DNA of 64,000 nucleotides from Streptomyces durocortorensis (GTDB taxonomy: Bacteria; Actinomycetota; Actinomycetes; Streptomycetales; Streptomycetaceae): NCBI RefSeq assembly GCF_031760065.1, contig NZ_CP134500.1:5704001-5768000 (forward strand), in the 5' to 3' direction. Below the pieces are notes generated by a model that made no database searches, was not told the origin of the DNA, and saw only the letters and a program-made list of their open reading frames with translations. The position numbers were made by a program, and so were the translations under genes. Positions 1 through 64,000 of this stretch are shown piece after piece. Each line of letters begins with the position of its first letter. Positions within the stretch are counted from its first letter, which is position 1.

Positions 1-840
1 CCGCTGACCCGGCAGGAATCCCTCGAAGTGACGGCGGTCCACTCCGTGGCGGGCATCCTCCCCCCGGGTGAACCGCTCGTCTCCCGGGCGCCCTACTGCG
101 CCCCGCACCACTCGGCGACCATGCAGTCCCTGGTCGGCGGGGGCAACGGGATGCCGAGGCCCGGAGCGGTCTCGCTGGCCCACCGAGGGGTGCTGTTCCT
201 CGACGAGGCTCCCGAGTTCCCGGGCAAGGCCCTGGACGCACTGCGCCAGCCCTTGGAGTCGGGCCATGTCGTGGTCGCGCGGGCGGCCGGGGTGGTGCGG
301 CTGCCCGCCAGGTTCCTGATGGTCCTGGCGGCGAACCCGTGCCCCTGCGGCCGCCACACGCTGACCGGCGCGGGCTGCGAGTGTCCGCCCTCCGTGGTCC
401 GCCGCTACCAGGCACGCCTGTCCGGGCCGCTGCTGGACCGGGTGGACCTGCGGGTCGAGGTGGAGCCGGTCGACCGCGCCGGCCTCCTCGGGCAGGGCGG
501 CCGGGGCGAATCGACGGCCACGGTCGCCGCCCGGGTGCGGGCGGCGAGGACGCGCGCGGCCGAGCGGCTGGCCGGCACCCCGTGGACCACGAACAGCGAG
601 GTCCCCGGCCATGAGCTGAGGACCCGGCTGCTGGCGGCCCCGGGGGCGCTGGCAGCGGCGGAACGGGACCTGGAATGCGGCATCCTCACGGCCCGGGGCC
701 TGGACCGGGTGCTGAGGGTCGCCTGGACGGTGGCGGACCTGCGGGGCGCCGACCGCCCGGACGCCTCCGACGTGGCGGTGGCCCTGGAGCTGCGGACGGG
801 CATCCAGCGCGGGGTACCGATGGGGGCGGGTGAGCGGTGA
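1..840 (+). CDS. YifB/ComM-type Mg-chelatase-like AAA+ ATPase, 3' part
   Basis: The open frame enters from the left edge, so only the last 279 residues are visible; members of this family are about 500-550 residues. A Walker B-like FLDEAPEF lies near codon 65, a sensor-type ANPCPCG near codon 110, and the arginine-rich helical C-terminal domain of the family follows. In naturally competent bacteria ComM is a hexameric branch-migration helicase that acts during integration of transforming DNA; its role in Streptomyces is not established. The stop overlaps the GTG start of dprA (GTGA), so the two are translationally coupled, which fits a shared job in handling single-stranded DNA. Confidence 0.9.
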   Translation, partial: PLTRQESLEVTAVHSVAGILPPGEPLVSRAPYCAPHHSATMQSLVGGGNGMPRPGAVSLAHRGVLFLDEAPEFPGKALDALRQPLESGHVVVARAAGVVRLPARFLMVLAANPCPCGRHTLTGAGCECPPSVVRRYQARLSGPLLDRVDLRVEVEPVDRAGLLGQGGRGESTATVAARVRAARTRAAERLAGTPWTTNSEVPGHELRTRLLAAPGALAAAERDLECGILTARGLDRVLRVAWTVADLRGADRPDASDVAVALELRTGIQRGVPMGAGER

Positions 841-2306
841 GCGGACTGACGGGGGAGCGCCGGGATACGGGCGGGGACGGGGGATGCGGGATGCCTGGCC
901 AGCGGGAGGAGGAACGGGTGCGGGAGTACGCGCGGCAGCCCGGTTGGGGAGAGGTTCGGGCAGGGGCAGGGGCCCGGGACGGGGAGTGCGACAGGGAGGC
1001 GTATGGGGATCGGGAGCCCGATCGGAGCGGGGCTCGGGCGCGGGGGTCTGACCGCGAAGGAAGCCGGGTGCGGGATCGGGAGCCCAACCAGGAAGCCTAT
1101 GGGGATCGGGAGCCCGACAGAGGTGGCGCTCGGGCGGGAGAGCTGGAGCCGGAGCCTGATCTGGAGCGGGTGGCGCGGGCTGCGTTGACGCGGGTGCTGG
1201 AGCCGGGGGACGAGCGTGCCGGGCGGTGGCTCCGGGAGACCGGACCTGTCGAGCTGATGCGTCGGCTCACCGTTGAGGACGGTTCCGCCGAGGGGCTGCC
1301 CGGGATGACCGCTCTGCGGCTCGGCGGCTACCGGCTGCGCGCGGCCGCCGCCGAGCCGGAGCGGGACCTGGCGGCGGTGGCCGCGGTGGGCGGACGCTTC
1401 GTCTGCCCGGGGGACCGGGAGTGGCCGAGCCAGCTCGACGACCTGGGCGACGGTCGGCCCGTCGGGCTCTGGGTGCGAGGGCGGCCGGACCTGCGGCTGT
1501 GGTCCCTGCGGTCGGTCGCGGTGGTCGGTGCGCGGGCGTGCACCCCGTACGGGGCCCGCATGGCGGCGACCCTCGGCTCCGGGCTGGCGGAGCGGGGCTG
1601 GGTCGTGGTGTCGGGCGCGGCGTTCGGCGTGGACGGAGCGGCGCACCGCGGGGCGCTGGCCGCGGGCGGGGCGACGACGGCGGTGCTGGCCTGCGGGGTG
1701 GACGTGCCCTACCCGCGCGGGCACGCCGAGTTGCTCGGGCGGCTGGCCCGACAGGGGCTCATCGTGGCCGAGTTGCCCCCGTCCGCTCACCCCACCCGCA
1801 GCCGGTTCATCCTGCGCAACCGCGTCATCGCCGCCTTGACCAGGGGAACGGTCGTGGTCGAGGCGGAGTACCGCAGTGGCTCGCTGGTGACCGCCCGTCA
1901 GGCACAGCGGCTCGGCCGTTTCGCGATGGGGGTGCCCGGCCCGGCCACCAGCGGACTGTCGGCCGGGGTCCACGAGTTGCTGCGCGGGGAGGGCGTGCTG
2001 GTCACCGACGCGGCCGAAGTCGTCGAACTGGTGGGTGACATCGGCGATCTCGCGCCGTGCAGGCGCGGCCCGGTCCTGCCCCGGGACCGGCTGGACGCGG
2101 TCGCCGCGCGGGTCCTCGACGCCCTTCCGTACCACGGCGTCACCCACCCCCGTGACCTCGCCCGCAGCGCGGGGATCTCCGCCGACGAAACGCTCGGGCG
2201 GCTGTACGAACTGCACTCACTGGGGTTCGTCGAACGCGAGGGCGACGGCTGGCGATTGACGAACCCGTCGGCACGCAACGACGACGCGCGGCGAGGCGGT
2301 ACTTGA
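837..2306 (+). CDS. dprA: DprA, DNA processing / RecA-loading protein
   Basis: DprA binds single-stranded DNA and loads RecA during recombination or transformation. The Rossmann-like core lies at about residues 225-385, with the family motifs AVVGARACTPYG, VVSGAAFGVDGAAH and ILRNRVIA; a winged-helix-like domain closes the protein. The GTG start overlaps the upstream stop (GTGA). At 489 residues it is about 100 longer than usual. The extra sequence is a charged N-terminal region (roughly residues 1-115) containing the peptide EAYGDREPDR twice and a partial third copy. The recognisable family start is near residue 117 (RVARAALTRVLEPGDE). The extension stays in frame, but without homologues a later start cannot be excluded. 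Confidence 0.93.
   Translation: MSGLTGERRDTGGDGGCGMPGQREEERVREYARQPGWGEVRAGAGARDGECDREAYGDREPDRSGARARGSDREGSRVRDREPNQEAYGDREPDRGGARAGELEPEPDLERVARAALTRVLEPGDERAGRWLRETGPVELMRRLTVEDGSAEGLPGMTALRLGGYRLRAAAAEPERDLAAVAAVGGRFVCPGDREWPSQLDDLGDGRPVGLWVRGRPDLRLWSLRSVAVVGARACTPYGARMAATLGSGLAERGWVVVSGAAFGVDGAAHRGALAAGGATTAVLACGVDVPYPRGHAELLGRLARQGLIVAELPPSAHPTRSRFILRNRVIAALTRGTVVVEAEYRSGSLVTARQAQRLGRFAMGVPGPATSGLSAGVHELLRGEGVLVTDAAEVVELVGDIGDLAPCRRGPVLPRDRLDAVAARVLDALPYHGVTHPRDLARSAGISADETLGRLYELHSLGFVEREGDGWRLTNPSARNDDARRGGT
996..1136 (+). repeat. In-frame direct repeat in the dprA N-terminal extension
   Basis: Two 45-bp copies lie at 996-1040 and 1092-1136, 96 bp apart. They encode EAYGDREPDRSGARA and EAYGDREPDRGGARA, and a partial copy (DREPNQ) immediately precedes the second. 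Both the DNA and the reading frame are conserved between copies, so this is a duplication inside coding sequence and not a chance similarity. Confidence 0.8.
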
Positions 2307-2560
2307 CCTGGAGCATTCGGGTGAAAAGGTAAGGCCGATGACCCCGCACGATCGATCGGTGACCTGCTCAGGGCCGGTGCCCATGGCGACTGCACCGCCC
2401 CCGGGCAGGCGCGGACAGCGTGAACGGCAGAACGCAATCACGCGTCATGGAACTGTCGTCCTGCGCGGACTGCGACGCCGCAGTCACGCTACGCTCACAA
2501 GGATTCCGCCCCAGACAAAAGTCCCCCAGCACTTCACGGCAGAACGGCTCAAGGCACCAC

Positions 2561-3397
2561 ATGCCCCAGCACACCTCCGGGTCTGACCGCGCGGCAGTAC
2601 CACCCGTTGCGCGTGGCACTGTGCGCCCTCCCGCCCCCTCCTCGCTCGACGAACTGTGGCGTTCGTACAAGACCACGGGCGACGAGCGGCTGCGGGAGCA
2701 GTTGATCCTGCACTACTCGCCGCTCGTCAAGTACGTCGCGGGCCGGGTGAGCGTGGGGCTGCCGTCCAATGTCGAGCAGGCCGACTTCGTCTCCTCCGGA
2801 GTCTTCGGACTGATCGACGCCATCGAGAAGTTCGACATCGAGCGGGCCATCAAGTTCGAGACGTACGCGATCACCAGGATTCGCGGCGCGATGATCGATG
2901 AACTGCGGGCCCTGGACTGGATCCCCCGGTCCGTCCGGCAGAAGGCGCGCAACGTGGAGCGCGCCTACGCCACGCTGGAGGCGCAGCTGAGGCGTACGCC
3001 CTCGGAGGCCGAGGTCGCCTCGGAGATGGGCATCGCACTGGAGGAACTGCACGCTGTTTTCAGCCAGTTGTCCCTGGCGAACGTGGTCGCGCTGGAGGAG
3101 TTGCTGCACGTCGGCGGGGAGGGCGGCGACCGGCTGAGCCTGATGGACACCCTGGAGGACACCGCCGCCGACAATCCGGTGGAGGTCGCCGAGGACCGCG
3201 AGCTGAGACGGCTGCTCGCACGCGCGATCAACACCCTCCCCGACCGGGAGAAGACCGTGGTGACCCTCTACTACTACGAGGGCCTGACTCTCGCGGAGAT
3301 CGGCAACGTCCTCGGGGTGACGGAGAGCCGTGTCAGCCAGATCCACACCAAGTCCGTCCTCCAGCTCCGGGCGAAACTGGCCGACGCGGGCCGCTGA
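2561..3397 (+). CDS. whiG: WhiG, sporulation sigma factor (sigma-28/FliA type)
   Basis: WhiG directs RNA polymerase to genes that commit aerial hyphae to sporulation (whiH and whiI in model streptomycetes). The 278-residue product begins [13 protein letters not shown], the start I remember for Streptomyces WhiG, so the ATG at 2561 is preferred over an in-frame ATG at 2420. Region 2 is at about residues 45-110 ([19 protein letters not shown]), region 3 follows, and region 4 lies near the C-terminus with the helix-turn-helix [21 protein letters not shown] short AAGG lies 7 bases before the start. The product has no anti-sigma partner gene next to it. The 254 bases between dprA and whiG hold no credible gene. 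Confidence 0.96.
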
Positions 3398-3478
3398 CGC
3401 TCCCTCCCCGGCCTTCTTCCCGATCCCTCCCGGCCACTCGGTCAGAGGCCGTGCCCTTCCCTCGGACCCCTGCCGCCG

Positions 3479-3484
3479 TAGAGT
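3479..3484 (+). promoter_or_regulatory. -10 element of a probable leaderless promoter
   Basis: TAGAGT ends 6 bases before the GTG start of the TetR gene, and there is no Shine-Dalgarno sequence. That is the arrangement of leaderless Streptomyces transcripts. No convincing -35 hexamer was seen. Confidence 0.4.
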
Positions 3485-3490
3485 GGATGC

Positions 3491-4072
3491 GTGCCCAGGA
3501 TTCGAGCGGCCTCCGTGGCCGAGCACCGGACCATGCAGCGCGGCGCCCTCCTGGACGCCGCGCGCTCCCTGCTGTCCGAGGGCGGTACGGAGGCGCTGAC
3601 CTTCCCCGCACTCGCCGAGCGCACGGGCCTCGCCCGGTCCTCCGTGTACGAGTACTTCCGCTCCCGAGCCGCGGTCGTCGAGGAGCTGTGCGCCGTCGAC
3701 TTCCCCGTCTGGGCGGCCGAGGTCGAGAACGCCATGCAGCGCGCCGAGACGCCCGAGGCGAAGATCGAGGCGTATGTGCGCCGGCAGCTGGACCTCGTCG
3801 GCGACCGCCGTCACCGCGCCGTCGTCGCGATCTCCGCGAGCGAGCTCGACGCCGGTGCCCGGGAGAAGATCCGGGCCGCGCACGGTGCGCTGATCGCCAT
3901 GATCGTCGAGGCCCTCGGCGACCTCGGTCACACCGAGCCGAGGCTGGCCGCCATGCTCCTCCAGGGCTCGGTGGACGCCGCCGTGCGCCGTATCGAGCTC
4001 GGTGTCGCGGAGGAGCCGGGCGTCATCGCCGACACCGCCGTCGCGATGGTCCTGCGTGGTGTGCGCGGCTGA
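3491..4072 (+). CDS. TetR-family transcriptional regulator
   Basis: The 193-residue product has an N-terminal TetR-type helix-turn-helix at about residues 20-65 (FPALAERTGLARSSVYEYFRSRAAVVEEL), followed by a helical ligand-binding and dimer domain with no obvious effector signature. Start: a GTG at 3491 with no ribosome binding site, but a TAGAGT -10 motif just upstream, suggesting a leaderless mRNA. Its 3' end overlaps the convergent M23 peptidase gene by about 50 bases. TetR proteins usually repress their own gene and neighbours; here the target is unknown. Confidence 0.88.
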   Translation: MPRIRAASVAEHRTMQRGALLDAARSLLSEGGTEALTFPALAERTGLARSSVYEYFRSRAAVVEELCAVDFPVWAAEVENAMQRAETPEAKIEAYVRRQLDLVGDRRHRAVVAISASELDAGAREKIRAAHGALIAMIVEALGDLGHTEPRLAAMLLQGSVDAAVRRIELGVAEEPGVIADTAVAMVLRGVRG

Positions 4073-4766
4073 CCCGGCCCCGCACCCCGCGGAACGCCCT
4101 CGCGCTTCCCGGCTCCGGCACCCCGAACACCGGCAGCAGTCGCGAAGGGCCTCTCCGCAGTAGTGAGGGCGGCAGCAGTGAGAGCGGGTCCAGGTAGGCG
4201 TCCCCGCGTCGCAGCCCCCAGTGCAGGCAGCCCGCCGCGCAGTGGAAGGGCCCTTCCTCCAGCGCTCCGACCGGCTGTCCGGCCCGCACGCTCGCGCCCT
4301 CCTCGACCAGCGCCCGCACCGGCTCGTACGTCGTGCGCAGCGGAGGCGACCCGCTGCCGCCCACCTCGATGGCCAGCACCCCGCGTCCCGCCACCCGCCC
4401 CGCGAACGACACCCGGCCCCCGGCAGCCGCCAGCACCGGGGCGCCCGGCCCCGCCGCGAGGTCGACGCCGCGATGGCCGGGCCCGTAGGGGCCGGTGGGC
4501 GGCTGCCACCCCCGTAACACCGTGGGTCTCCCCGTCAGCGGCCAGCTCCGGTCGCCGCCATCGGCGTCAGGGTCGGCATCGGCATCTGCGCCCGCCCCTG
4601 CCAGAGACGCCTCGGCCCCGGTCGGCATGACGGCTCTGCCCGGCGTGCTGCTCCCGGCCGGGAGCAGCACGTACAGCAGGAACACCGGCAGGAGCGGGAA
4701 CAGGAGCAGGGCGCGGAGAGCGGGGGAGCGGCGTCGGCCGGGGTGGGTGCACATGTCCGCCACCAT
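4023..4766 (-). CDS. Secreted or membrane-anchored M23 (LytM-like) peptidase
   Basis: M23 proteins cleave peptidoglycan cross-bridges, or act as inactive activators of other hydrolases. After a basic start there is one hydrophobic segment (residues about 18-38, ALRALLLFPLLPVFLLYVLL), a low-complexity linker and the LytM domain. The zinc motif HxxxD is present as GHRGVDLA. The second motif, normally HxH, reads CLHWG: the first His, a catalytic residue in LytM, is Cys. The last 16 or so codons overlap the end of the convergent TetR gene and look arginine-rich and low quality. An alternative Met lies 12 bases downstream of the chosen start. Whether it is an active hydrolase is uncertain. Confidence 0.82.
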   Translation of the reverse strand: MVADMCTHPGRRRSPALRALLLFPLLPVFLLYVLLPAGSSTPGRAVMPTGAEASLAGAGADADADPDADGGDRSWPLTGRPTVLRGWQPPTGPYGPGHRGVDLAAGPGAPVLAAAGGRVSFAGRVAGRGVLAIEVGGSGSPPLRTTYEPVRALVEEGASVRAGQPVGALEEGPFHCAAGCLHWGLRRGDAYLDPLSLLPPSLLRRGPSRLLPVFGVPEPGSARAFRGVRGRVSRAHHAGPSRRRCRR

Positions 4767-4909
4767 CGCCCGGAGGCCGGGATTCCGGTGATCATGGACC
4801 GTTCCTGTGGACTACTCGCCGGTTGTGGACATCGCCGTCACCCGGCACCCGGCGGGTCCCGTACACTTCTTACGGCGATCCGGGTCACCGGGTCGACTTC
4901 GCACGCCCC

Positions 4910-4935
4910 GCCACCTCCCTCTTCGAGGAGGTGGC
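4910..4935 (+). promoter_or_regulatory. Hairpin in the rpsB leader
   Basis: A perfect 9-bp stem (4910-4918 with 4927-4935) encloses an 8-base loop about 95 bases before the rpsB ATG. A TACACT resembling a -10 element lies at 4862-4867, so the hairpin would be in the 5' leader. Ribosomal protein S2 autoregulates its own mRNA in some bacteria; such a role here is only inferred. Confidence 0.5.
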
Positions 4936-5031
4936 CGCGCTCCTCGGTCCCTCGTGGCACGGCGCGTCGGGGCGTCAGGCGCGACAGCAATCCTGCGGTC
5001 GCGACAACCGAGCACCTCAAGGAGTACGGCC

Positions 5032-5970
5032 ATGGCCGTCGTCACGATGCGGGAGCTGCTGGAAAGCGGCGTCCACTTCGGTCACCAGACCCGTCGCTGG
5101 AACCCGAAGATGAAGCGCTTCATCTTCACCGAGCGCAACGGCATCTACATCATCGACCTGCTCCAGTCGCTGTCGTACATCGACCGCGCCTACGAGTTCG
5201 TCAAGGAGACCGTCGCCCACGGCGGCTCCATCATGTTCGTGGGTACGAAGAAGCAGGCCCAGGAGGCCATCGCCGAGCAGGCGACGCGCGTCGGCATGCC
5301 GTACGTCAACCAGCGTTGGCTCGGTGGCATGCTCACCAACTTCTCCACCGTCTACAAGCGCCTTCAGCGTCTGAAGGAGCTTGAGCTCATCGACTTCGAG
5401 GACGTGGCCGCCTCCGGCCTCACCAAGAAGGAGCTCCTGGTCCTCTCGCGCGAGAAGGCCAAGCTGGAGAAGACCCTCGGTGGTATCCGCGAGATGCAGA
5501 AGGTGCCCAGCGCCGTCTGGATCGTCGACACCAAGAAGGAGCACATCGCCGTCGGTGAGGCGCGCAAGCTCCACATCCCGGTCGTCGCGATCCTCGACAC
5601 CAACTGCGACCCCGACGAGGTCGACTACAAGATTCCGGGCAACGACGACGCGATCCGCTCCGTCACCCTGCTCACCCGCGTGATCGCCGACGCCGTCGCC
5701 GAGGGCCTCATCGCCCGCTCCGGCGCCGCCACCGGCGACTCGAAGCCGGGCGAGAAGGCCGCCGGCGAGCCGCTGGCCGAGTGGGAGCGCGACCTGCTGG
5801 AGGGCGACAAGAAGGACGAGACCGCGGCTGCCGCCGAGCAGGCCGACGAGACCGCGGCTGCCGCCGAGGTCCAGTCCTCCGCCGAGACCGAGAAGGTCGC
5901 CGACGCCGAGAAGCCGGCCGAGGCCGTCGCCGAGGCCGAGGCTCCGGCCGCGGACGCCGAGCAGGCCTGA
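5032..5970 (+). CDS. rpsB: 30S ribosomal protein S2
   Basis: S2 sits on the solvent side of the small subunit and is needed for S1 (or its counterpart) to bind. The start [20 protein letters not shown] is diagnostic, so the ATG at 5032 with AAGGAG 8 bases upstream is chosen; the open frame extends further 5' only by chance. The protein has 312 residues. The globular family part covers about residues 1-250. It is followed by an acidic alanine/glutamate-rich tail with a repeated ETAAAAE motif, a common actinobacterial extension. First gene of the rpsB-tsf pair; a strong hairpin separates it from tsf. Confidence 0.99.
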
Positions 5971-5988
5971 CACCCGTCACGGCTACTG

Positions 5989-6026
5989 ACGGCGGGGGCT
6001 GACGCCACAAGCGTCGCCCCCGCCGT
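5989..6026 (+). terminator. Attenuator-like hairpin between rpsB and tsf
   Basis: A perfect 11-bp GC-rich stem (5989-5999 with 6016-6026) continues, past one bulged T, into 4 more pairs (6001-6004 with 6012-6015). It has no U-run. Partial termination or processing between rpsB and tsf would set the ratio of S2 to EF-Ts, as known for the E. coli operon. Confidence 0.7.
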
Positions 6027-6069
6027 TCACCCGTAGATCTTTCAGACTTCGAGAGAGACATACAGACTC

Positions 6070-6906
6070 ATGGCGAACTACACCGCCGCTGACGTCAAGA
6101 AGCTCCGCGAGCTCACCGGCGCCGGCATGATGGACTGCAAGAAGGCGCTCGACGAGGCCGACGGCAACGTCGACAAGGCCGTCGAGGCGCTCCGTATCAA
6201 GGGCCAGAAGGGCGTCGCCAAGCGCGAGGGCCGCTCTGCCGAGAACGGTGCCGTCGTCTCCCTCATCTCCGAGGACCAGACGTCCGGCGTTCTCCTGGAG
6301 CTGAAGTGCGAGACGGACTTCGTCGCCAAGGGTGAGAAGTTCCAGGCCGTCGCCAACACCCTCGCCGCCCACGTCGCCGCGACCTCCCCGGCCGACCTCC
6401 AGGCGCTGCTCGCCTCCGAGATCGAGGCCGGCAAGACCGTCCAGGCGTACGTCGACGAGGCCAACGCCAACCTTGGCGAGAAGATCGTCCTGGACCGCTT
6501 CGCGCAGTTCACCGGCGAGTACGTCTCCGTGTACATGCACCGCACCATGCCCGACCTGCCCCCGCAGATCGGTGTTCTGGTCGAGCTGGACAAGGCCGAC
6601 GCCGAGCTGGCCAAGGGCATCGCGCAGCACATCGCCGCCTTCGCCCCGAAGTACCTGTCCCGCGAGGACGTCCCGGCCGAGGTCGTCGAGGCCGAGCGCC
6701 GCGTCGCCGAGGAGACCACCCGCGCCGAGGGCAAGCCCGAGGCCGCGCTCCCGAAGATCGTCGAGGGTCGCGTCAACGGTTTCTTCAAGGAGGCCACCCT
6801 CCTCGGCCAGCCGTACGCGCTGGACGCCAAGAAGTCCGTCCAGAAGGTCCTGGACGAGGCCGGAGTCACCCTGAAGCGCTTCTCGCGCATCAAGGTCGGC
6901 ATCTGA
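6070..6906 (+). CDS. tsf: Elongation factor Ts
   Basis: EF-Ts exchanges GDP for GTP on EF-Tu. The 278-residue product opens with the UBA-like domain MANYTAADVKKLRELTGAGM (residues 1-40), and the catalytic TDFV motif of the core follows (LKCETDFVAKGEKF, about residues 78-90). Two core subdomains and a C-terminal helix complete it, a normal length for actinobacteria. It lies 99 bases after rpsB, behind a strong hairpin, with only a weak GAGAGA ribosome binding site. Confidence 0.99.
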   Translation: MANYTAADVKKLRELTGAGMMDCKKALDEADGNVDKAVEALRIKGQKGVAKREGRSAENGAVVSLISEDQTSGVLLELKCETDFVAKGEKFQAVANTLAAHVAATSPADLQALLASEIEAGKTVQAYVDEANANLGEKIVLDRFAQFTGEYVSVYMHRTMPDLPPQIGVLVELDKADAELAKGIAQHIAAFAPKYLSREDVPAEVVEAERRVAEETTRAEGKPEAALPKIVEGRVNGFFKEATLLGQPYALDAKKSVQKVLDEAGVTLKRFSRIKVGI

Positions 6907-6923
6907 GTCCGTCCGGGCGAACA

Positions 6924-6949
6924 GCACCGGACCCGATAGGGTCTGGTGC
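6924..6949 (+). terminator. Hairpin with GATA tetraloop just after tsf
   Basis: An 11-bp stem (6924-6934 with 6939-6949, one G-T pair) encloses the four-base loop GATA and begins 18 bases past the tsf stop. It has no U-tail, so it could be a terminator or an mRNA-stabilising or processing hairpin. TAGGGT at 6937-6942, inside the structure, resembles a Streptomyces -10 element, but no -35 was found. Confidence 0.55.
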
Positions 6950-6990
6950 AGTCGACGGCCGCACCCACGCCGGACGACCGCAGATCTGAC

Positions 6991-7044
6991 GAGGAGGCCA
7001 TTGCCGCTGTAGGGACACCAGACCCACCGGCAATGGCCTTCTTC
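6991..7044 (+). terminator. Terminator between tsf and pyrH
   Basis: A perfect 12-bp stem (6995-7006 with 7028-7039), extendable by G-T pairs to about 16, encloses a 21-base loop. It contains TTCTT on its 3' side. It ends 24 bases before the pyrH start, so pyrH expression either reads through or depends on a promoter within this interval. Confidence 0.65.
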
Positions 7045-7067
7045 GTATGTGCACGAGGAGAATTTCC

Positions 7068-7844
7068 ATGGACAAGGGCGCGGACGCCATTCAGGCTGAC
7101 GAGAAGCGCGACGACGACAAGGGTTCCGGGCGCTTCATGCTGAAGCTCTCCGGTGAGGCATTCGCCGGTGGCGGCGGCCTCGGCGTCGACCCCGACGTCG
7201 TGCACACCATCGCCCGCGAGATCGCCGCCGTCGTACGCGACGGCGCCCAGATCGCGGTGGTCATCGGGGGAGGCAACTTCTTCCGTGGTGCCGAGCTCCA
7301 GCAGCGCGGCATGGACCGGGCCCGGTCCGACTACATGGGCATGCTCGGCACCGTCATGAACTGCCTGGCGCTCCAGGACTTCCTGGAGAAGGAAGGCATC
7401 GACTCGCGCGTCCAGACGGCCATCACCATGGGCCAGGTCGCCGAGCCGTACATCCCGCTCCGTGCCGTACGGCACCTGGAGAAGGGGCGCGTCGTCATCT
7501 TCGGTGCCGGTATGGGCATGCCGTACTTCTCCACCGACACCACCGCCGCCCAGCGTGCCCTGGAGATCGACGCCGAGGCGCTGCTCATGGGGAAGAACGG
7601 TGTGGACGGTGTCTACGACTCCGACCCGAAGACCAACCCCGCCGCGGTGAAGTTCGACGCGCTGGAGTACGGCGAGGTGATCTCCCGCGATCTGAAGGTC
7701 GCCGACGCCACCGCCATCACGCTCTGCCGTGACAACCAGCTCCCGATCCTCGTCTTCGAGCTGACCGCCGAGGGCAATATCGCTCGTGCGGTCAAGGGTG
7801 AGAAGATCGGCACGCTCGTGAGCGACGCGAGCACCCGGGCCTGA
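7068..7844 (+). CDS. pyrH: UMP kinase
   Basis: PyrH phosphorylates UMP to UDP in pyrimidine nucleotide synthesis; the bacterial enzyme is a hexamer of the amino-acid kinase fold, activated by GTP and inhibited by UTP. The 258-residue product shows the phosphate-binding [11 protein letters not shown], the glycine-rich [11 protein letters not shown], and the UMP-contacting region [18 protein letters not shown]. The ATG at 7068 follows GAGGAG by 7 bases, giving a start [13 protein letters not shown]; the upstream in-frame start at 7047 is less likely. The gene order pyrH-frr is widely conserved. Confidence 0.98.
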
Positions 7845-7966
7845 CGGCCCCCCAGGATGGACAACGGCCTGCCGGTCGGACACCGCGCAGGTGAGGACGC
7901 GACGCAGGACCCGCAGGGCCCGACGATGACGATGCCGGGCCCACCCAAGACACGCAGGAGCACGTG

Positions 7967-8524
7967 GTGATCGAAGAAATCCTCCTTGAGGCCGAGGAGA
8001 AGATGGAGAAGGCCGTCGTCGTCGCGAAAGAGGACTTCGCCGCGATCCGTACCGGCCGTGCGCACCCGGCGATGTTCAACAAGATCGTCGCCGACTACTA
8101 CGGCGCGCTGACCCCGATCAACCAGCTGGCCTCGTTCTCGGTTCCCGAACCGCGGATGGCCGTCGTGACGCCGTTCGACAAGACGGCGCTGCGCAACATC
8201 GAGCAGGCGATCCGCGACTCCGACCTCGGCGTCAACCCGAGCAACGACGGCAACATCATCCGGGTGACCTTCCCCGAGCTCACCCAGGACCGCCGCAAGG
8301 AGTACATCAAGGTCGCCAAGAGCAAGGCCGAGGACTCCAAGATCTCGATCCGCTCCATCCGACGCAAGGCCAAGGAAGCCCTCGACAAGCTCGTCAAGGA
8401 CAAGGAGTCCGGCGAGGACGAGGTGCGCCGCGCCGAGAAGGAGCTCGACGACACCACCGCGAAGTACGTCGCGCAGGTGGACGAGCTGCTCAAGCACAAG
8501 GAAGCCGAGCTGCTCGAAGTCTGA
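7967..8524 (+). CDS. frr: Ribosome recycling factor
   Basis: RRF splits the post-termination ribosome together with EF-G. The 185-residue protein begins [17 protein letters not shown] and contains the typical three-helix-bundle sequences ([49 protein letters not shown]). Two adjacent GTG codons (7964, 7967) could start translation. The second is chosen for its 6-base spacing from CAGGAG and its agreement with the family N-terminus. The stop overlaps the cdsA start (TGATG). Confidence 0.98.
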
Positions 8525-9609
8525 TGAACGACTCTTCCTGGGGCGCCCCGCAAGGAGCGGGTTACTGGGGCACGCCCGAGATGAGGGCTGCCCCGGCGGG
8601 TCCTGCCCACGATGTGCATGACGCCCAGCAGACTCGGCCCATGCCCAACGTGCCGGACGTTCCCGACGCAGGTAGAGACGCAGCCGACCGCGCCGACCGG
8701 GACAGGGATGCCGCTCACGTCAGCGGCCCCCTGTTCCGTGACGAGATGCCGCAGGAGCCCATGTCCACCCCGCTGCCGCCCCCGCCGCAGAAGAAGCGCG
8801 CGGGGCGTGATCTGCGCGCCGCCATAGGAGTGGGCGTGGGTCTCGGTGCCGTCATCGTCGCCTCGCTGTTCATCGTGAAGGCCGTCTTCATCGGCGTGAT
8901 AGCGGTCGCCGTCGTCGTCGGCCTCTGGGAGCTCACCTCCCGTCTCCAGGAGCGCAAAGGCATCAAGGCGCCCCTGGTTCCGCTGGCCGTCGGCGGCGCC
9001 GCGATGGTCATCGCCGGTTATGTCCGGGGCCCTGAGGGGGCCTGGGTCGCCATGGCCCTCACCGCCCTCGCGGTGCTGGTCTGGCGGATGACCGAACCGC
9101 CGGAGGGATATCTCAAGGACGTCACCGCCGGGGTCTTCGCGGCGTTCTACGTCCCCTTCCTGGCCACCTTCGTCGCCCTGCTGCTGACGGCGGACGACGG
9201 GCCGTGGCGGGTCCTCACCTTCCTCGTCCTCACCGTGGTCAGCGACACCGGGGCGTACGCCGTCGGCTGGCGCTTCGGCAAGCACAAGCTCGCCCCCCGC
9301 ATCAGCCCCGGCAAGACCCGCGAGGGCCTGCTCGGCGCGGTCGCCTTCGCGATGGCCGCCGGTGCGCTGTGCATGGAGTTCCTGATCGACGGCGGCGCCT
9401 GGTGGCAGGGGCTGCTGCTCGGCCTCGCGGTCGCGGCCAGCGCCACCCTCGGTGACCTGGGCGAATCCATGATCAAGCGGGACCTCGGCATCAAGGACAT
9501 GGGTACCCTGCTCCCCGGCCACGGCGGCATCATGGACCGGCTGGACTCGCTGCTGCCCACCGCGCCGGTGGTGTGGCTGCTGATGGTGCTGTTCGTCGGC
9601 TCCGGCTGA
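8524..9609 (+). CDS. cdsA: Phosphatidate cytidylyltransferase
   Basis: CdsA makes CDP-diacylglycerol from CTP and phosphatidic acid, the branch-point precursor of phosphatidylinositol, cardiolipin and phosphatidylethanolamine. The 361-residue protein has a proline-rich cytoplasmic N-terminus of about 90 residues, then about eight membrane helices. Near the C-terminus is the family signature, visible as KRDLGIKDMGTLLPGHGGIM and DRLDS. Its ATG overlaps the frr stop, so it is coupled to the translation operon. The long polar N-terminal extension is common in actinobacteria. Product CDP-DAG also feeds the phosphatidylinositol on which pimB (18,225) acts. Confidence 0.97.
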   Translation: MNDSSWGAPQGAGYWGTPEMRAAPAGPAHDVHDAQQTRPMPNVPDVPDAGRDAADRADRDRDAAHVSGPLFRDEMPQEPMSTPLPPPPQKKRAGRDLRAAIGVGVGLGAVIVASLFIVKAVFIGVIAVAVVVGLWELTSRLQERKGIKAPLVPLAVGGAAMVIAGYVRGPEGAWVAMALTALAVLVWRMTEPPEGYLKDVTAGVFAAFYVPFLATFVALLLTADDGPWRVLTFLVLTVVSDTGAYAVGWRFGKHKLAPRISPGKTREGLLGAVAFAMAAGALCMEFLIDGGAWWQGLLLGLAVAASATLGDLGESMIKRDLGIKDMGTLLPGHGGIMDRLDSLLPTAPVVWLLMVLFVGSG

Positions 9610-9710
9610 GCCACCGCACACCCCGTCCCACCTGCAATTCTTTACGGTGAGGGCTCGTTGTCCACAGGGCGGCGGGCCCTCACCCGTCTGTCTGCGACAC
9701 TGGATGAACC

Positions 9711-10817
9711 ATGCCTAAGCCCGGAGAACTCACTTTCGTCGCGCCCCGCGGAGCCAAGAAGCCCCCGCGGCACCTCGCCGACCTCACGCCCGCCGAGCGC
9801 AAGGAAGCGGTCGCCGAGACCGGCGAGAAGCCGTTCCGCGCCCAGCAGCTCTCGCAGCACTACTTCGCGCGGTATGCGCACGACCCGGCCCAGTGGACCA
9901 ACATTCCCGCCGGGTCCCGGGAGAAGCTCGCCGAGGCGCTGTTCCCCGAGCTGATGTCCGTGGTCCGCCACATCAGCTGCGACGACGACACCACCCGCAA
10001 GACCCTGTGGAAGCTGCACGACGGCACGCTCGTCGAGTCCGTCCTGATGCGCTACCCGGAGCGCGTCACGATGTGCATCTCCTCGCAGGCGGGCTGCGGG
10101 ATGAACTGCCCCTTCTGCGCCACCGGGCAGGCCGGGCTCGACCGCAATCTGTCCACCGCCGAGATCGTGCACCAGATCGTCGACGGCATGCGCGCCCTGC
10201 GCGACGGCGAGGTGCCGGGCGGCCCCGCCCGGCTGTCCAACATCGTCTTCATGGGCATGGGCGAGCCGCTCGCCAACTACAAGCGGGTCGTCGGTGCCAT
10301 CCGCCGGCTCACCGACCCCGAGCCGGACGGCCTCGGCCTCTCGCAGCGCGGGATCACCGTCTCCACCGTGGGCCTCGTCCCGGCGATGCTGCGCTTCGCC
10401 GACGAGGGCTTCAAGTGCCGCCTGGCCGTCTCGCTGCACGCCCCGGACGACGAGCTGCGCGACACCCTGGTCCCCGTCAACACCCGGTGGAAGGTCCGCG
10501 AGGTCCTGGACGCCGCGTGGGAGTACGCGGAGAAGTCGGGCCGCCGCATCTCCATCGAGTACGCCCTGATCCGGGACATCAACGACCAGGCCTGGCGCGG
10601 TGACCTGCTCGGCAGGCTCCTCAAGGGCAAGCGGGTCCACGTCAACCTCATCCCGCTCAACCCCACGCCCGGCTCCAAGTGGACCGCCTCGCGCCCCGAG
10701 GACGAGAAGGCGTTCGTCGAGGCCATCGCGGCCCACGGTGTGCCCGTCACCGTCCGGGACACCCGGGGCCAGGAGATCGACGGGGCCTGCGGGCAGCTGG
10801 CGGCCTCCGAGCGCTGA
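9711..10817 (+). CDS. rlmN: Dual-specificity 23S rRNA/tRNA m2A methyltransferase RlmN
   Basis: RlmN is a radical-SAM enzyme that methylates C2 of A2503 in 23S rRNA and of A37 in some tRNAs. The 4Fe-4S motif CxxxCxxC is seen as CGMNCPFC near residue 130. The S-adenosylmethionine-binding GEPL is within [14 protein letters not shown], and the two catalytic cysteines are plausibly the Cys in [13 protein letters not shown]... region and Cys in IDGACGQL at the C-terminus. 368 residues is normal length. It lies 101 bases downstream of cdsA, with TCTTTACGG in the gap, so it may have its own promoter. Confidence 0.97.
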
Positions 10818-10884
10818 CAGCGGCCACCTCTCCGGGGCCGGACGAAACCGCCGGTGTAGCCTGGGCCCGCAATCAACTGCATAT

Positions 10885-10986
10885 TCCGACAGGGGAGCGC
10901 CACAGCGCTGAGAGTGCGGCACCAAGGACAGGTTGGCCGCAGACCCTCTGAACCTCGCCCGGGTCATTCCGGGTAGGAAGTTCGGA
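10885..10986 (+). promoter_or_regulatory. TPP (thiamine pyrophosphate) riboswitch, THI element
   Basis: The conserved THI-box blocks are in the right order: AGGGGAGCGC, then GCTGAGAGTGCGG (CTGAGA at 10,908-10,913), then CTCTGAACCTCGCCCGGGT and a closing GGGTAGGAAG. P1 can pair 10,885-10,889 with 10,982-10,986. The aptamer lies 95 bases before thiB. Binding of TPP is expected to lower expression of the transporter when thiamine is plentiful. A TAGCCT at 10,857-10,862 could be the -10 of its promoter. Confidence 0.93.
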
Positions 10987-11004
10987 CCTTACTCAAGCTG
11001 TTGC

Positions 11005-11046
11005 GCCCTGCCCGCTTCCGGTTACGGCTCCGGCGGCGGGCGGGGC
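11005..11046 (+). promoter_or_regulatory. Hairpin in the riboswitch expression platform
   Basis: An 11-bp stem (11,005-11,015 with 11,036-11,046, one G-T pair) encloses a 20-base loop; TCTCTT follows a few bases later. It could be a weak intrinsic terminator or an anti-sequester element between the aptamer and the ribosome binding site. Confidence 0.4.
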
Positions 11047-11055
11047 CGCGTCTCT

Positions 11056-11075
11056 TCCTGGTCACCTCCAGGAGG
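11056..11075 (+). promoter_or_regulatory. Shine-Dalgarno-sequestering hairpin before thiB
   Basis: TCCTGG (11,056-11,061) can pair with CCAGGA (11,068-11,073) across a 6-base loop, burying most of the AGGAGG ribosome binding site (11,070-11,075) that lies 5 bases before the thiB ATG. This is a plausible translational off-switch for the upstream TPP aptamer. Confidence 0.55.
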
Positions 11076-11080
11076 ACCAC

Positions 11081-12178
11081 ATGAACACCACCACGAAGTA
11101 CGCGGCGACCGCGCTCGCCGCCGCGCTCGGCGTCACCGTGCTCGCGGGCTGCGGCAGCGACGACGGTACGGCGGGCTCCGGCGCCTCCAAGGGCAGCGGT
11201 TCCAAGACCGTGACCCTGGTCAGCCATGACTCCTTCACCGTCTCGGACGAGGTGCTGAAGGCGTTCACCAAGGAGACCGGCTACACCGTCGAGATCCTCA
11301 AGAGCGGCGACGCAGGGGCCGCGCTCAACCAGGAGATCCTGACCAAGGGCTCCCCGCGCGGTGACGTCTTCTTCGGAGTCGACAACACCCTGCTCTCCCG
11401 CGCCCTCGACAACGGTCTCTTCACCGCGTATGAGGCCAAGGGCCTGGACCGGGTCGCCAAGGGCACCCAGCAGGACGAGAAGCACCGGGTGACGCCGGTT
11501 GATACCGGTGACATCTGCGTCAACTATGACAAGCAGTACTTCACGGACAAGAAGCTCGCGCCGCCGGAGACCTTCGAGGACCTGCTGAAGCCCGCGTACA
11601 AGAACCTCCTGGTGACCGAGAACGCGGCCAGTTCCTCGCCCGGTCTCGGCTTCCTCCTCGGCACCATCGCCAGCCAGGGCGAGGACGGCTATGAGGCGTA
11701 CTGGAAGAAGCTCAAGGCCAACGGCGTCAAGGTCGTCGACGGCTGGGAGCAGGCGTACAACGAGGAGTTCTCCGGCTCCGCGGGCGGCAAGAAGACCAAG
11801 GCGGACCGGCCGCTCGTCGTCTCCTACGCCTCCAGCCCGCCCGTCGAGGTCCTCTACGCCGACCCGCAGCCGAAGGAGGCCCCCACCGGGGTCGCGACCG
11901 GCACCTGCTTCCGGCAGACCGAGTACGCCGGGCTGCTGACCGGGGCGAAGAACGAGGAGGGCGGCAAGGCGCTGCTGGACTTCATGATCAGCAAGACGTT
12001 CCAGGAGGACATGCCGCTGAACATGTTCGTGAACCCCGTCGTGACGGACGCGGAGCTGCCCGAGCTGTTCACGGAGTTCGGCGAGACCGTCGAAGCGCCC
12101 CCCACCGTCACGCCCGAGAAGATCGCCGCCAACCGTGAGCAGTGGATCAAGTCGTGGCAGTCGCTCGTCCTGAGGTAG
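11081..12178 (+). CDS. thiB: Thiamine ABC importer, substrate-binding lipoprotein
   Basis: This protein captures thiamine (or a phosphate ester or precursor) outside the membrane for import. The 365-residue product has a lipoprotein signal with lipobox LAGC, lipidated Cys at residue 24. The mature part has the ThiB/TbpA pattern TVTLVSHDSFTVSDEVLKAF and GDVFFGVDNTLLSRALDNGL. The TPP riboswitch directly upstream supports thiamine as the ligand; an iron-binding or other family member would not be expected there. It overlaps the permease gene by 37 bases if that starts at 12,142. Confidence 0.9.
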   Translation: MNTTTKYAATALAAALGVTVLAGCGSDDGTAGSGASKGSGSKTVTLVSHDSFTVSDEVLKAFTKETGYTVEILKSGDAGAALNQEILTKGSPRGDVFFGVDNTLLSRALDNGLFTAYEAKGLDRVAKGTQQDEKHRVTPVDTGDICVNYDKQYFTDKKLAPPETFEDLLKPAYKNLLVTENAASSSPGLGFLLGTIASQGEDGYEAYWKKLKANGVKVVDGWEQAYNEEFSGSAGGKKTKADRPLVVSYASSPPVEVLYADPQPKEAPTGVATGTCFRQTEYAGLLTGAKNEEGGKALLDFMISKTFQEDMPLNMFVNPVVTDAELPELFTEFGETVEAPPTVTPEKIAANREQWIKSWQSLVLR

Positions 12179-13896
12179 GGCCCGAAGCGGAGCCCGAAGC
12201 GGAAGCCGCGCCGCCCGGCCGTGGGTCCGGGCGGCGCGGTGCCGCGGTGCGGCTCGGCCTGATGGCCGTGCCCGTCGCGTTCTTCGCCGTCTTCTTCGCC
12301 TACCCCGTGTCCGCGATCGTCGGCCGCGGGGTGAAGACGGACGGCGTCTGGCAGTTCGGGCGGATCGGTGAGGTGCTGGCCCGCCCGGACATCCTCGACG
12401 TCCTCTGGTTCACCACCTGGCAGGCCCTCGCCTCGACCGCGCTCACGCTGCTGATCGCCCTGCCCGGGGCGTATGTCTTCGCCCGCTTCGACTTCCCGGG
12501 CAAACAGGTGCTGCGGGCGGTCGTCACCGTGCCGTTCGTGCTGCCGACCGTCGTCGTCGGCACCGCCTTCCTGGCGCTGCTGGGGCGCGGTGGGCTCCTC
12601 GACGAGCTGTGGGGCCTCCGCCTCGACACCACCGTATGGGCGATCCTGCTCGCCCACGTCTTCTTCAACTACGCCGTGGTCGTCCGGACGGTCGGCGGGC
12701 TCTGGTCCCAGCTGGACCCGCGTCAGGAGGAGGCCGCCCGGGTGCTCGGTGCGGGACGGTTCGCCGCCTTCCGCCGGGTGACCCTGCCCGCACTCGCCCC
12801 CGCCGTCGCCGCCGCCGCGCTGATGGTCTTCCTCTTCACGTTCACCTCCTTCGGCGTCGTGCAGATCCTCGGCGGACCGGCGTACTCCACCCTGGAGGTG
12901 GAGATCTACCGGCAGACCGCGCAACTGCTCGACCTGCCGACCGCCGCCGTGCTGACCATGGTCCAGTTCGTGGCCGTCGGCGCGATCCTCGCCGTGCACG
13001 CCGTGACCGTACGCCGCCGGGAGCGGGCGCTGAAGCTCGTCGACCCGGCGCAGACGTCCCGCAGGCCGCGCGGCGCCGGACAGTGGGCGCTGCTCGGCGG
13101 CGTCCTGCTCACCGCACTGCTGCTGATCCTGATGCCGCTCGGAGTGCTGGTGGAGCGTTCCTTCGACGGAGCGGACGGAGCCGACGGGCCGGGCGGTTAC
13201 GGCTTCGGCTACTACCGGGCCCTCCAGTCGGCCGGGTCGGGCGGCTCCTCCACCTTCCTGGTGCCGCCGCTGGAGGCCGTCGGGAACTCCCTGCGGTACG
13301 CGCTCGTCGCCACGCTCATCGCCCTCGTCGTCGGCGGGCTCGCGGCCGCGGCCCTGACCCGCCGGGCGGGACGGCTCGTGCGGGGCTTCGACGCGCTGCT
13401 GATGCTGCCCCTGGGAGTCTCCGCCGTCACCGTCGGTTTCGGCTTCCTCATCACCCTCGACAAGCCGCCGCTCGACCTGCGAACCTCCTGGATCCTGGTC
13501 CCGCTGGCCCAGGCGCTGGTCGGTGTCCCCTTCGTCGTACGGACCATGCTGCCCGTGCTGCGCGCGGTCGACGACCGGCTGCGGGAGGCCGCCGCCGTGC
13601 TCGGGGCCTCGCCGCTGCGGGCGTGGCGTGAGGTCGATCTGCCGCTGGTGCGGCGGGCGCTCCTGGTCGCGGCGGGGTTCGCGTTCGCCGTGTCGCTCGG
13701 GGAGTTCGGCGCCACCGTCTTCATCGCGCGGCCGGACAACCCGACCCTGCCGGTCGCCGTGGCCCGGCTGCTGGGCCGGTCCGGGGAGCTCAACTACGGG
13801 CAGGCGATGGCCCTCAGCACGATTCTGATGCTGGTGTGCGCGGTGTCGCTGCTGCTCCTCGAACGCATCCGCACCGACCGATCCGGGGAGTTCTGA
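12142..13896 (+). CDS. thiP: Thiamine ABC importer, fused double permease
   Basis: A 584-residue membrane protein with two tandem binding-protein-dependent permease domains. Each has about six helices and an EAA loop: QEEAARVLGAGRFAAFRRVT near residue 195, and REAAAVLGASPLRAWREVD near residue 490. This is the ThiP/FbpB two-in-one layout. Start: the ATG at 12,142 overlaps thiB by 37 bases; an in-frame GTG at 12,154 is an alternative, and the first 35 residues are low-complexity and alanine/glutamate-rich. The EAA loops dock on ThiQ, encoded immediately downstream. Confidence 0.88.
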   Translation: MDQVVAVARPEVGPEAEPEAEAAPPGRGSGRRGAAVRLGLMAVPVAFFAVFFAYPVSAIVGRGVKTDGVWQFGRIGEVLARPDILDVLWFTTWQALASTALTLLIALPGAYVFARFDFPGKQVLRAVVTVPFVLPTVVVGTAFLALLGRGGLLDELWGLRLDTTVWAILLAHVFFNYAVVVRTVGGLWSQLDPRQEEAARVLGAGRFAAFRRVTLPALAPAVAAAALMVFLFTFTSFGVVQILGGPAYSTLEVEIYRQTAQLLDLPTAAVLTMVQFVAVGAILAVHAVTVRRRERALKLVDPAQTSRRPRGAGQWALLGGVLLTALLLILMPLGVLVERSFDGADGADGPGGYGFGYYRALQSAGSGGSSTFLVPPLEAVGNSLRYALVATLIALVVGGLAAAALTRRAGRLVRGFDALLMLPLGVSAVTVGFGFLITLDKPPLDLRTSWILVPLAQALVGVPFVVRTMLPVLRAVDDRLREAAAVLGASPLRAWREVDLPLVRRALLVAAGFAFAVSLGEFGATVFIARPDNPTLPVAVARLLGRSGELNYGQAMALSTILMLVCAVSLLLLERIRTDRSGEF

Positions 13897-13901
13897 ACGA
13901 C

Positions 13902-14942
13902 ATGCTGAGCTTGCAGGCGGCCACCGTACGGTTCGGGAAGCGGGCCGCGCTCGACGCCGTCGACCTGGAGGTCGCCGACCACCGGATCGTCTGCGTCCTC
14001 GGGCCCAGCGGCAGCGGGAAGTCCACCCTGCTGCGCGCCGTCGCCGGGCTTCAGCCCATGGACGGCGGACGGGTGCTGCTGGCCGGGCAGGACCAGGCGG
14101 GCGTCCCGGTGCACCGGCGCGGCCTCGGCCTGATGTTCCAGGACCACCAGCTCTTCCCGCACCGGGACGTCGGCGCCAACGTCGCCTTCGGGCTGCGCAT
14201 GCACGGCACCGGGCGTGCCGAGTCCGAGCGCCGGGTCCGGGAGCTGCTGGAGATGGTGGGCCTGCCGGGAGCCGAACGCCGCGCGGTCGCCGCGCTCTCC
14301 GGCGGCGAGCAGCAGCGTGTCGCCCTGGCCCGGGCGCTGGCCCCGCGCCCCAGGCTCCTGATGCTGGACGAGCCGCTCGGCCAGCTCGACCGCAGCCTGC
14401 GCGAACGGCTCGTCGTCGAACTGCGCACCTTGTTCAGGGAGCTGGGTACGACGGTGCTCGCCGTCACCCATGACCAGGGCGAGGCGTTCGCGCTCGCCGA
14501 CCGGGTCGTCGTGATGCGGGACGGCAGGATCGCCCAGGAGGGCAGCCCGCTGGAGGTCTGGCAGCGTCCCGCCTCCGCGTTCGTCGCCCGCTTCCTCGGC
14601 TTCGACAACGTCACCGCGGCCACGGTCACCGGACAGGCCGCCGCCACCGTCTGGGGCAAGGTCCCGGTGCCCGAGGGTTCCCCGCAGGGCGAGGCCGATC
14701 TGCTGGTCCGCCCCGCCGGGGTCCTGATCGGCGCCCCCGATGAGGGCCTGCGCTGCACGGTCGGCGTCCGTACCTTCCGCGGCAACCATGTGACCGTGCG
14801 CCTGACGCCCGAGAACGCGCCGGTGCTGGAGGCCGAATGCGCCCTGCGCGACACCCCGGACGAGGGTGCGGTCGTGGGCGTCCGCTTCGACGCGGCGGAG
14901 ACGGTGGTGCTGGCGGATTCCGGGCAGCCGTCAGGGGCGTGA
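13902..14942 (+). CDS. thiQ: Thiamine ABC importer, ATPase
   Basis: ATP-binding subunit that powers the importer. 346 residues with Walker A GPSGSGKST at 34-42, a Q-loop Gln in LMFQDHQLFPH, signature LSGGEQQR, Walker B LLMLDEPL and the switch His in AVTHDQGEAF; all key residues are present. A C-terminal TOBE-like regulatory domain (about 235-346) makes it longer than E. coli ThiQ and closer to the FbpC/PotA type. The ATG at 13,902 follows GGGGAG; it starts 6 bases after the permease stop. The gene is convergent with the response regulator 11 bases further on. Confidence 0.9.
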   Translation: MLSLQAATVRFGKRAALDAVDLEVADHRIVCVLGPSGSGKSTLLRAVAGLQPMDGGRVLLAGQDQAGVPVHRRGLGLMFQDHQLFPHRDVGANVAFGLRMHGTGRAESERRVRELLEMVGLPGAERRAVAALSGGEQQRVALARALAPRPRLLMLDEPLGQLDRSLRERLVVELRTLFRELGTTVLAVTHDQGEAFALADRVVVMRDGRIAQEGSPLEVWQRPASAFVARFLGFDNVTAATVTGQAAATVWGKVPVPEGSPQGEADLLVRPAGVLIGAPDEGLRCTVGVRTFRGNHVTVRLTPENAPVLEAECALRDTPDEGAVVGVRFDAAETVVLADSGQPSGA

Positions 14943-14952
14943 GGGGCGGCCG

Positions 14953-15621
14953 TCAGGAGCCGCAGGTCCCCGCCACCACCAGCCCCAGCTCGTACGCCAG
15001 GATCACCGCCTGCGCCCGGTCCCGCAGCCCCATCTTCGCGAACAGCCGGTTGATGTGGGTCTTCACCGTGTGATCGGTGATGGTCAGCCGGTCCGCGATG
15101 TCCGCGTTGGACAGGCCCTGGGCGATCAGGACGAGTACCTCGGCCTCGCGCGCGGTCAGCCCCTCGACGGAGCGCGGCGGGCGAGCGCCGGCCCGCTGCC
15201 GGGTGAACTCGGAGATGAGCCGCCCGGTGATCTCGGGGGCCAGCAGGGCGTGCCCGTCGGCCACCACCCGGACCGCGTGGAGCAGTTCGGGAAAGGTCGC
15301 GTCCTTCAGGAGGAAGCCGCTGGCCCCGGCGGTGAGCGCGTCGTACACGTACTCGTCCAGGCCGAAGGTCGTGAGCATCAGCGCCCTCGTCGCCCCGCCG
15401 GACGCGGCGACGATCTCCCGGGCCGCGTCGATGCCGCCGAGCCGGGGCATCCGGATGTCCAGCAGCGCCACGTCGGGCCGCAGTGCGGCGGCGGCGCGGA
15501 TCGCCTGCTCGCCGTCCTCCGCCTCCCCGACCACCTCGATGTCGTCCTGGGTGTCCAGCAGGCTGGAGAACGCCGTCCGTACGACCGCCTGGTCGTCGGC
15601 CACCAGTACCCGGATCACCAC
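14953..15621 (-). CDS. NarL/LuxR-type response regulator
   Basis: The 222-residue two-component regulator has a receiver domain with acidic pocket VADDQ (D9, D10), the phosphoacceptor Asp55 in ALLDIRMP and the switch Lys in LLKDATF. A LuxR-type helix-turn-helix follows at about residues 155-215 (LTAREAEVLVLIAQGLSNAD). Its GTG start overlaps the stop of the histidine kinase gene, so both proteins are made from one coupled transcript. Its targets are unknown; the neighbours (thiamine import, mannosyltransferase) give no firm hint. Confidence 0.93.
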   Translation of the reverse strand: MVIRVLVADDQAVVRTAFSSLLDTQDDIEVVGEAEDGEQAIRAAAALRPDVALLDIRMPRLGGIDAAREIVAASGGATRALMLTTFGLDEYVYDALTAGASGFLLKDATFPELLHAVRVVADGHALLAPEITGRLISEFTRQRAGARPPRSVEGLTAREAEVLVLIAQGLSNADIADRLTITDHTVKTHINRLFAKMGLRDRAQAVILAYELGLVVAGTCGS

Positions 15622-16922
15622 GGAAGTTCCGCCTCCACCAGAAAGCCACCGGCCGCACCTCGGCCGGTGGTGAGTCTGCCACCGAGCAGGGTGGCCCGTT
15701 CGGCCATCCCCACCAGGCCGTGTCCCGCGCGGTCGGGGGTGTCGCCGGACGCGCCGGGCCCCGGCCCGTCGTCGGATGCTCGGACCGTCAACAGGCCCGG
15801 CCGGTAGTTCAGTTCCACGACCGTGCGGGCGCCCGGGGCGTGCCGCCGGGCGTTGGTCAGGGCCTCCTGGACGATCCGGTACGCCGACAGCTCCCAGGAC
15901 GCGGGCAGGGGGACGCGTTCGCCGGTGACGCGCAGTTCGGCCGTACCGCCCGCCGCCCGGTGCTGGTCGAGCAGATCGTCGAGACCGGCCAGCGACGGCT
16001 GCGGGGCGGTGAGCGGGACCGGTTCGGCGCCCTCGCCCGTCCGCAGCACCCCGAGCAGCCGCCGCAGCTCCGCCATCGAGGAGCGTGCCGTGCCCGCGAT
16101 CTCCTGGAAGGCGTCCCGTGCCGGGGGCGAGAGATCGGGTGTCGTGTACGTGGCGCTCTCGGCCCGCACCGCGATCACCGAGACCGAGTGCGCGATCATG
16201 TCATGCAACTCCCTTGCTATCGCAGCCCGTTCCGCCTCGGCCGCCTGCCGCCGCTCCATCGCCAGCAGCCGGGACTGGGCGGCGGCCCGCGTGTGCCGGC
16301 TCTCCTCGCGCGCCCGCACCGCGTCCCCCGTGCTCACCGCACCGAGGATCATCACCGTCAGCACCAGTGTCTCGGCGTAGAGGCCGAGGCTGAAGCGGTC
16401 GGTGCCCTGGAGCGCGGGCAGCCCGGGGGAGCCGTCCCGCGCCCACCGGTCGATGTGCACCAGGTTGACGGTCAGCGCCGTCAGCGAACCGGCCAGCACG
16501 AGGACCGCCGGATGCTGCACCCGGTGCCGCCCCAGGGTGTAGCAGCCGATCAGGGCCCCGGCGATGGTCGCGTACGCCATGTTGCCGTCGGTGGCGAAGC
16601 TGAGCAGGGCCGCACCCACGGTCAGGAACCCCACGGCGGGCCACGCCGCCCGCAGCGCGAGCGAGGCCGTGCAGGCCAGCACCCCGAACGCCGTGACCGC
16701 CGAACCCGGCACGACGGCCAGCTCCACGACCGCGAAGAGCGTCAGCGCCGCCCCGGTCAGCCAGGCGTACGAGGGTGCCGCCGCCCAGCGCCGCAGCCGT
16801 TGCCGTACGCCGTCGGCCGGCGGCGGAGCGGTCGCCGTGGCGGCGGTGGCGGCGGCCGGGCGGTCCGGCGTGATGGTGCGCGTCATACGGCGATTCTTCG
16901 TCACCGCCGGGGGCGGACGCAT
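15615..16922 (-). CDS. Sensor histidine kinase (HisKA_3 type)
   Basis: Membrane sensor partner of the response regulator that follows. The 435-residue protein starts with a disordered Ala-rich segment, then about five hydrophobic helices (residues 55-200) with no large extracellular loop. A dimerisation/phosphoacceptor helix with His in ERAAIARELHDMIAHSV follows, then a GHKL ATPase with the N-box (EALTNARRHAPG) and G-boxes (DDGPGPG, GHGLVGM). Such intramembrane-sensing kinases often respond to cell-envelope stress. The start at 16,922 or an in-frame ATG at 16,886 are both possible. Confidence 0.9.
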   Translation of the reverse strand: MRPPPAVTKNRRMTRTITPDRPAAATAATATAPPPADGVRQRLRRWAAAPSYAWLTGAALTLFAVVELAVVPGSAVTAFGVLACTASLALRAAWPAVGFLTVGAALLSFATDGNMAYATIAGALIGCYTLGRHRVQHPAVLVLAGSLTALTVNLVHIDRWARDGSPGLPALQGTDRFSLGLYAETLVLTVMILGAVSTGDAVRAREESRHTRAAAQSRLLAMERRQAAEAERAAIARELHDMIAHSVSVIAVRAESATYTTPDLSPPARDAFQEIAGTARSSMAELRRLLGVLRTGEGAEPVPLTAPQPSLAGLDDLLDQHRAAGGTAELRVTGERVPLPASWELSAYRIVQEALTNARRHAPGARTVVELNYRPGLLTVRASDDGPGPGASGDTPDRAGHGLVGMAERATLLGGRLTTGRGAAGGFLVEAELPW

Positions 16923-16989
16923 CGGAGCACGGGTGGAGTTCGGTGTGCCGTGTCATGCCACGGGTTGATCCGGAGGACCGGAGGGTGGT

Positions 16990-17020
16990 GTGACGATCGG
17001 TGAGCGGCCCGTTCCTAGCC
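16990..17020 (+). promoter_or_regulatory. Probable leaderless promoter of the GT-C-like gene
   Basis: A GTGACG (16,990-16,995) similar to the -35 consensus and TAGCCT (17,015-17,020) lie 19 bases apart. The ATG at 17,029 begins 8 bases after the -10, so transcription would start at or next to the start codon. Confidence 0.4.
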
Positions 17021-17028
17021 TCGGATCC

Positions 17029-18228
17029 ATGGCCACCATCGCGTCCTTCACCCCTTCTGACCAGCACCGAAAGCGTCCACCGCTGCCCGGCGGCACCGCC
17101 TGGTGGGTGTTCTGCGCGGCCACTGCCTCGGCGCTCGCCGTCTTCTCCTCGCTCGGCCCGCACCGCGTCTGGGGAACCGCCGCCGCACTCGGCTACACGG
17201 CCGCCGCGCTGCTCGCCGTACGCGGGCGGAGCCCCCGTACGGCCGGTGCGGTCGCCGTCACCGGGGCGGTGCTGCTGCCCCTGCTGGTATTGCTCGCCGT
17301 GGACCGGGCGCAGTTGGAGGTGCGGGTGGTGGCACGCTCGGCCGGGCTGCTGCTCACCGACGGGACGCCGTACCTCCGACATCCCCTGGTGCCCGCGGAC
17401 TTCAACCCGTACCTCCCGGGCATGGCGGTCTTCGGGCTGCCGGAGGCCGTCGCCGGACCAGGGCCGCTCACCGACCCCCGGCTGTGGATGGGAACGGCGT
17501 TCCTGGGGGCGCTCGCGCTCGCCCTCCCGGCGGGTTCCCGGCGCGAGCCGCTGCGCTGGATCGCCGCCTGCCCGCTGGTGGCCCTGCCGCTCGCGGTCGG
17601 GGGCGTCGATCTGCCCGTGGCCGGACTGATGTGCCTCGGGCTCGCGTTGGCCGGGCGGGGGAGAGCGGACGCGGCCGGACTGGCGCTCGGTCTGGCCGCC
17701 GCCCTCAAGTGGACGGCCTGGCCCGCGATTCCGGTGGCCCTCGCACTGCTGGCCGCGGCCTCCCGGGGCGAGGGCCGCCCGGGAAACCGCACCGCCCCGC
17801 GCTGCGGGCTCGTCGCCCTCCTCACCACGGCCGCACTGGTCCTGCCCGTCGCCCTGCGCGACCCGGGTGCCTTCCGCGCCCATGTCGTCGACTTCCCGCT
17901 CGGGATGACCGACGCGGTCTCCTCCGCCGCCAGCCCGCTCCCCGGCCACCTGATCGCCGCCCATGTCCCCGGCGGCAGGACCCTGGCGCTGCTCCTGCTC
18001 GGGGCGAGCGCTCTCCTCCTGGCCCTCTCCCTGCTCGTCCGGCCCCCGGAGACGGCGACAGCCGCGGCGGGGAGGCTCGCGCTCGGGCTGCTCCTGGCCA
18101 TCGCGTTCATGCCCGCGACCCGGTTCGGCTACCTGGTGCACCCGCTGGTCCTCGCGGCGTGGGCGGCCGCCCGGCACGCACCCGTCCACCCCCTTCTCGT
18201 ACGGGTACAGAAGCAGGCCTCCCGATGA
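17029..18228 (+). CDS. Polytopic membrane protein, GT87/GT-C mannosyltransferase-like
   Basis: A 399-residue protein with about ten hydrophobic helices. An early loop contains the short motif DFNPYLPG, and a later helix reads LGLAAALKWTAWPA, resembling GT87 polyprenyl-phosphate-mannose-dependent enzymes. I see no diagnostic catalytic pair, so the enzyme call is tentative. Its stop overlaps the ATG of pimB (ATGA), tying it to phosphatidylinositol mannoside synthesis; a role in adding later mannoses or in exporting the lipid is plausible. The ATG at 17,029 sits behind a leaderless-type promoter; a GTG at 16,990 with a GGAGGG before it is an alternative start. Confidence 0.7.
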   Translation: MATIASFTPSDQHRKRPPLPGGTAWWVFCAATASALAVFSSLGPHRVWGTAAALGYTAAALLAVRGRSPRTAGAVAVTGAVLLPLLVLLAVDRAQLEVRVVARSAGLLLTDGTPYLRHPLVPADFNPYLPGMAVFGLPEAVAGPGPLTDPRLWMGTAFLGALALALPAGSRREPLRWIAACPLVALPLAVGGVDLPVAGLMCLGLALAGRGRADAAGLALGLAAALKWTAWPAIPVALALLAAASRGEGRPGNRTAPRCGLVALLTTAALVLPVALRDPGAFRAHVVDFPLGMTDAVSSAASPLPGHLIAAHVPGGRTLALLLLGASALLLALSLLVRPPETATAAAGRLALGLLLAIAFMPATRFGYLVHPLVLAAWAAARHAPVHPLLVRVQKQASR

Positions 18229-19385
18229 CGCGTCGCCGCACCCTCGTGGTCACCAACGACTTCCCGCCGCGCCAGGGCGGTATCGAGACCTTCGTCCACG
18301 CCATGACCAGCCGGTTCCCCGCGGACTCCGTCGTCGTGTACACCTCCGCCGAACCGGGGGCGGCCGCCCACGACGCCGGTCTGCCGTACCCCGTGATCCG
18401 CGACCCCGCCCGGATGCTGCTGCCGACCCCGCGCGTCACCGCCCGCGCCGCGGACCTCGCCCGCCGCCACGGCTGCGACAGTGTCTGGTTCGGGGCCGCC
18501 GCACCGCTAGGGCTGATGGCGGACCGGCTGCGGCGGGAGGCCGGGGTGCGGCGGGCCGTCGCCACGACGCACGGGCACGAGGTGTGGTGGGCCCGCACTC
18601 CCGGTGCCCGGGCGCTGCTCGGGCGGATCGGCGAGCGGACCGACGCGGTGACCTACCTCGGCGCGGCCACCCGCGCGCCCATCGCCGCCGCGCTCGGCCC
18701 GGCCGCCGCCCGCCGCATGGTGCGCCTGGCGCCCGGGGTGGACGCGGCGGCGTTCCGGGTACGGCCCGGGGCGCGGGAGGCCCCGGGGGCTCCGGCCCGC
18801 GGGGTCCGGCAACGGTACGGGCTCGGCTCGCGGCCGGTGATCCTGTGTGCGGCGCGGCTCGTCCCGCGCAAGGGCCAGGACACCCTGATCCGTGCCCTGC
18901 CCGCCGTGCGGCGCGCGGTGCCCGGTGCCGTACTCCTGCTGACCGGGGACGGGCCGTACGCCCGCACCCTGCGCCGGCTCGCGGCGGACACCGGGGTCGC
19001 GGACGCGGTGGTCCTGGCGGGCGGGCAGCCCCACACGGCCATGCCCGGGCACTACGCGGCCGCCGACGTCTTCGCCATGCCGTGCCGCACCCGCAGGCGC
19101 GGCCTGGAGGTGGAGGGGCTCGGCATCGTCTTCCTGGAGGCCGCCGCCGCCGGGCTGCCGGTCCTCGTCGGCGACTCCGGCGGCGCGCCCGACACCGTAC
19201 GGGACGGGGAGACCGGTCATGTGGTCGACGGGCGGGACGTGGCCGCCGTCGCGGACCGGCTCGTCGCGCTGCTGCTCGACCGGGCGGCGGCCACGGAGAT
19301 GGGGGAGAAGGGCCGGGCCTGGGTGCGCGAGGCGTGGGGGTGGGAGAGCGCGTACGACACCCTCGCGGGGCTGCTGCGGCCCTGA
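18225..19385 (+). CDS. pimB: GDP-mannose:phosphatidylinositol mannosyltransferase (PimB' type)
   Basis: GT4 glycosyltransferase that adds the second mannose to phosphatidylinositol monomannoside on the inner face of the membrane. 386 residues. It closely follows the mycobacterial PimB' pattern as I remember it: start TLVVTNDFPPRQGGIETFVH, then WFGAAAPLGLMA, THGHEVWW, LVPRKGQDTLIRALP, and the catalytic ADVFAMPCRTRRRGLEVEGL with GIVFLEAAAAGLPVL. The ATG overlaps the preceding stop. The pair suggests that this strain makes phosphatidylinositol mannosides, known from streptomycetes. Confidence 0.88.
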   Translation: MTRRRTLVVTNDFPPRQGGIETFVHAMTSRFPADSVVVYTSAEPGAAAHDAGLPYPVIRDPARMLLPTPRVTARAADLARRHGCDSVWFGAAAPLGLMADRLRREAGVRRAVATTHGHEVWWARTPGARALLGRIGERTDAVTYLGAATRAPIAAALGPAAARRMVRLAPGVDAAAFRVRPGAREAPGAPARGVRQRYGLGSRPVILCAARLVPRKGQDTLIRALPAVRRAVPGAVLLLTGDGPYARTLRRLAADTGVADAVVLAGGQPHTAMPGHYAAADVFAMPCRTRRRGLEVEGLGIVFLEAAAAGLPVLVGDSGGAPDTVRDGETGHVVDGRDVAAVADRLVALLLDRAAATEMGEKGRAWVREAWGWESAYDTLAGLLRP

Positions 19386-19510
19386 CCCTCCGCAGTGTCG
19401 TCCGCTCTCGGCCGTACGCCGCGACAGCGCGCCCCCGGCCCGGCAAGCTGGAGGTCCGGACCCCGTACGCCGCACGCCGTACGGCACCGACGTCGACAAG
19501 GACCGTGACC

Positions 19511-19966
19511 ATGACCGGCGCCACCCGCGAGGGCATCGACCTCACCCGCGTCCTGCACGCCCCGCAGCAGCGGGTCTTCGCGGCCTGGACGTCACCGGAG
19601 GACTTCGCCGCCTGGTACGGGGGAGAGGCGGAGGTCCCCCTGGACCGGGTGGCGATGGACGTGCGGCCCGGTGGCTCGTGGAGCCTGGTCATCGTGATGC
19701 CGGGCGTCGAGATGCCGTTCCGCGGGGTCTACCGCGAGGTCAGCGAGCCCGACGGACTGGTCTTCACACTGAAGGACGGCTCAGCCCCCGAGGACTCCGA
19801 GGGCGAGGTCGTGACGGTCACCTTCAGCGACCTCGGCGGCGGCCGGACCGAGCTGGCCTTCCAGCAGCGCGGCGGCCACCTCACCCCCGAGCAGTACGCG
19901 GCAGCCGAGGACGGCTGGGAGGCCTTCTTCGACGCCCTCGCCGACCGCCTCGCCACCCACCCCTGA
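19511..19966 (+). CDS. SRPBCC (AHSA1/activator of Hsp90-like) protein
   Basis: A 151-residue START/Bet v1-fold protein. It opens with the family pattern LTRVLHAPQQRVFAAWTSPE and has DVRPGGSWSLVI, FRGVYREVSEPDGLVFTL, and the closing GWEAFFDALADRLA helix. Members bind small hydrophobic ligands or act with ArsR regulators; no ArsR gene is near. The ATG at 19,511 has AAGGA 8 bases upstream. The function is unknown. It stands alone between pimB and a convergent ABC system. Confidence 0.87.
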   Translation: MTGATREGIDLTRVLHAPQQRVFAAWTSPEDFAAWYGGEAEVPLDRVAMDVRPGGSWSLVIVMPGVEMPFRGVYREVSEPDGLVFTLKDGSAPEDSEGEVVTVTFSDLGGGRTELAFQQRGGHLTPEQYAAAEDGWEAFFDALADRLATHP

Positions 19967-19987
19967 GCCCGTCGGCCCCAAGGGCGC

Positions 19988-21148
19988 TCACTTCGCCAGC
20001 GGAAGCGCCGCCAGCTGGGCGATCACCCAGGTCAGCGGGGCGAACAGCGCCAGCAGAGCCCCCGCCCGCAGGGCCGTCGCCGACCGCAGCGTCGAGGCCG
20101 GGGCGCCCATCCTCAGCAGCGCCTGCGCGGTGTGCGCGCGGGCGTGCTTGGCCTCCAGGGCGGTCGTCAGCAGCGTCGCCGTCGTACAGCCGAGGACCAG
20201 CACCGCGCCGAGTGCCGTGAGCGGGCCGTAGGGGCGTTCGTCGCCCCCGTACAGCGCGGCCGCGGCGATCGCCGCGGCCAGCACCGCGCAGACGACTCCG
20301 AGCGGGCGGCCGATCCGGCGCGCCTCGTCCATCAGGACCCGCCCCGCCAGCAGCCGCACGGCACCGGGGCGCACCGCTTGGAGCGCCTTGCCGCACAGAT
20401 GGGTCAGCCCCGGTCCGGCCATGGCCAGGCCGATCGCGGTGAGCGTCCACCCGATGAGCACCGCCACCGGGGTGGCGTCGAAACGGCCGGGCAGCGGGAA
20501 CGGGTTTCCCGCCGCCTCCCGTGACGCGTACGCCTCGACCGCGAGCCCGGCGGCCGTCAGCGCCACGCCCCAGGGCAGCCCGGTCGGGGCGGGCGCGGGA
20601 GCGGGCAGTTCCTCGGAACCGAAGGTGTCCCGCGCCGGGTCGGGCCGGGACCGCAGCGCCAGCGCGCTCGCCGTCGCCGAGGCGAGCGGTACGAGGGCCA
20701 GCAGCATCAGCGCGGCGGCCGGCGGCAGCGGGGTGCCCGCCCCGAGGAACTCCGCAGCACCGCCGTCGAACGGCATCCCGGTCAGATCGCCGCGCAGATG
20801 CAGGAAGAACAGCAGGGCCGCCATCGAGCCCAGCGTGGTGGAGACGGCGGTGGAGACCGCTGCCAGCACCGAGAGCCGCACCGGTCCGAGGCCCACCGAG
20901 GAGAGGCCCGGCCGGGGCCGGGTGCTCGGGTCCGTACGGGCCACCGCCACGGCGAACTGCACGGTCGCGGCCAGCGGGACGAAGCACCACAGCAGCCGCA
21001 GCACCGAACCGGAGGACGCGGGGTGGGCCGAGGCGTATCCGAGGGCGGCCAGGAGGAGGAAGCCGACGCCCGCCGACGCGGCGGCGACCAGCAGCCGCCG
21101 GACCAGGACGAGGGGGTGGGAACCGCGGGCTAGACGGAGAGCGAGCAC
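19988..21148 (-). CDS. ABC-type integral membrane permease (FtsX/MacB-like, divergent)
   Basis: A 386-residue protein with about nine to ten hydrophobic helices and no cytosolic ATP-binding motif. It begins MLALRLARGSHPLVLVRRL. A moderately long extracytoplasmic region follows the third helix. The start overlaps the end of the upstream ATPase gene by 19 bases, so they form a two-gene transporter. There is only one permease gene and it is short, so it may act as a dimer. The substrate is unknown; the domain layout fits export or mechanotransmission better than import, since no binding protein is encoded. Confidence 0.75.
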   Translation of the reverse strand: MLALRLARGSHPLVLVRRLLVAAASAGVGFLLLAALGYASAHPASSGSVLRLLWCFVPLAATVQFAVAVARTDPSTRPRPGLSSVGLGPVRLSVLAAVSTAVSTTLGSMAALLFFLHLRGDLTGMPFDGGAAEFLGAGTPLPPAAALMLLALVPLASATASALALRSRPDPARDTFGSEELPAPAPAPTGLPWGVALTAAGLAVEAYASREAAGNPFPLPGRFDATPVAVLIGWTLTAIGLAMAGPGLTHLCGKALQAVRPGAVRLLAGRVLMDEARRIGRPLGVVCAVLAAAIAAAALYGGDERPYGPLTALGAVLVLGCTTATLLTTALEAKHARAHTAQALLRMGAPASTLRSATALRAGALLALFAPLTWVIAQLAALPLAK

Positions 21149-21867
21149 GCCGCGCGGCCCTCCGCTTCCGGTTCCGCGGGCAGGGAGACGGTGGCCACGC
21201 GGCGGCCGTCCAGCAGCGGGACGTTCCGGTCGGCGAGGGCGGCGACCTCGGCGTCATGGGTGGCCAGGATGACGGTGATGCCGTGCGAGCGGGCCGCGGT
21301 GGTCAGGGTGCGCAGGACCTGGGTGCGGTCGGCGCGGTGCAGCGTCGCGGTCGGCTCGTCGGCGAAGATCACGGTCGGTGAGGCGCACAGGGCACGGGCC
21401 ACCGAGATCCGCTGGCGCTGTGCCTGGAGCAGGGCGTGCGGCCGCTCCCTGGCGAAGGCGGCGATGTCGAGGCGCTCCAGCCACTCGGTGGCGGCCTTCC
21501 TCGCACCGCGGTGCGAGGTTCCGCGCAGCAGCAGCGGCAGGGCGGTGTTCTCCCAGACGGTCAGCTCCGGGACCAGTTCCGGATCGGCGGCGATCCAGCC
21601 GAAGCGTTCCCGCCGCAGCCGCTCGCGGACCCGTGGAGTCATGGTGTGGACGGGGACGCTGTTGAACCAGACCTCGCCCTGGTCGGGCACGAGCCGGCCC
21701 GACAGGCAGTGCAGCAGGGTGGTCTTCCCGCTGCCGCGCGGGCCGGTCACGGCCAGGATCTCGGCGTCCCGGACACCGATGGAGACACCGCCCAGACCGG
21801 GCGAGCCGTTGTGGGAGTGGTGCAGGGAACGCGCCCAGATCACGTCGTTGTCCGGCGGGGCCACCAT
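21130..21867 (-). CDS. ABC transporter ATPase with degenerate motifs
   Basis: A 245-residue nucleotide-binding protein of the LolD/MacB type. Walker A is intact (GPRGSGKTT), as are Walker B (VIFADEPTA) and the switch His (VILATHDAE). However, the Q-loop reads FGWIAADPEL where IGFVFQ is usual, the signature LSGGQ is replaced by LLQAQRQR, and the D-loop Asp is lost (TATLHRAD). Either hydrolysis is much reduced, or the partner subunit uses a divergent interface. The ATG at 21,867 is preferred over a GTG 9 bases earlier because GAGGTG lies 7 bases before it. A 20-bp perfect palindrome lies upstream. Confidence 0.85.
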   Translation of the reverse strand: MVAPPDNDVIWARSLHHSHNGSPGLGGVSIGVRDAEILAVTGPRGSGKTTLLHCLSGRLVPDQGEVWFNSVPVHTMTPRVRERLRRERFGWIAADPELVPELTVWENTALPLLLRGTSHRGARKAATEWLERLDIAAFARERPHALLQAQRQRISVARALCASPTVIFADEPTATLHRADRTQVLRTLTTAARSHGITVILATHDAEVAALADRNVPLLDGRRVATVSLPAEPEAEGRAACSLSV

Positions 21868-21898
21868 GGCGTACACCTCGGTTCAGGTCGGATTTCCT

Positions 21899-21918
21899 GT
21901 TCCCCCGTACGGGGGAAC
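21899..21918. promoter_or_regulatory. 20-bp perfect palindrome upstream of the ABC operon
   Basis: Two 10-base halves are exact reverse complements, with centre GTAC and outer GTTC/GAAC. It lies 31 bases before the ATG of the ABC ATPase gene on the minus strand, a suitable place for a repressor site or a leader hairpin. No regulator gene is adjacent. Confidence 0.5.
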
Positions 21919-22042
21919 GAAGACGCGGCCGATCGGTCACTCGGCACCGTAGATAGTCGGACCGGCGTGGGCGCACAGCACGCGGCCCGGATACGCCCCT
22001 TCTCACTCGAACGGGCGTATCCGGGCCGATGAACCGTATGAA

Positions 22043-22075
22043 ATGACCCCTGGATGATGATCATCCAGGGGTCAT
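22043..22075. terminator. Strong inverted repeat, terminator of the aminotransferase operon
   Basis: Two 16-base arms (22,043-22,058 and 22,060-22,075) are exact complements with one base between; the real loop would be 3-5 bases. On the minus strand it follows the aminotransferase stop by about 10 bases and is trailed by TTTCAT, as an intrinsic terminator should be. Confidence 0.75.
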
Positions 22076-22083
22076 GGCAGGGG

Positions 22084-23463
22084 TCAGAGCTTCGTCCAGG
22101 CCTCCGTCAGCACGGCCCGCAGGATGCCCTCGATCTCGTCGAACGTCGACTGGTCGGAGATCAGCGGCGGGGCGAGCTGGACGACCGGGTCGCCGCGGTC
22201 GTCGGCCCGGCAGTACAGCCCGTTCTCGTACAGCGCCTTGGAGAGGAAGCCGTACAGGACGCGCTCGGTCTCCTCGTCGGTGAACGTCTCCTTGGTGGCC
22301 TTGTCCTTCACCAGCTCGATGCCGTAGAAGTACCCGTTGCCGCGGACGTCGCCGACGATCGGCAGGTCGTGCAGCTTCTGGAGCGTCGTCAGGAAGGCGT
22401 TCTCGTTGTCGAGGACGTGCTGGTTGAGGTTCTCGCGCTCGAAGATGTCGAGGTTGGCGAGGCCCACCGCGGCGGAGACCGGGTGACCGCCGAAGGTGTA
22501 GCCGTGCAGGAAGGTGTTGCCGCCCTGGTAGAACGGCTCCGCGATCCTGTCCGAGACGATGCAGGCGCCGATCGGGGAGTAGCCCGAGGTCATGCCCTTC
22601 GCGCAGGTGATCATGTCCGGTACGTAGCCGAACTTGTCGCAGGCGAAGATCGTGCCGAGGCGGCCGAAGGCGCAGATGACCTCGTCGGACACGAGCAGCA
22701 CGTCGTACCGGTCGCAGATCTCGCGGACCCGCTGGAAGTAGCCGGGCGGCGGGGGGAAACAGCCACCGGCGTTCTGCACGGGCTCCAGGAAGACGGCCGC
22801 GACGGTCTCCGGGCCCTCGAAGAGGATCTCCTGCTCGATCTGGTCGGCGGCCCAGCGGCCGAAGGCCTCGGGGTCGTCGCCGAAGAGCGGGGCGCGGTAG
22901 ATGTTGGTGTTCGGCACCTTGTGCGCGCCGGGGACCAGCGGCTCGAAGGGGGCCTTCAGGGCCGGGAGACCGGTGATGGACAGGGCGCCCTGCGGGGTGC
23001 CGTGGTAGGCGACGGCGCGCGAGATGACCTTGTACTTGGTCGGCTGGCCCTTGAGCTTGAAGTACTGCTTGGCCAGCTTCCAGGCCGTCTCGACGGCCTC
23101 GCCGCCACCGGTGGTGAAGAAGACCTTGTTGAGGTCGCCCGGGGCGTAGTCGGCGAGGCGCTCGGCCAGCTCGACCGCCTTGGGGTGGGCGTAGGACCAC
23201 ACCGGGAAGAAGCCCAGCTCCTGGCCCTGCTTGTACGCCGTCTCGGCGAGCTCGTGACGACCGTGACCGGCGTTGACCACGAACAGGCCGGAGAGACCGT
23301 CCAGGTAGCGCTTGCCCTTGTCGTCGAAGATGTACGTTCCCTCGCCACGCACGATGGTGGGAACGGGCGCGTTCTCGTAGTCCGACATGCGGGTGAAGTG
23401 CATCCACAGGTGGTCGTACGCGGTTCGGCTGAGGTCCTTGCTCACGGCTATCGGGTTCCCCAC
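22084..23463 (-). CDS. Class III PLP aminotransferase, probable polyamine/GABA-type
   Basis: A 459-residue fold-type I aminotransferase. It has the PLP-binding Lys in TCAKGMTSGYSPIGA, the Asp of LLVSDEVICAFGR and the phosphate-contacting GGGEAVETAWKLA. It resembles putrescine/beta-alanine:pyruvate aminotransferases. The flanking Lrp regulator, divergent aldehyde dehydrogenase and PotD gene suggest it deaminates putrescine or a glutamylated derivative. GTG at 23,463 (start MGNPIAVSKDL) overlaps the regulator gene by 16 bases; a GTG at 23,445, just after the regulator stop, is the alternative. The minus-strand operon is regulator then aminotransferase. Confidence 0.88.
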   Translation of the reverse strand: MGNPIAVSKDLSRTAYDHLWMHFTRMSDYENAPVPTIVRGEGTYIFDDKGKRYLDGLSGLFVVNAGHGRHELAETAYKQGQELGFFPVWSYAHPKAVELAERLADYAPGDLNKVFFTTGGGEAVETAWKLAKQYFKLKGQPTKYKVISRAVAYHGTPQGALSITGLPALKAPFEPLVPGAHKVPNTNIYRAPLFGDDPEAFGRWAADQIEQEILFEGPETVAAVFLEPVQNAGGCFPPPPGYFQRVREICDRYDVLLVSDEVICAFGRLGTIFACDKFGYVPDMITCAKGMTSGYSPIGACIVSDRIAEPFYQGGNTFLHGYTFGGHPVSAAVGLANLDIFERENLNQHVLDNENAFLTTLQKLHDLPIVGDVRGNGYFYGIELVKDKATKETFTDEETERVLYGFLSKALYENGLYCRADDRGDPVVQLAPPLISDQSTFDEIEGILRAVLTEAWTKL

Positions 23464-23939
23464 ATATAGGTCTGCTTCTTGAGCTTGAGGTAAACAAAGC
23501 TCTCGGTGGAGCGCACGCCGGGAAGGGTCCGGATGCGTTTGTTGATCGTCTCCAGCAGGTGGTCGTCGTCCTCGCAGACGATCTCCACCATCAGGTCGAA
23601 GGAGCCCGCGGTCATGACCACGTACTCGCATTCGGCCATGGCCGACAGGGCCTCGGCCACCGGGTCGAGGTCGCCCTCGATATTGATGCCGACCATCGCC
23701 TGCCGCCGGAGTCCCACGGTGAGCGGGTCCGTGACGGCGACGATCTGCATCACGCCTTGGTCGAGCAGCTTCTGGACGCGCTGGCGCACAGCCGCTTCGG
23801 AGAGGCCGACGGCCTTGCCGATCGCGGCGTACGGACGGCGTCCGTCCTCCTGGAGCTGCTCGATGATTGCGAGGGAGACGGCATCGACCGCTGGCGGTGA
23901 TCCGTTCCCGTTCCTGGAGTCTGCGCTGCGACTGGCCAC
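23448..23939 (-). CDS. Lrp/AsnC-family regulator, likely of polyamine catabolism
   Basis: A 163-residue regulator. An N-terminal Asn-C-type helix-turn-helix (DAVSLAIIEQLQEDGRRPYA and GLSEAAVRQRVQKLL) is followed by a RAM ligand-binding domain (MVGINIEGDLDPVAEALSAM ... GSFDLMVEIVCED). It ends with SFVYLKLKKQTYMWGTR, which overlaps the aminotransferase start. GTG at 23,939 gives VASRSADSRNGNG; a GTG at 23,954 and a TTG further up are other in-frame starts. It is divergent from the aldehyde dehydrogenase gene at 24,117, so the 177-base gap probably holds its operator and controls both directions. Confidence 0.88.
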   Translation of the reverse strand: MASRSADSRNGNGSPPAVDAVSLAIIEQLQEDGRRPYAAIGKAVGLSEAAVRQRVQKLLDQGVMQIVAVTDPLTVGLRRQAMVGINIEGDLDPVAEALSAMAECEYVVMTAGSFDLMVEIVCEDDDHLLETINKRIRTLPGVRSTESFVYLKLKKQTYMWGTR

Positions 23940-24070
23940 AGACCCACTGTGCACCGCTCCTCGTCCGTCTCGCAACCCCAGATCGATGAAATTCGTTGTT
24001 CAGGTGCTCAGATCTCACTGAATCCGAAGTTTGGGGTGGGCGGGTATGTCGAAAGCGTCGCCGAAGCGAT

Positions 24071-24076
24071 TAGGGT
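24071..24076 (+). promoter_or_regulatory. -10 element before the aldehyde dehydrogenase
   Basis: TAGGGT matches the commonest Streptomyces vegetative -10. It lies 40 bases before the GTG of the aldehyde dehydrogenase gene. A TGTCGA 18 bases upstream is a weak -35. An AGGAGGG ribosome binding site follows at 24,104-24,110. Confidence 0.45.
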
Positions 24077-24116
24077 GGACGTCTCACCCATCGGACAGCC
24101 GACAGGAGGGGTGGTT

Positions 24117-25556
24117 GTGACCACCGAGGTGCGCCGTCTGCGCAACTACATCAACGGAGAGTTCCGGGACGCCGCGGACGGGCGGACCATCGATGTGGTC
24201 AGCCCGGTGACGGAAGAGGTCTACGCGACCTCGCCGCTCTCCGGCCAGGCCGATGTCGATGCCGCCATGGAAGCCGCCGCGGCCGCGTTCCCGGCCTGGC
24301 GCGACACGACGCCCGCCGAGCGTCAGAAGGCGCTGCTGAAGATCGCGGACGCCTTCGAGGAGCGGGCCGAGGACCTGATCGCCGCCGAGTCGGAGAACAC
24401 CGGCAAGCCGCTGGGCCTCACACGCAGCGAAGAGATCCCGCCGATGGTGGACCAGATCCGCTTCTTCGCGGGTGCCGCCCGGCTCCTTGAGGGCCGCTCG
24501 GCCGGCGAGTACATGGAGGGCCTGACCTCCATCATCCGCCGCGAGCCGGTCGGTGTCTGCGCCCAGGTCGCGCCGTGGAACTACCCGATGATGATGGCCG
24601 TGTGGAAGTTCGCCCCGGCCCTCGCCGCGGGCAACACGGTCGTCATCAAGCCGTCTGACACCACCCCGGCGTCGACGGTCCTGATGGCCGAGATCATCGG
24701 GCAGATCCTCCCCAAGGGCGTCTTCAACGTCCTGTGCGGCGACCGGGACACCGGCCGCGCCATGGTCGAGCACCCGACCCCGGCGATGGCCTCCATCACC
24801 GGTTCCGTACGGGCGGGCATGCAGGTCGCCGAGTCCGCGGCCAAGGACGTCAAGCGGGTCCACCTGGAGCTCGGCGGCAAGGCGCCCGTCGTGGTCTTCG
24901 AGGACACCGACATCGCGGGCGCCGTCGCGGGCATCTCCGAGGCGGGCTTCTTCAACGCGGGCCAGGACTGTACGGCCGCCACCCGCGTGCTGGTCCACGA
25001 GTCCATCCACGACGAGTTCGTCACGGCGCTCGCCAAGGCCGCCGCCGACACGAAGACCGGGCAGCCGGACGACGAGGACGTGGCGTACGGCCCGCTCAAC
25101 AACGCCAACCAGCTGAAGCAGGTCAGCGGCTTCATCGAGCGGCTCCCCGCCCACGCCAAGGTCGAGGCGGGCGGCCACCGGGTCGGCGACAAGGGCTACT
25201 TCTACGCCCCGACCGTCGTCTCCGGCCTCAAGCAGGACGACGAGATCATCCAGAACGAGGTCTTCGGCCCCGTCATCACCGTCCAGTCCTTCACCGACGA
25301 GAAGCAGGCCGTCGAGTACGCCAACGGCGTCGAGTACGCGCTCGCCTCCTCCGTGTGGACCAAGGACCACGCCCGCGCCATGCGGCTGTCCAAGAACCTC
25401 GACTTCGGCTGCGTGTGGATCAACACCCACATCCCGCTGGTCGCCGAGATGCCGCACGGCGGGTTCAAGAAGTCCGGCTACGGCAAGGACCTCTCCGCGT
25501 ACGGCTTCGAGGACTACACGCGCATCAAGCACGTGATGACGTCCATCGAGGGCTGA
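24117..25556 (+). CDS. NAD(P)-dependent aldehyde dehydrogenase, gamma-aminobutyraldehyde type
   Basis: A 479-residue ALDH-superfamily enzyme. The catalytic Glu is in LELGGKAPVV and the nucleophile Cys in GQDCTAATR; the NAD-binding region holds ASITGSVRAG and the proton-relay Asn is in APWNYP. The nearest family by sequence feel is gamma-aminobutyraldehyde / gamma-glutamyl-aminobutyraldehyde dehydrogenase, oxidising the aldehyde from putrescine to GABA or its glutamylated form. The GTG start at 24,117 follows AGGAGGG by 6-7 bases; the frame extends upstream only by chance. Divergent from the Lrp regulator; a PotD-type gene follows 183 bases downstream, beyond a terminator. Confidence 0.92.
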   Translation: MTTEVRRLRNYINGEFRDAADGRTIDVVSPVTEEVYATSPLSGQADVDAAMEAAAAAFPAWRDTTPAERQKALLKIADAFEERAEDLIAAESENTGKPLGLTRSEEIPPMVDQIRFFAGAARLLEGRSAGEYMEGLTSIIRREPVGVCAQVAPWNYPMMMAVWKFAPALAAGNTVVIKPSDTTPASTVLMAEIIGQILPKGVFNVLCGDRDTGRAMVEHPTPAMASITGSVRAGMQVAESAAKDVKRVHLELGGKAPVVVFEDTDIAGAVAGISEAGFFNAGQDCTAATRVLVHESIHDEFVTALAKAAADTKTGQPDDEDVAYGPLNNANQLKQVSGFIERLPAHAKVEAGGHRVGDKGYFYAPTVVSGLKQDDEIIQNEVFGPVITVQSFTDEKQAVEYANGVEYALASSVWTKDHARAMRLSKNLDFGCVWINTHIPLVAEMPHGGFKKSGYGKDLSAYGFEDYTRIKHVMTSIEG

Positions 25557-25579
25557 CCGACCTCTCCGGCTGTACGAGG

Positions 25580-25608
25580 ACGGCCCCGGGCTCCCCGCCC
25601 GGGGCCGT
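25580..25608 (+). terminator. Terminator after the aldehyde dehydrogenase
   Basis: A perfect 12-bp GC stem (25,580-25,591 with 25,597-25,608) with a 5-base loop begins 24 bases past the stop and is followed by TTCC. The following potD-like gene therefore probably has its own promoter. Confidence 0.7.
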
Positions 25609-25739
25609 TCCCGTGCGCGCGGCGCCCCGCCCTGTACAGGGTGTGCGGAACAGGCCCGCCCCGCTGGACGGTTGGTCCATTGCCCGCCCCGCCGCCCGAC
25701 CGGCATCCTGCGCGGGTGCGAGCGATCAGGAACAACCCC

Positions 25740-26903
25740 ATGTCCCGTCGTTCCCTGCTGCGCGCCCTCGGGGCGTCGGCGGCCGGGACCGCCCTGGCCG
25801 GCTGCGGGGTCCCCGCCGCCTTCGTCGAGCCGGGCGACCGGGCCGGGCACGACAGCTCGGAGACCGACCCCACCCTGCACTTCGCCAACTGGCCGCTCTA
25901 CATCGACACCGACGACGAGGACGAGTCGAAGAGGCCCACCCTGGACGCCTTCACGGAGCGGACCGGGATCTCCGTCGCGTACACCGAGGAGATCAACGAC
26001 AACGACGAGTTCTTCGGGAAGATCAGCCCCGCGCTGATGAACCGCCAGCAGACCGGCCGGGACCTCATCGTCATCAGCGACTGGATGGCCGCCCGCTTCG
26101 TCCGGCTCGGCTGGGTCCAGGAGATGGACCGGGCGAGGCAGCCCAACGTCGCCAAGTACCTCGACCCGCAGCTGCGGACCCCCGCCTTCGACGAGGGGCG
26201 CCGCCACAGCGTCCCCTGGCAGTCCGGGATCACCGGCATCGCCTACAACCGCAGGAAGCTCGGCCGTGAGATCCGGTCCACCGGCGACCTGTGGGCGGAC
26301 GACCTGCGCGGCCGGGTCACCCTGCTCTCCGGGCTCGACGAGTCGTTCGCGCTGCTGATGCAGGGCAACGGCGTCGACATCACCCGGTGGACCGCCGACG
26401 ACTTCCACGAGATCTGCGAGCAGACGCGGAAGCGGGTCCGCTCCCAGCACATCCGCCGCTTCACCGGTAACGACTACATCAAGGACCTCGCCACCGGCGA
26501 CGTGCTCGCCTGCCAGGCGTACTCCGGCGACGTCATCCAGCTCCAGGCCGACAACCCGGACATCGAGTTCGTCGTCCCCGAGGAAGGCGCCGAACTGTGG
26601 GCGGAGTCCCTGATGATCCCCAACCTCGCCCGCCACAAGCGCAACGCGGAGCGGCTGGTGGACCACTACTACGACCCCGAGGTCGCCGCCGAACTGGCCA
26701 CCTGGGTCAACTACGTCTGCCCCGTCCCCGCCGCCCGCGACGTCCTGGCCTCGGCCAAGGACGAGGAGACCGCCGCACTCGCCGAGGACCCGCTGATCTT
26801 CCCCGACGACGCGATGCGGAAGCGGCTCGCCATCGCGCGCGACATCACCTCCGAGGAACGGATGGACTTCGCCAGGAAGTGGAACACCATCGTCGGCTTG
26901 TGA
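25740..26903 (+). CDS. Polyamine ABC importer, PotD-type binding lipoprotein 1
   Basis: A 387-residue solute-binding protein. Its signal peptide carries a twin-arginine motif (SRRSLLRAL) and a lipobox LAGC, so export may be by Tat with lipid anchoring. The mature PotD fold starts at LHFANWPLYID; FNLNQQ-type polyamine contacts are replaced here by TFTGNDY- and GDVIQLQADNPDI-like segments shared with the second copy (32,936). ATG at 25,740 is preceded by CAGGAA. No permease or ATPase gene is adjacent, so it may feed the PotABC system 8 kb downstream. The substrate is probably putrescine or spermidine. Confidence 0.87.
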   Translation: MSRRSLLRALGASAAGTALAGCGVPAAFVEPGDRAGHDSSETDPTLHFANWPLYIDTDDEDESKRPTLDAFTERTGISVAYTEEINDNDEFFGKISPALMNRQQTGRDLIVISDWMAARFVRLGWVQEMDRARQPNVAKYLDPQLRTPAFDEGRRHSVPWQSGITGIAYNRRKLGREIRSTGDLWADDLRGRVTLLSGLDESFALLMQGNGVDITRWTADDFHEICEQTRKRVRSQHIRRFTGNDYIKDLATGDVLACQAYSGDVIQLQADNPDIEFVVPEEGAELWAESLMIPNLARHKRNAERLVDHYYDPEVAAELATWVNYVCPVPAARDVLASAKDEETAALAEDPLIFPDDAMRKRLAIARDITSEERMDFARKWNTIVGL

Positions 26904-26944
26904 AGCCCTAGCAGGGGTGCCGTAAAGAGGCGGTAAATGCGGGC

Positions 26945-26950
26945 GTACGC
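26945..26950 (+). promoter_or_regulatory. -10 element of a probable leaderless promoter
   Basis: TACGCT ends 7 bases before the ATG at 26,958, and there is no Shine-Dalgarno sequence in between. This fits transcription starting at the start codon. Confidence 0.35.
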
Positions 26951-26957
26951 TGCGGAT

Positions 26958-27491
26958 ATGAGCGAGCGACACGCCCTCACGCGGCGTATACGCAGGTGGT
27001 TGGTGTTCTTCATGGTGTGCCTGGTGCTGAGCGGGCTCACGGCCTTCCCGCTCGTCACCGAACTCCGCTGGGCCGAGGACCTGCTGAGCGCCTCGGCCTC
27101 CCCGGTCCCCGAGCACCTTCCCGGCCTGATGGAGTGGATCACCCGGGTCCGCGAAGGGCTCGACACCGTCGACCGCGACCAGCCCTTCATGCTGTACGGC
27201 ACCGACTGGCTGGCCTTCGCCCACCTGGTCATCGCGGTCGCCTTCTACGGCCCCTACCGCGACCCGGTCCGCAACATCTGGGTCATCGAGTTCGGCATGA
27301 TCGCCTGCGCCGGGATCATCCCGCTCGCCCTGATCTGCGGCCCGATCCGCGGCATCCCGTTCTGGTGGAGCGTGATCGACATGTCCTTCGGGGTCTTCGG
27401 CGTCATCCCGCTGCTGATCGTCCGCCGCATGATCAAGCGCCTCGAAGGGCTGGAGCAGGCGGCCCCCGAACCCCTTCCGGCGGCCGCCTGA
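26958..27491 (+). CDS. Conserved four-helix membrane protein, function unknown
   Basis: A 177-residue protein with a basic N-terminus (SERHALTRRIRRW) and hydrophobic segments at about residues 15-35, 85-105, 115-135 and 140-160; a periplasmic loop between the first two carries acidic residues (LRWAEDLLSASASPVPEHLP). Nothing in it suggests a catalytic site. The ATG at 26,958 is chosen over one 21 bases upstream because of the leaderless-type -10. It lies 54 bases after the potD-like gene and could be cotranscribed with it. Confidence 0.75.
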   Translation: MSERHALTRRIRRWLVFFMVCLVLSGLTAFPLVTELRWAEDLLSASASPVPEHLPGLMEWITRVREGLDTVDRDQPFMLYGTDWLAFAHLVIAVAFYGPYRDPVRNIWVIEFGMIACAGIIPLALICGPIRGIPFWWSVIDMSFGVFGVIPLLIVRRMIKRLEGLEQAAPEPLPAAA

Positions 27492-27492
27492 G

Positions 27493-27672
27493 TCAGGGCT
27501 TCCGGGCCACCCCGAACCGGGCGACCTCCGGCCCCCGCGGGTTCGTACGCCGGCGGGAGCAGGAGGCAGCCCGGTGCCGGGGGCCGGGAACCGGTCCACG
27601 CCCGAGGAACCGCGCGTCGTGCCCGATGCCGGAACGCATCCGGGCGGGGGCTTCCCGCGGGCGGCGGTCCAT
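27493..27672 (-). CDS. Possible small arginine-rich protein
   Basis: A 59-codon frame beginning MDRRPREAPARM with ATG preceded by GAGGAG at 8-base spacing, and third positions rich in G/C. It would be the last gene after GDPD on the minus strand, 68 bases beyond the GDPD stop, and ends next to the stop of the convergent membrane-protein gene. It is Arg/Pro-rich with two Cys and no recognisable domain. High G/C at third positions can arise by chance here, so this is a weak call. The rest of the 249-base gap shows nothing else. Confidence 0.25.
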   Translation of the reverse strand: MDRRPREAPARMRSGIGHDARFLGRGPVPGPRHRAASCSRRRTNPRGPEVARFGVARKP

Positions 27673-27740
27673 CACGTCCGCTCCTCGGTACAGGGGCCCG
27701 GCGGCGGGCGGTACGGGGCCCTCCGCCACGCCGGACCGGT

Positions 27741-28454
27741 TCAAGAGCCGCCGCGCCCGGGCGAGACGGCCAGCAGGCCGTGCAGGGCGTCGATCCGGTT
27801 GGTGGTGATCGAGTCGACGCCCCGCTCGATCAGCCGGCGCATGGTGCGCTTCGTGTCGGCCGTCCAGGCGGAGACCAGCAGCCCGTCCCGGTGCGCCCGG
27901 TCCGTCAGCTCCCGGCTCACCAGGCCGAACCGGTAGTTCAGCCAGCGCGGCTTCACCGCGGCCAGCAGCTCCGGGCGCGGCGGGGCCAACGTCGTCCAGG
28001 TCAGGGCGATCTCGGCGGAGGGGTCGGCGGCCCGCACTCGCAGCATCGCGTCCGCGCTCGCGCAGTAGTAGGCCCGCTCGCCCGCCCCGCACTCCCGGAC
28101 CGTTCCGACGACCTTCTTCACCGAGGCGTCCGTGGAGCCGGGCAGGTCCACCATCACCCGGTGCGCCCCGACGGCGAGCAGCGCCTCGCGGAGCGTGGGC
28201 ACCCCGCCGCCGGTCAGCTCCTTCAACTCCGTGTGGTCCAGCCGGTCCAGGCGCAGGTCATGGCCCCACAGCCGCTCCAGCGTCGCGTCGTGCAGCAGGA
28301 CGGGCACGCCGTCACGGGTGACCCGCACATCGATCTCGACCGCGTCCGCCCCCCGGTCGAGGGCGGAGCGGATCGAGGGCAGGGTGTTCTCGCGGGCGCG
28401 GTACGGGTCGCCGCGGTGCGCGACGGCGGTGACGCGGGAGACGGTGTCGGCCAT
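27741..28454 (-). CDS. Glycerophosphodiester phosphodiesterase
   Basis: A 237-residue GDPD-family TIM barrel that hydrolyses glycerophosphodiesters to glycerol-3-phosphate and an alcohol. The first catalytic block is AHRGDPYRARENTLPS with His and the Arg/Glu pair; the metal-binding EIDVRVTRDGVPVLLHD carries the second His. The barrel then proceeds to the closing VSAWTADTKRTMRRLIERGV. It has no signal peptide, so it is cytoplasmic. The ATG at 28,454 overlaps nothing, and the deaminase gene on the same strand ends 22 bases upstream, so the two may form an operon. Confidence 0.92.
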   Translation of the reverse strand: MADTVSRVTAVAHRGDPYRARENTLPSIRSALDRGADAVEIDVRVTRDGVPVLLHDATLERLWGHDLRLDRLDHTELKELTGGGVPTLREALLAVGAHRVMVDLPGSTDASVKKVVGTVRECGAGERAYYCASADAMLRVRAADPSAEIALTWTTLAPPRPELLAAVKPRWLNYRFGLVSRELTDRAHRDGLLVSAWTADTKRTMRRLIERGVDSITTNRIDALHGLLAVSPGRGGS

Positions 28455-28476
28455 GGGTCCATTGTGACGACCGGGG

Positions 28477-29511
28477 TCAGCGGCCGGGGGCCCGGAGCCA
28501 GTTCGCCGTGTACGTGTCGATCTCCTCGGCCAGCTTCCGCTTGCCCGCCGGGTCGAGGAACGAGGCCTCCACGGCGTTCTTCGCGAGGTCCGCGATCCCG
28601 CGCTCGTCGAGCTCCAGCAGCCGGGCGGCCACCGCGTACTCGTTGTTGAGGTCGGTGCCGAACATCGGCGGGTCGTCGCTGTTGACGGTGACCAGGACGC
28701 CCGCCTGCACCATCTCCCGGATGGGGTGGAGTTCGATGTCGGTGACCGCGCGGGTGGCGATGTTCGACGTCGGGCAGACCTCCAGCGCGATGCGGTGCTC
28801 GGCGAGGTGCTCCAGCAGCTCGGGGTCCTGTACGGAGCTGGTGCCGTGCCCGATGCGCTCGGCGCGCAGCGCGGTCAACGCGTCCCAGACAGTCCCCGGC
28901 CCGGTGGTCTCCCCGGCGTGCGGGACCGAGTGCAGGCCCTCGGCGATGGCCCGGTCGAAGTAGGGCTTGAACTGGGGGCGGTCCACCCCGATCTCCGGGC
29001 CGCCGAGCCCGAAGGAGACGAGCCCGTCCGGCCGCCGCTCCACCGCGAGCCGCGTGGTCTCCTCGGCCGCCTGGAGCCCGGCCTCGCCCGGGATGTCGAA
29101 GCACCAGCGGAGCACGACGCCCAGCTCGGCCTCGGCCGCCTTGCGGGCGTCCTCCAGGGCCTCCATGAAGCCGACCTCGGGGATGCCCCGGCGGGTCGAG
29201 CTGAAGGGGGTCACGGTCAGCTCCGCGTACCGGATGTTCTGCCGGGCCATGTCCCGTGCCACCTCGAAGGTGAGCAACCGGACGTCCTCGGGGGTGCGGA
29301 TCAGGTCGACCACCGAGAGGTACACCTCGATGAAGTGCGCGAAGTCGGTGAAGGTGAAGTAGTCGGCCAGCGCCTCCGGGTCCGTGGGGACCTTGGAGTC
29401 CGGGTGGTGGGAGGCCAGCTCGGCGACGATGCGGGGCGAGGCCGAACCGACGTGGTGGACGTGCAGTTCGGCCTTGGGCAGCCCGGCGATGAAGGGGTGC
29501 GGATCGGTCAT
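28477..29511 (-). CDS. mqnX: Adenosine-deaminase-family enzyme, probably aminodeoxyfutalosine deaminase
   Basis: A 344-residue amidohydrolase of the adenosine deaminase group. The metal motif HxH is in AELHVHHVGSAS; the catalytic HAGE appears as SVPHAGETTGP; the metal-binding HGTS and the terminal NSDDPPMFGT follow. In adenosine deaminases the first motif reads HxHLDG; here Leu-Asp is replaced by His-Val. As I recall, a S. avermitilis protein of this family was shown to deaminate 6-aminodeoxyfutalosine in the futalosine route to menaquinone, and loss of the ribose-5'-OH-contacting Asp suits that substrate. ATG at 29,511 has GGGAGA upstream. True adenosine deaminase activity cannot be excluded. 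Confidence 0.8.
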   Translation of the reverse strand: MTDPHPFIAGLPKAELHVHHVGSASPRIVAELASHHPDSKVPTDPEALADYFTFTDFAHFIEVYLSVVDLIRTPEDVRLLTFEVARDMARQNIRYAELTVTPFSSTRRGIPEVGFMEALEDARKAAEAELGVVLRWCFDIPGEAGLQAAEETTRLAVERRPDGLVSFGLGGPEIGVDRPQFKPYFDRAIAEGLHSVPHAGETTGPGTVWDALTALRAERIGHGTSSVQDPELLEHLAEHRIALEVCPTSNIATRAVTDIELHPIREMVQAGVLVTVNSDDPPMFGTDLNNEYAVAARLLELDERGIADLAKNAVEASFLDPAGKRKLAEEIDTYTANWLRAPGR

Positions 29512-29601
29512 CGGAAATCTCCCGGTTCGTCGTGACGTCGGCCGGGCGCACCGGCTGCACCGATCATCGTAGGCGGGGTCCGGGACCGGAGAGCCGGGCC
29601 G

Positions 29602-29607
29602 TAGCAT
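29602..29607 (+). promoter_or_regulatory. -10 element before the DUF4190 gene
   Basis: TAGCAT lies 25 bases before the ATG at 29,633, with a GGGGGAGG ribosome binding site in between. No good -35 was seen. A TACGAT on the opposite strand near 29,567 may serve the divergent deaminase. Confidence 0.35.
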
Positions 29608-29632
29608 GCAGGGACCACGATGGGGGAGGCCC

Positions 29633-30349
29633 ATGTCAGACAACACAGAGCAGCCCGCGGGCGGGGCCGCACCGCGCGATCCGTGGGCGCCGCCGGACAG
29701 CAGGGTGGAGCTGAACAAGCAGGGCCCGAACACTCCGCCGCCCGCGGTCCACGACCAGCAGACGGTGACGTCGATGCCGAGCGCCGGACCGGCCGCCGGG
29801 GAGAGCACCGGGCCGATACCGACGCCCGGCGGCTTCGGCCCGGCGCCCTCCGTACCGCCACCGCCGATCGGGCCGAACGGCCCCGGCCCCGGTCCCGGTC
29901 CAGGCCATGCGACGCCGCCCACGGCCGGGCACTACGGCTACCCGGCGCCGCCCGCGCAGCCCTACGGCGGCTATCCGGGCCACGGGGCCTACGGCGCCGG
30001 TCCGGCCGGCTGGGCACCCGCGCCCTCGAACGGGCTCGGTACGGCCGCCATGGTGCTCGGCATCGTCTCGGTGGTCGGCTTCTGCCTCTACGGCATCAAC
30101 ATCATCCTCGGCATCCTCGCCCTGATCTTCGGCATCATCGGCCTCGGCCGGGCCAAGCGCGGCGAGGCCACCAACCGGGGTATGGCGATCGCGGGGATCA
30201 TCCTCGGCTCCATCGGCATGGTCCTGGGCTCCGTGATCCTCGGGGTCATCATCTGGGCCGGTGTGAACGCCGAGTCCGACGACGGCTCCGACGAGGACAC
30301 CTACGACGACCCGTTCGCCACGTCGCTGGTCGTCGAGGGCCGCAGCTGA
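29633..30349 (+). CDS. DUF4190-type membrane protein with Pro/Gly-rich N-terminus
   Basis: A 238-residue protein. The first 130 residues are proline-, glycine- and tyrosine-rich with no predicted fold (for example GPGPGPGPGHATPP). They lead to two hydrophobic segments typical of DUF4190 (GTAAMVLGIVSVVGFCLYG and MAIAGIILGSIGMVLGSV), between which lies the loop GLGRAKRGEATNRG. A short acidic tail ends the protein. Such proteins are abundant in Streptomyces and have no known function; a scaffold or envelope role is only a guess. A good GGGGGAGG lies 4 bases upstream of the start. Confidence 0.85.
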   Translation: MSDNTEQPAGGAAPRDPWAPPDSRVELNKQGPNTPPPAVHDQQTVTSMPSAGPAAGESTGPIPTPGGFGPAPSVPPPPIGPNGPGPGPGPGHATPPTAGHYGYPAPPAQPYGGYPGHGAYGAGPAGWAPAPSNGLGTAAMVLGIVSVVGFCLYGINIILGILALIFGIIGLGRAKRGEATNRGMAIAGIILGSIGMVLGSVILGVIIWAGVNAESDDGSDEDTYDDPFATSLVVEGRS

Positions 30350-30369
30350 GGCCCTGCGCGGTAACCGCA

Positions 30370-30407
30370 GCCCGGGGCGCGGAAGATCCTCTTCCCGCGC
30401 CCCGGGC
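30370..30407 (+). terminator. Terminator after the DUF4190 gene
   Basis: A 13-bp perfect GC stem (30,370-30,382 with 30,395-30,407) extends inward by three pairs around a bulged C. It starts 21 bases after the stop codon. It also lies at the end of the convergent minisatellite-bearing spacer. Confidence 0.65.
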
Positions 30408-30416
30408 GGCCTCGCG

Positions 30417-30605
30417 CTCCCGGGCGTCGGCCCAGGACCTCCGGGCGCCGGCCCGTAGCTCTCGGCCGTCGGCCTGGAACTCTGACGGTTGTCCCGTTAG
30501 TTCTCGGGCGCCGGCTCGGGACCCGCGGGCGTCGCGCCGGGGCCCTCGGGCGCCGGCCCGAACCCCCGGGCATCGCCCCGACCCCTTCGCCGTCAGCCCA
30601 CAACC
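30417..30605. repeat. 21-bp minisatellite, about nine degenerate copies
   Basis: Units of 21 bp (one of 20) with consensus near CTCTCGGGCGCCGGCCCGGAA start at 30,417, 30,438, 30,459, 30,480, 30,501, 30,522, 30,543 and about 30,564; the last runs into the 3' end of the NADAR gene. The GGG core falls at 30,422, 30,443, 30,506, 30,527, 30,548 and 30,568. Read on the minus strand it gives heptapeptides such as GRRPRAP, ARRPRVP, SRRPRTN and GRRPEVL. It fills the space between convergent genes. Confidence 0.8.
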
Positions 30606-31150
30606 CCCGCGCGCAGCGCCGCCCGCGCCTCCATCAGTGCGAAGCCCAGCAGATTCAGCCCCCGCCACTGCTGCGGCCGCTCCACCCGCTCGTCGTCCGC
30701 GGCCAGCCCGACGCCCCAGATCCGGTCCAGCGGGGACGCCTCCACCAGCACCCGGTCGCCCGTGCCGAGGAGATAGCCGCCCAGCTCCGGGTCCTGCCCG
30801 AACTTGTGGGTGCTGCCCGCCACCACCAGGGCGAACCGCTCCCGTATCCACACGTCCTCGTCGAAGCCGCGCACCAGCCGCCCCGCCTTCTTGGCCGCCG
30901 CCGGGCTCTTCGCGGACACCGCCGCCCGCTCCGCCTCGGCGTCGCCGAAGATCCGCGCCTTCCCGGCCATCATCCAGTGCTCGGCGCTCGCGTACGTCAC
31001 CCCGTCCACGGTGAACGGCGACGGCCACCACTGACTGAGGCAACTGGCCCCCAGCCGCCCGTCCGGGCGCGGCCGGTGGCCCCAGAACGGCAGATACTTC
31101 ACCCGCTTGCCCCGCGCCACGTCCGCCAGAAGCTCATCGATCGGTCCCAT
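30593..31150 (-). CDS. NADAR-domain protein (YbiA-like N-glycosidase)
   Basis: A 185-residue NADAR protein, related to YbiA, which hydrolyses unstable intermediates of riboflavin synthesis, and to ADP-ribosyl-guanine hydrolases. Family hallmarks: FWGHRPRPDGRLGASCLSQW near residue 25, the FTVDGVTYASAEHWMMAGKA block near 55, and the closing NPLDRIWG-like segment SPLDRIWGVGL, then RGLNLLGFALMEAR. ATG at 31,150 has no ribosome binding site; an in-frame ATG 18 bases upstream is possible. The last codons coincide with the edge of the 21-bp minisatellite. Divergent from the aldehyde dehydrogenase at 31,358. Confidence 0.85.
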   Translation of the reverse strand: MGPIDELLADVARGKRVKYLPFWGHRPRPDGRLGASCLSQWWPSPFTVDGVTYASAEHWMMAGKARIFGDAEAERAAVSAKSPAAAKKAGRLVRGFDEDVWIRERFALVVAGSTHKFGQDPELGGYLLGTGDRVLVEASPLDRIWGVGLAADDERVERPQQWRGLNLLGFALMEARAALRAGVVG

Positions 31151-31223
31151 GGCATGTGAGTGTGGCATCCGCCACTGACACTCCGTACGGGGATTTCCGT
31201 ACCGACACGACACATGGTCGACA

Positions 31224-31259
31224 GATTCCGTCGCGTAACCAAAAGGCAACAACGGAATC
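31224..31259. promoter_or_regulatory. Inverted repeat, candidate operator before the potD-potABC operon
   Basis: Two perfect 8-base arms, GATTCCGT (31,224-31,231) and ACGGAATC (31,252-31,259), are separated by 20 bases that are unusually A-rich (AACCAAAAGGCAACAA). The right arm ends 2 bases before the -35 at 31,262. The placement suits an activator or repressor. Confidence 0.45.
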
Positions 31260-31261
31260 AC

Positions 31262-31290
31262 TTGTTGGGCTTGGGCCCCTCTGTCAGGAT
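31262..31290 (+). promoter_or_regulatory. Promoter of the polyamine operon
   Basis: TTGTTG (31,262-31,267) and CAGGAT (31,285-31,290) are spaced by exactly 17 bases, close to the vegetative consensus. It would give a leader of about 60 bases before the ATG of the aldehyde dehydrogenase gene at 31,358. Confidence 0.5.
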
Positions 31291-31357
31291 CGGCACTCAA
31301 TTCACGAAGAAGCTACGCCGACCCCGCCCAGCGGGCACAGCGGCGGAGGAGAGCGTC

Positions 31358-32872
31358 ATGAGCAAGGGCTTCGAAGTTCAGGACCGCTTCGCGGAAGGTG
31401 CGCAGTACATCGGCGGCAAGCTGCTCCCCGGCACGTCCGGCCGCCACCACGAGGTGGTGAACCCCGCGACCGGCGAGAGCGTGCTCCGCTACGAGCTCGC
31501 GGGCACCGAGGACGTGGACGCGGCGGTCGCCGCCGCCCGGGCCGCCTTCCCCGGCTGGTCGGGCGCGACCCCCGGCGAACGCTCCGAGGCGATGCACCGG
31601 TTCGCCGCCGTACTCGCCGAGCAGGCCGACGACTTCGCGTACGCCGAGTCCCTCCAGTGCGGCAAGCCGGTCAAACTCTCCACCGAGTTCGACGTTCCCG
31701 GCACCGTCGACAACGCCGCCTTCTTCGCCGGGGCCGCCCGCCACCTGGAGGGCAAGGCCGCGGCCGAGTACGACGGCGACCACACCTCGTACGTACGGCG
31801 TGAGGCCATCGGGGTCGTCGGCTCCATCGCCCCCTGGAACTACCCCCTCCAGATGGCCGCCTGGAAGGTCCTCCCGGCCGTCGCCGCGGGCAACACCATC
31901 GTCCTCAAGCCCGCCGAACTCACCCCGCTGACCTCGCTGATGTTCGCCCAGGCGGCCACCGAGGCGGGCATCCCCGACGGCGTCATCAACATCGTCACGG
32001 GTACGGGCAAGGACGCGGGCGAGCACCTCGTCGGCCACCCCGACGTCGTGATGACCTCCTTCACCGGCTCCACCGCCGTCGGCAAGCGGGTCGCGGAGAT
32101 CGCCACCGCCACCGTCAAGCGCCTCCATCTGGAGCTCGGCGGCAAGGCCCCCTTCGTGGTCTTCGACGACGCCGACCTGGAGGCCGCCGTCCACGGCGCG
32201 GTCGCCGGCTCGCTCATCAACACCGGCCAGGACTGCACGGCCGCCACCCGCGCCTACGTCCAGCGCCCGCTCTACGACGCCTTCGTCCGGGACGTCGCCG
32301 CCCTCATGGAGACCGTCCGGCTCGGCGACCCCTTCGACGCGTCGACGGACCTCGGCCCCCTCATCAGCCACGCCCAGCGCGACCGCGTCGCCGCCTTCGT
32401 CGAGCGGGCCCGCGGCTACGCCCGGGTCGTCACCGGCGGCGAGGCTCCCGGCGGCGACCTCGCCGAAGGCGCGTACTACCGGCCGACCCTCATCGCGGAC
32501 GCCGCCCAGGACAGCGAGGTCGTCCAGTCGGAGATCTTCGGCCCGGTCCTGGTCGTCCTGCCCTTCGACACCGACGACGAGGGCATCGCGCTCGCCAACG
32601 ACACCCCCTACGGACTGGCCGCCTCCGCCTGGACCCGCGACCTGTACCGCGCGAACCGCGCCACCCGCGAGATCCAGGCGGGCTGTGTGTGGGTGAACGA
32701 CCACATCCCGATCCTCTCCGAGATGCCGCACGGCGGATACAAGGCCAGCGGCTTCGGCAAGGACATGTCGGCGTACTCCTTCGAGGAGTACACGCAGGTC
32801 AAGCACGTCATGTACGACAACACCGCGGTCGCCCGCAAGGACTGGCACCGCACGATCTTCGGGGACCGATAG
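31358..32872 (+). CDS. Aldehyde dehydrogenase of the polyamine operon
   Basis: A 504-residue ALDH. Catalytic Glu lies in LELGGKAPFV and Cys in GQDCTAATRAY; APWNYPLQMA carries the oxyanion Asn. It is similar to the enzyme at 24,117 but clearly a separate paralogue (betaine- or gamma-aminobutyraldehyde dehydrogenase type). As first gene of an operon with potD, potA, potB, potC and an FAD amine oxidoreductase, it most likely oxidises gamma-(glutamyl)aminobutyraldehyde. ATG at 31,358 follows CGGAGGAG. The frame is open far upstream but lacks coding character there. Confidence 0.92.
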   Translation: MSKGFEVQDRFAEGAQYIGGKLLPGTSGRHHEVVNPATGESVLRYELAGTEDVDAAVAAARAAFPGWSGATPGERSEAMHRFAAVLAEQADDFAYAESLQCGKPVKLSTEFDVPGTVDNAAFFAGAARHLEGKAAAEYDGDHTSYVRREAIGVVGSIAPWNYPLQMAAWKVLPAVAAGNTIVLKPAELTPLTSLMFAQAATEAGIPDGVINIVTGTGKDAGEHLVGHPDVVMTSFTGSTAVGKRVAEIATATVKRLHLELGGKAPFVVFDDADLEAAVHGAVAGSLINTGQDCTAATRAYVQRPLYDAFVRDVAALMETVRLGDPFDASTDLGPLISHAQRDRVAAFVERARGYARVVTGGEAPGGDLAEGAYYRPTLIADAAQDSEVVQSEIFGPVLVVLPFDTDDEGIALANDTPYGLAASAWTRDLYRANRATREIQAGCVWVNDHIPILSEMPHGGYKASGFGKDMSAYSFEEYTQVKHVMYDNTAVARKDWHRTIFGDR

Positions 32873-32935
32873 CAGCTGCCGCACCAGCAGGGCCGAGCGG
32901 CCCTGGCGGCCTTCCACCCGAAAGGGCAAACGCGT

Positions 32936-34183
32936 ATGGAGAGTTACGAGCCCGAGCGCCTCTCGTCCGCCCAGCTGGCGGCCATGAGGCGTTCCCTCAC
33001 CAACGGCAGGGGCGCCCTCACCCGCCGTTCCCTGCTGCGCGCCTCCGGCATGGGCGCCCTCGCGCTGGGCGGCATAGCCACCCTCGGCGCGTGCGGCATC
33101 CCGCCCGCCGGACGCGCCGAGGGCGCCGCGGCCGCCGACGACCATTCGGCGAAGGAGAAGGTGCTGAACTTCTCCAACTGGACCGAGTACATGGACGTCG
33201 GCGAGGACGAGAAGAGCCGCCCCACCCTCGCGGCGTTCACCGAGCGGACCGGGATCAGGGTCAAGTACACCGAGGACATCAACGACAACGTCGAGTTCTT
33301 CGGGAAGATCAAGCCGCAGCTGGCGGCCGGGCAGGACACCGGGCGCGACCTCATCTGCGTCACCGACTGGCTCGCCGCCCGCATCATCCGGCTCGGCTGG
33401 GCCCAGAAGCTCGACCCGTCGAACCTCCCGCACGCCTTCGCCAACGTCTCCGCCCAGTTCCGCAGCCCCGACTGGGACCCCGGCCGGGCCTACTCCTACC
33501 CCTGGACCGGCATCCCGACGGTGATCGCGTACAACGCGAAGGCGACCGGCGGCCGCAAGGTCGACTCCGTCACCCAGCTGCTCGACGACCCGAAGCTCAA
33601 GGGCCGCGTCTCCTTCCTCTCCGAGATGCGCGACACCATCGGCATGACCCTCCTCGACCAGGGCAAGGACCCGGGGAAGTTCACCGACGCCGACTTCGAC
33701 GGCGCGATCGGCCGCCTCCAGAAGGCCGTCGACAAGCGGCAGATCCGCCGCTTCACCGGCAACGACTACACCGCCGACCTCAGCAAGGGCGACATCGCCG
33801 CCTGCATCGGCTGGGCCGGGGACATCATCCAGCTCCAGGCCGACAACCCGGACATCAAGTTCGCCATCCCGGCCGCCGGATACATCACCTCCAGCGACAG
33901 CCTCCTGGTCCCCGCCCAGGCCCGGCACAAGACCAACGCCGAGAAGCTCATCGACTACTACTACGAGCCGCCGGTCGCCGCCCAGCTCGCCGCGTACATC
34001 AACTACGTCTGCCCGGTCGACGGCGTACGCGAGGAACTGGCGAAGATCGACGAGTCGATGGCCTCCAACACCCTGATCCTCCCCGACAAGGAGATGGCGG
34101 CGAAGTCCCGCTCCTTCCGCTCCCTGAGCACGGAGGAAGAGACGGCGTACGAAGAGAAGTTCGCCAAACTCATCGGCGTCTGA
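32936..34183 (+). CDS. potD: Polyamine ABC importer, PotD-type binding lipoprotein 2
   Basis: A 415-residue solute-binding protein with an unusually long N-terminal leader. A twin-arginine motif (LTRRSLLRASG) begins near residue 27 and a lipobox LGAC near residue 54. The mature part begins LNFSNWTEYMDV and shares long blocks with the copy at 25,740 (IRRFTGNDY, GDIIQLQADNPDIKF, INYVCPVDG). It sits directly before potA-potB-potC and is thus the dedicated binding protein. A GAAAGGG stands 10 bases upstream of the ATG. Conserved acidic residues for polyamine ammonium groups cannot be assigned by eye. Confidence 0.92.
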   Translation: MESYEPERLSSAQLAAMRRSLTNGRGALTRRSLLRASGMGALALGGIATLGACGIPPAGRAEGAAAADDHSAKEKVLNFSNWTEYMDVGEDEKSRPTLAAFTERTGIRVKYTEDINDNVEFFGKIKPQLAAGQDTGRDLICVTDWLAARIIRLGWAQKLDPSNLPHAFANVSAQFRSPDWDPGRAYSYPWTGIPTVIAYNAKATGGRKVDSVTQLLDDPKLKGRVSFLSEMRDTIGMTLLDQGKDPGKFTDADFDGAIGRLQKAVDKRQIRRFTGNDYTADLSKGDIAACIGWAGDIIQLQADNPDIKFAIPAAGYITSSDSLLVPAQARHKTNAEKLIDYYYEPPVAAQLAAYINYVCPVDGVREELAKIDESMASNTLILPDKEMAAKSRSFRSLSTEEETAYEEKFAKLIGV

Positions 34184-34220
34184 CCAGGCACCTCACCGGT
34201 GGCCCAGGCACCTCACCGGT
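34184..34220 (+). repeat. Tandem 20-bp duplication between potD and potA
   Basis: The 17-base sequence CCAGGCACCTCACCGGT occurs at 34,184-34,200 and again at 34,204-34,220, directly after the potD stop codon. A third, shorter echo (CCCGGTCACC) follows. It looks like a recent slippage duplication in the spacer. Confidence 0.75.
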
Positions 34221-34277
34221 AACCCGACCCGGTCACCCCTTCCCCGTACCCCCCCGAACACACTGGGACTGCGACCC

Positions 34278-35429
34278 ATGACACAGCAGCAGACCGCGGG
34301 CGGCGATGTCCGCCTCGCCGGGATCAGCAAGACCTACGGCTCCTTCACGGCCGTGCACCCGCTCGACCTGACCGTCCCCCAGGGCTCCTTCTTCGCCCTG
34401 CTCGGCGCGTCCGGCTGCGGCAAGACCACCACCCTGCGGATGATCGCGGGCCTGGAGGAGGCCACCACCGGTACGGTCTTCCTCGGGGACGAGGACATCA
34501 CCGACCTGCCCCCGTACAAGCGGCCCGTCAACACCGTCTTCCAGAGCTACGCGCTCTTCCCGCACCTGGACATCACCGAGAACATCGCCTTCGGCCTGCG
34601 CCGGCGCGGCATCAAGTCGGTGAAGAAGCAGGTCGACGAGATGCTGGAGCTGGTCGAGCTCGGCGACTTCGCCCGCCGCAAACCGCACCAGCTCTCCGGC
34701 GGCCAGCAGCAGCGCGTCGCCGTGGCCCGCGCCCTCATCAACCACCCGCAGGTCCTGCTGCTCGACGAACCGCTCGGCGCCCTCGACCTCAAGCTGCGCC
34801 GCCAGATGCAGCTGGAGCTCAAGCGCATCCAGACCGAGGTCGGCATCACCTTCGTCCACGTCACCCACGACCAGGAGGAGGCCATGACCATGGCCGACAC
34901 CGTCGCGGTGATGAACGGAGGCCGCGTCGAACAGCTCGGCGCCCCCGCCGACCTCTACGAGAACCCGCGCACCACGTTCGTCGCCAACTTCCTGGGCACC
35001 TCCAACCTCATCGAGGGCGAGATCGTTTCCACCGGCGACGATCTCGTCGTGGCGGCGGGCGGCGGCAAGCTCACCCTGCCCCGCGAACGGTGTTCGGCCC
35101 CCACCACCAGCGGCGGCCGCCTCCTGCTCGGCATCCGGCCCGAGAAGATATCCCTGGCCCACGCGGACGACGCCGATGACATCGCCGCGGGCCGCAACCG
35201 TGTCACCGGACGCATCACGGACTCCAGCTTCATCGGCGTCTCCACCCAGTACGTGGTCGAGAGCCCGGCCGGAACGGCCCTCCAGGTGTACGAGCAGAAC
35301 GTCGACAGGCGCGCCGGACTCCTCCCCGGCGCCGAGGTCGTCCTGCACTGGAACCCCGCCCACACCTTCGGCCTCGACGCCGCCCAGGACATCGACGCGG
35401 GCGCGACGAGTGTGGAGGACGCGGAGTGA
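34278..35429 (+). CDS. potA: Polyamine ABC importer ATPase PotA
   Basis: ATPase of the polyamine importer, 383 residues. Walker [10 protein letters not shown] at 43-51, Q-loop Gln in [10 protein letters not shown], signature LSGGQQQR, Walker [12 protein letters not shown] and switch His in VTHDQEEAM are all intact. A C-terminal TOBE domain (about 245-375) may sense substrate. Its stop overlaps the potB start (GTGA), so ATPase and permeases are coupled. Confidence 0.96.
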
Positions 35430-36358
35430 GCGTCACCGAGGCGCCGCCCGCGCCCCCTTCACACCCCGAGGAGCCCAAGCTCCGCAAGCCCTCCACCCGC
35501 AAACGGCTGATCCCTTACTGGCTGCTGCTTCCCGGCATCCTCTGGCTGGTCGTCTTCTTCGCGCTGCCGCTCGTCTACCAGGCCTCCACCTCCGTACAGA
35601 CCGGCTCCCTGGAGGAGGGCTTCGAGGTCACCTGGCACTTCCAGACGTACGTGGACGCGCTGCGCGACTACTACCCGCAGTTCATCCGGTCCCTGCTCTA
35701 CGCGGGCACCGCCACGATCCTCTGCCTGCTGCTGGGCTACCCGCTCGCCTACCTCATCGCCTTCAAGGCGGGCCGCTGGCGCAACCTGGTGCTGGTGCTG
35801 GTCATCGCCCCGTTCTTCACCAGCTTCCTCATCCGTACGCTGGCCTGGAAGACGATCCTGGCCGACGGCGGCGCGGTCGTGGACGTGCTCAACACCCTGC
35901 ACGTCCTGGACGTCACCAGCTGGCTCGGCTGGACCGAGTCCAACCGGGTCCTCGCCACGCCGATGGCCGTCGTCTGCGGCCTCACGTACAACTTCCTGCC
36001 GTTCATGATCCTGCCGCTCTACACCTCGCTGGAGCGGATCGACGGCCGGCTGCACGAGGCGGCGGGCGACCTCTACGCCACCCCCGCCACCACCTTCCGC
36101 AAGGTGACGTTCCCGCTCTCCATGCCGGGCGTCGTCGCCGGGACCCTGCTGACCTTCATCCCGGCCAGCGGCGACTACGTCAACGCCGAGCTGCTGGGAT
36201 CCACGGACACCAAGATGGTCGGCAGCGTCATCCAGAGCCAGTTCCTGCGGGTCCTGGACTATCCGACGGCCGCCGCGCTCTCGTTCATCCTCATGGCGGT
36301 CGTCCTGCTGATGGTCACCTTCTACATCCGCCGCTCCGGGACGGAGGACCTGGTCTGA
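35426..36358 (+). CDS. potB: Polyamine ABC importer permease PotB
   Basis: A 310-residue inner-membrane permease with six helices and the EAA loop EAAGDLYATPATTFRKVTFP near residue 210. A polar N-terminus of about 25 residues precedes the first helix. The GTG start overlaps potA, and the stop overlaps the potC ATG (TGATG). The extracellular loop after helix 1 (VQTGSLEEGFEVTWHFQTY) is typical for PotB. Confidence 0.95.
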   Translation: MSVTEAPPAPPSHPEEPKLRKPSTRKRLIPYWLLLPGILWLVVFFALPLVYQASTSVQTGSLEEGFEVTWHFQTYVDALRDYYPQFIRSLLYAGTATILCLLLGYPLAYLIAFKAGRWRNLVLVLVIAPFFTSFLIRTLAWKTILADGGAVVDVLNTLHVLDVTSWLGWTESNRVLATPMAVVCGLTYNFLPFMILPLYTSLERIDGRLHEAAGDLYATPATTFRKVTFPLSMPGVVAGTLLTFIPASGDYVNAELLGSTDTKMVGSVIQSQFLRVLDYPTAAALSFILMAVVLLMVTFYIRRSGTEDLV

Positions 36359-37161
36359 TGCCCGCACTGCGCTGGATACGCCGGAACCTGGTCGTCATCG
36401 CGGGTCTGCTGACCCTCGCGTACATGATCCTTCCGAACATCGTCGTGATGGTGTTCTCGTTCAACAAGCCGAACGGGCGCTTCAACTACTCCTGGCAGCG
36501 GTTCTCGCTGGACGCCTGGAAGGACCCCTGCGGCGTCGCCGACCTCTGCGGCTCGCTCTCGCTCTCCCTCCAGATAGCCTTCTGGGCGACCCTGGGGGCC
36601 ACCGCGCTCGGCACGATGGTCGCCTTCGCGCTGGTCCGCTACCGCTTCCGGGCGCGCGGCGCGATCAGCTCGCTGATCTTCCTGCCGATGGCGATGCCCG
36701 AGGTCGTCATGGCCGCCTCCCTGCTCACGCTCTTCCTGAACATGGGCGCCCAGCTCGGCTTCTGGACCGTGCTGATCGCCCACATCATGTTCTGCCTCAG
36801 CTTCGTGGTGACGGCCGTCAAGGCGCGCGTGATGTCGATGGACCCGAGGCTGGAGGAAGCCGCCCGCGACCTGTACGCGGGCCCTGTGCAGACCTTCGTA
36901 CGGGTGACCCTTCCCATCGCCGCCCCGGGGATCGCGGCGGGAGCCCTGCTCGCCTTCGCGCTCTCGTTCGACGATTTCATCATCACGAATTTCAACGCGG
37001 GCTCCAGCGTCACCTTCCCCATGTTCGTCTGGGGATCGGCACAGCGCGGCACACCCGTGCAGATCAATGTCATCGGCACCGCCATGTTCATCATTGCGGT
37101 ACTGATGGTTCTCGTCGGCCAGCTCATCGCGAACCGGCGAAAGAGCAACGCTCGATCCTGA
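36358..37161 (+). CDS. potC: Polyamine ABC importer permease PotC
   Basis: A 267-residue permease, partner of PotB. Six helices; EAA loop EEAARDLYAGPVQTFVRVTL near residue 165; the PotC-like segment SFDDFIITNF lies in helix 5. The ATG overlaps the potB stop, making the operon tightly coupled. A frame open far upstream is not coding. Confidence 0.95.
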   Translation: MPALRWIRRNLVVIAGLLTLAYMILPNIVVMVFSFNKPNGRFNYSWQRFSLDAWKDPCGVADLCGSLSLSLQIAFWATLGATALGTMVAFALVRYRFRARGAISSLIFLPMAMPEVVMAASLLTLFLNMGAQLGFWTVLIAHIMFCLSFVVTAVKARVMSMDPRLEEAARDLYAGPVQTFVRVTLPIAAPGIAAGALLAFALSFDDFIITNFNAGSSVTFPMFVWGSAQRGTPVQINVIGTAMFIIAVLMVLVGQLIANRRKSNARS

Positions 37162-37184
37162 AAGTCCTGAAGGAGTTGGAAACC

Positions 37185-38600
37185 ATGGCCCCAGCTGCCA
37201 TGCGTATTGCTGCACAATCGCTCTCCGGTGCCAAGCCGGTCTCCTACTGGCTCGACGACCCGGCCAGGCCCGACGCGCTCCCCGCCCTCACCGGCGACGA
37301 GCACACCGACCTCCTGGTCATCGGCGGCGGCTACAGCGGCCTGTGGACCGCGCTCATCGCCAAGGAGCGCGACCCCGAGCGGGACGTCGTCCTCATCGAG
37401 GGGCACGAGGTGGGCTGGGCCGCCTCGGGCCGCAACGGCGGCTTCTGCGCCGCCTCCCTCACCCACGGCCTGGCCAACGGCGTCGAGCGCTGGCCCGACG
37501 AGATCGCGAAGCTGGAGGAGCTGGGGGAGCGGAACCTCGACGCCATCGAGGCCGCCGTCACCCGCTACGGGATCGACTGCGAGTTCGAGCGGACCGGCGA
37601 GATCGATGTCGCCACCGAGCCCCACCAGCTCGAAGAGCTGCGGGAATGGCACGAGGAGATCCTGCGGCTCGGCATCACCGGGGTGGACTTCCTGGACCGT
37701 GAGGCCCTGCGCGCCGAGGTCGACTCGCCCACGTTCCTCGGCGGCCTCTGGGACCGCCGGGGCGTGGCGATGCTGCACCCGGCCAAGCTCGCCTGGGGCC
37801 TGAAGCGGGCCTGCCTGGAGCTGGGCGTACGGATCTACGAGCACACCCGGGGTCTCGACCTCGTGCGCTCCGGCCCCGGGATGGCGGTGCGCACGCCGTA
37901 CGGGCGGGTCCTCGCCCGCCGGGTCGCGCTCGGTACCAACATCTTCCCCTCACTCGTCAAGCGGGTCCGCCCGTACACCGTGCCGGTCTACGACTACGCG
38001 CTGATGACCGAGCCGCTCACGCCCGAACAGCTCGAATCCATCGGCTGGAAGGGGCGCCAGGGACTCGGCGACAGCGCCAATCAGTTCCATTACTTCCGGC
38101 TTTCCGCGGACAATCGGATCCTGTGGGGCGGATACGATGCGATCTATCCGTACGGGGGAAAGCTGAGCGCCGATCTCGACCAGCGTCCGGAGACGTTCCT
38201 GAAACTCGCAGGACAGTTTTTCGACTGTTTTCCCCAGCTTTCCGGACTGGGTTTCTCCCACGCCTGGGGCGGTGCGATCGACACCTGCTCCCGGTTCACC
38301 GCGTTCTTCGGAACGGCTCATCAGGGGCGGGTCGCCTACGCCGCCGGATTCACCGGTCTCGGTGTCGGCTCCACCCGTTTCGGGGCGGACGTGATGCTGG
38401 ATCTGCTCGCGGGCCAGGAGACCGAGCGGACCCGCCTCGAAATGGTCCGTTCCAAGCCGATGCCGTTCCCGCCCGAGCCGTTCGCCTGGGCCGGGATCGA
38501 GATCACCAAGCGCTCCCTCGCCCGCGCCGACAGTAACGGCGGACACCGCAATCTGTGGTTGAAGACCATGGACAAGCTGGGCCTCGGCTTCGACAGCTGA
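37185..38600 (+). CDS. FAD-dependent amine oxidoreductase (PuuB/gamma-glutamylputrescine oxidase-like)
   Basis: A 471-residue DAO-family flavoprotein. The ADP-binding fold is LLVIGGGYSGLWTALIAK near residue 45; the second FAD-contacting block is GWAASGRNGGFCAAS, and the C-terminal GFTGLGVGSTRFGADVMLDLL closes the flavin site. It resembles PuuB, which oxidises gamma-glutamylputrescine to the aldehyde that the operon's aldehyde dehydrogenase would take. ATG at 37,185 follows AAGGAG by 9 bases; a TTG 9 bases earlier is less likely. It is the last gene before a 16-bp inverted repeat. Other amino substrates (sarcosine-like) remain possible. Confidence 0.88.
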   Translation: MAPAAMRIAAQSLSGAKPVSYWLDDPARPDALPALTGDEHTDLLVIGGGYSGLWTALIAKERDPERDVVLIEGHEVGWAASGRNGGFCAASLTHGLANGVERWPDEIAKLEELGERNLDAIEAAVTRYGIDCEFERTGEIDVATEPHQLEELREWHEEILRLGITGVDFLDREALRAEVDSPTFLGGLWDRRGVAMLHPAKLAWGLKRACLELGVRIYEHTRGLDLVRSGPGMAVRTPYGRVLARRVALGTNIFPSLVKRVRPYTVPVYDYALMTEPLTPEQLESIGWKGRQGLGDSANQFHYFRLSADNRILWGGYDAIYPYGGKLSADLDQRPETFLKLAGQFFDCFPQLSGLGFSHAWGGAIDTCSRFTAFFGTAHQGRVAYAAGFTGLGVGSTRFGADVMLDLLAGQETERTRLEMVRSKPMPFPPEPFAWAGIEITKRSLARADSNGGHRNLWLKTMDKLGLGFDS

Positions 38601-38681
38601 CAGTCAGCCCAACAGTGTGACCCACGTCACCGCTGCTGGTGGCCCAACCCGCGTCATAGTCGGCGCCCAACCCTCTCTCGC

Positions 38682-38717
38682 ACGTGAGCACCGGCGGAAC
38701 CCCGCCGGTGCTCACGT
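38682..38717. terminator. Perfect 16-bp inverted repeat after the polyamine operon
   Basis: Arms 38,682-38,697 and 38,702-38,717 are exact complements with the loop AACC. It stands 80 bases after the oxidoreductase stop and only 5 bases before the ribosome binding site of the next gene, so it is either the operon terminator or a leader structure that affects that gene. Confidence 0.7.
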
Positions 38718-38733
38718 CAACGGGAGGCAGGTC

Positions 38734-39210
38734 ATGACGGGACCGGAGACGAAAGCCGCGGTCGAGTGGCTCACATCGGTGGCGCCGGATCCCGGCGCCT
38801 GCCGGTGGGAATGGGCGCGCAACCCGCAGGGGGTCGTGCTCCTTCCCGCCGGCCGGCGCTGGGACGTTCTGATCCTCCCCGGCGGGCTGGGCTGTCCGAC
38901 GCTCGACATCCTCACCCGTCTCATCGACCGCCCGGGCCCCGTCCTCGCCGACTTCGGTGAGGCCCGACTGGGCTTCTTCGTGCCGCCGGGCACCGTCTCC
39001 CGCTGGATCGGCACCGGGATCAGGGGCTGCGGTCAGGGCACCTGGATCGTCGTCCCCTACCCGGGGCGGGCCGCCGGGGGTGTGCGCTGGCTGATCCCGC
39101 CGGACGGCTCGGGCACCCTCACCGACGCCGGGCTGCTGGAGCTGGCGATGCACGAGGCGGCGGGCGCCGCCGCCCGGGACGCCCGCGGGAAACACCGCCC
39201 GGAGGGCTGA
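38734..39210 (+). CDS. Conserved hypothetical protein, possibly primase/polymerase-like fragment
   Basis: A 158-residue soluble protein with no signal or membrane segment. Features: WEWARNPQGVVLLPAGRRWD at residues about 21-40, GCPTLDILTRLIDRPGPVLAD, WIGTGIRGCGQGTWIVVPYP and a C-terminal helix. I vaguely associate this layout with small proteins annotated as bifunctional DNA primase/polymerase-like in streptomycetes, but I see no catalytic acidic cluster. ATG at 38,734 follows GGGAGGC; an in-frame ATG at 38,617 gives a low-quality extension. It is flanked by the 16-bp inverted repeat and by the chitinase promoter. Confidence 0.65.
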   Translation: MTGPETKAAVEWLTSVAPDPGACRWEWARNPQGVVLLPAGRRWDVLILPGGLGCPTLDILTRLIDRPGPVLADFGEARLGFFVPPGTVSRWIGTGIRGCGQGTWIVVPYPGRAAGGVRWLIPPDGSGTLTDAGLLELAMHEAAGAAARDARGKHRPEG

Positions 39211-39228
39211 GAAAGGCCGCCAGAGGTC

Positions 39229-39257
39229 TTGACAACCCCATTGGTCTGGACCATGTT
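39229..39257 (+). promoter_or_regulatory. Chitinase promoter with DasR operator (dre site)
   Basis: A consensus -35 TTGACA (39,229-39,234) and CATGTT (39,252-39,257) are 17 bases apart. In the spacer and -10, positions 39,240-39,255 read ATTGGTCTGGACCATG, a near-perfect match to the palindromic dre consensus ACTGGTCTAGACCACT bound by DasR. DasR represses chitin and N-acetylglucosamine genes until GlcN-6-P releases it. The site is positioned to block RNA polymerase. Confidence 0.85.
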
Positions 39258-39301
39258 GTGCGCACGCCACTCCCCGAATTCCCCCCTGCGCGGAGGCTGT
39301 T

Positions 39302-41122
39302 GTGGAACGCACCGGACCAACCGTCAGACTTTCCCGGCTTCTGGCCGTCGGCTCGGCCGCTCTGCTCGCTGCCGGTGCCCTGGTCGCCTCGGCCCCGGCG
39401 GCAGGCGCGGCCGATGCGGACCTGGTGCGCAACGGCGGCTTCGAAGCGGGACTCGACGGCTGGAGCTGTACGGCCTCCAGCGGCTCGGTCGTCGCCACCC
39501 CCACGCACAGCGGCACCGCGGCGCTCAAGGCGACCCCGGTCGGCGGTGACCACGCGAAGTGCTCGCAGAAGATCACGGTCAAGCCCGACTCCACGTACAC
39601 GCTGAGCGCCTGGGTGCAGGGCGGGTACGTCCACCTCGGCGCATCCGGCACCGGCACGACCGACGTCACCACCTGGACGCAGTCCCCCGGGACGTGGGAG
39701 CGGCTCACCACCGGCTTCACCACCGGCCCCGCCACCACCTCCGTGACCGTCTACACCCACGGCTGGTACGGCACCCCGGCCTACTACGCCGACGACCTCA
39801 CCCTCATCGGCCCCGGCGGCGACCCCGTCCAGATCCCCGCCGTGCCCGGGGGCCTGAAGCCGACGGCGACCACGGCCTCCTCGGTCTCCCTCTCCTGGAA
39901 CGCCGTCTCCGGCGCGAGCGGCTACAACGTCTACCGGGGCGGTACGAAGGTCGACTCGGTCACCGCGACCTCCGCCACCGTGACGGGCCTGGCAGCCTCC
40001 ACCGCGTACAGCTTCCAGGTCGCGGCCACCAACGAGGCCGGTGAGTCCGCGAAGTCGGCGGCGGTCAGCGCGACCACCGCGGAGAGCGGAGACGGCGGGG
40101 CCGAGCTCCCGGCCCGCGCACTCGTCGGCTATCTGCACTCCAGCTTCGCCAACGGCTCCGGCTACACGCGGATGGCGGACGTGCCCGACTCCTGGGACGT
40201 CATCAACCTCGCCTTCGGCGAGCCCACCTCCGTCACCTCCGGCGACATCCGCTTCGCGCTCTGCCCGGTCGCGGAGTGCCCGAACGTCGAGTCCGAGGCG
40301 GAGTTCAAGGCCGCGATCAAGGCCAAGCAGGCCGCGGGCAAGAAGGTGCTGATCTCCATCGGCGGCCAGAACGGCCAGGTGCAGCTCGCCTCCACCGCGG
40401 CCCGCGACGCCTTCGTCACCTCGGTCTCCAAGATCATCGACACCTACGGCCTGGACGGCCTGGACATCGACTTCGAGGGCCACTCCCTCTCGCTGAACAC
40501 GGGCGACACCGACTTCCGCAGCCCCACCTCACCGGTGATCGTCAACCTGATCTCCGCCGTCAAGACCCTCAAGGCGAAGTACGGCTCCGACTTCGTCCTC
40601 ACGATGGCCCCCGAGACCTTCTTCGTACAGCTGGGCTACCAGTTCTACGGCTCCGGTCCCTGGGGCGGCCAGGACCCGCGCGCCGGCGCCTACCTCCCGG
40701 TCATCCACGCCCTGCGCGACGACCTGACCCTGCTCCACGTCCAGGACTACAACTCCGGCCCGATCATGGGACTCGACGATCAGTACCACACGATGGGCGG
40801 CGCGGACTTCCACATCGCGATGACCGACATGCTGCTCGCGGGCTTCCCGGTGGCGGGAGACCAGAGCAAGGTCTTCCCGGGCCTGCGCCCCGACCAGGTC
40901 GCCATCGGCCTTCCGGCCTCCACCCACGCGGGCAACGGCCACACCGCGCCGGCCGAGGTCAACAAGGCGCTCAACTGCCTGATCAAGAAGACCGACTGCG
41001 GCTCCTACCAGACCCACGGCACCTGGTCCGACCTGCGCGGCCTCATGACCTGGTCCATCAACTGGGACCGCTTCAACAACGAGGAGTTCTCCCGGAACTT
41101 CGACTCCTACTTCGGCGACTGA
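39302..41122 (+). CDS. Secreted GH18 chitinase with carbohydrate-binding and FnIII modules
   Basis: A 606-residue extracellular chitinase. A signal peptide (residues 1-36, ending ASAPAAGA) is followed by a carbohydrate-binding module (about 38-178, DLVRNGGFEAGLDGWSC), a fibronectin type III domain (about 180-262, PTATTASSVSLSWNAVSGAS), and the GH18 domain. The catalytic motif DGLDIDFE lies at residues 385-392, the final Glu392 being the proton donor. ISIGG precedes it, as in the family. GTG at 39,302 follows GGAGG by 5 bases. The dre site in its promoter supports induction by chitin breakdown products. I believe the S. coelicolor relative is one of the chiA-chiH set but will not name which. 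Confidence 0.95.
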   Translation: MERTGPTVRLSRLLAVGSAALLAAGALVASAPAAGAADADLVRNGGFEAGLDGWSCTASSGSVVATPTHSGTAALKATPVGGDHAKCSQKITVKPDSTYTLSAWVQGGYVHLGASGTGTTDVTTWTQSPGTWERLTTGFTTGPATTSVTVYTHGWYGTPAYYADDLTLIGPGGDPVQIPAVPGGLKPTATTASSVSLSWNAVSGASGYNVYRGGTKVDSVTATSATVTGLAASTAYSFQVAATNEAGESAKSAAVSATTAESGDGGAELPARALVGYLHSSFANGSGYTRMADVPDSWDVINLAFGEPTSVTSGDIRFALCPVAECPNVESEAEFKAAIKAKQAAGKKVLISIGGQNGQVQLASTAARDAFVTSVSKIIDTYGLDGLDIDFEGHSLSLNTGDTDFRSPTSPVIVNLISAVKTLKAKYGSDFVLTMAPETFFVQLGYQFYGSGPWGGQDPRAGAYLPVIHALRDDLTLLHVQDYNSGPIMGLDDQYHTMGGADFHIAMTDMLLAGFPVAGDQSKVFPGLRPDQVAIGLPASTHAGNGHTAPAEVNKALNCLIKKTDCGSYQTHGTWSDLRGLMTWSINWDRFNNEEFSRNFDSYFGD

Positions 41123-41162
41123 CCCATCCGGGAGCGGACCTGAGGCCGTCCCCCACCGAACC

Positions 41163-41205
41163 GATGCCCGTCGCCGGGGTGAAGAGGACTGCGGCGACGG
41201 GCATC
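41163..41205. terminator. Terminator after the chitinase gene
   Basis: A perfect 14-bp stem (41,163-41,176 with 41,192-41,205) with a 15-base loop begins 40 bases past the chitinase stop. It can work in both directions and might also end the convergent PAP2 transcript. Confidence 0.7.
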
Positions 41206-41234
41206 ACCCATGCCGCCCTCCGGGCTCTCCTGGA

Positions 41235-41368
41235 GTGGGCGCGAGGCCGGAGGCAGTGCCCGGAGCAGTGCCCGCCGACGGACCGCTGGGCATCCACTTC
41301 GCGATGATCAGCCACGACAGCCCGGAGCTCACCGAGTGGCTCACGGCGCTTTTCACCGCCGCCGAGCG
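41235..41368 (+). pseudogene. Possible gene fragment between chitinase and PAP2 genes
   Basis: From a GTG at 41,235 the plus strand reads about 44 codons with third positions almost all G or C, giving a sequence like GIHFAMISHDSPELTEWLTA followed by LFTAAE. The bias collapses where the frame enters the antisense PAP2 gene (ending at 41,353), and the frame then runs to 41,606 as an arginine/proline-rich shadow. It may be the remnant of a truncated gene. I do not recognise the peptide. The rest of the 230-base gap holds only the terminator. Confidence 0.25.
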
Positions 41369-42159
41369 ACCCACCACAGGGGCGCGAGCAGCAGCGGCCC
41401 CAGGCACCAACTGGCCAGCACATCCAACGGCCAGTGGTAACCGTGCAGCACCAGACCGAAGCCCGTCGCCGCGGTCAGCAGCACCGCGGCGAGGGGCGGG
41501 AGCCAGGCCCGCAGCCACGACGGGCGGGGCAGCGCCAGGAGCAGCAGGGCCGAGGCCCCGTACGCCACGGCCGCCGTCGCCGTATGCCCGGACGGGTAGT
41601 AGTTGACCGCCTCGGTCAGGGGCCCCTGCCGGGCGGTGGCCACCTTCAGCGGAATCACCAGCGCGGGTACCGCCGCCATGGTGAGGGCCGCGTACACGGG
41701 CAGCCGCCGGGCGCCGCGCCACAGTGCGTACGCGATCGCGCAGACGAGCACGGGAAGCGCGACCGGCATACCGCCCAGGTCGGAGAAGAGCTGGGTCAGC
41801 CGGGCCGGGCCGCGTCCGAACAGCTCGCCGCCGAGCCGCTCGTCCAGCCGGAAGAGGGGGCCCTCGGCCGCGACCTGCCAGGTGATCAGGGCGAAGAGCA
41901 CCGCGAGGGAGCAGAGGACACCGGAAACGAGAGGTGCCGGCCACCCGGGAACAGGGGGGGTTGTTCCGGGATGGCCGGCGGGATCGGTTCGCCGCGCGCC
42001 CCGGGGGGTGTGGGGCGGGCGGCCGTCCGACCGGTGAGGAGTCCCGGAGCCGGAGGCTCCGGTGGCGTGCGCGGAGGCACGCCCGGGACGGTGCTGGGGA
42101 AGCCCCGGCCCGGAACCGCCCGCGGTCTCCCGCGGGCGATGTGTTTCTCTCATCTGCAC
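41353..42159 (-). CDS. PAP2-family membrane phosphatase with altered motifs
   Basis: A 268-residue type 2 phosphatidic acid phosphatase-fold protein. A disordered N-terminus of about 75 residues leads to six membrane helices. The three PAP2 motifs are recognisable but changed: motif 1 is KVATARQGP (RP normally; Arg is Gly), motif 2 is the normal PSGHTA, and motif 3 is LHGYHWPLD, keeping His and Asp but with Leu in place of the Arg six residues before the His. Two phosphate-binding Arg residues are therefore missing. It may act on undecaprenyl or other lipid phosphates, but activity is uncertain. Start ATG at 42,159. Confidence 0.82.
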   Translation of the reverse strand: MQMRETHRPRETAGGSGPGLPQHRPGRASAHATGASGSGTPHRSDGRPPHTPRGARRTDPAGHPGTTPPVPGWPAPLVSGVLCSLAVLFALITWQVAAEGPLFRLDERLGGELFGRGPARLTQLFSDLGGMPVALPVLVCAIAYALWRGARRLPVYAALTMAAVPALVIPLKVATARQGPLTEAVNYYPSGHTATAAVAYGASALLLLALPRPSWLRAWLPPLAAVLLTAATGFGLVLHGYHWPLDVLASWCLGPLLLAPLWWVARRR

Positions 42160-42313
42160 AAACCGTACGGCAGGGGAGGCGCGGCCGAAAGCCGCCGCCG
42201 CGACCCGTCATCGCCCCCGCACACGTTCTTCACAGGCCCTCACCCGGATGCGGGAGCGACGCGTCGAAACGGCCCGCCGCCCGCATCCCGGTTCGATGGA
42301 ATCTTCGATGGAT

Positions 42314-43654
42314 TCAGAGGGTGCCGAACGCCTGCTCGATGAGGTCGAGGCCCTCGTTCAGCAGGTCCTCGCCGATCACCAGCGGCGGCAGGAAGCGCAG
42401 GACGTTGCCGTAGGTGCCGCAGGTGAGGACGAGCAGCCCCTCGGCGTGACAGGCCTTCGCGAGCGCGCCCGCCGCCTCCGGGTTCGGGTCCTTCGTGCCG
42501 GACTTCACCAGCTCGATCGCGATCATGGCGCCGCGGCCGCGGATGTCGCCGATGATGTCGCCGTTGGGCAGCTTGGCCCGCATCTCGGCGAGGCGGCCCT
42601 TCATGACCTCCTCGATCCGCTTGGCCTTCGCGTTGAGGTCCAGCTCGCGCATGGTCTCGATGGACCCGAGCGCACCGGCGCAGGCGACCGGGTTGCCGCC
42701 GTACGTACCGCCCAGGCCACCGGCGTGCGCGGCGTCCATGATCTCGGCGCGGCCGGTCACGGCGGACAGCGGCAGACCGCCCGCGATGCCCTTGGCGGTG
42801 GTGATCAGGTCCGGGACGATGCCCTCGTCCTCGCAGGCGAACCACTGGCCGGTACGGCAGAAGCCGGACTGGATCTCGTCCGCGACGAAGACGATGCCGT
42901 TGTCCTTGGCGAACTGCGCGATCGCCGGGAGGAAGCCCTTGGCCGGCTCGATGAAGCCGCCCTCGCCGAGCACCGGCTCGATGATGATCGCGGCGACGTT
43001 CTCCGCACCGATCTGCTTGGTGATCTCGTCGATCGCCTGGGCCGACGCCTCGGCACCGGCGTTCTCGGCGCCGGTCGGCCAGCGGTAGCCGTAGGCGACC
43101 GGGACACGGTAGACCTCGGGCGCGAACGGGCCGAAGCCCTGCTTGTACGGCATGTTCTTCGCCGTCAGCGCCATCGTGAGGTTGGTCCGGCCGTGGTAGC
43201 CGTGGTCGAAGACGACGACGGCGGTGCGCTTGGTGTAGGCGCGGGCGATCTTCACCGCGTTCTCGACGGCCTCGGCGCCCGAGTTGAACAGCGCCGACTT
43301 CTTCGCGTGGTCGCCCGGCGTCAGCTCGGCCAGCTGCTCGCAGACCTCGACGTACCCCTCGTACGGCGTGACCATGAAACAGGTGTGGGTGAAGTCCGCG
43401 AGCTGCGCGGAGGCGCGGCGCACGACGGCCTCGGCGGAGGCGCCCACGGAGGTCACGGCGATCCCGGACCCGAAGTCGATCAGCCGGTTGCCGTCCACGT
43501 CCTCGATGATCCCGCCGCCCGCACGGGCGGTGAACACCGGCAGGGTGGAGCCCACACCTGCGGCGACGGCCGCGGTACGGCGAGCCTGAAGCTCGGCCGA
43601 CTTCGGGCCGGGGATGGCAGTGACGACGCGGCGCTCCTGCGGGATTGCGGTCAT
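42314..43654 (-). CDS. gabT: 4-aminobutyrate aminotransferase
   Basis: A 446-residue class III PLP enzyme that transfers the amino group of GABA to 2-oxoglutarate, giving succinic semialdehyde. It has the PLP Lys in TTAKGIAGGLPLSAV, the Asp of VFVADEIQSGFCRTG, FNSGAEAVENAVKIAR, and the substrate-contacting VLGEGGF. The ATG at 43,654 follows AGGAG. It is transcribed away from the TraG-like gene. GABA from putrescine breakdown by the genes at 22,084-38,600 would be its substrate. No succinic semialdehyde dehydrogenase is adjacent, although the aldehyde dehydrogenase at 48,515 is a candidate. Confidence 0.95.
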   Translation of the reverse strand: MTAIPQERRVVTAIPGPKSAELQARRTAAVAAGVGSTLPVFTARAGGGIIEDVDGNRLIDFGSGIAVTSVGASAEAVVRRASAQLADFTHTCFMVTPYEGYVEVCEQLAELTPGDHAKKSALFNSGAEAVENAVKIARAYTKRTAVVVFDHGYHGRTNLTMALTAKNMPYKQGFGPFAPEVYRVPVAYGYRWPTGAENAGAEASAQAIDEITKQIGAENVAAIIIEPVLGEGGFIEPAKGFLPAIAQFAKDNGIVFVADEIQSGFCRTGQWFACEDEGIVPDLITTAKGIAGGLPLSAVTGRAEIMDAAHAGGLGGTYGGNPVACAGALGSIETMRELDLNAKAKRIEEVMKGRLAEMRAKLPNGDIIGDIRGRGAMIAIELVKSGTKDPNPEAAGALAKACHAEGLLVLTCGTYGNVLRFLPPLVIGEDLLNEGLDLIEQAFGTL

Positions 43655-43933
43655 GAGGGGCTCCTGGGGGTGTTTCGGACGCTCTTCTTTCTGCAGGCTA
43701 GGGGCGGGGGAGGGGTGCGGGCATGCTCCGATCGGGAGTGGTGGGGGCGTGTCGTTGTCCTTGGCGGACAGGTGGCGAACAGGTGGCGGAGGGGCCCCTG
43801 CCGGGCCGGTGCGGCAGGGGTCCTGGGCGATCCCGGACGGTCACTATCCGGGCGCGTTGCTGAACTCACCGTGTGCGCGCACTAGATTGACCGGGGCAGC
43901 GGACGGACCGGCAGGTCAAGGGGGCAGTGGTTC

Positions 43934-46393
43934 ATGGACGACGACACGCGGGGCGTACGGGGCACGAGCGCGGACAGGGTCCCCGGACCGGCCGTCCCGC
44001 CACCGCCCACGGCCCCGCCCCGGGTACCTCCCCCCGCCGCAGCGCCCGCGCCCTCCGTATCCGGCCTCGGTGCTCCGGCCCCGTACCCGGCCCCGCCGAC
44101 CGGACGAGCGCCGGCTCCGCCCCCCACCGCAACCCCGGTCGAGCAGCCGTCCCCCGAGGCCCCGGTCGACGCCTGGCTGCGCACTCCCCGCCCGCCCCAG
44201 GGGCCCGGCGTCTGGCGGTTCGGATACACCCCGCCCCCGCCCGAGGAGGCCGAGGGCGTATCCGACCGGTCGCTGCTGGTCGGCGCCCTGATCTCGCTGC
44301 TCTCCGCACTGCTGCTGTGGTCGCTGTGGCGCAACGGCTACCTCCCCTACCGCCTCGTCCCGCTGAAGCTCTTCACCCCAGGGGAATGGTGGAACCCGGG
44401 AACGTCCGGCGGCCCCCGCACCATCGAGGGCAGTGACGCCCTCACGGTGTACGAGGCGATCCTGTTCGGGCTGCTGGCCTACGGCTGCGGCCGCATCGGC
44501 AACTTCTCCGAGCTCTTCCGCCGCCATGTCGCGGGCCGGGGGCAGCCCTTCCTCGCCGTCGCCGCCGCTGTCGCCGCAGGGTTCACGCAGCTCCTCGTCT
44601 GGAAGGAGACCCTGCCGGTCGTCCGCCCGGTCCTCGTCCTGGTCGCCTCCGTCGCGGGCGGCGAGATCTACCAGAGCCAGACCGTCGTCAACGTGATCTA
44701 CGGACTCATCGCCGCCGCCGTGCTCTGGCCCTTCGCCCGCCTCGGCCGCTGGCGCGAACTGATCGCCGCCCGCCGGGTCAGCCCCGCCCCCGCCCCCGGC
44801 AGCCCGCCCGCCCCCGCCACGGCCGCCTCCCCCGACCAGTGGCCCGAGCTGCGCGCAGCGGGCTGGACCGACGCGGCGGACACCCTCACCGCCGAGGTTC
44901 GCACCGGCCGCATGAACGACGTGGACGTGGCCCGGCTCCGCCACGCGTGGACGCTCGCCACCCGGCGGCCCGACCGGCTCGCCCCCTTCGCCGAGGCCGT
45001 CCTGCGTACCGGGGGAGCCGCTGCCCTGCACCCTTCGGGCCACCGAGACCTGCCCCGCCGCACCGCCCGCCACGACGTCCTCACCGGACAGGTCAGGATC
45101 GGCCGGTGCGCCCAGGACCAGCACAACCCCTACGTCCGCCGGGGTACGGGCCTCGCCCTGGACCCCACACTGCTGGGCACCTCACTGCTCGCCGTGGGCC
45201 CGCCGGGGGCGGGGAAGTCCGCGCGTCTGATCCGGCCGGTCGTCGAAGCCCTCGCGCTGCGCGCGCTCGCCGGGCAGGCCGCGGTCCTCGCCGTCGGCGC
45301 GGCGGGTGCGCCGCTGGGCCCGGACGAGGCCTTCGACGTCGTCGTACGCGTCGGCAACCCTGCCTCCGCCCATGACCTCGACCTGTACGGGGGGACCACC
45401 GACCCCGACGAGGCCGCAGCCGTCCTGGCGGAGGGGCTCGTCGGTGATGTCGGCAGCCTCGACAGCCGCCGCTCCGCCACTGTCCTCGCCCAGCTCCTCG
45501 GTCCCTACCGGGCAGCCCACGACCACTTCCCCTCCGTGCCCGAGCTGCGTGAGCTCCTCGACGGCACCCCGGCCGCGATCGCCGGGCTCCGCGCCGCCCT
45601 GGAAGCCGCCGGGCACCACGCGATGCTTCGCGAGCTGGACGCCCGGGCCCGGCAGGCGGGCGGCCCCGGCGACCCCGCGCCGGTCCTCGCCGACCGGGTC
45701 GCCCTGCTCGACCGTCCCGCGTTCGCCGGATTCTTCGCCACCGGACCGGACGCCCGCCCCTTCGCCCTGCGCTCTCTCGGTCAGCACCCGCTCCGGGTCC
45801 GCATCGACCTGCCGGAGCGCGGCCACGCGGAGGCGTCCCGACTGCTCACCCGACTCCTCCTCGCCCAGTTCACCGCGATCACCGCGGCGCGCACCGACAC
45901 CGCGCTCTTCGCCTGCCTCGTCCTGGACGACGCCACTCACGCGGTGACCGCCGAGACCGTCCGGGGCATCCGCCGCCTCCGCTCGGTCAACGCGGGAGCC
46001 GTACTCGCCCTGCGTACCGTGGACGACGTGCCCGAGGCCCTGCACACCCCGCTGCTCGGCGCGGTCGGCTGCACGGCGGCCTTCTCCGGCATCACCACCT
46101 GGGACGGCAAGCGCTTCGCCGAGGCCTGGGGCAAGGAGTGGGTCGAGACCCGCGAGGTCGCCCAGCACACCGTCTTCGCCGACCAGCCCTTCACCCGCGC
46201 CCTGCACGCCCTGCGCAAGCTCGTCACCGGCAAGGCCGTGACCACGGACGCGGTGACCGTACGGCAGGTGGAGCGGGAGCGGTGGTCGGCCTCCGAGCTC
46301 GCTTACTCCGTCCCGGCCGGGCACGCGGTCATCCGGCTGGCCACCGTCGAAGGCGAGCATGCGCCGCCGCTCCTCGTGCAGCTGGACGCCTGA
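43934..46393 (+). CDS. TraG/VirD4-like membrane ATPase
   Basis: An 819-residue protein. A Pro/Ala-rich disordered N-terminus (1-110) precedes a membrane region with hydrophobic segments near residues 115-135, 175-195, 215-235 and 240-265. A cytoplasmic ATPase follows with Walker A GPPGAGKSA at residues 422-430 and Walker B-like CLVLDDATHAV near 660. Then comes a C-terminal part (ALRTVDDVPE and GCTAAFSGITTWDGKRFAEA) laid out like type IV coupling proteins, where that region senses arginine fingers. There are no relaxase, tra or integrase genes nearby. It may move DNA or protein, or have been recruited to a developmental secretion role. ATG at 43,934 has GGGGG-rich sequence upstream. Confidence 0.7.
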   Translation: MDDDTRGVRGTSADRVPGPAVPPPPTAPPRVPPPAAAPAPSVSGLGAPAPYPAPPTGRAPAPPPTATPVEQPSPEAPVDAWLRTPRPPQGPGVWRFGYTPPPPEEAEGVSDRSLLVGALISLLSALLLWSLWRNGYLPYRLVPLKLFTPGEWWNPGTSGGPRTIEGSDALTVYEAILFGLLAYGCGRIGNFSELFRRHVAGRGQPFLAVAAAVAAGFTQLLVWKETLPVVRPVLVLVASVAGGEIYQSQTVVNVIYGLIAAAVLWPFARLGRWRELIAARRVSPAPAPGSPPAPATAASPDQWPELRAAGWTDAADTLTAEVRTGRMNDVDVARLRHAWTLATRRPDRLAPFAEAVLRTGGAAALHPSGHRDLPRRTARHDVLTGQVRIGRCAQDQHNPYVRRGTGLALDPTLLGTSLLAVGPPGAGKSARLIRPVVEALALRALAGQAAVLAVGAAGAPLGPDEAFDVVVRVGNPASAHDLDLYGGTTDPDEAAAVLAEGLVGDVGSLDSRRSATVLAQLLGPYRAAHDHFPSVPELRELLDGTPAAIAGLRAALEAAGHHAMLRELDARARQAGGPGDPAPVLADRVALLDRPAFAGFFATGPDARPFALRSLGQHPLRVRIDLPERGHAEASRLLTRLLLAQFTAITAARTDTALFACLVLDDATHAVTAETVRGIRRLRSVNAGAVLALRTVDDVPEALHTPLLGAVGCTAAFSGITTWDGKRFAEAWGKEWVETREVAQHTVFADQPFTRALHALRKLVTGKAVTTDAVTVRQVERERWSASELAYSVPAGHAVIRLATVEGEHAPPLLVQLDA

Positions 46394-46395
46394 CT

Positions 46396-46417
46396 TCCCC
46401 TACCGGCCAGTAGGGGA
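46396..46417 (+). terminator. Short hairpin after the TraG-like gene
   Basis: An 8-bp perfect stem (46,396-46,403 with 46,410-46,417) with loop CGGCCA lies 2 bases after the stop. There is no U-run. Confidence 0.45.
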
Positions 46418-46437
46418 CTCACCCCCCCTGAGAGCGG

Positions 46438-46467
46438 TTAACCGGCACCCTGCCGCCCTGGCAGAAT
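46438..46467 (+). promoter_or_regulatory. Possible promoter of the PucR-type gene
   Basis: TTAACC (46,438-46,443) and CAGAAT (46,462-46,467) are 18 bases apart. CTGCCGCCCTGGCAG, a short inverted repeat, overlaps the -10. The start codon is about 98 bases further on. Confidence 0.3.
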
Positions 46468-46564
46468 CAGAGGCAGCCGTTCATACGGGACGGCGAAATC
46501 GACGGCATCCGCCAAGCGATGGCGGTCCGCCGAACTTGTCCCCGACCCCGAGGGTTCCCGGCCC

Positions 46565-48304
46565 ATGCCCCCCACGCTCGCCTCGCTCGTCCAGCACTCG
46601 GCGCTCAAGCTCACCGTGCGGGCGGGCGCGGACCGGCTCGACACCGCCGTGCGCTGGGCCCACGCCAGCGAGCTCGCCGACCCCGTGCCCTACATGGACG
46701 GCGGCGAACTGCTCCTCGTCACCGCCACCAACCTCGACGCCGAGAACGCCGAGTCCATGCGGCGGTACGTGCGGCGGCTCGCCGGGGCCGGGGTCGCCGG
46801 GCTCGGGTTCGCCGTCGGGGTCAACTACGACGACATCCCGGCCGCTCTCGTCGACGCCGCCGAGGAAGCGGGCCTTCCGCTCCTCGAAGTCCCCCGCCGC
46901 ACCCCGTTCCTCGCCATCAGCAAGGCCGTCTCCGCCGCCATCGCCGCCGACCAGTACCGCGCGGTCACCGCGGGGTTCGAGGCCCAGCGCGAGTTGACGA
47001 AGGCCGCGCTCGCCGGGGACGGCCCCGCCGACCTGCTCGCCCGGCTCGCCGCCCATATCAACGGCTGGGCCGCCCTGTACGACACCTCCGGCGCGGTGCT
47101 GGCCGCCGCCCCCGACTGGGCCGCCCGCCGCGCCGCCCGGCTCACCCCGGACGTCCAGCGACTGCGCGACCGGCCCGCCCCCGCCAGCGTCGTCGTCGGC
47201 GACAGTGAGGACCGGGTCGAGCTCCAGTCGCTCGGCACCGGCCGCCGGGCCCGCGGCGCGCTGGCCGTCGGTACGGGAGCGGCCCTGGGTACCGCCGAGC
47301 GGTACGCCGTGCACTCCGCCGTCGCCCTGCTCACCCTCACCACCGCCCGCTCCCGCTCCCTCCAGGGCGCCGAACAGCGCCTGGGCGCCGCGGTCCTGCG
47401 GATGCTGCTCGCCGGGCAGCCCGACCACGCGCGGGCGGTCGCCGGAGACCTCTACGGCGGCCTGCTGGACGCGCCCTTCCGGCTGCTCATCGCCGAGGCC
47501 CCCGCGCCGGCCGGACCCGACCTGCTCACCGAGACGATGGAGGCCGCCGCCGCCCGTTCCGGCGAGGCGCTGCTCCTGGTTCCCGAGGGTGAGCGCGTGG
47601 TCGTGCTCGCCGCGGACGGCGGGGCCGCCGTCGCCGCCTGCGCGTCCTACGCCGAGGCCCAGGACGAACGTGCGCCGCGCGAAGGAGGCGCCGAGGACAG
47701 CGAGGTCGTGGTCGGCCTCTCCGCCCCCGCCGGCCCGGTCGCCGTCTCCGCCGCGTACAAGCAGGCCGAGCAGGCCTTGTCCGTCGCCCGCCGCCGGGGC
47801 AGGGCGCTGGTCGAGCACGAGGAGCTGGCGGCCGGTTCGGTGCTCCCCCTGCTCGCCGACGACGCGGTACGGGCCTTCGCCGACGGCATGCTCCGCGCGC
47901 TCCACGAGCACGACGCCAAGGGCCGCGGCGACCTCGTGGCCTCCCTGCGCGCCTGGCTCTCCCGGCACGGGCAGTGGGACGCCGCCGCCGCCGACCTGGG
48001 CGTGCACCGGCACACCCTGCGCTACCGGATGCGCCGCGTGGAGGAGATCCTGGGCCGCTCGCTGGACGACCCGGACGTCCGCATGGAGCTGTGGCTCGCA
48101 CTCAAGGCGACGGCGGCGACGGGAGCGGAGGGGACGGCCGCAGCGACGGGAGCAACGGCAGCGACGGCAGCGACGGGTCCAATGGCGACGGCAACCGCGA
48201 CCGCTGAGACTGCTGAGGCCACCAGGACCACCAGGGCCACCGGGACCGCCGGGATTCCCGGGCCGCCCGAGCCCGCCGAGCCCGCCGAGCCCGCCGGGGA
48301 ATGA
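46565..48304 (+). CDS. PucR/CdaR-family transcriptional regulator
   Basis: A 579-residue regulator. The PucR N-terminal domain covers about residues 1-125 (LVQHSALKLTVRAGADRLD ... EVPRRTPFLAISKAV), a GGDEF-like/linker region follows, and the C-terminal PucR helix-turn-helix is at about 470-505 (DAAAADLGVHRHTLRYRMRR). Residues 515-579 are an unusual low-complexity tail of Ala, Thr, Gly and finally Pro-Glu-Ala repeats (AEPAEPAEP). PucR proteins typically activate catabolic genes; the gabT and polyamine genes or the downstream aldehyde dehydrogenase are candidate targets. Start ATG at 46,565 has CCGAGGG upstream. Confidence 0.88.
   Translation: MPPTLASLVQHSALKLTVRAGADRLDTAVRWAHASELADPVPYMDGGELLLVTATNLDAENAESMRRYVRRLAGAGVAGLGFAVGVNYDDIPAALVDAAEEAGLPLLEVPRRTPFLAISKAVSAAIAADQYRAVTAGFEAQRELTKAALAGDGPADLLARLAAHINGWAALYDTSGAVLAAAPDWAARRAARLTPDVQRLRDRPAPASVVVGDSEDRVELQSLGTGRRARGALAVGTGAALGTAERYAVHSAVALLTLTTARSRSLQGAEQRLGAAVLRMLLAGQPDHARAVAGDLYGGLLDAPFRLLIAEAPAPAGPDLLTETMEAAAARSGEALLLVPEGERVVVLAADGGAAVAACASYAEAQDERAPREGGAEDSEVVVGLSAPAGPVAVSAAYKQAEQALSVARRRGRALVEHEELAAGSVLPLLADDAVRAFADGMLRALHEHDAKGRGDLVASLRAWLSRHGQWDAAAADLGVHRHTLRYRMRRVEEILGRSLDDPDVRMELWLALKATAATGAEGTAAATGATAATAATGPMATATATAETAEATRTTRATGTAGIPGPPEPAEPAEPAGE
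48103..48300 (+). repeat. Low-complexity Ala/Thr/Gly-coding tract
   Basis: The end of the PucR-type gene is made of near-repeats of GCGACGG, GCAACGGCAGCGACGGC and GCCACCAGGACCACC, encoding a flexible tail of Ala, Thr and Gly, ending in a PAE repeat. The composition differs from the rest of the gene and looks expanded by slippage. Confidence 0.7.
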
Positions 48305-48514
48305 GCGGAACGGCCCCGACCGGCCGCCCCCGTCCCACCACGCACCAGCCGCCCCACCCGCCACCCGCTCCGCCAATTCGGAGCACCCGACACCCGCTCC
48401 GCTCCACGCCGGACAAACGCCCTCAGCCCCCTGCCGCCCTACCGTGGGACCACAGCGGTGAGCCTTCCGGGCGCCCGCCACCCCCGTCACGACCTCCGAA
48501 GGGCCGGAACCTCC

Positions 48515-49960
48515 ATGACTTCCACCCACGCCTTCTGGCTGGCCGGCCGCCAGGCCACCGGTGCGGACAGCTTCGACGTCACCAACCCGTACGACGGACG
48601 TCTCGTCGGCACCGTCAGCGTGCCGACCGACGCCCAGGTCGAGGAGGCCGTCGCCGCCGCGCACGCCGTGCGCGACGAGTTCGCCGCGACCCCGGCGCAC
48701 GTACGGGCCGCGGCCCTCGACCACGTCGTACGGCGGCTGACGGAGCGTACCGAGGAGATCGCCCAGCTGATCTCGGCGGAGAACGGCAAGCCGATCAAGT
48801 GGGCCCGCGGCGAGGTCGGCCGGGCCGTGTCCGTGTTCCGGTTCGCGGCCGAGGAGGCCCGCCGGTTCAACGGCGGCGAGGCCCAGCGGCTCGACACCGA
48901 CCTCGGCGGCACCGGCCGGCTCGGGCTGGTCCGGCGCTTCCCGCGCGGGGCCGTCCTCGGCATCGCGCCCTTCAACTTCCCGCTGAACCTCAGCGCCCAC
49001 AAGGTCGCCCCGGCCATCGCCGTCGGCGCTCCGATCATCCTCAAGCCCGCCCCGGCCACCCCGATCTCCGCCCTGATCCTCGGTGAGCTGCTGGCCGAGA
49101 CGGACCTCCCGGCCGGTTCCTGGTCCGTCCTGACGGTCCCGAACGACAAGATGCCCGCCCTGGTCCAGGACGAGCGGCTGCCGGTCATCTCCTTCACCGG
49201 CTCCGGCCCCGTCGGCTACGCGATCATGGAGTCGGTGCCCCGCAAGCACTGCACCCTGGAGCTCGGCGGCAACGGCGCGGCGGTCGTCCTCGGCGACTAC
49301 GCCTCCGACGAGGACCTCGACTGGGCCGCGACCCGGATCGCCACCTTCTCCAACTACCAGGGCGGCCAGTCCTGCATCTCGGTGCAGCGCGTCATCGCCG
49401 ACGCCTCGGTCTACGACCGGCTCGTCCCGAAGATCGTCGCCGCCGTCGAGGCGCTGGTGACCGGCGACCCGGCCGACGCCACCACCGACGTGGGCCCGCT
49501 CGTCAGCGAGGACGCGGCCAAGCGCGTCGAGTCCTGGGTCGACGAGGCCGTCCAGGGCGGCGCCGAGCTGCTCACCGGCGGCAAGCGCGACGGGGCCACC
49601 TACGCCCCGACCGTGCTCGCCGGTCTCCCCGACGACGTGACGCTCTCCTGCGAAGAGGTCTTCGGGCCGGTCATGTCCCTCCAGAAGGTCGACGGCGAGG
49701 GCGAGGCGTTCGCCGCCGTCAACTCCTCCAAGTACGGCCTCCAGGCCGGGGTCTTCACCCACGACCTCCAGACCGCCTTCCGCGCCCACCGCGCCCTGGA
49801 GGTCGGCGGCGTGATCATCGGCGACGTCCCCTCGTACCGCGCCGACCAGATGCCGTACGGCGGCGCCAAGCAGTCCGGCGTCGGCCGCGAGGGCGTGCGC
49901 TACGCCATGGACGACTACACCTACGAGCGCGTCCTGGTCCTCACCGGCCTCGCCCTGTAA
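48515..49960 (+). CDS. NAD(P)-dependent aldehyde dehydrogenase
   Basis: A 481-residue ALDH. Catalytic Glu is in TLELGGNGAAVV and Cys in GGQSCISVQR; the NAD-binding FTGSGPVGYAIM is clear, and APFNFPLN holds the oxyanion Asn. It is of the phosphonoformaldehyde/lactaldehyde/glyceraldehyde-3-phosphate type, not close to the two polyamine-type enzymes above. It follows the PucR-type regulator gene by 210 bases, so it may be its target; succinic semialdehyde or another short aldehyde is plausible. Start MTSTHAFWLAGRQ at 48,515; only a weak ribosome binding site. Confidence 0.92.
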   Translation: MTSTHAFWLAGRQATGADSFDVTNPYDGRLVGTVSVPTDAQVEEAVAAAHAVRDEFAATPAHVRAAALDHVVRRLTERTEEIAQLISAENGKPIKWARGEVGRAVSVFRFAAEEARRFNGGEAQRLDTDLGGTGRLGLVRRFPRGAVLGIAPFNFPLNLSAHKVAPAIAVGAPIILKPAPATPISALILGELLAETDLPAGSWSVLTVPNDKMPALVQDERLPVISFTGSGPVGYAIMESVPRKHCTLELGGNGAAVVLGDYASDEDLDWAATRIATFSNYQGGQSCISVQRVIADASVYDRLVPKIVAAVEALVTGDPADATTDVGPLVSEDAAKRVESWVDEAVQGGAELLTGGKRDGATYAPTVLAGLPDDVTLSCEEVFGPVMSLQKVDGEGEAFAAVNSSKYGLQAGVFTHDLQTAFRAHRALEVGGVIIGDVPSYRADQMPYGGAKQSGVGREGVRYAMDDYTYERVLVLTGLAL

Positions 49961-49971
49961 CACCCCCGGAC

Positions 49972-50015
49972 GGTCCCGCCCGCGCCCCGCCCGGACAGCG
50001 AGCGCGGGCGGGGCC
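49972..50015. terminator. Bidirectional terminator between convergent genes
   Basis: A 14-bp stem (49,972-49,985 with 50,002-50,015, one G-T pair) with a 16-base loop lies between the aldehyde dehydrogenase stop and the end of the convergent secreted-protein gene. Confidence 0.6.
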
Positions 50016-50065
50016 CGCCGACCACACCCCTGCGGACGCCGCGGCCGCACTCCGCACGGACCGGG

Positions 50066-50581
50066 TCAGGACTTGCGGATGGTCATGGTGTTGTCGTTGG
50101 AGGGATATCCGTACTTGTACTGCTGGCAGTCGACGGACTTGGACCGGCTGTGCACGGTCCACCCGGCCGGCACCTCGAACAGGCCGCAGATGGTCTTGGT
50201 GGTGCCCTTCGGGAGACCGGCGAGATTCACCAGCCCGACCCGGTTGTGGTAATCGCTGGTGCCGCGGCTCCGGTTGCAGTCGGAGACCGACGAGTACCTG
50301 GTGATGTGGAACCCGGACGGGATCGGGCTGTAGGTGCACGCCGACACGGTTCCGCCGGCGGCCACGTCGCTGGTGTCCGTGATCCGCTTCGTGTTGTACA
50401 TGCCCCCGCCGGTCGAGCCGCACCGGGAACTGTCCCAGTACTTCACCTCGACCCACCCCACGGGCGTGCTCGTCCAGCCGCACACGTCCTTCGGTGTCGC
50501 GGCGCCGGCCGTGCCCGAGGCCATCAGCCCACCCAGCAGCGATGCGGTCAGCGCAACTCCCACACGTCTGTACCAGTTCAT
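50066..50581 (-). CDS. Secreted protein of three cysteine-loop repeats, function unknown
   Basis: A 171-residue protein. The signal peptide spans residues 1-28 (WYRRVGVALTASLLGGL, cleavage near TAGA-A). The mature part contains only six cysteines, in three pairs 20 residues apart (C34/C54, C82/C102, C132/C152). Each pair follows exactly C-x5-P-x-G-[W/F]-x10-C. After each loop is a Tyr/Asn-containing stretch (GGMYNTKRI, SDYHNRVGL, GYPSNDNTM). The repeats are 48-50 residues apart. It is likely a small extracellular protein with three disulfide-closed loops; I recognise no family. Start: ATG at 50,581 (GGGGG 7 bases upstream) is preferred to one 6 bases earlier. Confidence 0.75.
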   Translation of the reverse strand: MNWYRRVGVALTASLLGGLMASGTAGAATPKDVCGWTSTPVGWVEVKYWDSSRCGSTGGGMYNTKRITDTSDVAAGGTVSACTYSPIPSGFHITRYSSVSDCNRSRGTSDYHNRVGLVNLAGLPKGTTKTICGLFEVPAGWTVHSRSKSVDCQQYKYGYPSNDNTMTIRKS

Positions 50582-50960
50582 CCTCATACCCCCAGGTATC
50601 GGACCTCGTGCCCTTCGTGGCTGCGCAGGAGTCTGTCACTTCTGACATGCACCTGGCCAGGAGTGCTGCTTATCGGCTGGTCCGGCGCGATCGTCAACGG
50701 GGTGCCCTTGCTCCAGGTGGTGACGATGCCTTGCCCGACCCGGGTGCGCGTACGAAGTGGTCGATGCCCGGATCAGCGGGCCCCGAGTCCCCGGACCGCG
50801 CCCCGACGCTCCTGGCGCCCGGCCCGCTCGGCTGAAGGAGGCCGGTGTCCCGCCTCGTGCGCGGGGGCTGGTGCGGGTGCCGATCAGCGGGTACACGGGT
50901 TACATACGGACCAGAAGCAGCCCAGTAGCAGCAGCGACGAGCGGCGAGGTGAGGTCCCTC
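50582..50960. other. 379-base spacer, no gene seen
   Basis: This space lies between the divergent secreted-protein and acyl-CoA dehydrogenase genes and must hold both promoters. Frames are open on both strands (for example 50,636-50,896 on the minus strand), but none has a ribosome binding site or third-position bias. A short AT-leaning patch (GGTTACATACGG) near 50,898 is the most promoter-like sequence. GAGGTGAGG just before 50,961 is the dehydrogenase ribosome binding site. Confidence 0.6.
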
Positions 50961-52916
50961 ATGTCCGCACCACACAACACACCCCAGGTCCCCAAGGCCC
51001 CCAAGGTCACCGAACGCGAAGCGCGGCGGGTCGCCGAGGCCGCCCGTGAGCAGGACTGGCGCAAGCCCAGCTTCGCCAAGGAGCTGTTCCTGGGGCGGCT
51101 CAGGCTCGACCTGATCCACCCGCATCCCATGCCGCCGCCCGACGACATCAGGCGCGGCGAGGAGTTCCTGGCGCGGCTGCGGGCGTTCTGCGAGACGAAG
51201 GTCGACAGCGCCCGGATCGAGCGCGATGCGAAGATCCCCGACGAGGTGATCGACGGACTCAAGCGGCTCGGCGCCCTCGGGATGAAGATCGAGACCAAGT
51301 ACGGCGGCCTCGGCCTCACCCAGGTGTACTACAACAAGGCGCTCGCTCTCGTCGGCTCCGCCAGCCCCGCGATCGGCGCCCTGCTCTCCGCGCATCAGTC
51401 GATCGGCGTACCGCAGCCGCTGAAGATCTTCGGCACCCAGGAGCAGAAGGACGTCTTCCTGCCCCGGCTGGCCACCACCGACATCTCCGCCTTCCTCCTC
51501 ACCGAGCCCGACGTCGGCTCCGACCCCGCCCGCCTCGCCACCTCCGCCGTGCCCGACGGGCCCGACTACCTCCTCGACGGCGTGAAGCTGTGGACCACCA
51601 ACGGCGTCGTCGCCGACCTGCTCGTCGTCATGGCCCGGGTCCCCGCGTCCGAGGGCCACCCCGGAGGCATCACCGCCTTCGTCGTCGAGGCGGACGCCCC
51701 CGGCGTCACCGTGGAGCACCGCAACGCCTTCATGGGGCTGCGCGGCATCGAGAACGGCGTCACCCGCTTCCACCAGGTGCGGGTGCCCGGCGCGCACCGG
51801 ATCGGGCCCGAGGGCGCCGGGCTGAAGATCGCCCTCACCACCCTCAACACCGGCCGCCTCTCGCTGCCCGCGATGTGCGTCGGCGTGGGCAAGTGGTCGC
51901 TGAAGATCGCCCGCGAATGGTCCGCCGTACGGGAGCAGTGGGGCCGGCCCGTCGCCCAGCACGAGGCGGTCGGCAAGAAGATCTCGTTCATCGCGGCCAC
52001 CACCTTCGCCCTGGAGGCCATCGTCGACCTCTCCTCGCAGATGGCCGACGAGGACCGCAACGACATCCGTATCGAGGCCGCCCTCGCCAAGCTGTACGGC
52101 TCCGAGACGGGCTGGCTGATCGCCGACGAACTGGTCCAGATCCGCGGCGGCCGAGGCTTCGAGACCGCCGAGTCCCTGGCCGCCCGTGGGGAGCGGGCCG
52201 TTCCGGCCGAGCAGATGCTCCGGGACATGCGCATCAACCGGATCTTCGAGGGCTCCACCGAGATCATGCATCTGCTGATCGCCCGCGAGGCCGTCGACGC
52301 CCACCTCAAGGTCGCGGGCGACATCATCGACCCCGACAAGCCGCTCTCCGCCAAGGCGAGGGCGGGCGCGAACGCCGCCGGGTTCTACGCCCGCTGGCTG
52401 CCCAAGCTGGTCGCCGGACCGGGCCAGCTCCCGCGTACGTACGCCGACTTCCACCCCGCGGGGCACCGCGACCTCTCCGGCCACCTCCGGTACGTCGAGC
52501 GCTCCTCCCGCAAGCTTGCCCGCTCCACCTTCTACGCCATGTCCCGCTGGCAGGGCCGGATGGAGACCAAGCAGGGCTTCCTCGGCCGGATCGTCGACAT
52601 CGGCGCCGAACTCTTCGCCATGAGCGCCGCCTGTGTCCGCGCCGAGCATCTGCGCGGTGCGGGCGAGCACGGCCGCGAGGCTTACCAGCTCGCGGACGCC
52701 TTCTGCGAGCAGGCCCGCATCCGGGTGGAGGAGCTGTTCACCCGCCTGTGGTCCAACACCGACGACCTCGACCGGCGCGTGGTCGACGGTGTCCTGTCCG
52801 GTATGTACACCTGGCTGGAGGAGGGCGTCGTCGACCCCAGCGGCGAAGGCCCCTGGATCGCGGATGCCACACCCGGCCCCTCCGTCCGGGAGAACCAGCA
52901 CCGCCCGGTGCGCTGA
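50961..52916 (+). CDS. Long acyl-CoA dehydrogenase
   Basis: A 651-residue flavin-dependent dehydrogenase, of the long (about 600-650 residue) class that has a C-terminal helical extension like VLCAD. N-terminal helical domain about 75-190; the middle beta domain includes AFLLTEPDVGSDPARLAT and LWTTNGVVADLLVVMA; the C-terminal FAD-binding helices include RIFEGSTEIMHLLIARE. The extra 180 residues at the end are helical. It oxidises an acyl-CoA, possibly a long-chain one; electrons would go to ETF. Start MSAPHNTPQV at 50,961. The gene appears to stand alone. Confidence 0.92.
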   Translation: MSAPHNTPQVPKAPKVTEREARRVAEAAREQDWRKPSFAKELFLGRLRLDLIHPHPMPPPDDIRRGEEFLARLRAFCETKVDSARIERDAKIPDEVIDGLKRLGALGMKIETKYGGLGLTQVYYNKALALVGSASPAIGALLSAHQSIGVPQPLKIFGTQEQKDVFLPRLATTDISAFLLTEPDVGSDPARLATSAVPDGPDYLLDGVKLWTTNGVVADLLVVMARVPASEGHPGGITAFVVEADAPGVTVEHRNAFMGLRGIENGVTRFHQVRVPGAHRIGPEGAGLKIALTTLNTGRLSLPAMCVGVGKWSLKIAREWSAVREQWGRPVAQHEAVGKKISFIAATTFALEAIVDLSSQMADEDRNDIRIEAALAKLYGSETGWLIADELVQIRGGRGFETAESLAARGERAVPAEQMLRDMRINRIFEGSTEIMHLLIAREAVDAHLKVAGDIIDPDKPLSAKARAGANAAGFYARWLPKLVAGPGQLPRTYADFHPAGHRDLSGHLRYVERSSRKLARSTFYAMSRWQGRMETKQGFLGRIVDIGAELFAMSAACVRAEHLRGAGEHGREAYQLADAFCEQARIRVEELFTRLWSNTDDLDRRVVDGVLSGMYTWLEEGVVDPSGEGPWIADATPGPSVRENQHRPVR

Positions 52917-52997
52917 GGCCTGTCCCCCGAGGCCGACCGGGGTGCGTCCACCCCGTCCACACACCGGACGCACCCCCTCGCCCCGCCCGCCGCCCGG

Positions 52998-53003
52998 CAG
53001 GAT
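52998..53003 (+). promoter_or_regulatory. -10 element of a probable leaderless promoter (aroA)
   Basis: CAGGAT ends 7 bases before the GTG at 53,011, with no ribosome binding site between. The last AT overlaps an in-frame ATG at 53,002 that would be the start if a leader existed. Confidence 0.35.
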
Positions 53004-53010
53004 GGGCGCC

Positions 53011-54252
53011 GTGACCCTCATCGACCTTCCCGGCTCCAAGTCCGTCACCGCCCGCGCCCTCTTCCTGGCCGCCGCGGCCGACGGCACCACTACTCTCCTG
53101 CGCCCGTTGCACTCGGACGACACCGAGGGGTTCGCCGAAGGCCTCCGGAGCCTCGGGTACCGGGTCACCCAGGAGGCCGACCGCTGGCACATCGAGGGCC
53201 GCCCGGCCGGGCCCGCCGCCCCCGAGGCCGACGTCTACTGCCGTGACGGCGCGACCACCGCCCGCTTCCTGCCCGCCCTCGTCGCGGCCGCCGCCTCCGG
53301 CACGTACCGCTTCGACGCCTCCGCCCAGATGCGCCGCCGCCCGCTGGCCCCGCTCACCCGGGCCCTCACCGGCCTCGGTGTCGACCTGCGCCACGAGGGA
53401 GCCGAGGGGCACCACCCGCTGACCGTCCGGGCCACCGGCATCACGGGCGGCGAACTCACCCTGGACGCGGGGGAGTCGTCCCAGTACCTCACCGCCCTGC
53501 TGATGCTCGGACCGCTCACCGCGAAGGGGCTGCGGATCAAGGTGACCGAGCTGGTCTCCGCCCCCTACGTCGAGATCACCCTCGCGATGATGCGGAGCTT
53601 CGGCGTGGACGTGCTGCGCGAGGGCGACACCTTCACCGTCCTGCCCGGCCGCTACCGGGCCACCTCCTACGCCGTCGAGCCCGACGCCTCCACCGCGAGC
53701 TACTTCTTCGCCGCGGCCGCCCTCACCGGCCGCGAGGTCACCGTCCCCGGCCTCGGCGCCGGCGCGCTCCAGGGCGACCTGCGCTTCGTCGACGTCCTGC
53801 GCGCGATGGGCGCCGAAGTGGCGGTCGGCGCCGACGCCACCACCGTCCGCTCCACCGGCCCGCTGCGCGGGCTCACCGTCAACATGCGCGACATCTCCGA
53901 CACCATGCCCACCCTCGCCGCCATCGCGCCCCACGCGGACGGGCCCGTACGGATCGAGGACGTCGCCAACACCCGGGTCAAGGAGTGCGACCGGCTGGAG
54001 GCGTGCGCCGAGAACCTGCGCCGCATGGGCATCACCGTGCACACCGGCCCCGACTGGATCGAGATCCACCCCGGTATGCCGAAGCCCGCCGGGATCGCGA
54101 CCCACGGCGACCACCGCATCGCCATGTCCTTCGCCGTCGCCGGACTGCGCACCCCCGGTCTGACGTACGACGACCCCGGCTGCGTACGCAAGACCTTCCC
54201 GCGCTTCCACGAGGTGTTCGCGGACTTCGCGAACGCCCTCGAAGGGCGCTGA
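53011..54252 (+). CDS. aroA: 3-phosphoshikimate 1-carboxyvinyltransferase (EPSP synthase)
   Basis: EPSP synthase joins shikimate-3-phosphate and phosphoenolpyruvate in the path to chorismate. 413 residues. The family motifs are seen: PGSKSVTARAL (Lys and Ser of the first block; the usual Asn of SxTNR is Ala), YCRDGATTARFLPA, ASAQMRRRPLAPL, AGESSQYLTALL, VKECDRLEACAEN with the catalytic Glu, THGDHRIAMSFAVAG, and VRKTFPRF. The N-terminal block is shorter than in the main actinobacterial AroA as I recall it, so this could be a second, divergent copy. GTG at 53,011 or ATG at 53,002. It precedes dxr by 71 bases. Confidence 0.88.
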   Translation: MTLIDLPGSKSVTARALFLAAAADGTTTLLRPLHSDDTEGFAEGLRSLGYRVTQEADRWHIEGRPAGPAAPEADVYCRDGATTARFLPALVAAAASGTYRFDASAQMRRRPLAPLTRALTGLGVDLRHEGAEGHHPLTVRATGITGGELTLDAGESSQYLTALLMLGPLTAKGLRIKVTELVSAPYVEITLAMMRSFGVDVLREGDTFTVLPGRYRATSYAVEPDASTASYFFAAAALTGREVTVPGLGAGALQGDLRFVDVLRAMGAEVAVGADATTVRSTGPLRGLTVNMRDISDTMPTLAAIAPHADGPVRIEDVANTRVKECDRLEACAENLRRMGITVHTGPDWIEIHPGMPKPAGIATHGDHRIAMSFAVAGLRTPGLTYDDPGCVRKTFPRFHEVFADFANALEGR

Positions 54253-54323
54253 AAGGCGCCGACCGCGCGCCCCACCGGGACGCGCTGTCCGCGCACACAG
54301 CGGGAGCGGCAACAATGGGAGGC

Positions 54324-55577
54324 ATGAGCGACAGCCCCGCACCCCTCGCCGATCCGCATCTCGTCTTCGATGCCGCGGACGGCCGCCGGGATCTTGTGAT
54401 CCTCGGCTCCACCGGGTCCATCGGCACTCAGGCCATCGACCTGGTCCTGCGCAACCCCGACCGCTTCCGGGTCACCGCGCTCTCGGCCGCAGGCGGCCGG
54501 GTCGCCCTGCTGGCCGAGCAGGCCCGCCTGCTGCGGGTGGACACGGTCGCGGTCGCCGCCGAGGACGCGGTCCCCGCCCTGCGCGAGGCGCTGCGGGAAC
54601 AGTACGGGGCCGGCGAGCCGCTGCCCGAGATCCTGGCCGGACCTGACGCGGCCACCACCCTCGCCGCGAGCGCCTGCCACACCGTGCTCAACGGCATCAC
54701 CGGCTCCATCGGGCTCGCCCCGACCCTGGCCGCCCTGAAGGCGGGCCGCACGCTCGCCCTCGCCAACAAGGAGTCGCTGATCGTCGGCGGCCCGCTGGTG
54801 AAGGCGCTCGCCGCCCCCGGCCAGATCATCCCGGTCGACTCCGAGCACGCTGCCCTCTTCCAGGCGCTGGCCGCGGGCACCCGCGCCGACGTCCGCAGGC
54901 TCGTCGTCACCGCCTCCGGCGGACCCTTCCGGGGCCGTACGCGCGAGGAGCTGGCCGACGTCACCCGGGAGCAGGCCCTCGCCCATCCCACCTGGGCGAT
55001 GGGCCCGGTCATCACGATCAACTCCGCGACCCTGGTCAACAAGGGTCTTGAGGTCATCGAGGCGCACCTCCTCTACGACATCCCCTTCGACCGGATCGAG
55101 GTCGTGGTCCACCCGCAGTCCTACGTCCACTCCATGGTCGAGTTCAGCGACGGCTCCACGCTCGCCCAGGCCACCCCGCCCGACATGCGCGGACCCATCG
55201 CCATCGGCCTCGGCTGGCCCGAGCGCATCCCGGACGCCGCCCCCGCCTTCGACTGGACGAAGGCCTCCAGCTGGGAGTTCTTCCCGCTGGACACCGAGGC
55301 CTTCCCGTCCGTCGGTCTCGCCCGGCACGTCGGCGGGCTCGGCGGCACCGCGCCCGCCGTTTTCAACGCGGCGAACGAGGAGTGCGTCGACGCTTTCCTC
55401 GCCGGACAGCTGCCCTTCAACGGAATCATGGATACGGTCACCGCTGTGGTGTCCGAACACGGCACCCCCGCCCCGGGAACCTCGCTCAGCGTCGCGGACG
55501 TCCTCGAAGCGGAAACGTGGGCCCGCGCACGGGCCCGGGAACTCTCGGCGAAAGCGACAGCGGAGGCGCGCGCATGA
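54324..55577 (+). CDS. dxr: 1-deoxy-D-xylulose-5-phosphate reductoisomerase
   Basis: DXR converts DXP to MEP with NADPH, the committed step of the MEP isoprenoid pathway. 417 residues. NADPH-binding [15 protein letters not shown] near residue 30; the catalytic-loop region [12 protein letters not shown]; metal-binding [13 protein letters not shown]; the flexible loop and substrate block [20 protein letters not shown]; and GLGWPER. A GGAGG is only one base before the ATG, so translation may be leaderless or use ATG 9 bases upstream. Its stop overlaps the site-2 protease start (ATGA). IspG follows 2 genes on. Confidence 0.96.
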
Positions 55578-56884
55578 GTCTGACCTCGATCCTGCTGACG
55601 GTCCTGGGGATCGCCGTCTTCGTCGTGGGCCTGCTCTTCTCCATCGCCTGGCACGAGCTGGGCCACCTCTCCACGGCCAAGATGTTCGGCATCCGGGTCC
55701 CGCAGTACATGGTCGGATTCGGCCCGACCCTCTGGTCGAAGAAGAAGGGCGACACCGAGTACGGCATCAAGGCCATCCCGGCGGGCGGCTACATCCGCAT
55801 GATCGGGATGTTCCCGCCCGGCGCCGACGGCCGCCTTGAGGCCCGCTCCACCTCACCGTGGCGCGGCATGATCGAGGACGCCCGCTCCGCCGCGTACGAG
55901 GAGCTCGAACCGGGCGACGAGAAGCGGCTCTTCTACACGCGCAAGCCGTGGAAGCGCGTCATCGTGATGTTCGCCGGGCCGTTCATGAACCTGGTCCTCG
56001 CGGTCGCGATCTTCATGGGCGTCGCGATGACCTTCGGCTTCCAGACCCAGACCACCGAGGTCGCGGGCGTCCAGCAGTGCGTCATCTCGCAGAGCGACAA
56101 GCGCGACACCTGCAAGGACAGCGACCCGGTCTCCCCGGCCAAGGCCGCGGGCCTGAAGGAGGGCGACAAGATCGTCGCCTTCGACGGGCAGCGGGTCGAC
56201 GACTGGGCGACGCTCTCGGACCGCATCCGCGGGACCATCGGCCCCGCCACGATCACCGTCGAGCGCGGCGGCCAGGAGGTCACCCTCAACGCCGTCCTGC
56301 GCGAGAACGCCGTCGCGAAGAAGGACGCCGATGGCGAGGTCATCCCCGACCAGTACATCAAGGCGGGCTACCTGGGCTTCGCCGCCCAGACCGAGATCGT
56401 GCCGCTCTCCTTCGGCGACTCCGTCGTCCGTATGGGCGACATGATCGAGAACGGCGTCGACGCGATCATCGCCCTGCCCTCCAAGATCCCGGCCCTGTGG
56501 GACGCCGCCTTCAGCGACGGCCAGCGCGCCGACGACTCACCGGTCGGCGTGGTGGGCGCGGCCCGGATCGGCGGCGAGGTGATGAACCTCGACATCCCGG
56601 CCCAGAACCAGGTCGCGATGATGCTGTTCCTGCTGGCGGGCTTCAACCTGTCGCTGTTCCTGTTCAACATGTTGCCGCTGCTCCCACTGGACGGCGGGCA
56701 TATCGCGGGCGCCCTGTGGGAGTCGTTGCGGCGCAATGTGGCCAGGGTCTTCCGGCGCCCGGACCCGGGTCCGTTCGACGTGGCCAAGCTGATGCCGGTC
56801 GCCTACGTGGTCGCCGGACTCTTCATCTGCTTCACGCTGCTGGTCCTGGTGGCCGACATCGTGAACCCGGTCAGGATCAGCTGA
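55574..56884 (+). CDS. Site-2-type M50 membrane metalloprotease (RseP/Rip1-like)
   Basis: A 436-residue intramembrane protease that cuts membrane-anchored regulators such as anti-sigma factors. Zinc motif HELGH at residues 27-31 in the first helix; the third ligand is in the LDG motif, [15 protein letters not shown] near residue 365. A PDZ domain lies at about 175-260 ([16 protein letters not shown]). An acidic insertion [11 protein letters not shown] follows the second helix. The gene lies between dxr and ispG in a conserved actinobacterial order, joined to dxr by a 4-base overlap. The mycobacterial counterpart Rip1 lies beside the same genes. Confidence 0.95.
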
Positions 56885-56931
56885 CCGCCCCGGTGGAGAT
56901 CAGCTGATCGTCCCATTCGCCCCACAGGTGA

Positions 56932-56960
56932 CGGCCGGGCACACATGTCGTGTCCGGCCG
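56932..56960 (+). terminator. Hairpin after the site-2 protease gene
   Basis: An 11-bp stem (56,932-56,942 with 56,950-56,960, one G-T pair) with loop ACATGTC. It falls 48 bases past the protease stop and before the probable ispG promoter region (a TAACCT at about 57,014). Confidence 0.5.
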
Positions 56961-56976
56961 CTCACGAAGGGGTGGA

Positions 56977-56988
56977 CATGTCGACATG
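56977..56988. promoter_or_regulatory. 12-bp perfect palindrome upstream of ispG
   Basis: CATGTCGACATG is its own reverse complement; the related ACATGTCG occurs 30 bases earlier in the loop and 3' arm of the preceding hairpin. It lies 92 bases before the ispG start and could be an operator. Confidence 0.35.
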
Positions 56989-57079
56989 GTGCGTGTGCCC
57001 GGGCTCCGGTGCCGTAACCTCGAAGGCTGGAGCCCGCCGAAATCGGGACCTTGATCCACACCTTGGGGATGCACAGCGC

Positions 57080-58234
57080 ATGACTGCGATTTCTCTCGGA
57101 ATGCCGGCCGTTCCGACCAAGCTCGCCGACCGAAGGGTCAGCCGACAGATCCAGGTCGGCTCGGTCGCGGTCGGCGGTGACGCGCCCGTCTCGGTGCAGT
57201 CGATGACGACGACGCGCACCTCGGACATCGGCGCCACGCTCCAGCAGATCGCCGAGCTGACGGCGTCCGGCTGCCAGATCGTGCGCGTGGCCTGCCCCAC
57301 GCAGGACGACGCCGACGCCCTCGCCACGATCGCGAAGAAGTCCCAGATCCCGGTGATCGCGGACATCCACTTCCAGCCGAAGTACGTCTTCGCGGCCATT
57401 GACGCGGGCTGCGCGGCGGTCCGGGTGAACCCGGGCAACATCAAGCAGTTCGACGACAAGGTCAAGGAGATCGCGAAGGCGGCGGGCGAGACCCGCACGC
57501 CGATCCGGATCGGCGTCAACGCCGGCTCCCTGGACGCGCGGCTCCTGAAGAAGTACGGCAAGGCCACGCCCGAGGCCCTCGTCGAGTCGGCCCTCTGGGA
57601 GGCGTCCCTCTTCGAGGAGCACGGCTTCGGCGACATCAAGATCTCGGTCAAGCACAACGACCCGGTCGTGATGGTCAACGCCTACCGCCAGCTCGCCGCC
57701 CAGAGCGACTACCCCCTGCACCTCGGCGTCACCGAGGCCGGGCCGGCGTTCCAGGGCACCATCAAGTCGGCCGTCGCGTTCGGCGCGCTGCTCTCCGAGG
57801 GCATCGGCGACACCATCCGCGTCTCCCTCTCGGCCCCGCCGGCCGAGGAGGTCAAGGTCGGACTCCAGATCCTGGAGGCGCTGAACCTGAAGCAGCGCCG
57901 CCTGGAGATCGTCTCCTGCCCCTCCTGCGGCCGCGCCCAGGTCGACGTCTACAAGCTCGCCGACCAGGTCAGCGCCGGGCTCGACGGCATGGAGGTCCCG
58001 CTCCGCGTCGCGGTGATGGGCTGCGTCGTCAACGGCCCCGGCGAGGCCCGCGAGGCCGACCTCGGCGTCGCCTCCGGCAACGGCAAGGGCCAGATCTTCG
58101 TCAAGGGCGAGGTCATCAAGACCGTCCCCGAGTCGAAGATCGTCGAGACCCTGATCGAAGAGGCCATGAAGATCGCCGAGCAGATGGAGAAGGACGGCAT
58201 CCCGTCCGGCGAACCCGAGGTCTCCATCAGCTGA
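57080..58234 (+). CDS. ispG: 4-hydroxy-3-methylbut-2-enyl diphosphate synthase (GcpE)
   Basis: IspG is a 4Fe-4S enzyme that reductively converts MEcPP to HMBPP, the penultimate MEP-pathway step. 384 residues. The barrel domain has [19 protein letters not shown] and [16 protein letters not shown]; the iron-sulfur ligands are the Cys pair of [12 protein letters not shown] and the Cys of [12 protein letters not shown], with the conserved Glu nearby. The ATG at 57,080 gives [15 protein letters not shown]; a weak GGGGA lies 12 bases upstream. It follows dxr and the protease but has a 195-base gap that may contain its own promoter. Confidence 0.97.
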
Positions 58235-58256
58235 CCTCGGCTTTCCCTCGTCCTCA

Positions 58257-58289
58257 CCGCCCCGCCGGGCCCCGCGCCCGGCGGGGCGG
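58257..58289 (+). terminator. Terminator after ispG
   Basis: A perfect 13-bp GC stem (58,257-58,269 with 58,277-58,289) with a 7-base loop lies 23 bases after the ispG stop. No U-run follows. Confidence 0.6.
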
Positions 58290-58386
58290 CGGTGTGGTGA
58301 GAGGCCCTCTCGCGGACCCGGGCGGCGTTCAAGGGGCTTGTTGGGTACAGTGCGGAAATCAGCAGACCGCATGGTGAGGCCCCCTC

Positions 58387-59232
58387 GTGTTGACGCAGAC
58401 CACCACCCGGGTCCTCGAACCCAGCGACCTCGGCGCAGCGCTCGCCATCCTGGAGAGCGAGCCCGTGGCCAACGCCTTTGTGACGTCCCGCGTCCAGGTC
58501 GCGGGGCTAGACGCCTGGCGCCTCGGCGGGGAGATGTGGGGCTGGTACGCCGACGGCAGGCTCCGCTCCCTGTGCTACTCCGGCGCCAACCTCGTCCCCA
58601 TCTGCGCCGGACCCGAGGCCGTCCGGGCCTTCGCCGACCGGGCCCGCCGGGCCGGGCGCCGCTGCTCCTCCATCGTCGGACCCGCCGAACCCACCGCCCT
58701 GCTGTGGCGGCACCTCGAACCGAGCTGGGGCCCCGCCCGCGAGGTCCGCGCCAACCAGCCGCTCATGGTCACCGAAAGCCCTTCCGCCGACATCACCCCC
58801 GACCCGCTCGTCCGCCGCATCCGCAAGGACGAGACGGAGGTCCTCATGCCGGCCTGCGTCGCCATGTTCACCGAGGAGGTCGGCATCTCGCCGCTCGCCG
58901 GGGACGGCGGACTCCTCTACCAGGCCCGCGTCGCCGAACTCGTCGGCGCCGGACGCTCCTTCGCCCGCATCGACGACGGCAAGGTCGTCTTCAAGGCGGA
59001 GATCGGCGCCGCCACCCCCCAGGCCTGCCAGATCCAGGGTGTCTGGGTCGCCCCGGAACACCGGGGCAAGGGCCTCTCCGAGACCGGCATGGCCGCCGTC
59101 CTGCGCTACGCCCTGGCCGACGTCGCCCCCGTCGTCAGCCTGTACGTGAACGACTACAACACCCCCGCCCGCAGGGCCTACCGCCGCGTCGGCTTCCGTG
59201 AGACCGGCGCGTTCATGAGCGTCCTGTTCTGA
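58387..59232 (+). CDS. GNAT acetyltransferase, two-domain (DUF4081-type)
   Basis: A 281-residue protein with an N-terminal substrate domain (about 1-135) and a C-terminal GNAT domain. The acetyl-CoA pyrophosphate loop is GVWVAPEHRGKGLSETGM near residue 222 (the R/Q-x-x-G-x-G/A motif as HRGKGL), followed by SLYVNDYNTPARRAYRRVGF, the last GNAT strand pattern. The substrate is unknown; a protein or amino-acid amine is most likely. GTG at 58,387 follows GGTGAGG by 7 bases. TACAGT at 58,346-58,351 may be its -10. The family consistently sits between ispG and proS in streptomycetes as I remember. Confidence 0.9.
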   Translation: MLTQTTTRVLEPSDLGAALAILESEPVANAFVTSRVQVAGLDAWRLGGEMWGWYADGRLRSLCYSGANLVPICAGPEAVRAFADRARRAGRRCSSIVGPAEPTALLWRHLEPSWGPAREVRANQPLMVTESPSADITPDPLVRRIRKDETEVLMPACVAMFTEEVGISPLAGDGGLLYQARVAELVGAGRSFARIDDGKVVFKAEIGAATPQACQIQGVWVAPEHRGKGLSETGMAAVLRYALADVAPVVSLYVNDYNTPARRAYRRVGFRETGAFMSVLF

Positions 59233-59256
59233 TCCGCCGGACAACCCCTGGGCCAG

Positions 59257-59262
59257 TAGGGT
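59257..59262 (+). promoter_or_regulatory. -10 element of a probable leaderless promoter
   Basis: TAGGGT ends 6 bases before the ATG at 59,269, with TCCCGC between and no ribosome binding site. This is the clearest leaderless arrangement in the window; no good -35 was seen. Confidence 0.5.
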
Positions 59263-59268
59263 TCCCGC

Positions 59269-59829
59269 ATGGCAGTCCCCGGAGAAGGCTCCGCAGCACC
59301 CGACGTCGAGATCGGCCCCGTCGACCTGGCCGCCCGTGTCGACGAAGCCCTGCTCGTCCAGGCGGCCGCCTTCGGGCTCACCCAGGACGAGATCGACGTA
59401 CGCCGCCACATCGTCCTCAGGCACCTGGAGCACCCCCACGCCCGCGCCCTCGGCGCCCTCACCCCCGAGGGACGGCTCGTCGGCTTCGTCTACGGGCTGC
59501 CCAACGACCGCGCCCAGTGGTGGTCCACCGTCGTCGAGCCCTATCTGCGGGCCACCGGCTCCGACGGCTGGCTCGACGACTCCTTCGTCATCACCGAGCT
59601 GCACGTCCACCCCGGCCATCAGCAGCGCGGTATCGGCCGCACGCTGATCACCACGATCACCGACGCCGTGGACCACCCCCGGTCGATCCTCTCCGCCATC
59701 GACAAGGACAGCCCGGCCCGTGCCCTGTACCGCGCCCTCGGCTACCGCGACCTGGCCCGCCAGGTGGTCTTCCCGAGCGCCCCGCAGCCGTACGCGGTCA
59801 TGGGCGCCCCCCTGCCGCTGTTGCGGTAG
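59269..59829 (+). CDS. GNAT acetyltransferase
   Basis: A 186-residue single-domain GNAT. The acetyl-CoA loop is ELHVHPGHQQRGIGRTLITT near residue 118, with the QxxGxG/A motif intact; the closing ALYRALGYRDLARQVVF is the usual final strand and helix. The preceding region WWSTVVEPYLRATGSDGWLD probably forms the substrate groove. It is 36 bases after the first GNAT gene but has its own leaderless-type -10. The substrate is unknown. Confidence 0.9.
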   Translation: MAVPGEGSAAPDVEIGPVDLAARVDEALLVQAAAFGLTQDEIDVRRHIVLRHLEHPHARALGALTPEGRLVGFVYGLPNDRAQWWSTVVEPYLRATGSDGWLDDSFVITELHVHPGHQQRGIGRTLITTITDAVDHPRSILSAIDKDSPARALYRALGYRDLARQVVFPSAPQPYAVMGAPLPLLR

Positions 59830-59904
59830 GGCGTTATGGATTTCCGCCTGCCCGCACCGCCCGGTTAACCTCGGGCTCACCACCCTTGCGAGCAGGAGTT
59901 CACC

Positions 59905-61608
59905 ATGGCCCAGGTCCAGCGCATGTCCCGATTGATGATCAAGACACTGCGCGACGACCCGGCGGACGCCGAGACGCTCAGCCACAAGCTGCTGGTCCGC
60001 GCCGGGTACGTGCGCCGCAACGCGGCCGGCATCTGGACCTGGCTGCCGCTCGGCAAGAAGGTCCTGGACAACATCTCGAACGTGGTCCGCGAGGAGATGG
60101 ACGCCATCGGCGCCCAGGAAGTCCTGCTGCCCGCCCTGCTGCCCAAGGAGCCCTACGAGGCGTCGGGCCGCTGGGAGGAGTACGGCGACCTCCTCTTCCG
60201 CCTCAAGGACCGCAAGGGCGGCGACTACCTCCTCGGCCCGACCCACGAGGAGATCTTCACGCAGACGGTCAAGGACCAGTGCACGTCCTACAAGGACCTG
60301 CCGGTGATGCTCTACCAGATCCAGACGAAGTACCGCGACGAGGCCCGCCCCCGCTCCGGCGTGCTCCGCGGCCGCGAGTTCCAGATGAAGGACTCGTACA
60401 GCTTCGACACCACCGACGAGGGCCTCGCGCACTCCTACGCGCTGCACCGGGCCGCGTACATCAAGATCTTCGAGCGCCTGGGTCTGGACCACCGCATCGT
60501 CTCGGCCGTCTCCGGCGCCATGGGCGGCTCCGCCTCCGAGGAGTTCCTCGCCCCCGCGGCCGCCGGTGAGGACACCTTCGCGGACTGCCCGAACTGCGAC
60601 TACGCCGCCAACACCGAGGCCGTGACCTTCGCGCTCGCCCCGGTCGACGGCTCGGCGCACGGCGCGGTCGAGGAGCTGGACACCCCCGACACCCCGACCA
60701 TCGAGACCCTCGCCGAGCACCTGGGCGTCCCCGCCTCGGCCACCCTGAAGAACCTGCTGGTCAAGGTGGACGGCGAGATCGTCGCCGTCGGCGTCCCCGG
60801 CCACCGCGAGGTCGACCTCGGCAAGCTCGGCGAGCACCTGGCGCCCGCCGTCGTCGAGCTGGTCACCGCCGAGGACTTCGTCGGCCGCGACGACCTCGTA
60901 CGCGGCTACGTCGGCCCCCAGGGCCTGGAGAAGGTCCGCTACCTCGCGGACCCCCGCGTCGCCCCCGGCACCGCCTGGATCACCGGCGCCAACGAGGAGG
61001 GCAAGCACGCCAGGAACGTCGTCGCGGGCCGTGACTTCGAGGTCGACGAGTATCTGGACGTCGTCGTGGTCGAGGAGGGCGACCCCTGCCCCGCCTGCGG
61101 CACCGGCCTCACCCTGGACCGCGCCATCGAGATCGGCCACATCTTCCAGCTGGGCCGCAAGTACGCCGACACCTTCCAGCTCGACGTGCTCGGCCAGCAG
61201 GGCAAGCCCGTCCGCGTCACGATGGGCTCGTACGGCATCGGCGTCTCCCGTGCCGTGGCCGCCCTCACCGAGCAGACCGCCGACGACAAGGGCCTGTGCT
61301 GGCCCCGCGAGATCGCCCCGGCCGACGTCCACGTCGTGGCCGCGGGCAAGGCCCTCCAGACGGAACTGGCCCTGGAGGTCTCGGAGAAGCTCAACGCGGC
61401 GGGCCTGCGCGTCCTGGTCGACGACCGCCCCGGTGTCTCGCCCGGCGTGAAGTTCACCGACTCCGAGCTCATCGGCGTGCCCAAGATCCTCGTCGCGGGC
61501 CGCCGCTCGGCCGACGGCGTCCTGGAGCTGAAGGACCGTCGCACCGGCGAGCGCGAGGAGCTGACGGTGGACGAGGCGATCGCCCGCCTCACCGCCGACC
61601 TCGGCTGA
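59905..61608 (+). CDS. proS: Prolyl-tRNA synthetase
   Basis: ProS charges tRNA-Pro; a bacterial-type enzyme of 567 residues. Class II motif 1 is within [20 protein letters not shown]; motif 2 in [20 protein letters not shown] with the following [10 protein letters not shown]; motif 3 in [15 protein letters not shown]. The YbaK-like editing insertion (about 225-385, [17 protein letters not shown]) is present, so it can clear mischarged Ala-tRNA-Pro. The anticodon-binding domain closes it. ATG at 59,905 has GAGCAGGAG upstream. A strong terminator follows. Confidence 0.98.
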
Positions 61609-61619
61609 GCACACACGAA

Positions 61620-61652
61620 GAAGGCCCCCGCGCACCGTGCGCGGGGGCCTTC
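61620..61652 (+). terminator. Strong terminator after proS
   Basis: A perfect 15-bp stem (61,620-61,634 with 61,638-61,652) with a 3-base loop starts 11 bases past the proS stop. It can also end the convergent pseudokinase transcript, whose stop is at 61,669. Confidence 0.85.
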
Positions 61653-61668
61653 GCCGTAGGGGGAGGGG

Positions 61669-62592
61669 CTACAGCCAGCCCGCGAACTCCAGGGTCAGTT
61701 CGCCGATCTGCCGCCGCCCCTCGGCCAGCGCCCGGGTTCCCGACTCCACCGCCCGGAACAGCGTCCAGCCGTGCAGCCGGGCCTGCTCCACCTCCAGCGA
61801 CTCCGCCAGCTTCTTGACCCGCCGCCGCGCTGTCGCCGGGCCGCCGGGAGAGGCGATCAGATCCTCCACCCGGTCCCGCACCAGCCGCGCCAGGTCATAG
61901 GCGCGCTCGCCCACCAACGGCTCCGGACCCACCGTCAGCCACGGCGCACGCTCCCCGGCCAGGACCTTGCTCTGCCGGAAGTTGCCGTGCAGCAGCAGGA
62001 GTTCGGGGGACGCCCCGACCAGCTCGGCCCGCGCCGCGAGCGCCGCGCCGACCAGCGGGGCCAGCTCCGGATCGGCCTCGGCGGCCGCCCGCATCCCGGC
62101 GCTCTGGCGCACGGTCCGCTCGGCCACGCTCTCGAAGGAATGCCCTGCCGGGGGCTCCACCCACAGCCGCCGCAGCGTGCCCGCCGCCTCCAGCTGGGCC
62201 TTCGCCTCCGGCAGCGAACGCAGTGACACCTCGTGGTGCAGCCGCTCCAGCAGCAGCGCGCCGTGTGCGTCGAGTGCTCCGGCCGGGGCGTCCAGCAGCC
62301 GCACCGCACCCCAGCCGCCCCAGTGCTCCAGCGCCGCCCGCTCCAGCTCCGGCCCGGCGACCGGAGGGGCCAGCTTCAGCGCGGCCGCGGTCCCGTCGGC
62401 GCGGTGCACCAGGACCACCAGGGAGCTGCGCCCGCCCGGGGCGGCCACCCGTTCGACGGTGAGGTCCCCTCCGGCGGTGTCCAGCACCCGTTCGGCCAGT
62501 GCGGGGAGCCGGTTCAGCCAGTCGGCCGTCGCCTCGTCCCCGTACATCTCGCCGAGCGCGCGCACCAGGCGCTGCGGCGGTTCAAAACCCAT
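61669..62592 (-). CDS. APH(6)/Hur-family kinase-fold protein lacking catalytic residues
   Basis: A 307-residue protein with the layout of streptomycin 6-kinase / hydroxyurea-resistance kinases (APH_6_hur). The nucleotide-binding Lys in AAALKLAPPV is kept. The catalytic loop, normally LHGDLHPGNVL, reads LLHGNFRQSKVL (the Asp base is Asn, the Mg-binding Asn is Lys), and the Mg-binding DPKP reads VGPEPLVGERAYDL (Asp is Gly). It is thus a likely pseudokinase. ATG at 62,592 has AAAGGGA upstream. It follows the two ferritin-like genes on the same strand by 32 bases, so it may be the third gene of that operon. Confidence 0.8.
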   Translation of the reverse strand: MGFEPPQRLVRALGEMYGDEATADWLNRLPALAERVLDTAGGDLTVERVAAPGGRSSLVVLVHRADGTAAALKLAPPVAGPELERAALEHWGGWGAVRLLDAPAGALDAHGALLLERLHHEVSLRSLPEAKAQLEAAGTLRRLWVEPPAGHSFESVAERTVRQSAGMRAAAEADPELAPLVGAALAARAELVGASPELLLLHGNFRQSKVLAGERAPWLTVGPEPLVGERAYDLARLVRDRVEDLIASPGGPATARRRVKKLAESLEVEQARLHGWTLFRAVESGTRALAEGRRQIGELTLEFAGWL

Positions 62593-62623
62593 ACGTCGTG
62601 TGTTCCCTTTCCGGTCCTTCGGA

Positions 62624-63142
62624 TCAGCGCGTCCCGTCCGCGCCCGCGGCCTCCACCGGGCCCGTCGCGGCCGGATCCGCACCGGCGGCCCGCTCGGCGA
62701 GCCCCGGAAAGGCTACGTTGCCGCCCCGCCAGCGGGCCGACCGCACCGCGGCCTCGCGGAGCGCGCCCGCGGCCTCCTTGCGCAGCGGGCCCTCGGAAGC
62801 CCGTACGAGATCGGCGTAGACGCCTGCGACCCGGTCCTCCAGCACCGCGGCGAGCCGCTCCGCCGCCGGGGCGTCAGCGACCGCGAACGGCAGAGCGTAC
62901 GCGGCCTCGGCCGCCACCGGCGTACCGCCCAGGTCCCGCACGGTGCGGGACAGTGCGTCCCGGCGCGCGCGGTGCCCGTCGTACGCCGCGTCCGCCTCCG
63001 AGCGCCGCTTCCCGTCGAGGAGGCCGCCCAGCGTGCTGTAGCCGTAGACGGAGGCGTGCTCGGCGGCCAGGGCCGCCTGGGCGGCGGTCAGCTCGGGGGA
63101 GGCGGAGTCGCCCTTCGACGGCCGGGCGGTACGGGTGCTCAT
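62624..63142 (-). CDS. DUF4439 ferritin-like protein
   Basis: A 172-residue all-helical protein. The helix TAAQAALAAEHASVYGYSTL carries Glu and His as in ferritin-like domains, then DAAYDGHRARRDALSRTVRD and later helices (VLEDRVAGVYADLV and REAAVRSARWRGG). A di-metal site is plausible but cannot be proved by eye. The ATG overlaps the stop of the preceding lipoprotein gene (ATGA). It lacks a signal peptide. Streptomyces genomes usually hold this pair beside rimP. Confidence 0.8.
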   Translation of the reverse strand: MSTRTARPSKGDSASPELTAAQAALAAEHASVYGYSTLGGLLDGKRRSEADAAYDGHRARRDALSRTVRDLGGTPVAAEAAYALPFAVADAPAAERLAAVLEDRVAGVYADLVRASEGPLRKEAAGALREAAVRSARWRGGNVAFPGLAERAAGADPAATGPVEAAGADGTR

Positions 63143-63675
63143 GCGGCGGTCTCCTTGCCCAGCTCGGTCAGCAGATACGCGTGTGCCGCGGCGGCCGCCG
63201 CCACCGAGGCCAGCAGCCGGGCCAGCTCCGGCTCCGCGGTGAGCAGGGCCTCGGTGTGCGCGTCGGCCCTGCGGCGTTCGGCGGCGGCCAGCTCCTTCAC
63301 CGCTGTCCCGGGGTCGGTGGACACCGGGCCGGGGGCGGGCGGAGCGGCCTCGTCCGGCGCGCCTTTCGCGCGCGGTGGGGCCAGCGCCTTCCCGTGCTCC
63401 CGTACGGCCGCCCGCAGGGGCGCCAGGCCCGCCGCGGTCGCCGGATGGGCCTCGGCCACCAGGTCGTAGTGGGCGATCAGTCGTGCGCCGTCGCGCACCG
63501 CCTTCTCGCGCAGGGCCCGCTCGGCCCGGACCGCGTCGGCCCGGGCGCCGGAGCGCGTGGGCCTCCTGCCGTCCGCCGCCTCACCGTCGCCCCCGCAGCC
63601 GGTCAGCACCGCACCCAGGGCGAGAGCTCCCGTGGCGGTGAGCGCCCCCCTGCGCGTCGTCCCCGTGCGCTGCAC
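63139..63675 (-). CDS. Lipoprotein, probably ferritin-like partner
   Basis: A 178-residue protein with a twin-arginine-like start (MQRTGTTRRGALTATGAL) and lipobox LTGC near residue 27. The mature part is helical: IAHYDLVAEAHPATAAGL and AAAERRRADAHTEALLTAEP carry His/Glu patterns similar to the protein encoded next. GTG at 63,675 follows AAGGAG by 5 bases; the longer frame upstream is unlikely. It overlaps the next gene by 4 bases and is divergent from rimP. Confidence 0.75.
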   Translation of the reverse strand: MQRTGTTRRGALTATGALALGAVLTGCGGDGEAADGRRPTRSGARADAVRAERALREKAVRDGARLIAHYDLVAEAHPATAAGLAPLRAAVREHGKALAPPRAKGAPDEAAPPAPGPVSTDPGTAVKELAAAERRRADAHTEALLTAEPELARLLASVAAAAAAHAYLLTELGKETAA

Positions 63676-63851
63676 GTTTCTCCTTCGAGCCTGGACCGGT
63701 CCTGACAGGATCTGTCCTGATGTGATCACCGCAGGCGAGCGTACCCGCGCCGACGGGGCAGGCGGACGGCAACACCCCTGGCGACCGGATACCCTTTGAC
63801 CTGACGCACGACGATCCCCACAACAGCACACGCGGCCGAGGAGTCACCCGG

Positions 63852-64000
63852 ATGAGCACCACCCAGAGCGAGAGGCTGCGCGGGCTGCTTGAACCGCTCG
63901 TCAGCGCGCAGCAGCTGGACCTCGAAGAGATCGAGGTGTCCCGGGCGGGCCGCCGCGGAGTGCTCCGGATCATCGTGGACTCCGAGGAGGGCGTGGAGCT
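63852..64000 (+). CDS. rimP: Ribosome maturation factor RimP, 5' part
   Basis: RimP helps mature the 30S subunit. Forty-nine codons are visible before the window ends: MSTTQSERLRGLLEPLVSAQ, then LDLEEIEVSRAGRRGVLRII and VDSEEGVE, the RimP N-terminal pattern. The ATG at 63,852 has a weak GGAGTCACCCGG upstream. In actinobacteria the gene leads the rimP-nusA-infB operon. The 176-base gap to the divergent lipoprotein gene contains TTTGACC near 63,795 that may be a -35. Confidence 0.9.
   Translation, partial: MSTTQSERLRGLLEPLVSAQQLDLEEIEVSRAGRRGVLRIIVDSEEGVE

Follow-up and report, generated by a model that had tools for sequence, protein, structure and literature searches.

A predicted secreted cysteine-loop protein of Streptomyces durocortorensis as a member of an unnamed repeat family

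The window analysed here, a stretch of 64,000 nucleotides of the Streptomyces durocortorensis genome, carries on the minus strand a gene (50066..50581) for a three-unit, putatively secreted cysteine-loop protein of 171 amino acids; the coding sequence was delimited from the open reading frame listing, the letters, the homologue starts and the GC content by codon position. Judged by sequence comparison, the protein is one member of a cysteine-loop repeat family which is widespread and unnamed. We put at roughly 0.6 the probability that it combines a modular architecture of three beta units with a non-enzymatic role outside the cell. Most likely it would be an extracellular binding or matrix protein, and for a binding role alone the chances seem to us a little short of even.

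The protein begins with a putative Sec signal peptide (about residues 1–28; 50498..50581, minus strand), which was read from the sequence by its charged start, hydrophobic stretch and AGAA. This part ends in ...GTAGAA and has a pLDDT below 60 in the AF2 model. Three repeat units follow on the same strand: unit 1 with its linker (residues 32–79, 50345..50488; predicted strands 31–34, 43–49 and 64–69), unit 2 with its linker (residues 80–129, 50195..50344; predicted strands 78–82, 91–97 and 114–119) and unit 3 (residues 130–171, 50069..50194; predicted strands 128–132, 141–147 and 165–170). The cysteine-pair motif places loop 1 at C34–C54 (50420..50482), loop 2 at C82–C102 (50276..50338) and loop 3 at C132–C152 (50126..50188), all on the minus strand. 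The six cysteines (34/54, 82/102 and 132/152) thus form three pairs, each 20 apart with the pattern C-x5-P-x-G-[WF]-x10-C, as the initial annotation had described; when the mature sequence was shuffled 200,000 times, no shuffle had three such motifs, 14 had at least one, and 121 had three successive pairs of cysteines with equal (any) spacing. The Asn and the hydrophobic position after the loop align with the relatives in all three units, each of which agrees with the unit definition C-x5-P-x-G-aromatic-x10/11-C then N-x3-[ILV]. The single-unit profile A6 matches the three units with E-values of 2.5e-15, 8.9e-14 and 2.1e-12, which are not independent as A6 was built including these same units.

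The open reading frame contains two in-frame ATGs, at 50587 (the start given by the ORF tool) and 50581, and ends with the stop codon at 50066–50068 (minus strand, from the listing). The second ATG is the better start because a GGGGG stretch lies seven bases ahead of it and six of the eight homologues from the protein search have an equivalent start; of the other two, P0003 is annotated 12 residues longer and P0008 begins inside unit 1. GC by codon position is 0.49/0.58/0.92; the value at the third position is as expected for a Streptomyces gene, and the value at the first is unusually low for one. The convergent neighbour is an aldehyde dehydrogenase gene ending at 49960, beyond which lies a PucR-type regulator, and the divergent neighbour is an acyl-CoA dehydrogenase gene. 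An inverted repeat, TGTCA-N4-TGACA (50634–50647), is found about 50 bases upstream of the start codon; it is kept in strain SM11, has one change in WZ.A104 and is possibly an operator or part of the promoter. No second copy of the gene was found in its own genome by protein search, which returned only the protein itself and three matches at E 0.08–0.11; profile A6 run on the same genome returned the three units of the gene and then matches at E 0.005 and weaker. Comparison with the SM11 orthologue gave a pairwise dN of 0.072 and dS of 0.115, values which suggest moderate constraint only.

The protein search returned eight homologues, among them P0001 with 99% identity; the profile search returned ten, the new ones being P0009 (56%) and P0010, a distant two-unit protein. 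The named sources of the close homologues are Streptomyces and Actinacidiphila. All eight complete three-unit homologues (P0001–P0007 and P0009) keep the six cysteines in pairs 20 apart, so no loss of a pair was seen among these orthologues. The annotated start of P0008 (Actinacidiphila alni; L036, 4977–5423) falls within unit 1; upstream of it the reading frame in the DNA still encodes unit 1, without a signal peptide. The flanking genes are common to the two nearest strains and absent at three more distant loci. With profile A1 the three-unit gene was found in its own genome only among 392 genomes of the genus, and the survey of the taxonomic family found it in its own and two other genomes of 297. 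Because of this rarity in the genomes surveyed, the three-unit gene appears dispensable for the genus.

The relatives were gathered by word and profile searches and not by the cysteine pattern. The repeat unit is about 40 residues long with the cysteine loop at its core, and its profile was run over 73 distinct proteins (P0001–P0066, the window protein and six from the loci). This gave 168 unit matches; both cysteines are present in all 165 that span both positions, which upholds the earlier claim of a conserved geometry, and the remaining three (P0008, P0066, P0065) are partial alignments that fail to cover both cysteine columns. Some bias enters these counts, since a profile favours cysteines and close relatives are numerous among the proteins. 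Fifty-four proteins have two units, 15 have three, one has four, two have five and one (P0063, which has lost its second unit) has a single unit. Across 65 proteins (P0001–P0065), the distance from cysteine 1 to the next cysteine after the motif is +20 in 110 units and +21 in 28, and one unit has none within range. The Pro column is conserved in 166/166 letters, apart from Ser in unit 1 of P0065, which aligns only in part; Gly is found in 164/167 letters (Asp in loop 2 of P0009 is an exception), Asn in 155/161, and W, F or Y at the aromatic column in 164 of the 168 unit rows. The best conserved positions (C, P, G, aromatic, V, N and I) look structural from the alignment, and no conserved acid–base set was found among the 168 unit matches of the 73 proteins.

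The geometry is not peculiar to this protein: it belongs to a repeat family with two to six units per protein, whose members look like exported proteins and come from several phyla. At E 0.001, profile A1 matches 25 of 392 genus genomes, the own genome included, and the loci fetched beyond that genome encode two-unit proteins, mostly of about 121 amino acids, and one five-unit protein (L031). Profile A6 at E 0.01 matches 49 of the 392; the best E-value is below 1e-4 in 28 of these (own included) and between 6e-4 and 0.01 in 21, which are probably chance matches. In the taxonomic family of the host, 36 of 297 genomes match at E 1e-5, and in the phylum the own genome is the one match among 396 at E 0.001, a weak negative since the listed genomes show 11 candidates scored each. 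The protein database adds members from Kitasatospora, Pyxidicoccus and Pyrinomonadaceae, the latter two of which we take to belong to Myxococcota and Acidobacteriota, respectively. The Pyxidicoccus member is 73% identical to a Streptomyces one, yet has its own lipoprotein-like start; a recent transfer is possible from this sequence likeness. A Haliscomenobacter plasmid (Bacteroidota) encodes the five-unit relative P0066, which a search with the window protein detects at E 2e-3 and one with the L031 protein at 1e-8. P0066 has extra cysteines: units 2–5 have cysteines at +17 and +21 besides +20, and in unit 1 they lie at +17, +22 and +23, so that the pairing may differ from that of other members.

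The starts are signal-peptide-like in the Streptomyces proteins, and lipobox-like in P0048 and P0064; the secretion proposed in the initial annotation is plausible from such a start, read from the sequence of the window protein. The two-unit secreted proteins of Streptomyces and Kitasatospora are mostly 120–145 amino acids long, compared with 171 amino acids and three units here. They share with the window protein the signal-peptide-like start, the repeat unit and the cysteine spacing, at an identity of 24–34% (alignment A4). Their source names are ‘hypothetical protein’ or ‘secreted protein’, with one ‘Ig-like domain-containing protein’. In five proteins of the Pyrinomonadaceae type (P0050, P0054, P0059, P0061 and P0062), a conserved stretch of approximately LMTK.EYDRAGLAKLS..EREAL is found ahead of two units.

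Since unit counts of 2, 3, 4, 5 and 6 occur across the family, the units appear self-contained. Units were compared by mean BLOSUM62 scores between eight three-unit and 41 two-unit proteins, with a shuffled-unit control score of −0.8 (sd 8.1). Unit 1 of the three-unit proteins is closer to unit 1 of the two-unit proteins (78.9) than to their unit 2 (37.1), and unit 3 is closer to their unit 2 (43.5) than to their unit 1 (29.8); unit 2 stands most apart, with 23.6 for their unit 2 and 17.1 for their unit 1. From these scores, we infer that the three-unit protein resembles a two-unit protein that has gained a unit in the middle, or that the reverse took place by loss. Judged by sequence, the other three-unit proteins (L094, L095, L099, L100 and P0064) seem to be separate cases. 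Tandem genes are found in the genus g249, which is probably Kitasatospora because the sequence of its member L107 resembles P0034 (a Streptomyces rubellomurinus record) and the protein database has many Kitasatospora members: four adjacent frames with 5, 6, 3 and 5 units (L115, 4427–8120), three frames with 5, 3 and 5 units (L116, 4465–6998) and three two-unit genes (L118, 4911–6495). In g249, 16 of 37 genomes match at E 1e-5 and the single genome G914 has 32 unit matches, some of them in tandem gene clusters; outside g249, none of 24 genomes matched in the same survey at E 1e-5. We propose that unit number (2–6) and gene number have changed often in this family. In a genome of the host genus (G016, L043), a two-unit and a four-unit gene lie about 3 kb apart (6214–6684 and 9603–10202), and three of the four units of the latter protein are nearly identical.

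The AF2 model of the window protein (34 sequences) has a mean pLDDT of 87.1, a pTM of 0.76 and three strands per unit, with 129 of its 171 residues at a pLDDT of 90 or more; the model of the two-unit relative P0015 (43 sequences) has a mean pLDDT of 83.9, a pTM of 0.69 and the same strand pattern. In the model, strand 1 ends at cysteine 1, the aromatic residue opens strand 2 and a short helix holds cysteine 2. Foldseek gave no significant match for either model against solved and viral structures, and profiles A4 and A5 had no match at E 10 to PDB chains by sequence.

As the initial annotation had supposed, no named family was found: in Pfam and NCBIfam, neither the window protein nor its relatives have any match reaching the cut-off. 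The likeness to the MbtH-like proteins (PF03621) is in a short P-x-G-W stretch, where weak profile matches are found for P0009, P0065 and proteins of L031, L043 and L115; these are short and all below the cut-off of 27 bits (the best relative scores 17.2 bits), and the window protein has no match to PF03621 at E 10. They possibly reflect a similar hairpin, or chance. MbtH proteins are not known to be exported. The phage family phrog_19424 (86 positions) matches the five-unit L031 protein in five stretches with 80.6 bits, and more weakly the proteins of L043 (9606–10202) and L117 (4861–5646), with 49.9 and 37.3 bits, respectively; it has no match to the window protein at E 1, and its genus search gave one weak match (E 0.008) in 121 genomes.

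On our preferred reading, the gene would encode a modular, non-enzymatic protein built from three small beta units and exported by Sec. Each unit is predicted to run from strand 1 with cysteine 1 through the P-x-G-aromatic turn to strand 2 and the short helix with cysteine 2, and then through a loop to strand 3 after the conserved Asn. One disulfide per unit, joining strand 1 to the short helix, is the simplest reading because both cysteines are co-conserved in every spanning match. The units may act as a rigid scaffold whose variable parts are displayed outside the cell, where these would most likely bind something in the cell envelope, the matrix or the surroundings. That the conserved residues seem structural argues against an enzyme and against a binding site shared at the PxG-aromatic turn. 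Patchy occurrence and variation in unit number are in keeping with an accessory extracellular protein; neither the neighbour genes at the compared loci nor the literature point to a function or ligand.

The carbohydrate binding suggested in the initial annotation would make the protein a lectin with one site per unit at the PxG[W/F] loop. Lectins commonly have multivalent repeats with exposed aromatics, and tandem units with variable parts are present here; however, P, G and the aromatic hardly vary in the units of all collected relatives while most other positions do, which argues for a fold-defining turn or core role rather than a ligand site, and there is no lectin family at the Pfam cut-off and no significant match to a solved lectin by sequence or fold. 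We therefore consider a lectin unlikely; for the spore-surface role, also suggested, nothing was found in support. A secreted weapon or inhibitor against competitors (an antimicrobial, a protease inhibitor or an anti-predator protein) would suit a small cysteine-rich protein with a signal peptide, and relatives which are patchy in the genus and expanded in tandem in some genomes, but no conserved neighbour suggests an immunity gene or target (from crude gene calls) and no inhibitor or toxin family scores above the cut-off in Pfam or NCBIfam, so we hold this to be rather improbable.

A membrane-binding, MABP-like beta-prism, with three sheets round a pseudo-threefold axis, comes to mind because the best two PDB rows of the two-unit model in Foldseek are 3tow (MABP domain of MVB12B) and 8b6v (Mpf2Ba1). 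Passages of PMC10344926 relate the C-terminal beta-prism of Mpf2Ba1 to 3tow, and passages of PMC6753088 describe the MABP domain as binding membranes and that of MPEG1 as having less than 5% sequence similarity to other MABP domains. The MABP domain is all-beta like our models, but the likeness is weak and insignificant (E 1.8 and 2.0, TM-scores by query 0.24–0.25), and there is no PDB chain by sequence at E 10. The three-unit model should match better, yet neither structure is among its best 50 of 61 rows; moreover, the unit number is not fixed at three, and a single threefold prism does not suit members with 2, 4, 5 and 6 units. The likeness of the model is a lead and not a result, and we regard a prism of this kind as very improbable.

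This analysis places what was an orphan ‘hypothetical protein’ in a repeat family which, though unnamed, can be recognised; its unit is testable, and the unit alignment would already allow a family profile. The interest centres on the family and its expansion and on the predicted fold, for which the PDB gave no significant match; naturally occurring members have from two to six units. More tentatively, with odds clearly against it at present, this may be an undescribed, small disulfide-closed beta-repeat fold exported by at least four phyla in strings of two to six units, and in some actinomycetes multiplied into tandem clusters as a fast-changing scaffold for extracellular recognition. Rigid cysteine-stabilised units with variable parts would be of interest for extracellular display in actinomycetes and as candidate binding scaffolds.
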